This document shows positions 1 to 35,545 of a DNA stretch of 35,545 bases, one piece after another. Source of the DNA: Flavobacteriales bacterium (GTDB lineage Bacteria > Bacteroidota > Bacteroidia > NS11-12g > UBA955); assembly GCA_947487055.1 (NCBI GenBank), contig CANKVN010000016.1, positions 1-35,545 on the forward strand. Reading direction: 5' to 3'. A program made the translations under genes and the position numbers. Each line of letters begins with the position of its first letter. Position 1 is the first letter of the stretch. The notes under the pieces are model-generated. The model saw nothing but the letters and a program-made list of their open reading frames with translations, did not search any database and had not been told where the DNA came from.

Positions 1-438
1 CCGATCCGCATCAAAATTGCCACTGTAATCCACACGAATGCTGATGCTGGGGTTTGACGGACCGCTTACCACAGGAATCATATCGCAATTGGCGCGAACA
101 CGGTAGCGAAAAGTAAAATTTTTACCAATCCCCAGGGTTGGTGCAGAAAAAACCGGCCGGTTCAGGTTCGTAATATTGCTCTCCGAAACACCGGTTCCGC
201 TTAAAGATCCGGGCACATAGCGCATGCCTGTAGGCATAGAAAGGGTGACAGTGACACTGGATATAGTGGAACTGCTGATGTTGAGAACAGTAACCCGCGC
301 AGTGTCCGTAAGACCACAAATGGTCATGTTTTTGGGGGCAGAGCCCACTATACTCAGTTTATTGCCCTGTGCATCTGCATTTTGAAGGTGAAAAATCAGC
401 AAAAGGATGCCCAGTATGCGGGTGGCATATTTGTGCAT
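1..438 (-). CDS. Secreted surface repeat protein, N-terminal part (cut by window edge)
   Basis: An open frame of 146 codons starts at the ATG at 438 and leaves the window at base 1 without a stop. Residues 1-24 form a clear signal peptide: basic start MHKYATR, a hydrophobic core, and an AxA-like end before the mature N-terminus. The mature part is rich in Ser, Thr, Val and Asn with alternating hydrophobic residues, including TVTLSMPTGMRYVPGSLSG. This resembles the DUF11/conserved-repeat beta-sandwich domains of large Bacteroidota surface proteins. It lies 51 bases downstream of the subtilase on the same strand, so it may be the last gene of that operon. The missing C-terminus would show whether it carries a type IX sorting domain. 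Export is well supported by the signal peptide; the adhesin-like role is inferred. Confidence 0.75.
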   Translation of the reverse strand, partial: MHKYATRILGILLLIFHLQNADAQGNKLSIVGSAPKNMTICGLTDTARVTVLNISSSTISSVTVTLSMPTGMRYVPGSLSGTGVSESNITNLNRPVFSAPTLGIGKNFTFRYRVRANCDMIPVVSGPSNPSISIRVDYSGNFDADR

Positions 439-489
439 GGAAGCACAAATATATCAAAAACAATAGAAAAGCAAAGCGTTAGCCTGCAA

Positions 490-2070
490 TTATTGGAAGG
501 TAGCGGCCAGTTTCAACGCCTTTTCCGCGTTTACCACACCGCCCGAAACCGACAATTCGGTGAATTTAACCTTATCAGTAGTACCGGGTAGAATTACCTT
601 TCCTGTGTGCTTAGTAACGCTGTTCATCAATATTTGCTTTACCTGCACAGCTGTGAGGTTGGGATAACAACTCCATACCAGTGCAGCTACACCCGCCACC
701 ACAGGCGATGCCATGCTGGTACCATTGGCATTTTCGTACCCGCCATTCGGGGCAGTGCTGTAGATTTGATATCCGGGGGCAAATAAATCCACGTTGTGCT
801 GACCATAGTTGCTGAAATCGGTAGCCAGATGCTTGCTCTGCTGTTGGCTTGCACCTACTTCAATCCAGGTTTCTGCAAACTTACCGCCGCCCAACGAATC
901 ATTGGGATAATTGGCGATTGCATCATTATCATCATTGCTGTTTCCGGCTGCATGCACCAGCAACACCCCTTTTTTGGCGGCATACTCCACAGCGTCATTA
1001 ACGGCAGCCTTATTGGGTGAAAATCCTTTTCCAAAACTCATGTTGATAATTTTGGCACCATTGTCTACCGCATAGCGAATGCCATTGGCCACGTCCTTGT
1101 CGCGCTCATCGCCATCGGGCACCACACGCACCACCATAATTTTTGCTTTGGAAGCAATGCCTTCAACGCCAATACCATTGCCACGAACAGCCGCAATAAT
1201 TCCGGCTACATGTGTTCCGTGAAAGGCATCAGGACCTGCAACGGAATTGTTTCCATACAAATGCTCGCCAACATTGTTGTAATCATCGCCCACCATGGAG
1301 CGGGGATCATAATCAACGTTATACTGACAATTAGCCCGCACTTCTAATTGATTAATCTGTTCTTTAAGGACTTTATACAACTCACCCATGCTCATGCCGC
1401 TGTTTTTTGATAGAACACCAATGATGATCATTTCCGACATGGATTTTGGCTCATACGCCTTCACCTGATCCGCGGTTGGATTTTCGGTTCCCATCTTGCC
1501 CAGCATGCTTTTTATGGTATCAACCAGGGGCACCATGCGCTCCAGTTGTTTGGCATATTTCTCGCGGTTTTCTGTCACATCCTCCTTCATTTTCAGGTAA
1601 TTTTCATATTTGGCAAGCAAGGCTTTATCGGTAACGCCATCTGCTTTAAACCCTTCAAATGTTTTGCCCTGTTCGCGCACCAGACGCACGATTTCAAGGT
1701 TATCACAACCCACAATTTTGCCATCTTTACCGCCAATAAAATTCCAGCCCACCGTGTCATCGGTGTATCCGTTGTTGTCGTCATCTACATTATTAAATGC
1801 AATTTCCCTGGGATTGTGCCACATATTTGCCTGCAAATCGGGATGGTGTGGATCGGTACCGCCATCAATTACCGCAACCACTATTTCTTTGGGGTTAAGG
1901 GTGTTGGCAATCTGGTAGGCTTTATCCAGCCTGATGCTAAAATTTTTCTTTTTGTTGAACGCCTGCTGGTACCAAAGCGCATTGTTTGATTTTTTCTGTT
2001 CTTTCCCGGATTGGGCGAAGAGGCTGCTTGCGCCTATCAGCAGGGCAAGGGACGCGGTATATTTAATCAT
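490..2070 (-). CDS. Secreted S8 family serine peptidase (subtilase)
   Basis: A 526-residue subtilisin-like protease with a signal peptide (residues 1-20, ending SLFAQ). The catalytic triad is intact: Asp69 in VAVIDGGTD, His284 in HGTHVAG, and Ser452 in NGTSMASP, with the probable oxyanion Asn377 in HAAGNS. Asp and His are 215 residues apart, far more than in classical subtilisins. The extra segment at about 110-260 is charged and probably helical, and may be a lid or built-in inhibitory element. There is no C-terminal sorting domain, so a periplasmic or Sec-only secreted enzyme is likely. The start lies 2 bases after the stop of the methyltransferase gene, which implies co-transcription. Family assignment is firm; the substrate is unknown, though surface or exported proteins are plausible from context. 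Confidence 0.93.
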   Translation of the reverse strand: MIKYTASLALLIGASSLFAQSGKEQKKSNNALWYQQAFNKKKNFSIRLDKAYQIANTLNPKEIVVAVIDGGTDPHHPDLQANMWHNPREIAFNNVDDDNNGYTDDTVGWNFIGGKDGKIVGCDNLEIVRLVREQGKTFEGFKADGVTDKALLAKYENYLKMKEDVTENREKYAKQLERMVPLVDTIKSMLGKMGTENPTADQVKAYEPKSMSEMIIIGVLSKNSGMSMGELYKVLKEQINQLEVRANCQYNVDYDPRSMVGDDYNNVGEHLYGNNSVAGPDAFHGTHVAGIIAAVRGNGIGVEGIASKAKIMVVRVVPDGDERDKDVANGIRYAVDNGAKIINMSFGKGFSPNKAAVNDAVEYAAKKGVLLVHAAGNSNDDNDAIANYPNDSLGGGKFAETWIEVGASQQQSKHLATDFSNYGQHNVDLFAPGYQIYSTAPNGGYENANGTSMASPVVAGVAALVWSCYPNLTAVQVKQILMNSVTKHTGKVILPGTTDKVKFTELSVSGGVVNAEKALKLAATFQ

Positions 2071-2072
2071 AA

Positions 2073-2831
2073 TTATTTTTTTCTGGCTGAAATGAAAATA
2101 CTGACTGCTTTAAACGGAACTCGGGTGGTATCGCTGTTGAAGACAAACTTTCGGAGGAAATTTTTGAGGGGTTTCCATTTTACCACATCCATGGGTGCGG
2201 TAACGTATTGCATGCTCAAAACCTCGAAACCGTGAGATTCCAGAAGCTTTTTGATGCGGCGTTTGGTGTAGATACGTGCATTGGCCCACCGCTCGTGCAA
2301 TGGTCTGGGCAACCAGCTGAAGAAAGGCACCCTGTTCCAGGGCAGCAGGGGCAGTCTGGCTCCATGGGTTTCAAAAATCCACCATTTATTGGGAACGCTG
2401 AACGCCGCAATTCCTCCGGATTTGAGGCTTTCTGCATAATTGCATATACCGGATTCATCGGGCAGGTGCTCGATTACCTCAAAACTAAGCAACCGGTCTG
2501 CCTTCGGCAAATAGGGCTTTTCCATGATATCCCAGGGTAAAAAGTGTACATTGGATGCCGGCATGGTTTCGAGCAATTTGGTGAATTCTTCGCGGTGCGC
2601 CTCGTTGTATTCCAAACCGGTGGCATCCGCAAAATCGGGAGCAAGTTTAAGCAAGGTAATCCCATTACCACAGCCTATTTCGAGCAATGTTAGGTCATTC
2701 CCGACAAAACCCGGAATCTGACGCAGCAAACGAATCCTTCGTTCAATGATCAAATCATCGGCATCGGCGGGTTTACCGAGGTAATGGTCTTCCTCAAACA
2801 TGGAGGTATCTACGCGGGAAGTATTGCTCAT
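2073..2831 (-). CDS. Class I SAM-dependent methyltransferase
   Basis: A 252-residue protein with a Rossmann-fold methyltransferase core. SAM-binding motif I is LLEIGCGNG at about 49-57. An acidic residue follows strand 2 (GLEYN, about 72-76), and LLSFEVIEHLPDE is the typical post-motif II/III signature of UbiG/Methyltransf_11-type enzymes. There is no signal peptide or membrane segment, so it is cytoplasmic. Its ATG overlaps the stop of the upstream glycosyltransferase (ATGA), so the two are translationally coupled. With the glycosyltransferase and the YfhO-type membrane protein it probably modifies a lipid-linked or surface glycan. The acceptor cannot be read from the sequence; a lipid or quinone substrate remains possible. 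Confidence 0.88.
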   Translation of the reverse strand: MSNTSRVDTSMFEEDHYLGKPADADDLIIERRIRLLRQIPGFVGNDLTLLEIGCGNGITLLKLAPDFADATGLEYNEAHREEFTKLLETMPASNVHFLPWDIMEKPYLPKADRLLSFEVIEHLPDESGICNYAESLKSGGIAAFSVPNKWWIFETHGARLPLLPWNRVPFFSWLPRPLHERWANARIYTKRRIKKLLESHGFEVLSMQYVTAPMDVVKWKPLKNFLRKFVFNSDTTRVPFKAVSIFISARKK

Positions 2832-3583
2832 CGTATCTTTAGGTTAAATAACAGTCTGCGCATGATTATCCATGCATGATTAATAAGGTTTGGCAGCAAA
2901 CCGTAGTGCTTCGAAAGTACCGCAAACCGCTCTTTCCAGGCTTTTTTCTCGTTTTGGGAACTGCTGCCACCGGTTTCAAAACCCGCCATGATGAATGGGG
3001 CCTTCGCAGAAACCGGATTCTTTTTGAGGATGCGGATAATCCAGTCAACATCAGCTGCCTGCCTGTATTGAAGATCGTAGGGCTCGCACAGTTGTTTCTT
3101 AGCCACAAAACTTTGGTGGCAAATGTTCATGCCAAATCGAAAGGATTTAACATCCAGGTGATCCGGGAAACGCTGTGGTTTCAATTCACTGATCAGCCCA
3201 ATGTCTTCACCTTGTTCGTCCACAAACATGGTATCGCCAAAAAGCACATCGGGGCTCGTTTCCAGCAAGGGCAGCAGTTTTTCTGTTACCCGGTTATCGT
3301 AGATGACATCGCCGCTGTTCATGAACCACACATAGGGCGCATCGGCAGCGGCAAGGCCTTTGTTCATGGCATCGTAAATGCCTTTGTCTTTTTCAATGAT
3401 AAGCTTATCGATGTCGCAGGCATGTTCCTCCAGAAAGGGCACACTGCCATCGTTACTGTATCCATCCACCACAATCCACTGTATTTGATTTCGCGCAGTT
3501 TGCCCATGCACACTGGCATAGGTGCGTTTTAACCCGGACAGGTTATTGTAATTTATGGTGATAACAGAGAACTGCGGCTTCAA
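2828..3583 (-). CDS. Glycosyltransferase family 2
   Basis: A 251-residue GT-A glycosyltransferase. The N-terminus SVITINYNNLSGL is the family 2 nucleotide-sugar entry strand. VVDGYSNDGS (about 38-47) is the donor-binding aspartate motif, and FMNSGDVIYD (about 87-96) holds the DXD-equivalent NSGD. EKDKGIYDAMNKG at about 64-76 is characteristic of WcaA-like enzymes that transfer sugars to a polysaccharide or lipid carrier. No transmembrane helix is evident, so it should act at the cytoplasmic face of the inner membrane. The gene lies 12 bases downstream of the YfhO-type gene and overlaps the methyltransferase start by four bases. The sugar donor and acceptor are unknown. Confidence 0.93.
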   Translation of the reverse strand: MKPQFSVITINYNNLSGLKRTYASVHGQTARNQIQWIVVDGYSNDGSVPFLEEHACDIDKLIIEKDKGIYDAMNKGLAAADAPYVWFMNSGDVIYDNRVTEKLLPLLETSPDVLFGDTMFVDEQGEDIGLISELKPQRFPDHLDVKSFRFGMNICHQSFVAKKQLCEPYDLQYRQAADVDWIIRILKKNPVSAKAPFIMAGFETGGSSSQNEKKAWKERFAVLSKHYGLLPNLINHAWIIMRRLLFNLKIR

Positions 3584-3595
3584 CAGGTGCGTAAA

Positions 3596-6199
3596 TCAGG
3601 CGGGTGTTTCTTCTTCCTCTTTCTTGAACAAGGACATTCCCAGTGCACCCACCACCAATATCAACAAGAGCGCCGAAGAAGCTGTTTCCGCCATTTTCAA
3701 CGGAGATCGGTCAGCCGGGGTGTACACAAACTGAATCTGGTGATTGCCAGCCGGAACATCCAAAGCGCGCAGGATGTAATTCACCCGCAGCACAGGAACA
3801 TCTTTGCCGTCTATGGTTGCTTTCCAGGATCCATTTTTCTCGTTGTAGTAAATTTCGCTAAACACCGCAAGTCCATTGGCTTTTGCGTTGGCGGTATACT
3901 TCAGGGTATCAAATGAATAATAGATTTGCTTGATTTTGTCGGTTGAATCAGTGGCATAGGTGCTTGCAGCTGGTTTTGTTTTTTCGGAAGCCTCCACCAC
4001 AACCTGCTTACTGGCCGGGGTTTTGTTGATTTCCAGCAGGGCTGATTTTGGATCCTGAACTTCCTTTACCGAAGGCACAAACCAGGCGTGGCCCAAAGCG
4101 GTGGGACGCGCGAATATTTCTTCAGCTTTGCCATCCTGTGAGCGCGACAGCACAAAACCACAATCGAGCATGTCGAGGGCATTGTTGTTGTTGATCCAGT
4201 CTCCTTGCAGAGCACCACCATTGGGTGTAATGCAATAGCTAATGATATCCTGATAGCGACTAAGCTTGGCGGGATGGTACCCTCCTACGTTGCGGAAAAA
4301 TGGAGCAGGGTGATTATCGTTGAAAGGATTGTAGCGCAAATCAAAAACCCGTGCATTGTCCACATTGGCTTTCACAAGCGCCGCTTCTTTAGGCGACGGC
4401 TCAATGCTCATCTCTTCTTCTTTGTCCTGCCAGTTATCATCGGTCATGTAGCGCCTTGCCACACCCATCAAGTCAAATGAAATCAATACAATTAAACCGC
4501 CCCAAAGCAACATCTTACTTTGTTTTTTAATGGCAGTGAACCATACCAAAGCGGCCGAAAGGGCAATCAGGATGAAACTGCGGAGCCAGTCGCCCCAAGC
4601 CAGTCCTGAACGCATTTTGATAATTTGCTTCACATAATCTACCGCAGTTTCGGTTGCAGAACCTTCGTCCTGGCCGGAACCCATGGCCTGCTGTTTTACC
4701 TGGCTGATGATTTCCTTATCGTCGTTACCTTTAAAATCTTCGGTAAACAGCATAAATGCCGCCAAAGCCATTACAGCGCCAATAGCGATGAAGGACGTTT
4801 TCACCACCTTGTTTCTGCCTTCTTCTCCAAAACGGTCAGAAAGCAGCAACTGCAAGCCAAACAGCCCGAAAAACGGAACCACCAGCTGTGCAATAACCAA
4901 TGCCATCATGGGTGTGCGGAACTTATTGTAATAAGGCAGATGGTTAAACAAAAACTCGTTGATACCCACATAGCGGCCCCAGCCCAGGATAAGCGATACC
5001 AGCAAGGTAACCACACTGAAAACCAGCAGAGTAATGGCAACGGTTTTATCCTGCGGGTCAGCCGAAGCCGATTTGAAATAGTGCAGCACGGCAACCAGCC
5101 CAAGGATGAACAGAAACACGAAGATGGCACCAATGTATATGGGACCTGAAGTAAACTGCAAATCACCGTGGTACAGGCGCTCGCGCTCCATCCCATACTC
5201 GCTGTCGTTCACCTTTTCGTTGCTGCTGCCGCCCATAAAACCGGGTATCATCAGGGTCATGGACTCGCCAACGCCATAACTCCAGGAGAATGCATATTCG
5301 ATATCCAATCCTTTGCGGCCAACCTGATTTTTTGGACCATCTTTGGGAACTTCACTGGCCACGGCACTTCCGCCGCGCATGGTGGCTTCGCTGTACCTGG
5401 CAGTGTCTATGGCTTTGCCGATGTTGGTCATGGCGCCCAGCCCAAGCATTAGGGCAGACAGGCCTGTGGCAATCATCGCGTGCTTGATTTCGCGGGCCCT
5501 CAGGGCCATGATAAATTCAATGAGCAGGTAAATTCCGGCAACAATACCGGCATAATAGGCAATTTGATAATGGAAATAGGCCACCAGCATGGCAAAGAAC
5601 AAGCCAAGCACACCGGAGCCCAGCAGGTATTGCCGTCGGGTAATGAGCACCAGACCGGCCAGCATGCCCGGCATTACGTCCATGGCGAGCACCTTGGTGA
5701 TGTGCCCCGCCTCGTAGGAACTAATGGAAAAGGTCATGAAGGCATAACCAATGGCACCTGCTGCAGCCAGCCAGCGGTTTACGCGCGATGCAAGCAGCAG
5801 CACAAACATGCTGAGCATGGCCACAAACAAGAAATTGTAAGGGCCTTTCACCAGCAGAAAAATCTCCAGGGGCCTTAGTTTAAGAATTAGGTTCCCTGAT
5901 GGGATTCCTGTTATCAAATTGGCAGGCATACCGGAAAACAGGCGGTCGTTCCAGTCGGGCCTTACGCCATTGGCCTCGCCGTATTTATTGGCAGCGTCAA
6001 TCATGAGGCGCACCTGCTGCATATCACCCTGCTGCAGTACCTTACCTTCCGTAGCAGGCCAGAGGAATGCCACAGAAATGATCCAAAATCCCAATAAGAA
6101 GAGCAAGAATATGCCCGCTTGTTTTAAGAATGCATTGTTGATTTTCATACCGAAGAGGCGAATTTCACCATTTTCATTGAATTTGTATGCACTTTTCAT
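3596..6199 (-). CDS. YfhO family multi-spanning membrane protein
   Basis: An 867-residue integral membrane protein with many hydrophobic helices across about residues 26-590 and a soluble C-terminal region to about 840, followed by a final helix (LLLILVVGALGMSLF). This architecture matches the YfhO family, GT-C-fold-like proteins thought to transfer sugars from lipid carriers outside the cytoplasm. The motif EGKVLQQGDMQQ just after helix 1 and the C-terminal stretch VLRALDVPAGNHQIQF are typical of Bacteroidota members. The start at 6199 gives the longest frame, but M18 (base 6148) directly precedes the first helix. A promoter-like element ends two bases before 6199, so the shorter form is possible. 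It appears to lead a co-directional run with the glycosyltransferase, methyltransferase and subtilase. Enzyme activity is inferred from family only. Confidence 0.88.
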   Translation of the reverse strand: MKSAYKFNENGEIRLFGMKINNAFLKQAGIFLLFLLGFWIISVAFLWPATEGKVLQQGDMQQVRLMIDAANKYGEANGVRPDWNDRLFSGMPANLITGIPSGNLILKLRPLEIFLLVKGPYNFLFVAMLSMFVLLLASRVNRWLAAAGAIGYAFMTFSISSYEAGHITKVLAMDVMPGMLAGLVLITRRQYLLGSGVLGLFFAMLVAYFHYQIAYYAGIVAGIYLLIEFIMALRAREIKHAMIATGLSALMLGLGAMTNIGKAIDTARYSEATMRGGSAVASEVPKDGPKNQVGRKGLDIEYAFSWSYGVGESMTLMIPGFMGGSSNEKVNDSEYGMERERLYHGDLQFTSGPIYIGAIFVFLFILGLVAVLHYFKSASADPQDKTVAITLLVFSVVTLLVSLILGWGRYVGINEFLFNHLPYYNKFRTPMMALVIAQLVVPFFGLFGLQLLLSDRFGEEGRNKVVKTSFIAIGAVMALAAFMLFTEDFKGNDDKEIISQVKQQAMGSGQDEGSATETAVDYVKQIIKMRSGLAWGDWLRSFILIALSAALVWFTAIKKQSKMLLWGGLIVLISFDLMGVARRYMTDDNWQDKEEEMSIEPSPKEAALVKANVDNARVFDLRYNPFNDNHPAPFFRNVGGYHPAKLSRYQDIISYCITPNGGALQGDWINNNNALDMLDCGFVLSRSQDGKAEEIFARPTALGHAWFVPSVKEVQDPKSALLEINKTPASKQVVVEASEKTKPAASTYATDSTDKIKQIYYSFDTLKYTANAKANGLAVFSEIYYNEKNGSWKATIDGKDVPVLRVNYILRALDVPAGNHQIQFVYTPADRSPLKMAETASSALLLILVVGALGMSLFKKEEEETPA

Positions 6200-6201
6200 T
6201 G

Positions 6202-6232
6202 AAAAATTACACCGGGAAAAGTCCTGAACAAA
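6202..6232 (-). promoter_or_regulatory. Probable promoter of the YfhO operon
   Basis: Reading the minus strand, TTTG (6232-6229) is followed after 19 bases by TAATTTTT (6209-6202). This fits the Bacteroidota primary promoter pattern (TTTG, 19-21 bases, TAnnTTTG) with one mismatch in the last base. It ends only two bases from the annotated ATG, which argues for a leaderless transcript or for use of the internal start at 6148. Confidence 0.5.
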
Positions 6233-6267
6233 AAAACTAAAATCGAAAGTAAATTGCGACGCTAAAC

Positions 6268-7545
6268 ATGAAACGCGACGAAGTTATTTTTGGACTGATA
6301 AACAATGAGTTGAAACGGCAGCAGGAAGGCATTGAATTAATTGCCAGTGAAAACTTTGTGAGCCTTCAGGTGATGGAGGCCATGGGTTCTGTGCTCACAA
6401 ACAAATATGCAGAAGGACTTCCCGGCAAACGATACTATGGCGGCTGCGCTGTAGTGGATGAAATAGAACAACTGGCCATAGACCGATTGAAACAATTGTT
6501 TGGTGCGGCCTGGGCAAACGTGCAACCCCACAGCGGTGCGCAGGCAAATGCAGCCGTAATGCTGGCTGTATTAAAGCCGGGAGATGCAATCCTTGGTTTT
6601 GATTTGAGCCATGGCGGCCACCTTACCCACGGTTCTCCAGTGAATTTTTCGGGCAAACTATACAGCCCCCATTTTTATGGGGTGAAACAAGATACCGGCT
6701 TGGTGGACTATGAAACACTGGAAAGCAAAGCACGCGAAGTAAAGCCAAAGCTCATCATTTGCGGTGCCAGCTCTTACAGCCGCGATTGGGATTATGCCCG
6801 CATCAGAAAAGTTGCCGACGAAATAGGAGCCCTGGTACTGGCCGATATTGCACACCCTGCAGGCATGATAGCCGCTGGGTTGCTGAACCATCCGTTCCCG
6901 CACGTGCACATTGCCACCAGCACCACCCACAAAACACTCAGAGGACCCAGAGGCGGCATTATCATGATGGGCACCGACTTCCCAAACCCAATGGGCGAAA
7001 CCACGCCCAAAGGAGAAATAAAAATGATGAGCGCCTTGCTGGATGGAGCCGTATTTCCCGGTACCCAGGGCGGACCGCTGGAACACGTAATAGCGGCCAA
7101 GGCCATTGCATTTGGAGAAGCCCTTGATCCTGAATTTAAACAATATCAGATGCAGGTGAAAAAGAACGCCGCAGCGTTGGCAGCAGCCATGGTAAGCCGC
7201 GGATACAGCATCATCAGCGGAGGTACGGATAACCACCTCATGCTTATCGACCTGAGGCCCAAAGGCGAAAACCTTACCGGAAAACTGGCCGAAAACACCC
7301 TCGGAATTTGCGACATCACCATCAATAAAAATACAGTTCCGTTTGAAACCCGCAGCCCGTTTGTTACTTCAGGCATCCGCCTGGGAACATCCGCTGTAAC
7401 CACCCGTGGAATGAACGAAGCCGATATGGAAAGCATTGCTGCACTGATAGACGAAGCGCTGATGAATCCGGAGAATACGGATGTGCTTAACAGTGTGAAA
7501 ACCAAGGTGCATACACTGATGGCGAAGTATCCGCTGTATACATGA
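6268..7545 (+). CDS. glyA: Serine hydroxymethyltransferase
   Basis: A 425-residue PLP enzyme that interconverts serine plus tetrahydrofolate and glycine plus 5,10-methylene-tetrahydrofolate, the main cytoplasmic source of one-carbon units. Conserved blocks are ELIASENF (23-30), [16 protein letters not shown] (44-59), the PLP aspartate and histidine in LADIAHPAG (D193, H196), and the Schiff-base lysine K222 in [14 protein letters not shown]. Length and block order are those of ordinary bacterial GlyA. The gene is divergent from the YfhO operon across 68 bases, where TAAATTG at 6250-6256 is a weak promoter-box match. Its stop overlaps the next start (ATGA), so the small membrane protein downstream is translationally coupled. 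Confidence 0.98.
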
Positions 7546-7937
7546 ACACAAAACGCCTTAAACGCGTTTCTGAAATTTGCCGGCTAGCCGGATATATACT
7601 TTTTGGGTTATTTGTTTTATTAGGCCCGCACAGCAGCCGCATTTACCTGTTCGCAGGTGCCATCATACTGGTAAGCTTTAGCATTTTCCTTGACCTCTGG
7701 CGCGGCTGGAAACGACTGGCCGGAGAGGGCAAAAAACAGCGGATATTGCTAGCCGGTAACACGGCCATTACACTGGGGATGATGGTCATGTTAACCTGGC
7801 AAATACTGGATGGAACAAGATGGACATTGCTGGGTTTGCTGGGCTTTACCATGCTGGCCATGCTATGGTGGGGTTATGGCTGGATCATTAAACGTAAAAA
7901 GAAACCTTCAGCACCCACTGATGTGCTGGACCATTGA
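7542..7937 (+). CDS. Small four-helix membrane protein of unknown function
   Basis: A 131-residue protein with about four hydrophobic segments: around 15-29, 34-49, 68-86 and 92-112. The ends are strongly basic, [11 protein letters not shown] at the N-terminus and IIKRKKKPS near the C-terminus, which would place both ends in the cytoplasm. I recognise no domain. The start codon overlaps the glyA stop in an ATGA, so translation should depend on glyA ribosomes. The gene ends one base before the stop codon of the convergent flippase gene. Existence as a gene is likely given the coupling and coherent hydrophobic pattern; function is unknown. Confidence 0.7.
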
Positions 7938-7938
7938 A

Positions 7939-9363
7939 TTAATTCCCGCGGGAAAGCCACTTCTTCCACTCCGGCACAAACAGAAACATGCCGGTAAAGG
8001 CCCAGAGGCCGCAGGCAAGCAGAAATCCTGAAAGGTCAGGTATATGGTTGGATACCACCGAAAAAATGGCGTATGCAGCATTAAAACAAACAAGCAGGTA
8101 AAACCACCTCTTGGCATGCATGGAAAATCCTTTGCTGCGAACTACCCAATAGATGCAGACGAGCACAAACAAGAACTGGGTAATCAATCCCGCCACAGCC
8201 GCACCGGACGAACCCATTTGCGGAATCAGCAAAAAATTCAAGGCCGCATTCACCAAAACACAAAAAACAGCCAGCACACCCAATTTTTTCAAGACCCCCG
8301 CGGCCGTAAGCCAAGTACCGAAAATATGCACCAGGGCCATGGGCGTGAAACACAGCATCAGCAGCCTGAAGGTGTTTACATCCTCCTGCGTAAAACCAGC
8401 TCCGTGGCTTCTTTTGTAAAACAAGCGCAACAAGGGTTCTGCATAAAAAACACCAGTAAAAGCCACCGGCAAGGCCACAAAGAGAATGATACGCATATTT
8501 AGCCAAACCAATCCATCGGTATTTTCCTGTTTGGCAAGCATACGGGTGAACATGGGCAGCAACTGAGCGCTGATTAATGTGCTAAATATCAAAGCGGCAT
8601 CCAAAAACCGAAAACTGCGCGCATACATGCCAACAGCTGCGTCTCCACCGGGAGCCAGGTGTTTCAGCATTTGGGTATCCACACGGGTAAAAACAGCCAT
8701 GGCCAGCGAAAGCGCAGCGAACCATCCCATTTTACCAAGCAGTGCTCCGTTGGAAATGGGCACATCGGCGGGCGTTGCAGCATTTTTTCGGGCATAATAG
8801 GACGAGAAAACCATCGATACGGCATATCCCAAGGTTTGTGCCAGCAGAAAATAATACAATCCTTGTTCTCCCTGAAAACGGGAACTTCCCACCAGCCAAA
8901 CCAAAAGCAGCACCGCCACCAACCGATCGGCTACAGAGGCAACACTGTCTGTTTTAAACAAATGCCTTCCCTGCAAAATAGCCCTATGGTAAAGCGTAAA
9001 GCCCGCAAGCACCTGGTTTATCAATACCAGACCCAACAGGTTCATATTCATGCCTTGCAGCCAACCCAACAAGCCGGTTAGCAATACATAGGCGGCAGCA
9101 AGATAGATGCGCAATCGCAATATGCTGCGCGGAACAGCATGGCTGGGGCTTCCGGCAATGGCAGAAGCAGTGTAGTTATTCAGCCCGAAATCCAAAAGGA
9201 TATTGAAGAGCAGGGCCAGCCCGAATATGCTATAATACTGGCCATAAAGGTCATTCCCCAGCTTGTCTTGCACCGCAACCTCAATAAAAAAAATCCATAC
9301 CGGCTTAATGAGCCAGTTGAGGGCTTGCAGCAAAGCCATGTTTCCGAGAAATGCGCGTTTCAA
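7939..9363 (-). CDS. Polysaccharide flippase-like membrane protein (Wzx/MATE type)
   Basis: A hydrophobic protein of about 475 residues with 12-14 predicted helices. It fits the oligosaccharide flippase (Wzx/RfbX, MOP superfamily) family that moves lipid-linked sugar units across the inner membrane. Supporting features are the N-terminal amphipathic segment KRAFLGNMALLQALNWLIKP, the repeated helix pairs, and the loop DVNTFRLLMLCFTPMALVHI in the C-terminal half. The open frame continues to 9594, but that would overlap the divergent gene at 9463. The family-like N-terminus begins at a TTG at 9363 or the ATG at 9339, and I chose 9363. It stands alone rather than in a glycan cluster, although a YfhO-glycosyltransferase operon lies about 2 kb away. 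The transported substrate is unknown. Confidence 0.82.
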   Translation of the reverse strand: MKRAFLGNMALLQALNWLIKPVWIFFIEVAVQDKLGNDLYGQYYSIFGLALLFNILLDFGLNNYTASAIAGSPSHAVPRSILRLRIYLAAAYVLLTGLLGWLQGMNMNLLGLVLINQVLAGFTLYHRAILQGRHLFKTDSVASVADRLVAVLLLVWLVGSSRFQGEQGLYYFLLAQTLGYAVSMVFSSYYARKNAATPADVPISNGALLGKMGWFAALSLAMAVFTRVDTQMLKHLAPGGDAAVGMYARSFRFLDAALIFSTLISAQLLPMFTRMLAKQENTDGLVWLNMRIILFVALPVAFTGVFYAEPLLRLFYKRSHGAGFTQEDVNTFRLLMLCFTPMALVHIFGTWLTAAGVLKKLGVLAVFCVLVNAALNFLLIPQMGSSGAAVAGLITQFLFVLVCIYWVVRSKGFSMHAKRWFYLLVCFNAAYAIFSVVSNHIPDLSGFLLACGLWAFTGMFLFVPEWKKWLSRGN

Positions 9364-9450
9364 CGCAACAAAGAAAATGAAGAAATCGGCCACTGCGAAA
9401 AAAAACCGCTGATTTGCACAAGACCGGGGCAGCATTCGCCTAAACCATAG

Positions 9451-9458
9451 TAATTTTG
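9451..9458 (+). promoter_or_regulatory. TAnnTTTG promoter box upstream of the 9463 gene
   Basis: TAATTTTG is a perfect match to the Bacteroidota -7 element and lies four bases before the GTG start at 9463. Its first three bases are also an in-frame TAA stop, so no longer reading frame is possible. The expected transcription start falls at the initiation codon or one base before it. I see no good -33 TTTG at the usual spacing. Confidence 0.55.
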
Positions 9459-9462
9459 TAAG

Positions 9463-10029
9463 GTGCACGATATAGAGCCCCACTACAACTGGCTGCATTT
9501 GTACAGCGCCGCAGAAGACCAGCAATCCCCTTTTTATGGGCGCGAATACAGCGAATTTACCTTTACCCATGCGGTTTACAATTACCTGATTCATCCGCAG
9601 TGGGATTTTTTCGGCTCCAACACCCTGTACCTGAAAATCCTGTTTGCCGATTATACAGAAGGTTTTGCCATCATTGAATTGATGGGAGAATGGAATGACG
9701 CACTATACAACGACATCATGACACTTAAGCGCGAAGTGCTGGAATTACTGCAGGAAGAAGGTATACAGAAGTTTATCCTCATTGGTGAAAACATCCTGAA
9801 CTTTCATGCCAGCGACGACAGCTATTATGAAGAATGGTTTCAGGATACCGAAGACGGATGGATTGCATTCGTAAACTTCAGGGAACATGTCCTGGAAGAA
9901 TTCCGACGTGCACATATTGATTATTATGTGAACTTTGGCGGCGACCTGGATGAGGTTGCATGGAGAAAATTATCACCCCGGCAAATGCATGAGGCCGTAG
10001 AAAGCGTTATCAGACACAGGTTGGCTTAA
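9463..10029 (+). CDS. Conserved-looking acidic cytoplasmic protein, unknown function
   Basis: A 188-residue protein starting at GTG 9463. An in-frame TAA at 9451 rules out any earlier start, and the next in-frame ATG is about 75 codons in. It is acidic and rich in aromatic residues (HPQWDFFGSN, SYYEEWFQDTEDGW), with no signal peptide or membrane helix. Alternating strand- and helix-like stretches such as LYLKILFADY, IMTLKREVLELLQEEG and KFILIGENI suggest a compact alpha/beta fold. I do not recognise a domain. It is divergent from the flippase and followed after 105 bases by pdhB, which has its own promoter box. No function is proposed. Confidence 0.75.
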   Translation: MHDIEPHYNWLHLYSAAEDQQSPFYGREYSEFTFTHAVYNYLIHPQWDFFGSNTLYLKILFADYTEGFAIIELMGEWNDALYNDIMTLKREVLELLQEEGIQKFILIGENILNFHASDDSYYEEWFQDTEDGWIAFVNFREHVLEEFRRAHIDYYVNFGGDLDEVAWRKLSPRQMHEAVESVIRHRLA

Positions 10030-10075
10030 TTCTGAGAATTATTCTTCATGGTGAAACTTGGCAGGAGAAATTAAT

Positions 10076-10083
10076 TATTTTTG
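10076..10083 (+). promoter_or_regulatory. TAnnTTTG promoter box upstream of pdhB
   Basis: TATTTTTG matches the Bacteroidota -7 element exactly and lies in the 105-base gap before pdhB. It predicts a leader of roughly 48 bases, longer than for most genes in this window. A TTG at 10058-10060 is the only -33 candidate, but its 15-base spacing is short. Confidence 0.4.
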
Positions 10084-10134
10084 CATGCCCATTTGTAACC
10101 CATAAGGTTCCTTTTGGTGTTCTTTAATTAAACC

Positions 10135-11115
10135 ATGAGAGAAATTCAGTTTAGAGAGGCCCTTCGTGAGGCCATGTCTGAAGAAATGCGTCGCGATGAG
10201 CGCGTGTTCCTGCTTGGAGAAGAAGTTGCCGAATACAACGGTGCTTATAAAGTTAGCCAGGGAATGCTTGCCGAATTTGGTGAACGCCGCGTAATTGATA
10301 CCCCTATTGCCGAGCTGGGATTTGCCGGTATTGCCGTGGGTGCTGCATCCAATGGCCTTCGCCCTATTTGTGAATTCATGACCTTCAATTTTTCGCTGGT
10401 GGCTATTGATCAGGTTATCAATGCTGCAGCCAAAATGAACAGCATGAGCAACGGGCAATACACCTGCCCTATGGTATTCCGAGGCCCTACCGGCAGCGCC
10501 GGTCAGCTGGCCCAGCAGCATAGCCAGAACTTTGAAAACTGGTATGCCAATACTCCCGGACTGAAAGTGGTGGTTCCAAGCAACCCCGCCGATGCCAAAG
10601 GCCTGCTAAAATCGGCCATCCGCGATGAAAATCCGGTTATCTTCATGGAAAGCGAACAAATGTATGGCCTCAAAGGCATGGTACCCGAAGAGGAATACCT
10701 GCTGCCATTGGACAAAGCACATGTGGTAAAACAGGGTAAAGATGTAACCATCGTTTCCTTCGGAAAAATGATGCTTCGCGCCATTACCGCTGTGGAAGAA
10801 CTGGCCAAAGAAGGCATTGATGCCGAACTGATAGACCTTAGAAGCGTGCGACCCATCGATTACGACACCATCATTGAAAGCGTGAAGAAAACCAATCGCC
10901 TGGTGATTGTGGAAGAAGCATGGCCGCTGGCGAGCATCAGCTCAGAAATCAGCCATATCGTTCAGCGCAGGGCTTTCGATTATCTCGATGCTCCGGTGCA
11001 CCGCGTTACCAGCCAAGACACTACGCTTCCTTATGCCGGTGTTTTTGTAGATGCCTACCTGCCCAGCGTAGAGCGCACCGTAAAGGCCGCCAAAGCTGTT
11101 TGCTATAAGCACTAA
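10135..11115 (+). CDS. pdhB: Pyruvate dehydrogenase E1 component, beta subunit
   Basis: A 326-residue protein with the transketolase-like pyrimidine-binding domain (about 4-175) and C-terminal transketolase domain (about 195-315) of E1-beta subunits. With E1-alpha it performs the thiamine-diphosphate-dependent decarboxylation of pyruvate in the pyruvate dehydrogenase complex. Signature blocks are MREIQFREALREAMSEEM, LGEEVAEYNGAYKVSQGM, DTPIAELGFAGIAVGAA, and PGLKVVVPSNPADAKGLLKSA. The alpha subunit, E2 and E3 genes are not in the window, so the complex is encoded at scattered sites. A branched-chain 2-oxoacid dehydrogenase beta subunit is the main alternative, but the N-terminal block is typical of PdhB. 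The stop overlaps the convergent selD stop by four bases. Confidence 0.95.
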   Translation: MREIQFREALREAMSEEMRRDERVFLLGEEVAEYNGAYKVSQGMLAEFGERRVIDTPIAELGFAGIAVGAASNGLRPICEFMTFNFSLVAIDQVINAAAKMNSMSNGQYTCPMVFRGPTGSAGQLAQQHSQNFENWYANTPGLKVVVPSNPADAKGLLKSAIRDENPVIFMESEQMYGLKGMVPEEEYLLPLDKAHVVKQGKDVTIVSFGKMMLRAITAVEELAKEGIDAELIDLRSVRPIDYDTIIESVKKTNRLVIVEEAWPLASISSEISHIVQRRAFDYLDAPVHRVTSQDTTLPYAGVFVDAYLPSVERTVKAAKAVCYKH

Positions 11116-12131
11116 TTTACTACCAACAAGGGCAATTCGCTGTTTTCGGTAAACCTGCCGATAACTGTAAATTCGGGGTATTTGCTGCACAAATCTTCCA
11201 CCACTTCCTGTGCTGCGGCCACCAGTAAACCCCCGTTGGTTTGCGGATCGCACAGCCATGGAAAAGCAGCAGCATTGTTGATTTGCACATCGTTTTCGTA
11301 AGCATTCCAATTTCGGGTGGCATTGTCGGGCAGCACAAACGAAGACGCCAAAGAAATGGCTTCGGGTATTTTGGGTAACTTTTCCAAATCGATAACCGCA
11401 CTGCAGCCCGATGCACGGCACATTTCCAGCAAATGTCCGGCAAGCCCAAAACCGGTAACGTCGGTCATGGCATGCACCTTGGGCACGTAACCCAGTGCTT
11501 CCCCAATGTTGTTCAGCTTTGTCAGCGAAGCATACAAAGCCTGCGTCTGTGCCTGATCGGCTATGCCCCTTTTGTATGCAGCTGCGAGCATACCAACACC
11601 CAACGGCTTGCTAAGCAAAATAAAGTCGCCGGGAAGCGCTCCTGCATTGCGTTTTAGGGTTTGCGGGGTTACCCTGCCCGTTACCGACAAGCCAAAAAGC
11701 GGCTCCCTGCCATCTACGGTATGCCCGCCTGCAAGTGCAACCCCAACATTTTTGCAAACATCTATGGCACCACGGAGCACTTCGCGTCCCATTTCCAGCG
11801 GCAGTTCTGCAGGCCAGCTAAAAACCGCATTTGCCATAATGGGTTTGCCACCCATGGCCCAGATATCGCTGAGTGCATTGGCTGCAGCAGCACATCCGTA
11901 GGTATAAGCGTCATTCACCATCGGGGTGAAAAAATCCACGGTTTGCAACAGATAACTGCCATCTCCCCAATCATACACCGAACAGTCATCGGACAATTGG
12001 TTACCAACCACGATTTTTTCTATATCGTAATCATACGATAAACCTTCAAGCAAGGACTTTAGCGACTGTGGCGGCAACTTACAGCCGCAACCACTGCCTT
12101 TGCTGAAAGACAATAAACTGGTGGATGACAT
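11112..12131 (-). CDS. selD: Selenide, water dikinase (selenophosphate synthetase)
   Basis: A 339-residue enzyme making selenophosphate from selenide and ATP, the selenium donor for selenocysteine and 2-selenouridine. The active-site loop GSGCGCKLPP carries catalytic Cys15 and Lys18, equivalent to E. coli Cys17 and Lys20. Cysteine rather than selenocysteine is used, so no SECIS element is needed here. ATP/Mg-binding blocks of the AIRS fold follow, including DWGDGSYLLQTVDFFTPMV, AGGHTVDGREP, and AMTDVTGFGLAGHL. An upstream TTG at 12146 is in frame but lies beside the promoter box TACTTTTG, so the ATG at 12131 is preferred. No selA, selB or mnmH lies nearby. The gene ends inside the last four bases of convergent pdhB. 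Confidence 0.97.
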   Translation of the reverse strand: MSSTSLLSFSKGSGCGCKLPPQSLKSLLEGLSYDYDIEKIVVGNQLSDDCSVYDWGDGSYLLQTVDFFTPMVNDAYTYGCAAAANALSDIWAMGGKPIMANAVFSWPAELPLEMGREVLRGAIDVCKNVGVALAGGHTVDGREPLFGLSVTGRVTPQTLKRNAGALPGDFILLSKPLGVGMLAAAYKRGIADQAQTQALYASLTKLNNIGEALGYVPKVHAMTDVTGFGLAGHLLEMCRASGCSAVIDLEKLPKIPEAISLASSFVLPDNATRNWNAYENDVQINNAAAFPWLCDPQTNGGLLVAAAQEVVEDLCSKYPEFTVIGRFTENSELPLLVVN

Positions 12132-12135
12132 TGCA

Positions 12136-12143
12136 CAAAAGTA
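12136..12143 (-). promoter_or_regulatory. TAnnTTTG promoter box of selD
   Basis: On the minus strand TACTTTTG (12143-12136) matches the Bacteroidota -7 consensus exactly and is separated from the selD ATG by only four bases (TGCA). This predicts an mRNA starting at or about one base before the start codon, and it decides the start choice against the upstream TTG. Confidence 0.55.
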
Positions 12144-12188
12144 CAATGGAAAAACCGATGAGAGAGATTTTAAACATTCGTTTGGGGG

Positions 12189-12218
12189 TTTGGCATGGGT
12201 TGTGTGTATATATGATTG
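12189..12218 (+). promoter_or_regulatory. Possible promoter of the DUF3108 gene
   Basis: TTTG at 12189-12192 and TATGATTG at 12211-12218 are 18 bases apart, close to the Bacteroidota -33/-7 layout. The -7 box has one mismatch. The predicted leader would be about 19 bases to the ATG at 12242. Confidence 0.35.
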
Positions 12219-12241
12219 TAAAGCAATTAATCAAGTAACCC

Positions 12242-13057
12242 ATGAAACGCAGTTTTATCATATTCGCCCTTGCCATCGGCTTGGCCCTGATGGTGCAGTC
12301 ATTCAGCATGAAGATGCAGCAGCCCACTGCCGATCCTTTCAATTACCGCAAATTGAACAACCAGGCATTTAAGGTGGGAGAAAAATTGAAATTCCGGGTG
12401 CATTATGGCATCATCAACGCAGCCAATATTACCATGGCAGTTGATCAGGCCACCACCATCAATGGCAGAAGTGCCATGGTTGTGCGTTGCGAGGGAGAAA
12501 CACTTAAGAGTTTTGACTGGGCATACAAGGTGCGCGACAAATTTCAGAGCTGGATTGATGCCGAAGCCCTGGCCCCGATTCGCTATGCCAAAACCGTGCG
12601 CGAAAACAAATACTTCGATGAAGATATTGCCATATACATGCACGACAAAAAGAAAATGCGCAATTCAGATGGCGAGCTGGCCATGCCTATGTACACACAG
12701 GACATAGCATCAGCGTTATTCTATGCCCGAAACCTCAATTTCAGCAACGCTGCTGTGAACCAGGTTTTTCCGTTGGACTTATACCTTGACAATAAAATAT
12801 ACAACCTCAATTTCACCTACTTGGGCAAGGAAACCCTGAATACCGATTTGGGTAAGGTAAAATGCATCAAACTAAGGCCAAAACTGGTGGTAGACCGTGT
12901 TTTTAAAAGCAGCAATGATATGAGTGTGTGGATCAGCGACGATGCCAATCACATTCCCATCCGGGTACAAACTGCGATTAAGGTTGGCACCTTAAAGGTG
13001 GACATCACCAGCCAGGAGGGATTGAGAAACAGCTTTAGCGCGCTGGAAAAAAAATAG
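12242..13057 (+). CDS. DUF3108 domain exported protein
   Basis: A 271-residue protein with an N-terminal signal peptide or anchor (MKRSFIIFALAIGLALMVQSF). The DUF3108 pattern follows: KVGEKLKFRVHYGIINAANITM early on, DWAYKVRDKFQSWIDAEALAPIRYAKTVREN in the middle, and VWISDDANHIPIRVQTAIKVG near the end. These match the beta-rich periplasmic family found in many Bacteroidota and Proteobacteria, whose function is not established. An envelope location is expected. The gene is single, with its own probable promoter and a strong terminator 25 bases after the stop. DUF3108 membership is recognised by motif only. Confidence 0.85.
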   Translation: MKRSFIIFALAIGLALMVQSFSMKMQQPTADPFNYRKLNNQAFKVGEKLKFRVHYGIINAANITMAVDQATTINGRSAMVVRCEGETLKSFDWAYKVRDKFQSWIDAEALAPIRYAKTVRENKYFDEDIAIYMHDKKKMRNSDGELAMPMYTQDIASALFYARNLNFSNAAVNQVFPLDLYLDNKIYNLNFTYLGKETLNTDLGKVKCIKLRPKLVVDRVFKSSNDMSVWISDDANHIPIRVQTAIKVGTLKVDITSQEGLRNSFSALEKK

Positions 13058-13081
13058 TGTTTGTTTGTTTTTGATGTTGTC

Positions 13082-13110
13082 AAAAAAACCCGCTTGCAGC
13101 GGGTTTTTTT
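13082..13110. terminator. Bidirectional intrinsic terminator
   Basis: A perfect inverted repeat of 13 bases per arm (seven A, then CCCGCT; loop TGC; AGCGGG, then seven T). The GC-rich core stem ends in a T tract on both strands. It therefore terminates both the DUF3108 gene (stop at 13057) and the convergent murF-alr gene (stop at 13139). It is the only convincing intrinsic terminator in the window. Confidence 0.92.
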
Positions 13111-13138
13111 GTGGGGTTATTAAAAAACAAGATTACCA

Positions 13139-15601
13139 TCAATTCTCCCCCACATATTCCCTGGGCACGCGTGCAGAAATTCCCGTAAGGATCTCATAGG
13201 GAATGGTATCCGCACATACGGCCATTTGTGCTACGGTATTTTCGGCGCCAAATACAATGACTTCATCGCCTTCGCGGCAGTCAATGCCCGTTACGTCCAC
13301 CATGCACATGTCCATACAAACATTGCCTACGATAGGTGCTTTTTGGCCTTTTATTAAAACATTCCACTTCCCATTGCCCAGACTGCGCCGCAACCCATCG
13401 GCATAGCCAACCGGCAGCGTTGCTATGCTGCGGGCATTTTTGGAAACCGCTTTTCTTCCATAACCAACCCCTTCCCCGGCTTGCAGGGTATGAATCTGAG
13501 ATATGGTGGTATACAACGAAGTAACCGGCTTTAAATCTGCAGCCCTCTCGTTTCTGGGATCTACCCCATACAAACCAACACCCAGCCGCACCATATCCAT
13601 GCTGCTGCCCGGGAAACGCAAAATACCACCGGTATTCAATGCGTGACGCAGCGGTGCATATCCCAGTTGAACCTCAAGCGCATTGGCAGCTTCAGTAAAT
13701 GCGGCTATTTGTGACCGGGTAAAATCATCCTGTGCCGGATCTTCTGATGCCGCAAGATGGGTAAACAACGATGCCACACGCACCCCGGAAGGTATGAGCC
13801 CTGCGATATCTTTAATGGCTGCAGAACTAAAACCCAGCCGATGCATGCCGGTATCCAGCTCTAAATGCACGGTAATGGAAGCCGTAGCTGCAACCTTCGC
13901 ATATTCCTGCAATCCGGCCTCATCAAATACCACCGGCTCCAGTTGATAATGCAAACGCGTGGCAATATCTGCAGGAGTCGTGTTCATCACCATAATTGGA
14001 ACCTTAATCCCTGCTTCGCGCAGCGCAACACCTTCATCGGCAAATGCTACAGCCAGATAATCCACGCCCATATATTGCAGGGTGCGTGCCACTTCAAAGC
14101 TACCACTTCCATAGCCAAAGGCCTTAACCATGGCCATGATGCGGGTTTGCTGTGGTACATATTCCCTAAAAAAACGGTAATTGTACCTCAAAGCATCTAG
14201 GTCTATCTTCAGGTGGGTTTTGTGCAATTGCTTTTTCAGCAATGCATGCACTTGCTCCAACTGAAACCTGCGCGAGCCTTTAACCAGAATGGCCTTATCG
14301 GAAAGCCCATGCAGCAATCCGGAGGCCAGTAGTTCTTTGGTATCGGTAAAAAAAGCAGTCTCGAAACTGGTGAACAATTCCGGAAACCTTGAAAAATCCG
14401 AACCCACGGCAACCAACTGTTTTACCCCCTTCTGAAGCAGGATACCCGCTATTTTTGAAGCCAGGCGGTGCTTATCAGGATCGCTTTGATCCATATCGCT
14501 CAAAATAACACAGGCCGGTTTATCGGGCTGCTGCCGTATAAGAAAATCCAGTGCAACCTGCAGGCTGTCAGGGTCATTGCTGTAGCTGTCGTTTACCACA
14601 TAATTGCCATGGTTCCCTTCTGTAAAACTTAGCCTGTTTTCAAGCGGTTCCAGGTGACACATGGCTTCCACATGGGCCTGGTCCCAACGCTCAACGGCTG
14701 CCAGTGTGCACAGGCAACTCATGGCATTTTCGGTAGAAGCCACATCCGAAAACGGGATTTCCAGCATGTGTGTGCTACCCCTGTGTATAAATTGAATCTG
14801 GGTTTGACGGGATTGATAATCCTCTTTTATAATGTGGTAAGCATTGGATTCATTCCTGCCCCATGCAATCCATTTTGTGAGTGGCTGAGAAGCTTTGTAA
14901 GCATTTACCGCAGTGCGAATTTCATGGGAATCACCCGGAAAAACCACCACATCAGCATCGCGGAAAAGAATGGCCTTTTCATTGGCTTTTTGCTGCCTGC
15001 CGGAAAATCCTTCATCGTGGGCACTGCCCAAATGGGTGCAAACAACAAGGTTTGGATGTATCATCTGCCACAGTTTTTCCATTTCTCCGGGTTTGGAAAT
15101 CCCCGCCTCGATGATGGCCATGGTATGCCAGGGCTCAATACCCAGGATGGATATGGCTACGCCTATCTGCGAATTGTAGCTCCGTGGACTTCGGTGTGCT
15201 TTAAATTCATTGCCCAATAATTGAAAGAGCCATTCTTTAACAATGGTTTTTCCATTGCTTCCCGTAATTCCGATTACCGGTCCGGAAAAAGTCCTGCGGT
15301 GATGCGCCGCCAGGGTTTGCAAGGCTTGCAAAACATTATCAACTTTGATGATATTGGCATCCGCTAAACCTGAGGTATCTGCCGTTGCAGGCACCACAAA
15401 ATTGCGGACCCCGAGCGCCCTAGCTGTTTTCACAAACTGCACACCATTTCTTGCAGCACCAGGAATGGCAAAAAACAAGGCCTGCGAGGCCTGCCCAATG
15501 GTTCTGGTGTCAAAAACGGGTTGGGTTACCACGCAGGAAGCATCGGAGAAATGGGCCTCTCCACCAATAATTTCGGCAATTTCCTGAATGGTATAATGCA
15601 T
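13139..15601 (-). CDS. murF-alr: Bifunctional UDP-MurNAc-tripeptide:D-Ala-D-Ala ligase / alanine racemase
   Basis: An 820-residue fusion. Residues 1-455 are MurF, which adds D-Ala-D-Ala to UDP-MurNAc-tripeptide. They carry the Mur ligase N-domain, ATP loop GITGSNGKTIVKEW (K118), EAGISKPGEM (165-174), and the C-domain motif VNDSYSNDPDSL (336-347). Residues about 460-820 are PLP-dependent alanine racemase, with Schiff-base K493 in MVKAFGYGSG and catalytic Tyr714 in GVGYGRK. The domain border falls near base 14224. The usual second threonine of GKTT is Ile here. The fusion couples D-alanine supply to its use and is a known Bacteroidota arrangement. It starts two bases after the nucleotidyltransferase stop, in a run with tilS. 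Confidence 0.97.
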   Translation of the reverse strand: MHYTIQEIAEIIGGEAHFSDASCVVTQPVFDTRTIGQASQALFFAIPGAARNGVQFVKTARALGVRNFVVPATADTSGLADANIIKVDNVLQALQTLAAHHRRTFSGPVIGITGSNGKTIVKEWLFQLLGNEFKAHRSPRSYNSQIGVAISILGIEPWHTMAIIEAGISKPGEMEKLWQMIHPNLVVCTHLGSAHDEGFSGRQQKANEKAILFRDADVVVFPGDSHEIRTAVNAYKASQPLTKWIAWGRNESNAYHIIKEDYQSRQTQIQFIHRGSTHMLEIPFSDVASTENAMSCLCTLAAVERWDQAHVEAMCHLEPLENRLSFTEGNHGNYVVNDSYSNDPDSLQVALDFLIRQQPDKPACVILSDMDQSDPDKHRLASKIAGILLQKGVKQLVAVGSDFSRFPELFTSFETAFFTDTKELLASGLLHGLSDKAILVKGSRRFQLEQVHALLKKQLHKTHLKIDLDALRYNYRFFREYVPQQTRIMAMVKAFGYGSGSFEVARTLQYMGVDYLAVAFADEGVALREAGIKVPIMVMNTTPADIATRLHYQLEPVVFDEAGLQEYAKVAATASITVHLELDTGMHRLGFSSAAIKDIAGLIPSGVRVASLFTHLAASEDPAQDDFTRSQIAAFTEAANALEVQLGYAPLRHALNTGGILRFPGSSMDMVRLGVGLYGVDPRNERAADLKPVTSLYTTISQIHTLQAGEGVGYGRKAVSKNARSIATLPVGYADGLRRSLGNGKWNVLIKGQKAPIVGNVCMDMCMVDVTGIDCREGDEVIVFGAENTVAQMAVCADTIPYEILTGISARVPREYVGEN

Positions 15602-15603
15602 GT

Positions 15604-16611
15604 TTACGAAGTTTCGCCGCCAAGGTTCATTTCGGCACCGTCACCAATATTCATGCTCTGCACAGCACCGGTGAGGATGGCATCTGAACCAATCAGGGAA
15701 TTTTCAAGAATGGCAGTCTGGAGCTGGGCATATTGCCCGATAATGCTGTTTTTCACCACCGACCTGGATATGCTGGCGTGCTCGCCAATACTCACATCCG
15801 GCCCAATAATGCTATTTTCGATTTTGGCGGTGGCTGGTATATAAACGGGTGGAATGATGATGTTGTTTTTCAGCAAGGCTGAAGGCACTTCCGGCAACCC
15901 ATCCCGACGGAGCAAATTGCGGTTGGTCTGTAAAATAATTTCTTTTTTACCGCAGTCGAACCAATTTTCCACCGCAAAGGTGCGCATGGCCACGCCTTTC
16001 TCCATCATGCACTGAAGTGCATCGGTAAGGTGAAATTCGTTTTGTGTACGGATATCGTGGGTGATGTTGTATTCCAGACATTCCTTTAGCAAAGCGGTTT
16101 CCCGAATATGATACAATCCAACCAAAGCCAAGTTGCTTCTGGGAATTGCAGGTTTCTCTATCAGCCTTTTGATACTGCCCTCTTCGTTGAGTTCGGCAAC
16201 CCCAAATTTGCGGGGATCATCCACCTTCTTCACACCCAGGCTACTGACTTTTTCCTGCAGAACGGATTTTAAATCGGTTTCAAAAATGGTATCCCCAAGC
16301 ACAATCAATACGGGCTCATCGTCCTGTATTTCGTTGCGGGCAAGCCAAATGGCGTGACCGGTGCCTTTTCCAAGGGTTTGAATAACAAACGTAGCGTTTA
16401 CGTTGGTGTAATGCTCCGAGATGTATTGCTCTATTTTATCGCCCAAATGCCCGATAATGAATACAAAATCAACAACACCTGCCGCTATTAGGGTATCCAG
16501 GATATGCCCCAGAATGGGTTTTCCCGCAACCGGGATCAAACTCTTGGGCTGGGTGGTAGTATGGGGTTTCAGCCTGCTGCCTATACCCGCGACCGGAATG
16601 ATGGCTTTCAT
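15604..16611 (-). CDS. Sugar-phosphate nucleotidyltransferase with left-handed beta-helix tail
   Basis: A 335-residue enzyme with the nucleotidyl transferase fold. The signature IPVAGIGSRLKPHT at the N-terminus is followed by QPKSLIPVAGKPI, the activating lysine motif. IVLGDTIFETD (about 105-115) holds the metal-binding aspartate, and DPRKFGVAEL follows. From about 255 a hexapeptide-repeat left-handed beta-helix is seen (IIGPDVSIGEHASISRSVV, SIIGQYAQ). The family makes NDP-sugars from NTP and sugar-1-phosphate, for example RfbA/RmlA-like, mannose-1-phosphate guanylyltransferase or GlmU-like enzymes. The sugar is not determinable by eye. Lying between tilS and murF-alr in a close-packed run, it may feed envelope glycan synthesis. 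Confidence 0.92.
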   Translation of the reverse strand: MKAIIPVAGIGSRLKPHTTTQPKSLIPVAGKPILGHILDTLIAAGVVDFVFIIGHLGDKIEQYISEHYTNVNATFVIQTLGKGTGHAIWLARNEIQDDEPVLIVLGDTIFETDLKSVLQEKVSSLGVKKVDDPRKFGVAELNEEGSIKRLIEKPAIPRSNLALVGLYHIRETALLKECLEYNITHDIRTQNEFHLTDALQCMMEKGVAMRTFAVENWFDCGKKEIILQTNRNLLRRDGLPEVPSALLKNNIIIPPVYIPATAKIENSIIGPDVSIGEHASISRSVVKNSIIGQYAQLQTAILENSLIGSDAILTGAVQSMNIGDGAEMNLGGETS

Positions 16612-16627
16612 ATTTCAGCACACAAAG

Positions 16628-17944
16628 TTAAGGTGTTACGTTTGATTCAAGGGTTTGCCATTTTACAACCAGTAAATTTTTACTTAATCCATTGATAGGC
16701 GCAGCCGATGAACGCCTGATACCGGGGATTCCGAGCACCTGTGCAGCGTCGGAAATTACGGGATAGGCATCTTTTTCTGAGGCTGCAATGTGGGCATCAA
16801 CCATGATATCGCTGATTTTTTTACTTCCCTGCATACCAAATGGCTGCATGCGTTGTCCTTTGCGCCTTGGGTGAATGGTAATCGGAAATTCAACAGCGGA
16901 CAGGTCAAAATACCAGGCACCATTGGTAAGACTTTTAGGGAGTTGGTTGTCCTGAATGGTAATCGTCAGCGCAAATTTGCCGGCCTGTATCGAAAATGGC
17001 AACCCTTCAATACTGCCAATATCGGTTTCATTGAATTGATGATCCGGCTGCCTGCCCACCCAAATCCCGCCATTCCGCACTTCTGCCATCAATCCGTGAA
17101 AATGAAAACGGCTTCCTGTTTCGGATTTCAGCAACTTATCGGCCTCCAGGGCCCGCATGCCCAGCGATTGCAAATACTCAAAAATCTTTTTTCTATCGGC
17201 ATCGGCGGCTATGAGTCTTCCCTCGCCCATCACTGGAAAATGCTCTATCCAACGCTGTGAGCTTTTTACCTGCGTGCTGCGCAAGTTTCGCACTGCAAGA
17301 CTCAATTCGGCAAATTCGCGTTCAATACCGGGCATCAATGTGCTGATTTCACCGGTAATCCAGTGCCTGACCTTATTTCGGAGGTAATCGGTTTTATCGT
17401 TGCTGCTGTCGCTTCGCCACCCAAGGTTGTTCGTCCCCATCCATTGCCTGATTTCATCGGCGGTGGCGAACATCATGGGGCGGAAAATATTATCGCGCTT
17501 GATGGGAATGCCTTGCCAGGCGGCAGGACTGTTGCGCAAAAGGTATACAAAAAGATGTTCCAGATTATCGGATTGCTGATGGGCTGTGCAAATCCAGGGG
17601 GTTTCCGGGGTGGAAATATGTTTGAAAAAATCGTAACGCAAACGGCGCGCTGCCATTTGCAGGGATTCGCCGCGGGCATTGGCTTCGGCAGCGGTATCGG
17701 GATGCGCAGTATGCAGCTTAACGTTCCATTTTTTGCACAGCTCCCGAACAAATGCCTCATCTTCATCGCTCTCTTTTCCACGCAAACCAAAATTCATGTG
17801 CATCACCTCAAATGCATAGGAAGACATGGAAAATAAATGTCCCATGGCCACAGAATCCGCACCGCCACTGATTGCCAGCAAGGATTTACCGCTAATTATG
17901 TCGGGTGCCTGCTCCTGAATAAAGGTTTGAAAACGATTTAGCAC
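16628..17944 (-). CDS. tilS: tRNA(Ile)-lysidine synthetase
   Basis: A 438-residue PP-loop ATPase that converts the wobble cytidine of tRNA-Ile(CAU) to lysidine, so the tRNA reads AUA. The PP-loop SGGADS is at 26-31, CTAHQQSDNLEH follows at about 117-128, and the basic loop PIKRDNIFRPM is typical of TilS. The C-terminal TilS domain is recognisable at FPITIHPRRKGQRMQPFG and KISDIMVDAHI. The start is GTG at 17944. It is divergent from the OstA-like gene with only 30 bases between starts. Downstream, the nucleotidyltransferase follows after 16 bases. Confidence 0.96.
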   Translation of the reverse strand: MLNRFQTFIQEQAPDIISGKSLLAISGGADSVAMGHLFSMSSYAFEVMHMNFGLRGKESDEDEAFVRELCKKWNVKLHTAHPDTAAEANARGESLQMAARRLRYDFFKHISTPETPWICTAHQQSDNLEHLFVYLLRNSPAAWQGIPIKRDNIFRPMMFATADEIRQWMGTNNLGWRSDSSNDKTDYLRNKVRHWITGEISTLMPGIEREFAELSLAVRNLRSTQVKSSQRWIEHFPVMGEGRLIAADADRKKIFEYLQSLGMRALEADKLLKSETGSRFHFHGLMAEVRNGGIWVGRQPDHQFNETDIGSIEGLPFSIQAGKFALTITIQDNQLPKSLTNGAWYFDLSAVEFPITIHPRRKGQRMQPFGMQGSKKISDIMVDAHIAASEKDAYPVISDAAQVLGIPGIRRSSAAPINGLSKNLLVVKWQTLESNVTP

Positions 17945-17945
17945 G

Positions 17946-17960
17946 TTATTTGCAAAGTAA
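17946..17960. promoter_or_regulatory. Near-palindromic divergent promoter candidate between tilS and the OstA-like gene
   Basis: TTATTTGCAAAGTAA sits in the 30-base gap and has a perfect 8-base palindromic core, TTTGCAAA. On the minus strand it reads TTACTTTG, one mismatch from TAnnTTTG, placed eight bases before the tilS GTG. On the plus strand the match is weaker (two mismatches). It may serve both directions or bind a dimeric regulator. Confidence 0.35.
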
Positions 17961-17974
17961 TTCCAAAAAACCGG

Positions 17975-19546
17975 ATGAACAAGTTGCGCGCCCTATTGAT
18001 TTTTATGACACTACTCAGCACAAGGCCGGGCATGGCGCAGGAAATCAGTTTGCGGGCAGACCGCATGAAGGGTGAAAAGCGCCGGGGCGAAAGCTTTCAG
18101 ATACTCAGGGGCAGCGTAGCCTTCGAACAAAATGGCAGCACCGTTACCTGCGACGAAGCGGAATACAATACCTCAAAAGAGGAACTGGAAGGGGTGGGCA
18201 ATGTGCGCATCACCAGCAGCGAGGGAGTGGTGGTAACCGGAAGCCATTTGCTTTTTAACAACAAAAACAAAACCGCCAGGGTTGATGGCAATGTGGTGCT
18301 TAGGGATAAAAGCATGACCCTCACGACCCCCTGGATACTTTACCACACCGATACACGCATTGGCTACTATGGTGCAGGAGGCAGAATTGTGGATGGCGAC
18401 CAGATTCTCACCAGCCAAACCGGAAGCTACAACCCCAACAATTCAATGCTGTATTTCCGCTACAATGTGGTCCTCACCCATCCAGACTATACCGTAAGCA
18501 CCGATACCCTTCAATACAGCAACGCCACAGGCAATACCTGGTTTTTCAATTATACCGAAATCAACAGCGACGAAAATACCATTTTGTGCAATTACGGCAA
18601 CTACAATACCCGCACCGGTCAAGGTTATTTCACCAAAAATGCAGCCTTAATCAGCAAAGAAAATATTATCCGTGCCGACACGCTCAGCTACAGCCGCAAT
18701 ACCGGCATTGGCAAAGCTTCCGGGAGGTTGTGGGTGAAAGATACTGCACAAAACATCATCATCTTTGGCAACAAAGGGTACTACGACAAAAACCGCAAAT
18801 ACACCCGTATTATGGGCAACACCCTGGCCAAAAAGCAGGAAAAGAATGGCGATAGCCTGATGCTCAAGGCAGATACTTTTGTGTATGTTGCCGATACCGG
18901 TTCCGGCCGTAGGACCTTAATCGCCTACCACCATGCTTCAATGTGGCGCACAGATTTTAGCGGCACAGCCGATAGCCTTACCTATGCTGCAGACGATAGT
19001 ATTTTTTCTTTATACGGCAAACCCGTACTGTGGAATGACAACACCCGACTAAATGCCGATACCATGCACATACACATTGCCGGCAGCCGGATCCAACTCA
19101 TGAAAATGAGGCAGCATTCATTCATTGCCCTGAAAGAGGATTCGGCCCATTTTAGCCAAATTTCCGGCCGTGACATGGATAATTATTTCAACGCGGAAAA
19201 CCGCCTGAAAAGCGTTTGGGTACAGGGGCAGGGAAAAAGCGTTTATTACATTCGTGAGAAAGACGCCGCCATCACATCGGCCAATACGGTGCAATACGAC
19301 CAGATGCGCATAGGCCTGGATAGCAATAAAGTTAGCTCCATCCGCTTTTACGGATCACCTTCAGGTGTGCTTTACCCCCTGGAAAACCTGCCAACCGACC
19401 AAAATGCCCTTCCCGGATTTGTTTGGAACCCCGAGAACCGTCCGGAAGCAAGCAGTTTCAAAACGCCGTTCAACGTGCCTGAGATGCCCAAAAGAAGAAT
19501 AGAAAAGAACAATGGCGGCAAATCTGGAAAGAAGAAGAAGGGCTAA
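17975..19546 (+). CDS. OstA-like (LptA/LptD N-terminal-type) envelope protein
   Basis: A 523-residue protein with a signal peptide (residues 1-22, ending PGMAQ) and repeated beta-jellyroll OstA-type repeats. Examples are SFQILRGSVAFEQNGSTVTCDEAEYN, GSHLLFNNKNKTARVDGNVVL, and later paired units beginning with the phrase ADT. This is the fold of LptA and the N-domain of LptD, which bridge lipopolysaccharide from inner to outer membrane. The C-terminus is strongly basic (SGKKKKG). It is longer than E. coli LptA (about 185 residues) and lacks an LptD barrel; such long OstA-like proteins are known in Bacteroidota. A DUF5686 protein follows after 71 bases. An LPS transport role is inferred from fold only. 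Confidence 0.87.
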   Translation: MNKLRALLIFMTLLSTRPGMAQEISLRADRMKGEKRRGESFQILRGSVAFEQNGSTVTCDEAEYNTSKEELEGVGNVRITSSEGVVVTGSHLLFNNKNKTARVDGNVVLRDKSMTLTTPWILYHTDTRIGYYGAGGRIVDGDQILTSQTGSYNPNNSMLYFRYNVVLTHPDYTVSTDTLQYSNATGNTWFFNYTEINSDENTILCNYGNYNTRTGQGYFTKNAALISKENIIRADTLSYSRNTGIGKASGRLWVKDTAQNIIIFGNKGYYDKNRKYTRIMGNTLAKKQEKNGDSLMLKADTFVYVADTGSGRRTLIAYHHASMWRTDFSGTADSLTYAADDSIFSLYGKPVLWNDNTRLNADTMHIHIAGSRIQLMKMRQHSFIALKEDSAHFSQISGRDMDNYFNAENRLKSVWVQGQGKSVYYIREKDAAITSANTVQYDQMRIGLDSNKVSSIRFYGSPSGVLYPLENLPTDQNALPGFVWNPENRPEASSFKTPFNVPEMPKRRIEKNNGGKSGKKKKG

Positions 19547-19617
19547 CAAGGCGTTTATCGGATTTCGGGCTACTTTTAACCAATGGACGCTAACAATTTT
19601 ATACATTCAAATGTTCT

Positions 19618-22086
19618 TTGTTTGACCAAGTGCGGCCACTAACTGCCATATTGACCTTTTGCCTGTTTGCATTGCCGCTAAAAGCGCAATATTTCTCTGT
19701 TAGTGGTTTCGTAGCAGACAGCAGCAAGGCGCCCATTCCGGATGTGAGCGTTTTCATCACCAATGGCTCCATGGTTGGCAACACCGATGCCTCCGGATAT
19801 TATCGCTTTGAATTGCGCACCGGCGAATACGAACTGGTTTTCAGCCATCCCAATTACCAGCGGGTTATTTTAAAAGTGGTTTTAGACAAAAAAAACGACA
19901 CCCTCAATTTGATCCTTCCAGAACTGGCAAAGGCCATTGGGGTGGTAGAAATTACCAAAAAATGGACGGATCCGGGCCCTGACATGATGCGCAAGGCCAT
20001 CGGTAAAAAAGATTATTGGGCATCGCGGCTGCCTGCATACACCGCAGAAGCCTATATACGGGCTTTTGAAAGCTATCAGCCACCCAAAAAAAATGAAAAC
20101 ATATGGCACGAGGCAGATACTTCGCGCAAAAAGAAAAAGAAACCCGCTGAAGCAGAACCAGGGGCCAACATGGCGGAAGTGCTGCTGCAACGCGACTTCA
20201 TGCCGCCAAACAAGGTAAAGGAAAACCGCCTTGGTGTTCAAAAGTTTGGCGACCCCGATGGTTTGTTTTACCTGAGCACCACAGAAGGCGATTTTAATTT
20301 TTACCAAAACCTGATGCGCATGCGCGGACTAAGCGATATGCCGGTGATGTCGCCACTATCCAACACCGCTTTGCTGGCATATAAGTTTCAATTTTTAGGT
20401 AGTTATAAAAATGAGGAGGGACAGCGGATTCTGAAAATAAAAATGTCGCCAAGGTCCATTTCCAATTCGGTTTTTTCAGGAGAAATTCACCTTGTAGATA
20501 CCCTATTTTACATTTACCGAACAGAACTTAATTTCCCCAAAAACCAACTCATCGAATACGATAAATTCACCCTAAGGCAGGAATTCAAACTCAACAAAGA
20601 CAGTTGGTTAACCCTTGAAAAACAGCGGTTTGACTACCATGCAATGGCGGGAAAAGGCAAATTCAGCGGCTACACCCTGGTGCAGTTTGGCAAATATGAA
20701 CTCAATAAAACCTTCCCAAAAAACCACTTTGGACTGGAAATCAGTGGAACAACCGACAGTGCCTATAAACGCGACAGCCTGTTTTGGCAAAAAAACCGCA
20801 CTACCCCGCTTAACAATACAGAAGTCAGGTTTATCACCAGCAAGGATAGCATTAAGCGAATTCTAAACAGCAAGGCTTACCTGGACAGCATTGAAAAAGA
20901 CAAAAATAAGGTAACCTTAAAAAAATTGTTTTTGATGGGGCAGGAATTCCAAAACAGAGAGAAGGGGTATTACCTGGATTTTCAACCACTGCTATTTATT
21001 GCACAGCCCTGGTTTCCCGGTGGAACACGCATTACGCTATGGAATACCTTCGAACGGCGTTTTAAAAACAAAAGGGACCTAAAATTCATTGAAAATCTTT
21101 CCTATGGGCTCAACAACAAGGACATTCGCGGCACGCTGATTTTCACCACCACCTTTGATCCCTTTCACCGCGGCGTATTTTCTGTCACCGCAGGCCGGGA
21201 TTTTAATTTCATCAACCCGCAAGCAGCCTTTATTGACCTTGCACGAAGGGGGAATTTCTACCAAAACAACCACCTGGACGCCTTTGTGCGCCGGGAATTA
21301 ATCAATGGCCTATACCTGAGGGTTCAGGGCGATTTTTCTGAAAGGCGCGATATCAGCAAATTCAACTTCGACAGCTTCGCCGACAGTTTGTTTGAAGACA
21401 ATAATCCAACACCTTTCCAATCCAACAGGGCGTTTTTTGCAAACCTCACCCTCAGCTACACCCCCTTCCAGAAGTATATCCGCGAGCCCAGGCAAAAGAT
21501 TATTCTGGGCAGCCGATGGCCTACGTTTTCTGTCAACTTCAACCATGCCCTTCCCAACGTATTTGGGTCCAACATCGACTACAGTTATTTAGAATACAGA
21601 ATAGAACAGGAATTTCCGCTGGGCTTGCTGGGTCGCAGCGAATACAGGGCTGTTAGCGGAAGCTTCATGCGCAAAAACAATTTAAGTCCTGTGGATTTTC
21701 GCTACCAGCGCAGGGGTGACATCACCTTGTTTACCCCGCCCATGTATGCCTTCCAAACCCTGGATTCAACCTTTATAACATTCAAACGGTTCTATGAACT
21801 GCACTACCGGCACCATTTCAATGGTGCTATCATCAACAAAATTCCGTTTATGCGTTTGCTAAAACTGAGGGAGTCGGCCGGCATGAACCTGCTGTACGCC
21901 CCTGAACGCAGAAACATGCTGTTTTATGAAGCTTATGTGGGTATTGACAAACTGGTGCGTATTTGGCGCGACCGCTTCAAACTGGGCATTTACTACACAG
22001 CCGGGTTTAGCAATATTTACGAAAAACCCATTGTTGGATTTAAAATAAACTTCGAGTATTTCGATCGCCGCAACAATTCGTGGTAA
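19618..22086 (+). CDS. DUF5686 protein with N-terminal carboxypeptidase-regulatory-like domain
   Basis: An 822-residue exported protein. After a signal peptide (ending LPLKAQ) comes a CarboxypepD_reg-like beta-sandwich at about 27-100: SGFVADSSKAPIPDVSVFI, then NTDASGYYRFEL and GEYELVFSHPNYQ. The remainder is the DUF5686 region, with many amphipathic strands in the C-terminal half (TRITLWNTFERRF, HRGVFSVTAGRDFNF, FKLGIYYTAGFSNIYE) that look like an outer-membrane beta-barrel. The frame opens at TTG 19618; a GTG at 19630 (MRPLTAIL) gives an equally good signal peptide. It follows the OstA-like gene, consistent with outer-membrane biogenesis, but no function is established for the family. Confidence 0.87.
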   Translation: MFDQVRPLTAILTFCLFALPLKAQYFSVSGFVADSSKAPIPDVSVFITNGSMVGNTDASGYYRFELRTGEYELVFSHPNYQRVILKVVLDKKNDTLNLILPELAKAIGVVEITKKWTDPGPDMMRKAIGKKDYWASRLPAYTAEAYIRAFESYQPPKKNENIWHEADTSRKKKKKPAEAEPGANMAEVLLQRDFMPPNKVKENRLGVQKFGDPDGLFYLSTTEGDFNFYQNLMRMRGLSDMPVMSPLSNTALLAYKFQFLGSYKNEEGQRILKIKMSPRSISNSVFSGEIHLVDTLFYIYRTELNFPKNQLIEYDKFTLRQEFKLNKDSWLTLEKQRFDYHAMAGKGKFSGYTLVQFGKYELNKTFPKNHFGLEISGTTDSAYKRDSLFWQKNRTTPLNNTEVRFITSKDSIKRILNSKAYLDSIEKDKNKVTLKKLFLMGQEFQNREKGYYLDFQPLLFIAQPWFPGGTRITLWNTFERRFKNKRDLKFIENLSYGLNNKDIRGTLIFTTTFDPFHRGVFSVTAGRDFNFINPQAAFIDLARRGNFYQNNHLDAFVRRELINGLYLRVQGDFSERRDISKFNFDSFADSLFEDNNPTPFQSNRAFFANLTLSYTPFQKYIREPRQKIILGSRWPTFSVNFNHALPNVFGSNIDYSYLEYRIEQEFPLGLLGRSEYRAVSGSFMRKNNLSPVDFRYQRRGDITLFTPPMYAFQTLDSTFITFKRFYELHYRHHFNGAIINKIPFMRLLKLRESAGMNLLYAPERRNMLFYEAYVGIDKLVRIWRDRFKLGIYYTAGFSNIYEKPIVGFKINFEYFDRRNNSW

Positions 22087-22295
22087 TTGCCTTTCCATGG
22101 AGCTTTGCAATGCGCCTAGTTTCCTCAGTGCCTCATGCACAAACGCCGGGAAAAGCAAGTAATATACTTCCCGACAATTGGCCCTATCAATGTTTTGTTC
22201 GCCAGTTTGTCACAAAACGGTCGGTTTTATATCATATTTCTTGAGTGGTATTTGTATTTGTCGAATTTGTTTACTATATTCGTATTTGTACCCGT

Positions 22296-22300
22296 AAGGA
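22296..22300 (+). promoter_or_regulatory. Shine-Dalgarno-like site deciding the lipoprotein start
   Basis: AAGGA lies seven bases before the ATG at 22308. It supports that start over the upstream in-frame codons and is one of few purine-rich ribosome sites seen in this window. Confidence 0.5.
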
Positions 22301-22307
22301 AAATGTC

Positions 22308-22910
22308 ATGAAAATGCATACCTATTTGGCCCTCTCAACCACCCTGATTTTGGGATTAACCGGCATTGGCGGTTGCAAAAAACAGCCTGTGGCACAACCA
22401 TCACAACCGCTGCAAAGCAGCGAATGGCTGATTCCGGGAGGCAATGCCCCAGATTGGCAAAACAAGACCGTTCCCGGAATTGGTCCAGCCCAGGTACTCG
22501 AAATTGATGATCCGTCCATAACTCCCGAATCCATTCAATCTTCCGTAGTGCTGGTTTATGGCAACTTAGCCGGTTACCCCGCCAACATATGGCCTGCTGA
22601 AAAAGTTGGCCTCATGCGCCTTCTCGTGGGCTATACCCGCGGCATTTTGCCACGCACCGATGTTTGGAGCGGTATGCCAACTCCGGGGAAAATGCTTATT
22701 CTGCTCACCAATCCGGACAATGAATACGACCCATACGGCAATTTGCCCGGCCACCGCTTCCGGTATTTCTTTGTTCCAAAATATGACCCCACGGCAGCCG
22801 GTCGCAAGCCCGCAGATGGCGCCAGCACACTGCTGGCCAAATACAGCGAATCTGACCTGCGCAACATGACCTACGAGCAATTCTGCGAAGTCGCAGGCCT
22901 TAAAAAATAA
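22308..22910 (+). CDS. Putative lipoprotein of unknown function
   Basis: A 200-residue protein with a lipoprotein signal: MKMHTYLALSTTLILG, then lipobox IGGC with the lipidated Cys23. The frame extends upstream to 22245, but the ATG at 22308 gives the proper signal peptide and has a real Shine-Dalgarno-like AAGGA at 22296-22300, unusual in this window. The mature protein is rich in Pro and Gly, with short blocks such as TPESIQSSVVLVYGNLAGYP, PGKMLILLTNPDNEYDPYG and GHRFRYFFVPKYD. It shows no domain I recognise. The gene is single and followed by mtgA after 136 bases. No function is proposed. Confidence 0.75.
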   Translation: MKMHTYLALSTTLILGLTGIGGCKKQPVAQPSQPLQSSEWLIPGGNAPDWQNKTVPGIGPAQVLEIDDPSITPESIQSSVVLVYGNLAGYPANIWPAEKVGLMRLLVGYTRGILPRTDVWSGMPTPGKMLILLTNPDNEYDPYGNLPGHRFRYFFVPKYDPTAAGRKPADGASTLLAKYSESDLRNMTYEQFCEVAGLKK

Positions 22911-23046
22911 GCGCCGCAGGTGCCTCCAGTTTGCTTTTCGACCGCATTGACCAAAGGTCCAAGTCCCCCAAAATCCGATATCCAAATAGAAAATAATTGT
23001 CCGAAACAAATTTTGGCGCGGCTTCCTGTATATTCGAACCCAGCAA

Positions 23047-23736
23047 ATGGGACTTTTTTCCAATCCAATTGTTTCACGCCTAAAGCGATTGATTTTTCGG
23101 CTGCTGATAGGGTTTATTGTACTCAGCTTTTTGTGGGTACTCGCCCTCAAATGGATTAACCCCACAACCACATTATTAATGAAATCCCGGGAGGGAAAAA
23201 CGCAGGACGGTATTGTCAAGGAATGGGTTCCAATTACCCAAATTTCCAGAAATATGCAACTGGCGGTTATTTGCGGAGAAGACCAAAACTATTGTCAGCA
23301 CTCAGGCTTCGATTTTAAAGCAATTAAGGCAGCGGCAGAACACAACATCAAAGGTGGAAAGAAGCGAGGCGCCAGCACCATCAGCCAGCAAACAGCCAAA
23401 AACGTGTTTTTATGGGAAGGCAGAAGCTGGATAAGGAAAGGACTAGAAGTGTGGTTTACTGCCCTCATTGAACTGGTTTGGGGCAAAGAACGCATCATGG
23501 AAGTGTACCTGAATGTGATAGAAACCGGAGATGGTCTTTTTGGGGTTGAAGCCGCAGCAAAATCCTATTACCGAACCACCGCAGCCAAACTCAACGCCGG
23601 GCAGGCCGCCCGCATTGCCGGTCTCCTTCCATGTCCGCAAACCTGTGGTCTATACAGTGCTTTTACCGCCCAGAGGGCCAACATTATCTATTATGCCATG
23701 ACACGGTATGGCATTCAGCTGGAGTACTTGAAATAG
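23047..23736 (+). CDS. mtgA: Monofunctional peptidoglycan glycosyltransferase (GT51)
   Basis: A 229-residue protein with one N-terminal helix (about 15-35) and a family 51 transglycosylase domain that polymerises lipid II into glycan strands on the periplasmic side. Catalytic Glu78 lies in [16 protein letters not shown]. The second conserved block is [18 protein letters not shown] (106-123), then [13 protein letters not shown] with the second glutamate, and [27 protein letters not shown] and [14 protein letters not shown] complete the signature. There is no transpeptidase domain, which separates it from class A PBPs. Length agrees with MtgA. It stands alone upstream of efp, which has its own promoter box. 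Confidence 0.95.
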
Positions 23737-23763
23737 GATAAACACTCCGTGCATTATTTGTCG

Positions 23764-23771
23764 TAAATTTG
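23764..23771 (+). promoter_or_regulatory. TAnnTTTG promoter box of the efp operon
   Basis: TAAATTTG matches the Bacteroidota -7 consensus exactly and ends 10 bases before the efp ATG, predicting a leader of only about seven bases. No clear -33 TTTG lies at standard spacing. Confidence 0.5.
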
Positions 23772-23781
23772 CACCACTATT

Positions 23782-24345
23782 ATGGCAACAACCCAGGATA
23801 TATCCAATGGCATGTTCATCCGCTACAATGGAGAACTCTGTCAGATCATTGAATGGCAACACCGCACACCCGGTAACCTACGTGCATTTTACCAGGCCAG
23901 AATGCGCCGTGTAAAAGATGGCAAACTGGCCGAAAACCGCTTTCGCAGCGGAGAAGAGGTTATTATTGTGCGTGTAGAAACACACGAACTGCAATACCTG
24001 TATGAAGAGGGAGACAGCTTCATTTGCATGAACAATGAAACTTACGATCAGGTTCCAATCCCTAAATTTATGTTTGGCGATGGCGCCAAATTCATGAAAG
24101 AAGGCGATGTGGTTTTGGTTTCATTCGAAGGCGAACTTCCCATCGGTGCGCAAGCGCCCTCACATGTGGTGCTGGAAGTTACCTACAGCGAACCCGGCGT
24201 TCGTGGAGATACCGCCACCAACACCCTTAAACCGGCCACCGTTGAAACAGGTGCAACCGTGATGGTTCCTCTTTTTGTGGAAACAGGCGAAAAAATAAAA
24301 ATCGATACACGCAGCGGCGAGTATGTTGAACGTGTAAAAGGTTAA
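23782..24345 (+). CDS. efp: Elongation factor P with Asn at the usual Lys tip position
   Basis: A 187-residue three-domain EF-P that relieves ribosome stalling at polyproline. The N-terminal KOW-like domain (1-62) begins MATTQDISNGMFIRYNGEL. The C-terminal OB domain carries the family signature YSEPGVRGDTATNTLKPATVETG, and the length is normal. The tip loop reads HRTPGNLRAF. Aligned with the E. coli loop KPGKGQAF, Asn32 occupies the position of the modified Lys34, where Pseudomonas has rhamnosylated Arg32. No Lys is present in the loop, so EpmA-type lysylation cannot occur at that site; Arg34 and Arg28 are the nearest basic residues. It leads a tight run with agmatinase 11 bases downstream. 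Confidence 0.95.
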   Translation: MATTQDISNGMFIRYNGELCQIIEWQHRTPGNLRAFYQARMRRVKDGKLAENRFRSGEEVIIVRVETHELQYLYEEGDSFICMNNETYDQVPIPKFMFGDGAKFMKEGDVVLVSFEGELPIGAQAPSHVVLEVTYSEPGVRGDTATNTLKPATVETGATVMVPLFVETGEKIKIDTRSGEYVERVKG

Positions 24346-24356
24346 TCCTACTTTCA

Positions 24357-25265
24357 TTGACACAAACACCATTTACCGTATTGTCGGCTGAGGATGGCTT
24401 TCTGGCCCTCCCGGAAGCGCATATGGCTGAATTCAGCAACGCTAAGGTCGTTATACAACAAATCCCCTACGAGCACACCAGTTCCTATATTTCTGGCAGC
24501 GACAAAGGCCCTGAAGCCATCGTGGCAGCCAGCCACTTTGTGGAATTTTACGACGAAGAACTGGATGTTGAAACCTACCGCAATGTTGGCATCGCCACCC
24601 TCGCTCCCATGGATTTCAGCAATGCGGTAGATGCAGCCGCTGTCCAAAAAATAAACGATCAAACTGCTGCCCTGCTTAAGGAAGGCAAGTTTGTGGTTTC
24701 CCTGGGTGCAGAACATACCGTTAGCCTGGGCTTTGTGCAGGCGCATCTTGAGCAATACCCAAACCTGAGTGTGCTGCAAATAGATGCCCACAGCGATTTA
24801 CGCTCCGAATACAACGAAAATCCTTATTCACACGCCAGCGTGATGGCCCGTGTGCATGATTTGGGTGTTCCTCTGGTGCAAGTGGGCATTCGTGCCCAGT
24901 GCAAGGAAGAGGCCGATTTACGCAAAGCTTCTTCCAATATTCACACCTGGTATGCACACCAGCTTTGGAATGATGATGCCTGGATTGATGCCTGTATTGA
25001 TCAGTTGAGCGACGAAGTTTACCTGACCATCGATGCGGACGGCTTTGACCCTTCTGTTTGCCCTGCAGTGGGCACAGCAGAACCTGGCGGTTTGTCGTGG
25101 ATGCAAGGTTGTAAACTCTTCCGCCGACTGGCAGAGCGCAAGAAAGTAGTGGGTTTTGACATTGTGGAGATTGCACCACGCGAAACCGACATCATTACCG
25201 AATTCAGCATGGCCAAAATGTGTTATAAAATCATTGGCTATTTAAGCACCAATAACCGCATTTAA
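24357..25265 (+). CDS. speB: Agmatinase (ureohydrolase family)
   Basis: A 302-residue member of the arginase/agmatinase family; agmatinase cleaves agmatine to putrescine and urea. All six manganese ligands are visible: His120 (LGAEHTVSLG), Asp143, His145 and Asp147 (QIDAHSDLR), and Asp226 and Asp228 (LTIDADGFDPS). The N-terminal block SDKGPEAIVAASHFVEFYDEE is agmatinase-like. The frame starts at TTG 24357, keeping an N-terminus of normal length; the first ATG (24423) would shorten it by 22 residues, just before the first strand. It lies 11 bases after efp and two bases before the cysteine desulfurase. Formiminoglutamase or guanidinobutyrase activity is a lesser alternative. Confidence 0.92.
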   Translation: MTQTPFTVLSAEDGFLALPEAHMAEFSNAKVVIQQIPYEHTSSYISGSDKGPEAIVAASHFVEFYDEELDVETYRNVGIATLAPMDFSNAVDAAAVQKINDQTAALLKEGKFVVSLGAEHTVSLGFVQAHLEQYPNLSVLQIDAHSDLRSEYNENPYSHASVMARVHDLGVPLVQVGIRAQCKEEADLRKASSNIHTWYAHQLWNDDAWIDACIDQLSDEVYLTIDADGFDPSVCPAVGTAEPGGLSWMQGCKLFRRLAERKKVVGFDIVEIAPRETDIITEFSMAKMCYKIIGYLSTNNRI

Positions 25266-25267
25266 CC

Positions 25268-26413
25268 ATGCAAAACAGAATCTACCTCGACAACGCGGCC
25301 ACCACACCCCTGGACCCCGAAGTGCTGGAAGCCATGATTCCGGTGATGCGCGATCTGTTTGGCAACCCCAGCAGTACCCACGGACATGGTCGCAAGGTGA
25401 AAGCCTTGATCGAAGAGGCCCGTGGTACCATTGCAAAATTGCTTAAATGCCAGCCATCAGAGATTTTTTTCACCAGCGGCGGTACCGAGGCCGACAACCT
25501 TGCACTGCGCAGCGCAGTGATGTACAAGGGTGTTAAAAACATCATCACCTCGGCCATAGAACACCATGCCGTGCTGCATACTGCAGAAGAACTCCACAAA
25601 TCGGGTATGGCAACCATGCACCTGGTGCAGCTGGATGAAAACGGTCATGTAAACCTTGCTCATTTGCAGGAATTACTCAATACTTTACCCAATAGCATGG
25701 TTAGCCTGATGCATGCCAACAACGAAATTGGCAATTTGCTCAATGTTGAGGCGGTTGGCAATGCGGCACACCAGTCAGGTGCACTTTTTCATTGCGATAC
25801 AGTGCAAACCATGGGGCATTATCCTTTTGATTTAAGCCTGGGAAATATCGATTATCTGGCAGCTGCCGCGCATAAATTCAACGGACCCAAAGGGGTTGGT
25901 TTTATTTACATGAATAAAGCCCACCGCTTGCCACCTCAAATTACCGGAGGAGCGCAGGAACGTGAAGTAAGGGGCGGAACAGAAAACGTATACGGAATTA
26001 TTGGCATGGCAAAAGCCTTGGAAATTTGCTACCGCGATATGGAAAAGAAGCGGCAACACATCCAGGGGTTGAAAGACCTGATGATGCAGTTACTGGAAGC
26101 AGAAATTCCTGGCATTGAATTCAATGGCGATTCGAAAGGAGCATGTTTGTATACGGTGCTTAGCACTTCATTCCCTCCAAGCGATAGCGGGAATATGTTG
26201 TTATTCAACCTGGATATTGCCGGAATCTCGGCCTCAGGCGGAAGTGCCTGCAGCAGCGGCAGCAACACCGGAAGCCACGTTATTGGAGCCATCAGGCCAA
26301 ATACCGACAGAACCACGGTGAGGTTCAGTTTCGGAAAATTCAATACCGAAGCCGACATACGCGCTGTGGTTGAAAAACTAAAAACCTGGTATTCTGCAGC
26401 AGTAGAGGCTTGA
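25268..26413 (+). CDS. Cysteine desulfurase (NifS/IscS family, class V aminotransferase)
   Basis: A 381-residue PLP enzyme that releases sulfur from cysteine as a persulfide for iron-sulfur clusters and thio-modified tRNA. The N-terminus IYLDNAATTPLDPEVLEAM is diagnostic. Further marks are FTSGGTEADNLAL (68-80), EHHAVLH (98-104), the PLP lysine K203 in AAAHKFNGPKG, and the sulfur-accepting Cys328 in SGGSACSSGS. The catalytic loop is of the longer IscS/NifS (group I) type rather than SufS. No iscU or other Fe-S scaffold gene is near, so a tRNA-thiolation or general role is equally possible. It begins two bases after speB, and its stop overlaps the next start. Confidence 0.95.
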   Translation: MQNRIYLDNAATTPLDPEVLEAMIPVMRDLFGNPSSTHGHGRKVKALIEEARGTIAKLLKCQPSEIFFTSGGTEADNLALRSAVMYKGVKNIITSAIEHHAVLHTAEELHKSGMATMHLVQLDENGHVNLAHLQELLNTLPNSMVSLMHANNEIGNLLNVEAVGNAAHQSGALFHCDTVQTMGHYPFDLSLGNIDYLAAAAHKFNGPKGVGFIYMNKAHRLPPQITGGAQEREVRGGTENVYGIIGMAKALEICYRDMEKKRQHIQGLKDLMMQLLEAEIPGIEFNGDSKGACLYTVLSTSFPPSDSGNMLLFNLDIAGISASGGSACSSGSNTGSHVIGAIRPNTDRTTVRFSFGKFNTEADIRAVVEKLKTWYSAAVEA

Positions 26414-26784
26414 TGAAACACTTCATCCCATTGATGCTGCTGGTGACCCTGTTTTTGGGAAGTTGTGCGTTGGTGCTTACAGGGAGCAAACAGCGATTAC
26501 AAGTGACTACCCGTGAACCCGGTGCTGAAGTTTGGCACAACGGAAGATTTCTAGATTCTACACCCTGTATTATCCAGATAAAAAGGAGTTATGAAATACC
26601 ACAACCCATTGAAATAAAGAAATCCGGCTTCGTTCCAGAGCGTGTTGTATTGAAAAAAGGATTTAATGAAGTGGCTGCCCTTAATTTTGTTTTGCCATGG
26701 AACTGGCTTATTGACGGATTTTCCGGGGCTGTTGTGCGTTATAAAAATTTGGACACCATTACCTTAAAACCATTGGCAAACTAA
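26413..26784 (+). CDS. Small PEGA-like lipoprotein
   Basis: A 123-residue protein with a lipoprotein signal (MKHFIPLMLLVTLFLGSC, lipidated Cys18). The mature part contains a short PEGA-like beta-sandwich: LQVTTREPGAEVWHNGRFL, TPCIIQIKRS, then PIEIKKSGFVPERVVLKKG. Near the end is a hydrophobic WNWLIDGFSGAVVRY segment, common in small Bacteroidota lipoproteins with PEGA-like folds. Its ATG at 26413 shares a base with the cysteine desulfurase stop (TGATG), so the genes are translationally coupled. The role is unknown. Its link with the upstream metabolic genes may be transcriptional rather than functional. Confidence 0.75.
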   Translation: MKHFIPLMLLVTLFLGSCALVLTGSKQRLQVTTREPGAEVWHNGRFLDSTPCIIQIKRSYEIPQPIEIKKSGFVPERVVLKKGFNEVAALNFVLPWNWLIDGFSGAVVRYKNLDTITLKPLAN

Positions 26785-26788
26785 GCCA

Positions 26789-26806
26789 TAGTTTTGCTTA
26801 ATTTTG
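26789..26806 (+). promoter_or_regulatory. Two tandem TAnnTTTG boxes upstream of queD
   Basis: TAGTTTTG (26789-26796) and TAATTTTG (26799-26806) are both perfect consensus matches in the 29-base gap before queD. The proximal box ends seven bases before the ATG, implying a leader of about four bases; the distal one would give about 14. Confidence 0.5.
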
Positions 26807-26813
26807 CAACGCG

Positions 26814-27230
26814 ATGCCTGTGTTACACCTTACCAGAAAAGAGCATTTCAACGCAGCACACCGGTTGTGGAATCCAAACTGGAGTGATGAAAAGAATTAT
26901 GAAGAATTTGGCATTTGTGCCAATCCACATTTTCATGGGCATAATTTTGATTTATACGTTACGGTGAAAGGATCTCCTTCCCCAGATACAGGCTGCATCA
27001 TCAACCTGAAAGAGCTGAAGGATATCATCCGCAAGGAAATAACGGATGAAATGGACCACAAGAACCTAAACCTTGATGTGCCCTGGCTTTCGCATTGCAT
27101 TCCCAGTATAGAAAACATGGCCATAGCCATTTGGGAGCGGCTTTCTGCTGCACTTCCACAAGGCGCAGTGCTAAGTAAAATAACCCTGTGGGAAACCCAA
27201 AATAATTTTGTAGAGTACTACGGCGAGTAA
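26814..27230 (+). CDS. queD: 6-carboxytetrahydropterin synthase / PTPS family
   Basis: A 138-residue tetrahydrobiopterin-fold enzyme. The QueD reaction converts dihydroneopterin triphosphate to 6-carboxy-tetrahydropterin, the second step of queuosine synthesis. Zinc ligands are the His of FNAAHRLWNP and the pair in PHFHGHNFDLYV. The catalytic Cys lies in FGICANP, with DHKNLNLDVP and the substrate-binding Glu in LWETQNNFVEYYG. The C-x-N-P-H-F-H-G-H pattern lies between QueD and true 6-pyruvoyl-tetrahydropterin synthase, so the latter is an alternative. No queC, queE or folE is nearby. It has its own promoter boxes and ends one base from the convergent M14 peptidase stop. Confidence 0.92.
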   Translation: MPVLHLTRKEHFNAAHRLWNPNWSDEKNYEEFGICANPHFHGHNFDLYVTVKGSPSPDTGCIINLKELKDIIRKEITDEMDHKNLNLDVPWLSHCIPSIENMAIAIWERLSAALPQGAVLSKITLWETQNNFVEYYGE

Positions 27231-27231
27231 C

Positions 27232-28983
27232 TCAATCTATCCGATAAACCGGATAGCGGTTGTGCGATTGCTCGTAATAGCTGGAATGATGGTAGATGTA
27301 GGATAATTGAGCCCAGGCATCACCGGCAAATGCTTTATCTGCCACTTTTTTAGCCATAAACAACGCCTTAAGTTCCGGCCGTGAATCCAGTATTTCCTGA
27401 GCCTTATCTTCCCAAACATAATCGCTGTAGCCTTCTTTTTGCTGAAGCACCGCATCAAAGAAATTCCAGGCAAAATAGCTGTCGGGGGCACGCGGCTCCA
27501 ATACGGCTGCCAGAAACTTATGGTTGGACTGGGTTAGCGGAATCAGCCAGTCGCCCCTGCGAATCTGAACACGCATAAGCGTATCCCTGGTTTGAACACT
27601 GTGGTGCAGATAGTGCCCCTCGTAGGGTGATTTAGACGTTTCAAATCCTTTTATGTAACTCACACGTACCAACATGTGGGTGTCTTGTCCTACTTGCTTT
27701 ATTTCCACACCATTCAACTTAAGACGCTCATAAACATCGCCCCAGGCCCATGGAAGTATATAATACCGTGGAATAACAACACTATCCACCGGTTTGAAAT
27801 AACGATAATAGCGAATGGGCTTTATCCACGGCTTGCCGGTATCATAATACAGGCGCGGCAAACCTGTTACCTTGCTTTGCTTGTAGCCAAAGGCGTATCC
27901 CCTAAAGGTAATTGTGTCCCATTTCCCGGTATTCAAAACATGTTGTATCGGCTCAACAATGGGCTGTTGCAGTTTCCTGGAATGGAAACGCTTCAGGTAA
28001 TCATGGACCTGCACGGATGCATTGTGCTGATTTGCCAGACCCTGCATGAACACCCGCAAAAATGCCAATGTTGCTTCTACCCGTTGCGGGAAGGGTTTTA
28101 GCATATGCGTTTCCACCGTGTATCCGATACAATGGTGTAATGCCGCATAACCCGTGGCATAGCGGCCAGTTTCCCAAAACGCATGAATACCGCTATCGGG
28201 AACCGTTTTCATCGTTTCTACATACGGTGCTGTGGGCCATCCTTTTTTTTGAAGCTCAGGCTTTATATAGGTTTCGAGGGTTTGCAACAACGGCTGCAAA
28301 ACCGGTAACAGCTTTTCCGGACGGGTATGAAAATAGGTGAGTGTATATTGATAATCGGCACCATTGCTGGTATGGTTATCAATAAAGTAATCGAATTTGC
28401 CCGCACTGAAATACTGCGCAAAAGCCCTTGCATTGCGGCTATCGCACTTGATAAAATCGCGGTTCAAATCCAGGTTGCGGGCATTGCCTCGAAAACCCTG
28501 ATTATCCGGACCATCCTGATTGGCGCGCGTGCAGCACGACTGGTTTTGAGAACCATCTACGTTGTATTGACAAATAATATGCAGGTCTATCTTACCCAAC
28601 AGCTGAGCGCCCTCGGGGCTGGTAAGCAGCTCCCTGGCCAGCAACATGCTTGCATCCGTTCCTTCCGGCTCCCCGGGGTGAATGTTGTTGTTAATCAGCA
28701 ACTTGATTTTAGGGTTGCTGGAGGCAGACCGAATTTTACATACATAAATAGGACTTCCACCATCGGAAAGGCCTATAGAATCGAGTTTGCATACATTCGG
28801 AAATTGCTTTTGAAGGCCACGATACCAATCCACGCACTCGGTATAGGTTGCAGTGCGCTTTTTACCCGAACCTTCATACGGGGTTACTAATTCATATATA
28901 TCTGTCTTGAACCCCGATTTCTGGGCATTTGCAGCCTGCACCAGCAGCAAGACAGCGAAGATTGCACAAAGTTGGTGGCGCAT
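27232..28983 (-). CDS. Secreted M14 family zinc carboxypeptidase
   Basis: A 583-residue metallopeptidase with a signal peptide (MRHQLCAIFAVLLLVQAANA). The zinc site is His102 and Glu105 in NNNIHPGEPEG, and His204 in IDNHTSNGAD. Arginines at 169 and 175 (GNARNLDLNRDF) fit the substrate carboxylate region. The probable catalytic Glu lies in GYTVETHMLKPF. Beyond about 330 comes a beta-rich C-terminal region without a recognised name or sorting domain. The enzyme should remove C-terminal residues from peptides in the periplasm or outside the cell. The gene starts seven bases after the DUF4293 gene, so they are probably co-transcribed, and it ends one base from queD. Confidence 0.92.
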   Translation of the reverse strand: MRHQLCAIFAVLLLVQAANAQKSGFKTDIYELVTPYEGSGKKRTATYTECVDWYRGLQKQFPNVCKLDSIGLSDGGSPIYVCKIRSASSNPKIKLLINNNIHPGEPEGTDASMLLARELLTSPEGAQLLGKIDLHIICQYNVDGSQNQSCCTRANQDGPDNQGFRGNARNLDLNRDFIKCDSRNARAFAQYFSAGKFDYFIDNHTSNGADYQYTLTYFHTRPEKLLPVLQPLLQTLETYIKPELQKKGWPTAPYVETMKTVPDSGIHAFWETGRYATGYAALHHCIGYTVETHMLKPFPQRVEATLAFLRVFMQGLANQHNASVQVHDYLKRFHSRKLQQPIVEPIQHVLNTGKWDTITFRGYAFGYKQSKVTGLPRLYYDTGKPWIKPIRYYRYFKPVDSVVIPRYYILPWAWGDVYERLKLNGVEIKQVGQDTHMLVRVSYIKGFETSKSPYEGHYLHHSVQTRDTLMRVQIRRGDWLIPLTQSNHKFLAAVLEPRAPDSYFAWNFFDAVLQQKEGYSDYVWEDKAQEILDSRPELKALFMAKKVADKAFAGDAWAQLSYIYHHSSYYEQSHNRYPVYRID

Positions 28984-28990
28984 GTCCCGG

Positions 28991-29470
28991 TTAACGAATA
29001 CGATCCATGCTTTTCAGCAAATTCTCATCCCTGCGAATGGCTGCCCATGTAAGCACAGACAGCACAATACATCCCACAGGCCAAACCACGTGAAAACTTG
29101 GATAGGAGGAAACTTCGGGCAAATCACCGCTCATTTTCATAAAATCAAGAACGAGTGAAAGCAGCAAACCCATTGAAAGCAAAGCAAGATACAGGCTCAT
29201 TTTCTTTTGCAGTTCTGTTTTTTTATATAAAAACAATGTGTAGAGGGAGCCAATTCCCATGAAAGCAATAAGGATTAAATTTAGTTTATCGTAAGGTGCA
29301 GTTCCGGGATCGCTTTGGTTGAAATAATGTTTGGTTACAAACCGCAATTCAGCACTTATTTTTTCAGCTTTGGTATTGCTGAATTTAGCAAAATTTGGGT
29401 TTACAAACATCATCAGCGCCGACATCAAAAAGATGAGCAGCAGGTATACCGATTGAATTCGTTGAATCAT
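28991..29470 (-). CDS. DUF4293 family membrane protein
   Basis: A 159-residue protein beginning MIQRIQSVYLLLIFLMSALM, the hallmark N-terminus of the Bacteroidota-specific DUF4293 family. Four transmembrane helices are visible: about 6-22, 64-81, 92-109 and 124-145. An extracytoplasmic loop lies between the first two, and the tail RRDENLLKSMDRIR is charged. The family has no established function. On the minus strand TATATTCG (29482-29475) lies four bases before the ATG, one mismatch from the promoter box. The M14 peptidase follows after seven bases. Confidence 0.88.
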   Translation of the reverse strand: MIQRIQSVYLLLIFLMSALMMFVNPNFAKFSNTKAEKISAELRFVTKHYFNQSDPGTAPYDKLNLILIAFMGIGSLYTLFLYKKTELQKKMSLYLALLSMGLLLSLVLDFMKMSGDLPEVSSYPSFHVVWPVGCIVLSVLTWAAIRRDENLLKSMDRIR

Positions 29471-29630
29471 ATTGCGAATATAACTTTCACCAGCTTAAAT
29501 TGCACTACAAATATTCCATCGGTTCAGGCAACGATACAGAACTAACAGGTGTCTTTAATTCAATCTTTACTTCCTGCGATTATTATGCAAGAATATGCGC
29601 CCCTCAACTTTATTTTTTGGTATAATCTCG

Positions 29631-29638
29631 TAAATTTG
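29631..29638 (+). promoter_or_regulatory. TAnnTTTG promoter box of the T9SS protease
   Basis: TAAATTTG is a perfect -7 match 25 bases before the TTG start at 29664, predicting a leader of about 22 bases. The rest of the 193-base divergent region (29471-29663) is AT-rich, and I see no RNA gene or further repeat in it. Confidence 0.45.
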
Positions 29639-29663
29639 AAGTGCTAATAATACCATAATCAAA

Positions 29664-32600
29664 TTGATAAGGCTAACTGTTAAAATTATTGCACTTGTTG
29701 CAACAATGGCTTTCATGCTTCAGGTCTCGGGTCAATCAAACCCCGTGATTAGGCTGAAAACAGGGGATATTCAGGTATCTGAAAAATCCATTGTCCCCCA
29801 AATTACCAATAGCAATGGTTACTTTACGTCCTTTGTAACCTTCACCAAAATGCCAGATGCTGCCACCAAAAAGGCTTTGGACAGCATTGGAATTGCATTG
29901 CTGGATTACCTTCCGGACAACACCTGGTATGCAGAAATACCGCAATCCCTTGCAGGTGTAAACCTCAGCAATTATTCTGTTATGGCAGTTCAGCCCCTGC
30001 AAAAGGAATGGAAAACCCAAATAGCCATTTGGGCAAACGGAGGTCCTGAATGGGCGCGCAATGCCGCATTCCCAGGCTGGAGTGAATGTGTAATTTCACT
30101 CAATGGCAACCACCGATATGCAGACCTCAAAACAACCCTGGAGGCCCAGGGATTTGTGGTTAACCAGCATCTTCCCCATTTCAAAACTGTGCAGGTAAAG
30201 TTTCCCATTGCCAAACTGGATGATTTACTCAAAACAGAGGGCTATTACTGGATGGAGCCCATACCTCCTCCGGCGGAAATGCACAATTTCCCCGGCCGTG
30301 TAAACCACCGCGCGCTTACCCTCAATTTTGCCCGTCCAGGTGGCCGGAATCTATGGGGAAAAGGCGTAACCATTGGCGAATGGGATGGTGCCGGAGCAGG
30401 CAGCCATGAAGATTATAACGACCGTGTAATCCTTAAAAATCGTTTTGTTGCCGGATCAAATGGAAACCACGCGACACACGTATGTGGAACCATTACCGGT
30501 GGTGGAATTATTGATCCCTATGGACAAGGAATGGCACCAAAAGCCAACCTGTTTACTTGGGATTTTTATGGCAATATCGCCGCTGAAATGGATACAGCCG
30601 CTTTCAGGGACAGCATCGTAATGACCAACAATTCCTACGGCTATGGATCAGACCCCTGCATTACCAGAGGCAATTATGACGGCGTTAGCCGCAATCTGGA
30701 CATACTGGTGAGCATGTATCCATACTTAAGCCATCAATTCAGTTCCGGCAATTCACGCAGTTCCAATTGCGCCACAGGCGGATATCGCACCATCAACAGT
30801 GGTTTTCAGGCTGCAAAAAATGTAATTACCGTGGGCGCTTTGCAGTTTAACGATGGCAACAGCACATTCCACAGCTACGGCCCCATGCTTGACGGACGGA
30901 TGAAACCCGATATCTGTGCTATGGGGGTGAATGTATATTCCACACTACCCTCAAACACCTATCAGGGCGGATGGAACGGAACTTCCATGAGTTGCCCCGG
31001 CGCCACAGGCACAATTGCATTGCTTCATGAACGTTTTAAACAAATCAATTCCGCCAAAAGACCATTAAATCATACCCTCAAAGCCATTGTTTGCAATACT
31101 GCCGACGATATTGGCAATGTTGGCCCGGACTATGCTTTTGGTTTCGGCCGAATCAATGCCGTGAGTGCCATGAAGGTGATGGAAGAAAAAACATACAAAG
31201 TGGACAGCGTAACCAATGGCAACAGCAGAACAGACACCATCTATGTGAAACCAGGTACTGCCCGCTTTCAAGTAATGCTGATTTGGGATGATATGTATGC
31301 CGCAGCCAGTGCTTCTCCCTCGCTGATCAATGACCTGGACCTGGAAGTTCAGGACAGTATCGGAAATGTGTATTTGCCATGGACATTGAACCCTGCATGT
31401 CATACCTGTTTGCCCATCCGCAAAAGAGACAGCCTCAACAATGCCGAGCAGTTCTACTTCGATAATCCCAAATCAGGAAAATGGGTTATCCGGGTAAAAG
31501 GCAAAGCCATAAGCACCAGCAATGAGGTATACACCATTACCCACAGCCAGATAAAAAATCATGTCAGGGTATCCTACCCCAATGGTTTTGAAAGCATGGT
31601 TCCACCAACTTCAACGGCTGCCCAGACCATTGCTTGGGACGCTTATGGAGCAACCGGTACCTACACCCTGGAATACAGCGCAGACAGCGGCATTACCTGG
31701 AACAATATCACCACCGGACTGGCCAGCAGCAACCGTTATTTTACCTGGAACAACGCACCCGCAACCCTGAATACCAAAAAAGCATTGATTCGCATTAAAA
31801 ATGGCAGTTTGAGCGATGTGAGCGATACCACATTCAATGTTTATTACAAAGCCAATCAACCCAATGGAATGACCTGCAGCAGCCAGGTTCACCTTTACTG
31901 GCCCAGAACAGTTGGAGCAGCATCCTACAGGGTATTACAAAGCATCAATTCCTATATGGAGCCGGTTGGTGTTACCAAAGACACCTTCTTTACAGTTACC
32001 GGTTTGGTAAACGGACGCACCTATTGGTTTTCCTTGGAAGCGATCGGAAACAAAGGAGAAATAGGGCCGCGATGCAATGGAAAATCCTTTACCCCATCAG
32101 CCACACCGGTTGCTCCGGCAATAACCACTGAACCATTATCCCAAATCATTTGTGCCGGCAACACCCTTCGGTTAATCAGCGCGGCATCCGGTACCGCCAG
32201 CATGGCAAAGCAGTGGCAGTTCAGCGCGGATAGCGGCAAGACATGGCAAAACATGGTTGGAAAAACCACAGATACCTTGTCCATTCCCAATTTCAGCTGG
32301 AGCCAGCGTGGTTTCCACTACCGTAACCGCTATGTAAATGCCTGCCTAAACCTTATCTACACCAAATCTGCTATCATTGGGGTGGATACCCAGGCAACGT
32401 TTAGCAGCCAGCCACTGGATCAATGGAAATGCGAAGGTGACTCTGTAAGCTGGACCGTGGGAGTTAACTCCGGCTTGAAGCCAAAACTGCAATGGCAAAG
32501 AAGCACCGACAACGGAACCACCTATACAAACCTTGCTGGAGACACCACCAATACCATCAAACGTCGCAACCTGGCTTTTTCAAACAACCGGGAGCGTTAC

Positions 32601-34847
32601 CGCTTATTGGCAACCAATTATTGTATCACCAATAAACCTACCAACGCTGCCATACTTACGGTAAAACCACCATTGCGGTTGAAATTGCCAAATGACACCA
32701 CCATTTGTAAAGGAAATGCCCTAAACCTCATTGCTGCAGGAACAGGTGGTGACAGCACACGGTATCTATTCCAATGGCAGGGATTTGCTGGAGGAAACAA
32801 AATAACAATTGCGCCAACAACCAGAATTGTATACCGGATGGTGCTGGATGATCAATGCACTTTTTATGATGCAAAAGATTCTGTGGTTGTGGATGTGAGG
32901 GCTCCGCTTACCTTAAAAACAAGCAGGGATACTACTTTGTGTCTCGGACGCAGCGCCACTTTGTCGGCAATATTGCAAGGCGGACTTCCTTCGGGATACC
33001 GCTATTTGTGGAAACCGGGAAATATTACCACGGGAACCTACGTGATAACACCAAACAGCAACACCAATTATACCATCACTGCGGTAGACGGCTGCACCCC
33101 GGATACCCTAACAGCAACCATAAAAGTTAACGTTAGGGCGGCTTTGGATATAACCAGCAACAACGATACTTTGATTTGTTATGGTAATTCTGTAAACCTG
33201 AAAACTACAGCTACCGGCGGTTTGGTCTCGGCCAGTACCATCACATGGAACAACGGCCTTGGATTGGGTTCCAGCAAAATGGTTTCACCAAAAAGCAAAA
33301 CCACCTACAGGGCCATTCTGGCTGATGGATGCACCGTTAAAAACGACACCGCATTTGTAATTGTGGATGTGAGGGCGCCATTAACATTGAAACTGCTAAG
33401 AGACACCACCCTGTGCATGGGAAGAAGCACAGACCTAAACGCAATTGCTGCAGGTGGTTTGAGTACAGCTTATACCATCAATTGGAACCAGGGACTGGGA
33501 ACCGGAACAAGCCAGCTTGTAACCCCGTCCGCAACCACGATTTATCAGGCTATCCTGAGCGATGGCTGTACGGTTAAATCAGACACCCAAAAAGTAACTG
33601 TAACGGTGCGACCTGCACTGAAAATCAGTGTGAACAAAGACACCACATTGTGTTACGGAAACCCCATAACCCTCGCCGGGATTGCACTTGGAGGCAATGG
33701 CCTTTACCAGTATCGTTGGGAAGATATTGCCAACCCGTTGTCACCGCTGGGAACTTCATCCACCCTCAACCTGAGCCCAACCAACACCTTGAAAGTTCGG
33801 ATAGTATTGTCCGACGGATGCACGATTAAAAACGATACCGGAAGTTTAACGATTAATGTTCTGCAAGACCTTAGCATCAGCACTTCTGCTGATACCGCCA
33901 TTTGTGTTGGTGACCTTGCAAACCTGCGTGTGAAAGCAAACGGAGGTAAGGGCGTTTACCAATATACCTGGACAGACTTGTCCGACAACAGCAACGCCGG
34001 GACCACTGCAACCATCGCTGTATCGCCCAACAGTACCAGAAACTATCGCATTGCAGTTACGGATGGTTGCACCATTACCAAACCGGTAAAAAACATCAAC
34101 ATACAAGCAGTAGCAAAACCCCTGGCAACACTTTTTCTGCCCTACACGGAGGTGTGCAGTCCGGGGGTGTTTACCATCAAAAACAACAGTTCCAATGCAG
34201 CGCGCTATTTGCTCAACAACCGGGGCTATAGCGGAAAAGACACTACATTAAAACTGGCCATTGGCAGCTATTCCATAGCTTTGAGCGCATTTAACAGCCT
34301 GGGCTGCATGGATACAGCATCCTACTCTCTGGTGATGCATCCAAAACCCAAAGCTGGCTTTGGGTTTTCGCCCATTGCTCCAAGAGAATTACAACCGGTA
34401 ACCTTTTCTGATCAAAGTTCGGGAGCCAGCACCTGGAGCTGGAATCTGCCGCATGGAAACTACACTACACAGCAGCCCCCTACCTGGGTTTCCAATGATA
34501 CCGGAACATGGGTGTTACAGCAAATTGTGGGAAACAGCTTCAACTGCTACGATACCCTCAACCGCATAATCCGTGTGGGAATTGGTTATTACCTGCACAT
34601 ACCAACGGCTTTCAGCCCCGACAATAATGGGATAAATGAAGTATGGAAACCCGCCATGCGTGGGGTGAAATCTTACCAGTTGCGTATTTTCAACCGCTGG
34701 GGTCAACTGGTATTTAAAACAGACAACCCGCAGGCCGGATGGAATGGTGAAGGGGCGCCGCAGGGAACTTATGTTATCGAACTCAGCCTGATAAACGCCT
34801 ACGATGAGCGCGTCAGCGAAAAAGGAACCATTACGCTGATTCGTTGA
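29664..34847 (+). CDS. Giant secreted subtilase with tandem beta domains and T9SS type B sorting domain
   Basis: A 1727-residue protein. The signal peptide (1-23) follows a TTG start. A prodomain-like region precedes an S8 protease with Asp241 (IGEWDGAG), His269 (GNHATHVCG) and Ser441 (NGTSMSCPG). A P-domain-like beta sandwich follows at about 500-640, then an FN3-like domain at about 732-815. Two Ig-like domains come next, at about 815-910 and 911-1000. Six tandem repeats of 78-84 residues span 1004-1486, followed by a PKD-like domain at about 1555-1640. The C-terminus from about 1642 (HIPTAFSPDNNGINEVWKP, LRIFNRWGQLVFKTD, PQGTYVIELSLI) is the gliding-motility-associated CHU_C domain that directs type IX secretion. 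It should be exported across the outer membrane and attached or released. Its stop overlaps the convergent kinase by 17 bases. Confidence 0.95.
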   Translation: MIRLTVKIIALVATMAFMLQVSGQSNPVIRLKTGDIQVSEKSIVPQITNSNGYFTSFVTFTKMPDAATKKALDSIGIALLDYLPDNTWYAEIPQSLAGVNLSNYSVMAVQPLQKEWKTQIAIWANGGPEWARNAAFPGWSECVISLNGNHRYADLKTTLEAQGFVVNQHLPHFKTVQVKFPIAKLDDLLKTEGYYWMEPIPPPAEMHNFPGRVNHRALTLNFARPGGRNLWGKGVTIGEWDGAGAGSHEDYNDRVILKNRFVAGSNGNHATHVCGTITGGGIIDPYGQGMAPKANLFTWDFYGNIAAEMDTAAFRDSIVMTNNSYGYGSDPCITRGNYDGVSRNLDILVSMYPYLSHQFSSGNSRSSNCATGGYRTINSGFQAAKNVITVGALQFNDGNSTFHSYGPMLDGRMKPDICAMGVNVYSTLPSNTYQGGWNGTSMSCPGATGTIALLHERFKQINSAKRPLNHTLKAIVCNTADDIGNVGPDYAFGFGRINAVSAMKVMEEKTYKVDSVTNGNSRTDTIYVKPGTARFQVMLIWDDMYAAASASPSLINDLDLEVQDSIGNVYLPWTLNPACHTCLPIRKRDSLNNAEQFYFDNPKSGKWVIRVKGKAISTSNEVYTITHSQIKNHVRVSYPNGFESMVPPTSTAAQTIAWDAYGATGTYTLEYSADSGITWNNITTGLASSNRYFTWNNAPATLNTKKALIRIKNGSLSDVSDTTFNVYYKANQPNGMTCSSQVHLYWPRTVGAASYRVLQSINSYMEPVGVTKDTFFTVTGLVNGRTYWFSLEAIGNKGEIGPRCNGKSFTPSATPVAPAITTEPLSQIICAGNTLRLISAASGTASMAKQWQFSADSGKTWQNMVGKTTDTLSIPNFSWSQRGFHYRNRYVNACLNLIYTKSAIIGVDTQATFSSQPLDQWKCEGDSVSWTVGVNSGLKPKLQWQRSTDNGTTYTNLAGDTTNTIKRRNLAFSNNRERYRLLATNYCITNKPTNAAILTVKPPLRLKLPNDTTICKGNALNLIAAGTGGDSTRYLFQWQGFAGGNKITIAPTTRIVYRMVLDDQCTFYDAKDSVVVDVRAPLTLKTSRDTTLCLGRSATLSAILQGGLPSGYRYLWKPGNITTGTYVITPNSNTNYTITAVDGCTPDTLTATIKVNVRAALDITSNNDTLICYGNSVNLKTTATGGLVSASTITWNNGLGLGSSKMVSPKSKTTYRAILADGCTVKNDTAFVIVDVRAPLTLKLLRDTTLCMGRSTDLNAIAAGGLSTAYTINWNQGLGTGTSQLVTPSATTIYQAILSDGCTVKSDTQKVTVTVRPALKISVNKDTTLCYGNPITLAGIALGGNGLYQYRWEDIANPLSPLGTSSTLNLSPTNTLKVRIVLSDGCTIKNDTGSLTINVLQDLSISTSADTAICVGDLANLRVKANGGKGVYQYTWTDLSDNSNAGTTATIAVSPNSTRNYRIAVTDGCTITKPVKNINIQAVAKPLATLFLPYTEVCSPGVFTIKNNSSNAARYLLNNRGYSGKDTTLKLAIGSYSIALSAFNSLGCMDTASYSLVMHPKPKAGFGFSPIAPRELQPVTFSDQSSGASTWSWNLPHGNYTTQQPPTWVSNDTGTWVLQQIVGNSFNCYDTLNRIIRVGIGYYLHIPTAFSPDNNGINEVWKPAMRGVKSYQLRIFNRWGQLVFKTDNPQAGWNGEGAPQGTYVIELSLINAYDERVSEKGTITLIR
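32673..34120 (+). repeat. Six tandem beta-domain repeats inside the T9SS protease
   Basis: Six head-to-tail units begin at about 32673, 32907, 33144, 33381, 33618 and 33870 (78, 79, 79, 79, 84 and about 84 residues). Each follows the same plan: L-x-I/L-x opening, DTT-I/L-C near residue 10, a GG turn near residue 25, a W or equivalent, a TxYR-like strand, then DGCT and a VxVRA/P exit. Units 2-4 are the most alike (openings LTLK or LDIT, exits VRAP or VRAA). The conserved Cys pair in each unit suggests a disulfide. Confidence 0.9.
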
Positions 34848-35545
34848 GTACGATGCGGATGGTGGTTTTAACGTTAGGCGAGCTTTCCTGAACAAATATC
34901 TGCCCCTGGTGGTAATCGTTGATAATCCGCTTGGCCAAGGAAAGCCCTAAGCCCCAGCCCCTTCTTTTTGTGGTGTATCCGGGTTTAAAAATGGATTTGA
35001 AACGATTGCGCGGAATTCCTTTTCCTGTATCGGAAATATCCAAAACAACCCTGCCTGCCTTTTTTTGTATGGTATATTTCAGGTCGCCTTGCCCCTCCAT
35101 TGCGTCAATGCTGTTTTTGGTAAGGTTTTCGATTACCCAGTCAAACAGGTTTTGGTTTAGCATGGCAAAAACAGGCTGGGTGGTATTGATTTCAAAGTTA
35201 ACACGCTTCCCCGACCTGGTTTTCATATAATCCACGGATTGGGTTAGTGCTTCATTAAGTTCCACTTTTTTCAGGATAGGCTCCGAACCAATTTTGCTGA
35301 ATCGCTCCGTAATAATCTGCAACCTCCTGATATCCTTTCGCATTTCATCGGAGGCATTTTCGGGCATTTCGCCCATTTCTATCACATCTACCCAACCCAT
35401 TAAGCTGGAAATGGGGGTACCCAATTGATGCGCTGTCTCCTTGGCAAGACCAACCCAAATCTGGTTCTCCTCAGCCCTTCGGCTGAAAGAAAATGCGAAA
35501 TAGGAAACCAAAATAAACAACGCCACCACACCCAGCACCACAAAT
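34831..35545 (-). CDS. Sensor histidine kinase, C-terminal part (cut by window edge)
   Basis: The frame is open to the right edge, so the N-terminal sensor region is missing. Visible parts are a membrane helix (VLGVVALFILVSYFAF), the dimerisation and phosphoacceptor H-box (ETAHQLGTPISSLMGW), and the HATPase_c domain. That domain shows its N-box (NLTKNSIDAM), G1 box (DISDTGKGIP) and G2 box (GWGLGLSLAKRI). It autophosphorylates on the H-box histidine to signal to a response regulator, which is not in the window. A near-membrane helix directly before the H-box leaves no room for PAS or HAMP domains in between. The stop lies 17 bases inside the 3' end of the convergent T9SS protease gene. Confidence 0.93.
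   Translation of the reverse strand, partial: FVVLGVVALFILVSYFAFSFSRRAEENQIWVGLAKETAHQLGTPISSLMGWVDVIEMGEMPENASDEMRKDIRRLQIITERFSKIGSEPILKKVELNEALTQSVDYMKTRSGKRVNFEINTTQPVFAMLNQNLFDWVIENLTKNSIDAMEGQGDLKYTIQKKAGRVVLDISDTGKGIPRNRFKSIFKPGYTTKRRGWGLGLSLAKRIINDYHQGQIFVQESSPNVKTTIRIVLNESA

Follow-up and report, generated by a model that had tools for sequence, protein, structure and literature searches.

An asparagine-tip elongation factor P in a Flavobacteriales genome and the exchange of its loop block across Bacteroidota

The efp locus and the tip of the loop

The window, by which we mean the whole analysed stretch of 35,545 nucleotides, carries the efp gene for elongation factor P (EF-P) at positions 23782..24345 of the forward strand. 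EF-P is a helper protein that eases ribosomes across proline runs, and its textbook tip is a lysine or arginine that has been chemically extended. Here the reading frame encodes an intact, full-length EF-P of 187 amino acids, whose translation reads ...EWQHRTPGNLRAFYQ... through the loop. It scored 228.3 bits in the profile search with TIGR00038 (cut-off 185.8), includes all three Pfam EF-P domains (KOW, OB and C-terminal) and retains the GDT motif, which is described in PMC11611912 as reading the E-site codon.

The tip loop, TPGNLRA (23866..23886, forward strand), comprises seven residues (29-35) in a beta3-omega-beta4 arrangement, with its limits taken from an AlphaFold model that was built from 48 Asn-type sequences and reached a mean pLDDT of 88.6. 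The strands of this model run up to residue 28 and again from residue 36, Asn32 lies at the centre of the loop, and the best fold matches are EF-Ps. In the alignment, Asn32 pairs without gaps with the tip residue of solved EF-Ps, which is Lys34 in the E. coli protein. The loops of the solved proteins read HVKPGKGAAF (1yby), HVKPGKGPAF (6s8z), HQKLGRGGAK (T. thermophilus, 1ueb) and HVKPGKGSAF (6rji). The original prediction that asparagine occupies the modification-site position is thus borne out, and no lysine or arginine aligned at the tip. A misalignment, in which the true tip is lysine or arginine and the asparagine merely adjacent, might be suspected from Arg34, which sits two residues from Asn32; the ungapped alignment with solved structures and the modelled loop centred on residue 32 refute it as firmly as is possible short of a solved structure, and we regard it as hardly credible.

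The asparagine cannot be attributed to chance or sequencing error, since the same loop occurs in all other six genomes of the genus, and since the peptide HRTPGNLRAF was found at 119 loci with 106 distinct DNA spellings. This diversity of spelling also indicates strong selection on the peptide itself.

By its PGN loop, with an Asn tip and proline at position -2, the protein belongs to the Asn type. It differs from the beta-lysylated (EpmA) type, which has a Lys tip, from the rhamnosylated (EarP) type, which has an Arg tip and no proline at -2 (here Asn32 and Pro30), and from the 5-aminopentanol type of B. subtilis, which has Lys32 at the tip. The EfpL/YeiP type has an extended loop with an Arg tip; the window EF-P has the seven-residue loop and gave 107-109 bits with the corresponding models against cut-offs of 216 and 264.

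Copy number, modifying enzymes and gene neighbourhood

In the source genome (2.34 Mb, 95% complete) two profile models found no second efp, so this EF-P is single and there is no second canonical copy that could carry the main function. The search for epmA proposed in the original prediction gave nothing over cut-off in the source genome or in the 107 others of its order, the E. coli control passing as it should. Strong full-length matches to the EpmA model fall in reading frames of about 500-600 residues, and therefore fit lysyl-tRNA synthetase. The result was the same in a set of 36 genomes that spans the phylum and covers Lys-, Asn-, Arg- and mixed-type EF-Ps, again with a working E. coli control, so that EpmA is missing from the Lys-type Bacteroidota tested as well. 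EpmB was not detected over cut-off in any of 20 genomes, and the epmA plus epmB pair of the beta-lysylated type was not found in the source genome. As for earP, whose product acts on an Arg tip, no match appeared in the 108 genomes of the order or in 22 chosen ones, which is a weak negative as no control genome matched either.

The gene next to efp encodes an agmatinase (TIGR01230; 24357..25265, forward strand), which starts 11 bases after the efp stop, and the two genes probably form one operon. The order efp, agmatinase, cysteine desulfurase is kept across the order with Asn or Lys tip alike, which rules out the neighbourhood as a pointer to a modifying enzyme. In close relatives the longer arrangement of mtgA, efp, agmatinase and cysteine desulfurase (23047-26413 in the window) is kept, and the sister family keeps the part from efp to the desulfurase.

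Adjacency to agmatinase nevertheless invites the idea that a deoxyhypusine-synthase-like protein adds a polyamine group to EF-P. A PF01916 protein was present in 29 of the 30 genomes searched, including the source genome (L229:2233-3276, contig C4), and it keeps the WGK motif, which we take to hold the catalytic lysine of deoxyhypusine synthase. That enzyme requires an acceptor lysine, which the tip of this EF-P does not offer; the protein could not act on the window EF-P in the known way, and we rejected it as the EF-P modifier. Moreover, it occurs with Asn- and Lys-type EF-Ps alike, and its scores stay far short of the cut-offs of all deoxyhypusine-synthase models, being similarly near to the homospermidine model. 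Such a modification is very improbable. Where EF-P has no tip lysine the protein must act elsewhere, and its true substrate is probably polyamines.

Distribution of tip types in Bacteroidota

Among 207 non-redundant Bacteroidota EF-Ps, taken from genomes and contigs of the phylum, the tip was Asn in 122, Lys in 79, Arg in five and Gln in one; because the set was picked for diversity and closeness to the window, these proportions are no estimate for the phylum. The Asn tip is the commonest kind in this sample, which does not support its being a rare feature of the source genome, and the unusual tip loops that the original prediction mentioned for other Bacteroidota are indeed widespread across the phylum.

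Within the source family EF-P was recovered from 65 of 70 genomes, and all copies carry HRTPGNLRAF except three, with HRTPGKGQAS (G056), HRTPGKGVAC (G001) and HRTPAKTRAF (G003). In the sister family, f57, HRTPGNLRAF is found in two genera (g186 and g187) and HTMPGKGGAF in most others. A DNA-pattern search of 158 genomes of the phylum detected both tip types in many families. The first, loose version of the pattern was discarded, as it gave random matches everywhere, and the stricter one used here still yields some chance matches, for example in G076 (locus L043, without EF-P).

Several rarer loops were also seen. Four genera of family f3 (L223, L225, L226 and L228) have the Arg-tip loop NKTARAAAKV, without proline at -2. 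These proteins resemble the EarP-modified type; the EarP search gave no match there, with the control equally silent. Genome G406 has, besides a main copy of the Asn type, a second, divergent EF-P (L227) that is 30% identical to that of the window and has a Gln tip in the loop HAGSGQMQGF. Odd Lys-tip loops without glycine before the tip, HVTPNKTRAM, HITPNKAPAM and HRTPAKTRAF, occur at four loci (L109, L110, L111 and L218); three of the four have arginine two residues after the tip, and they look like mixtures of Asn and Lys types.

The coupled block and its exchange

Asn32 does not stand alone. It proves to be part of a conserved block, Asn32-Leu33-Arg34 (23875..23883, forward strand), which is swapped elsewhere for Lys-Gly-x according to column counts and to independent pairs on a tree built without the loop columns. 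Every one of the 122 Asn-type sequences has Pro-Gly at residues 30-31. At position 33 the Asn types have Leu, Trp or Lys, whereas 75 of 79 Lys types have Gly there, and arginine occupies position 34 in 121 of 122 Asn-type sequences as against 4 of 79 Lys-type ones. The tip and positions 33 and 34 thus travel together, as N-L/W-R or as K-G-x. Of the two arginines named in the original prediction as possible substitutes for the modified residue, these counts favour Arg34. Other Asn-type loops have Val or His at position 28, which varies independently of the tip, and Arg28 was ruled out for this reason.

How often have the two blocks replaced one another? On the loop-masked tree, one of several quick trees of a single short protein, the tip labels require eight changes by parsimony, five of them forced by well-supported branches. 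Placing all Asn types on one side was rejected on a reduced set (p-AU 2e-88). A single switch is therefore excluded under the model used, the precise count of switches being uncertain. When the supported independent pairs are compared, positions 33 and 34 mostly shift together with the tip, and in no pair against it; such pairs number only five, too few for significance in a sign test. Across Bacteroidota, then, the Asn tip is common, repeatedly switched and tightly conserved, and not peculiar to the source genome.

The direction of some exchanges may be read from the residues around the tip. Lys-type sequences nested among Asn types retain Asn-type surroundings (HRTPGKGGAFY and HRTPGKGQASY), which suggests reversals from Asn to Lys there. 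Several genomes of family f2 have genes with both HRTPGNLRAF and HRTPGKGGAF, in tandem in G207 (L038) and G149 (L039), and as two copies in G191, G168, G283 and G432. These paralogues make up a single well-supported clade that includes the duplication, and the Lys copy seems to be the product of a duplication in a lineage of the Asn type.

Discussion

The window EF-P belongs to a known class, which has been in the literature since 2010. Bailly and de Crecy-Lagard (2010, PMC2821294) gave Asn at the tip in 2.2% of organisms without EpmA/EpmB genes, Volkwein et al. (2019, PMC6544042) stated that an Asn tip always co-occurs with proline at -2, and the Asn tip was mentioned again in 2024 (PMC11611912). 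The proteins of the first two reports share with ours the Asn tip, the proline at -2 and the lack of an EpmA/EpmB pair. Their main-text descriptions give percentages, and do not include the N-L/W-R block, the coupling of Arg34, the exchange with K-G-x or the pairs of paralogues. Judged against these descriptions, the coupled block of three residues, its recurrent exchange and the presence of both types as paralogues in one genome seem to be new.

Three known proteins are near to this EF-P in different respects. The actinobacterial EF-P (C. glutamicum, 6s8z) is close to it in sequence and fold, and the actinobacterial EF-P with the PGKGP loop is cited in PMC11611912 as functioning without tip modification (Pinheiro 2020). 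However, its tip is Lys and its PGKGP loop is stiff; this loop is common to many Lys-type Bacteroidota and absent from the Asn type. E. coli EfpL/YeiP (8S8U) has an unmodified tip, and a direct contact between its Arg and the CCA end has been proposed; its loop is two residues longer with Arg at the tip, whereas the window loop has seven residues with Arg two after the tip. In T. thermophilus EF-P (1ueb, 4v6a), the best fold match, the tip is likewise not lysine, but there Arg32 itself touches C75 and phosphates of 23S rRNA, as described in PMC2821294.

On balance we lean towards regarding this protein as an ordinary, single EF-P of the Asn-tip class, which works without tip modification by known enzymes, with Arg34 and the shape of the loop standing in for the modified lysine. 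We infer that it is active and unmodified, and that it would relieve ribosome stalling at proline runs. The Asn-type loop stays at seven residues and supplies an arginine two positions past the tip, and Arg34 together with the loop shape would provide the contact with no modification needed. The exchange of N-L/W-R and K-G-x as a unit would explain the back-and-forth switching in evolution. Our literature search returned no biochemical or mass-spectrometric study of any Asn-type EF-P, and nothing on tip modification in Flavobacterium or Chlorobi. The K34N form of E. coli EF-P is inactive (PMC6544042), which means that putting Asn into a Lys-type loop is insufficient by itself.

The same mutant can be read in favour of two other explanations. 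One is that Asn32, Arg34 or Arg28 bears a putative post-translational modification by an enzyme yet undescribed. The extreme conservation of the loop with its nearly invariant Arg34 fits this idea, as Arg34 could alternatively serve such an enzyme, and unrelated modifications are reported to have arisen more than once in other EF-Ps (PMC6544042, PMC4739656). However, the neighbours of efp stay with either tip type and offer no candidate enzyme, the known enzymes were not found in the genomes searched for EpmA, EpmB and (with its silent control) EarP, and Asn-Leu-Arg is no standard glycosylation site. We consider such a modification quite unlikely. According to the other explanation the Asn-type EF-P is weak or specialised, and ABCF ATPases of the YfmR/Uup type or YebC-like proteins relieve most proline stalls, much as B. 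subtilis is reported to tolerate the loss of EF-P thanks to YfmR and YebC2 (PMC11990639). Against this, efp is strongly conserved and single-copy in intact assemblies (over cut-off in 64 of the 70 genomes of the source family), and there is no sign of stronger avoidance of proline runs in Asn-type cells: in a small sample of flanking genes, diprolines number 1.17 per 1000 amino acids near Asn-type efp and 0.96 near Lys-type efp. This explanation too is unlikely.

Beyond the preferred reading of an EF-P that works unmodified, a broader proposal is offered tentatively. The N-L/W-R loop might be a separate chemical solution, with Arg34 making an off-centre tip contact or with Asn32/Arg34 under an undescribed modification; lineages would switch between it and K-G-x, and some would keep both paralogues, possibly for different stall motifs. 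The E. coli protein fails as an EF-P when its lysine is swapped for asparagine, yet nature has made this swap several times along with the neighbouring residues. The coupled block is thereby a small, testable three-residue recipe for a modification-free EF-P, and the genomes with both loop types are a natural side-by-side comparison.

Among the proteins encoded in the window itself there are several diproline motifs and a single PPP. This PPP lies in a subtilase of 1727 residues (29664-34847, forward strand) that bears a CHU_C type IX secretion domain. On the reverse strand, a single reading frame (13139-15601) fuses a Mur ligase with an alanine racemase.
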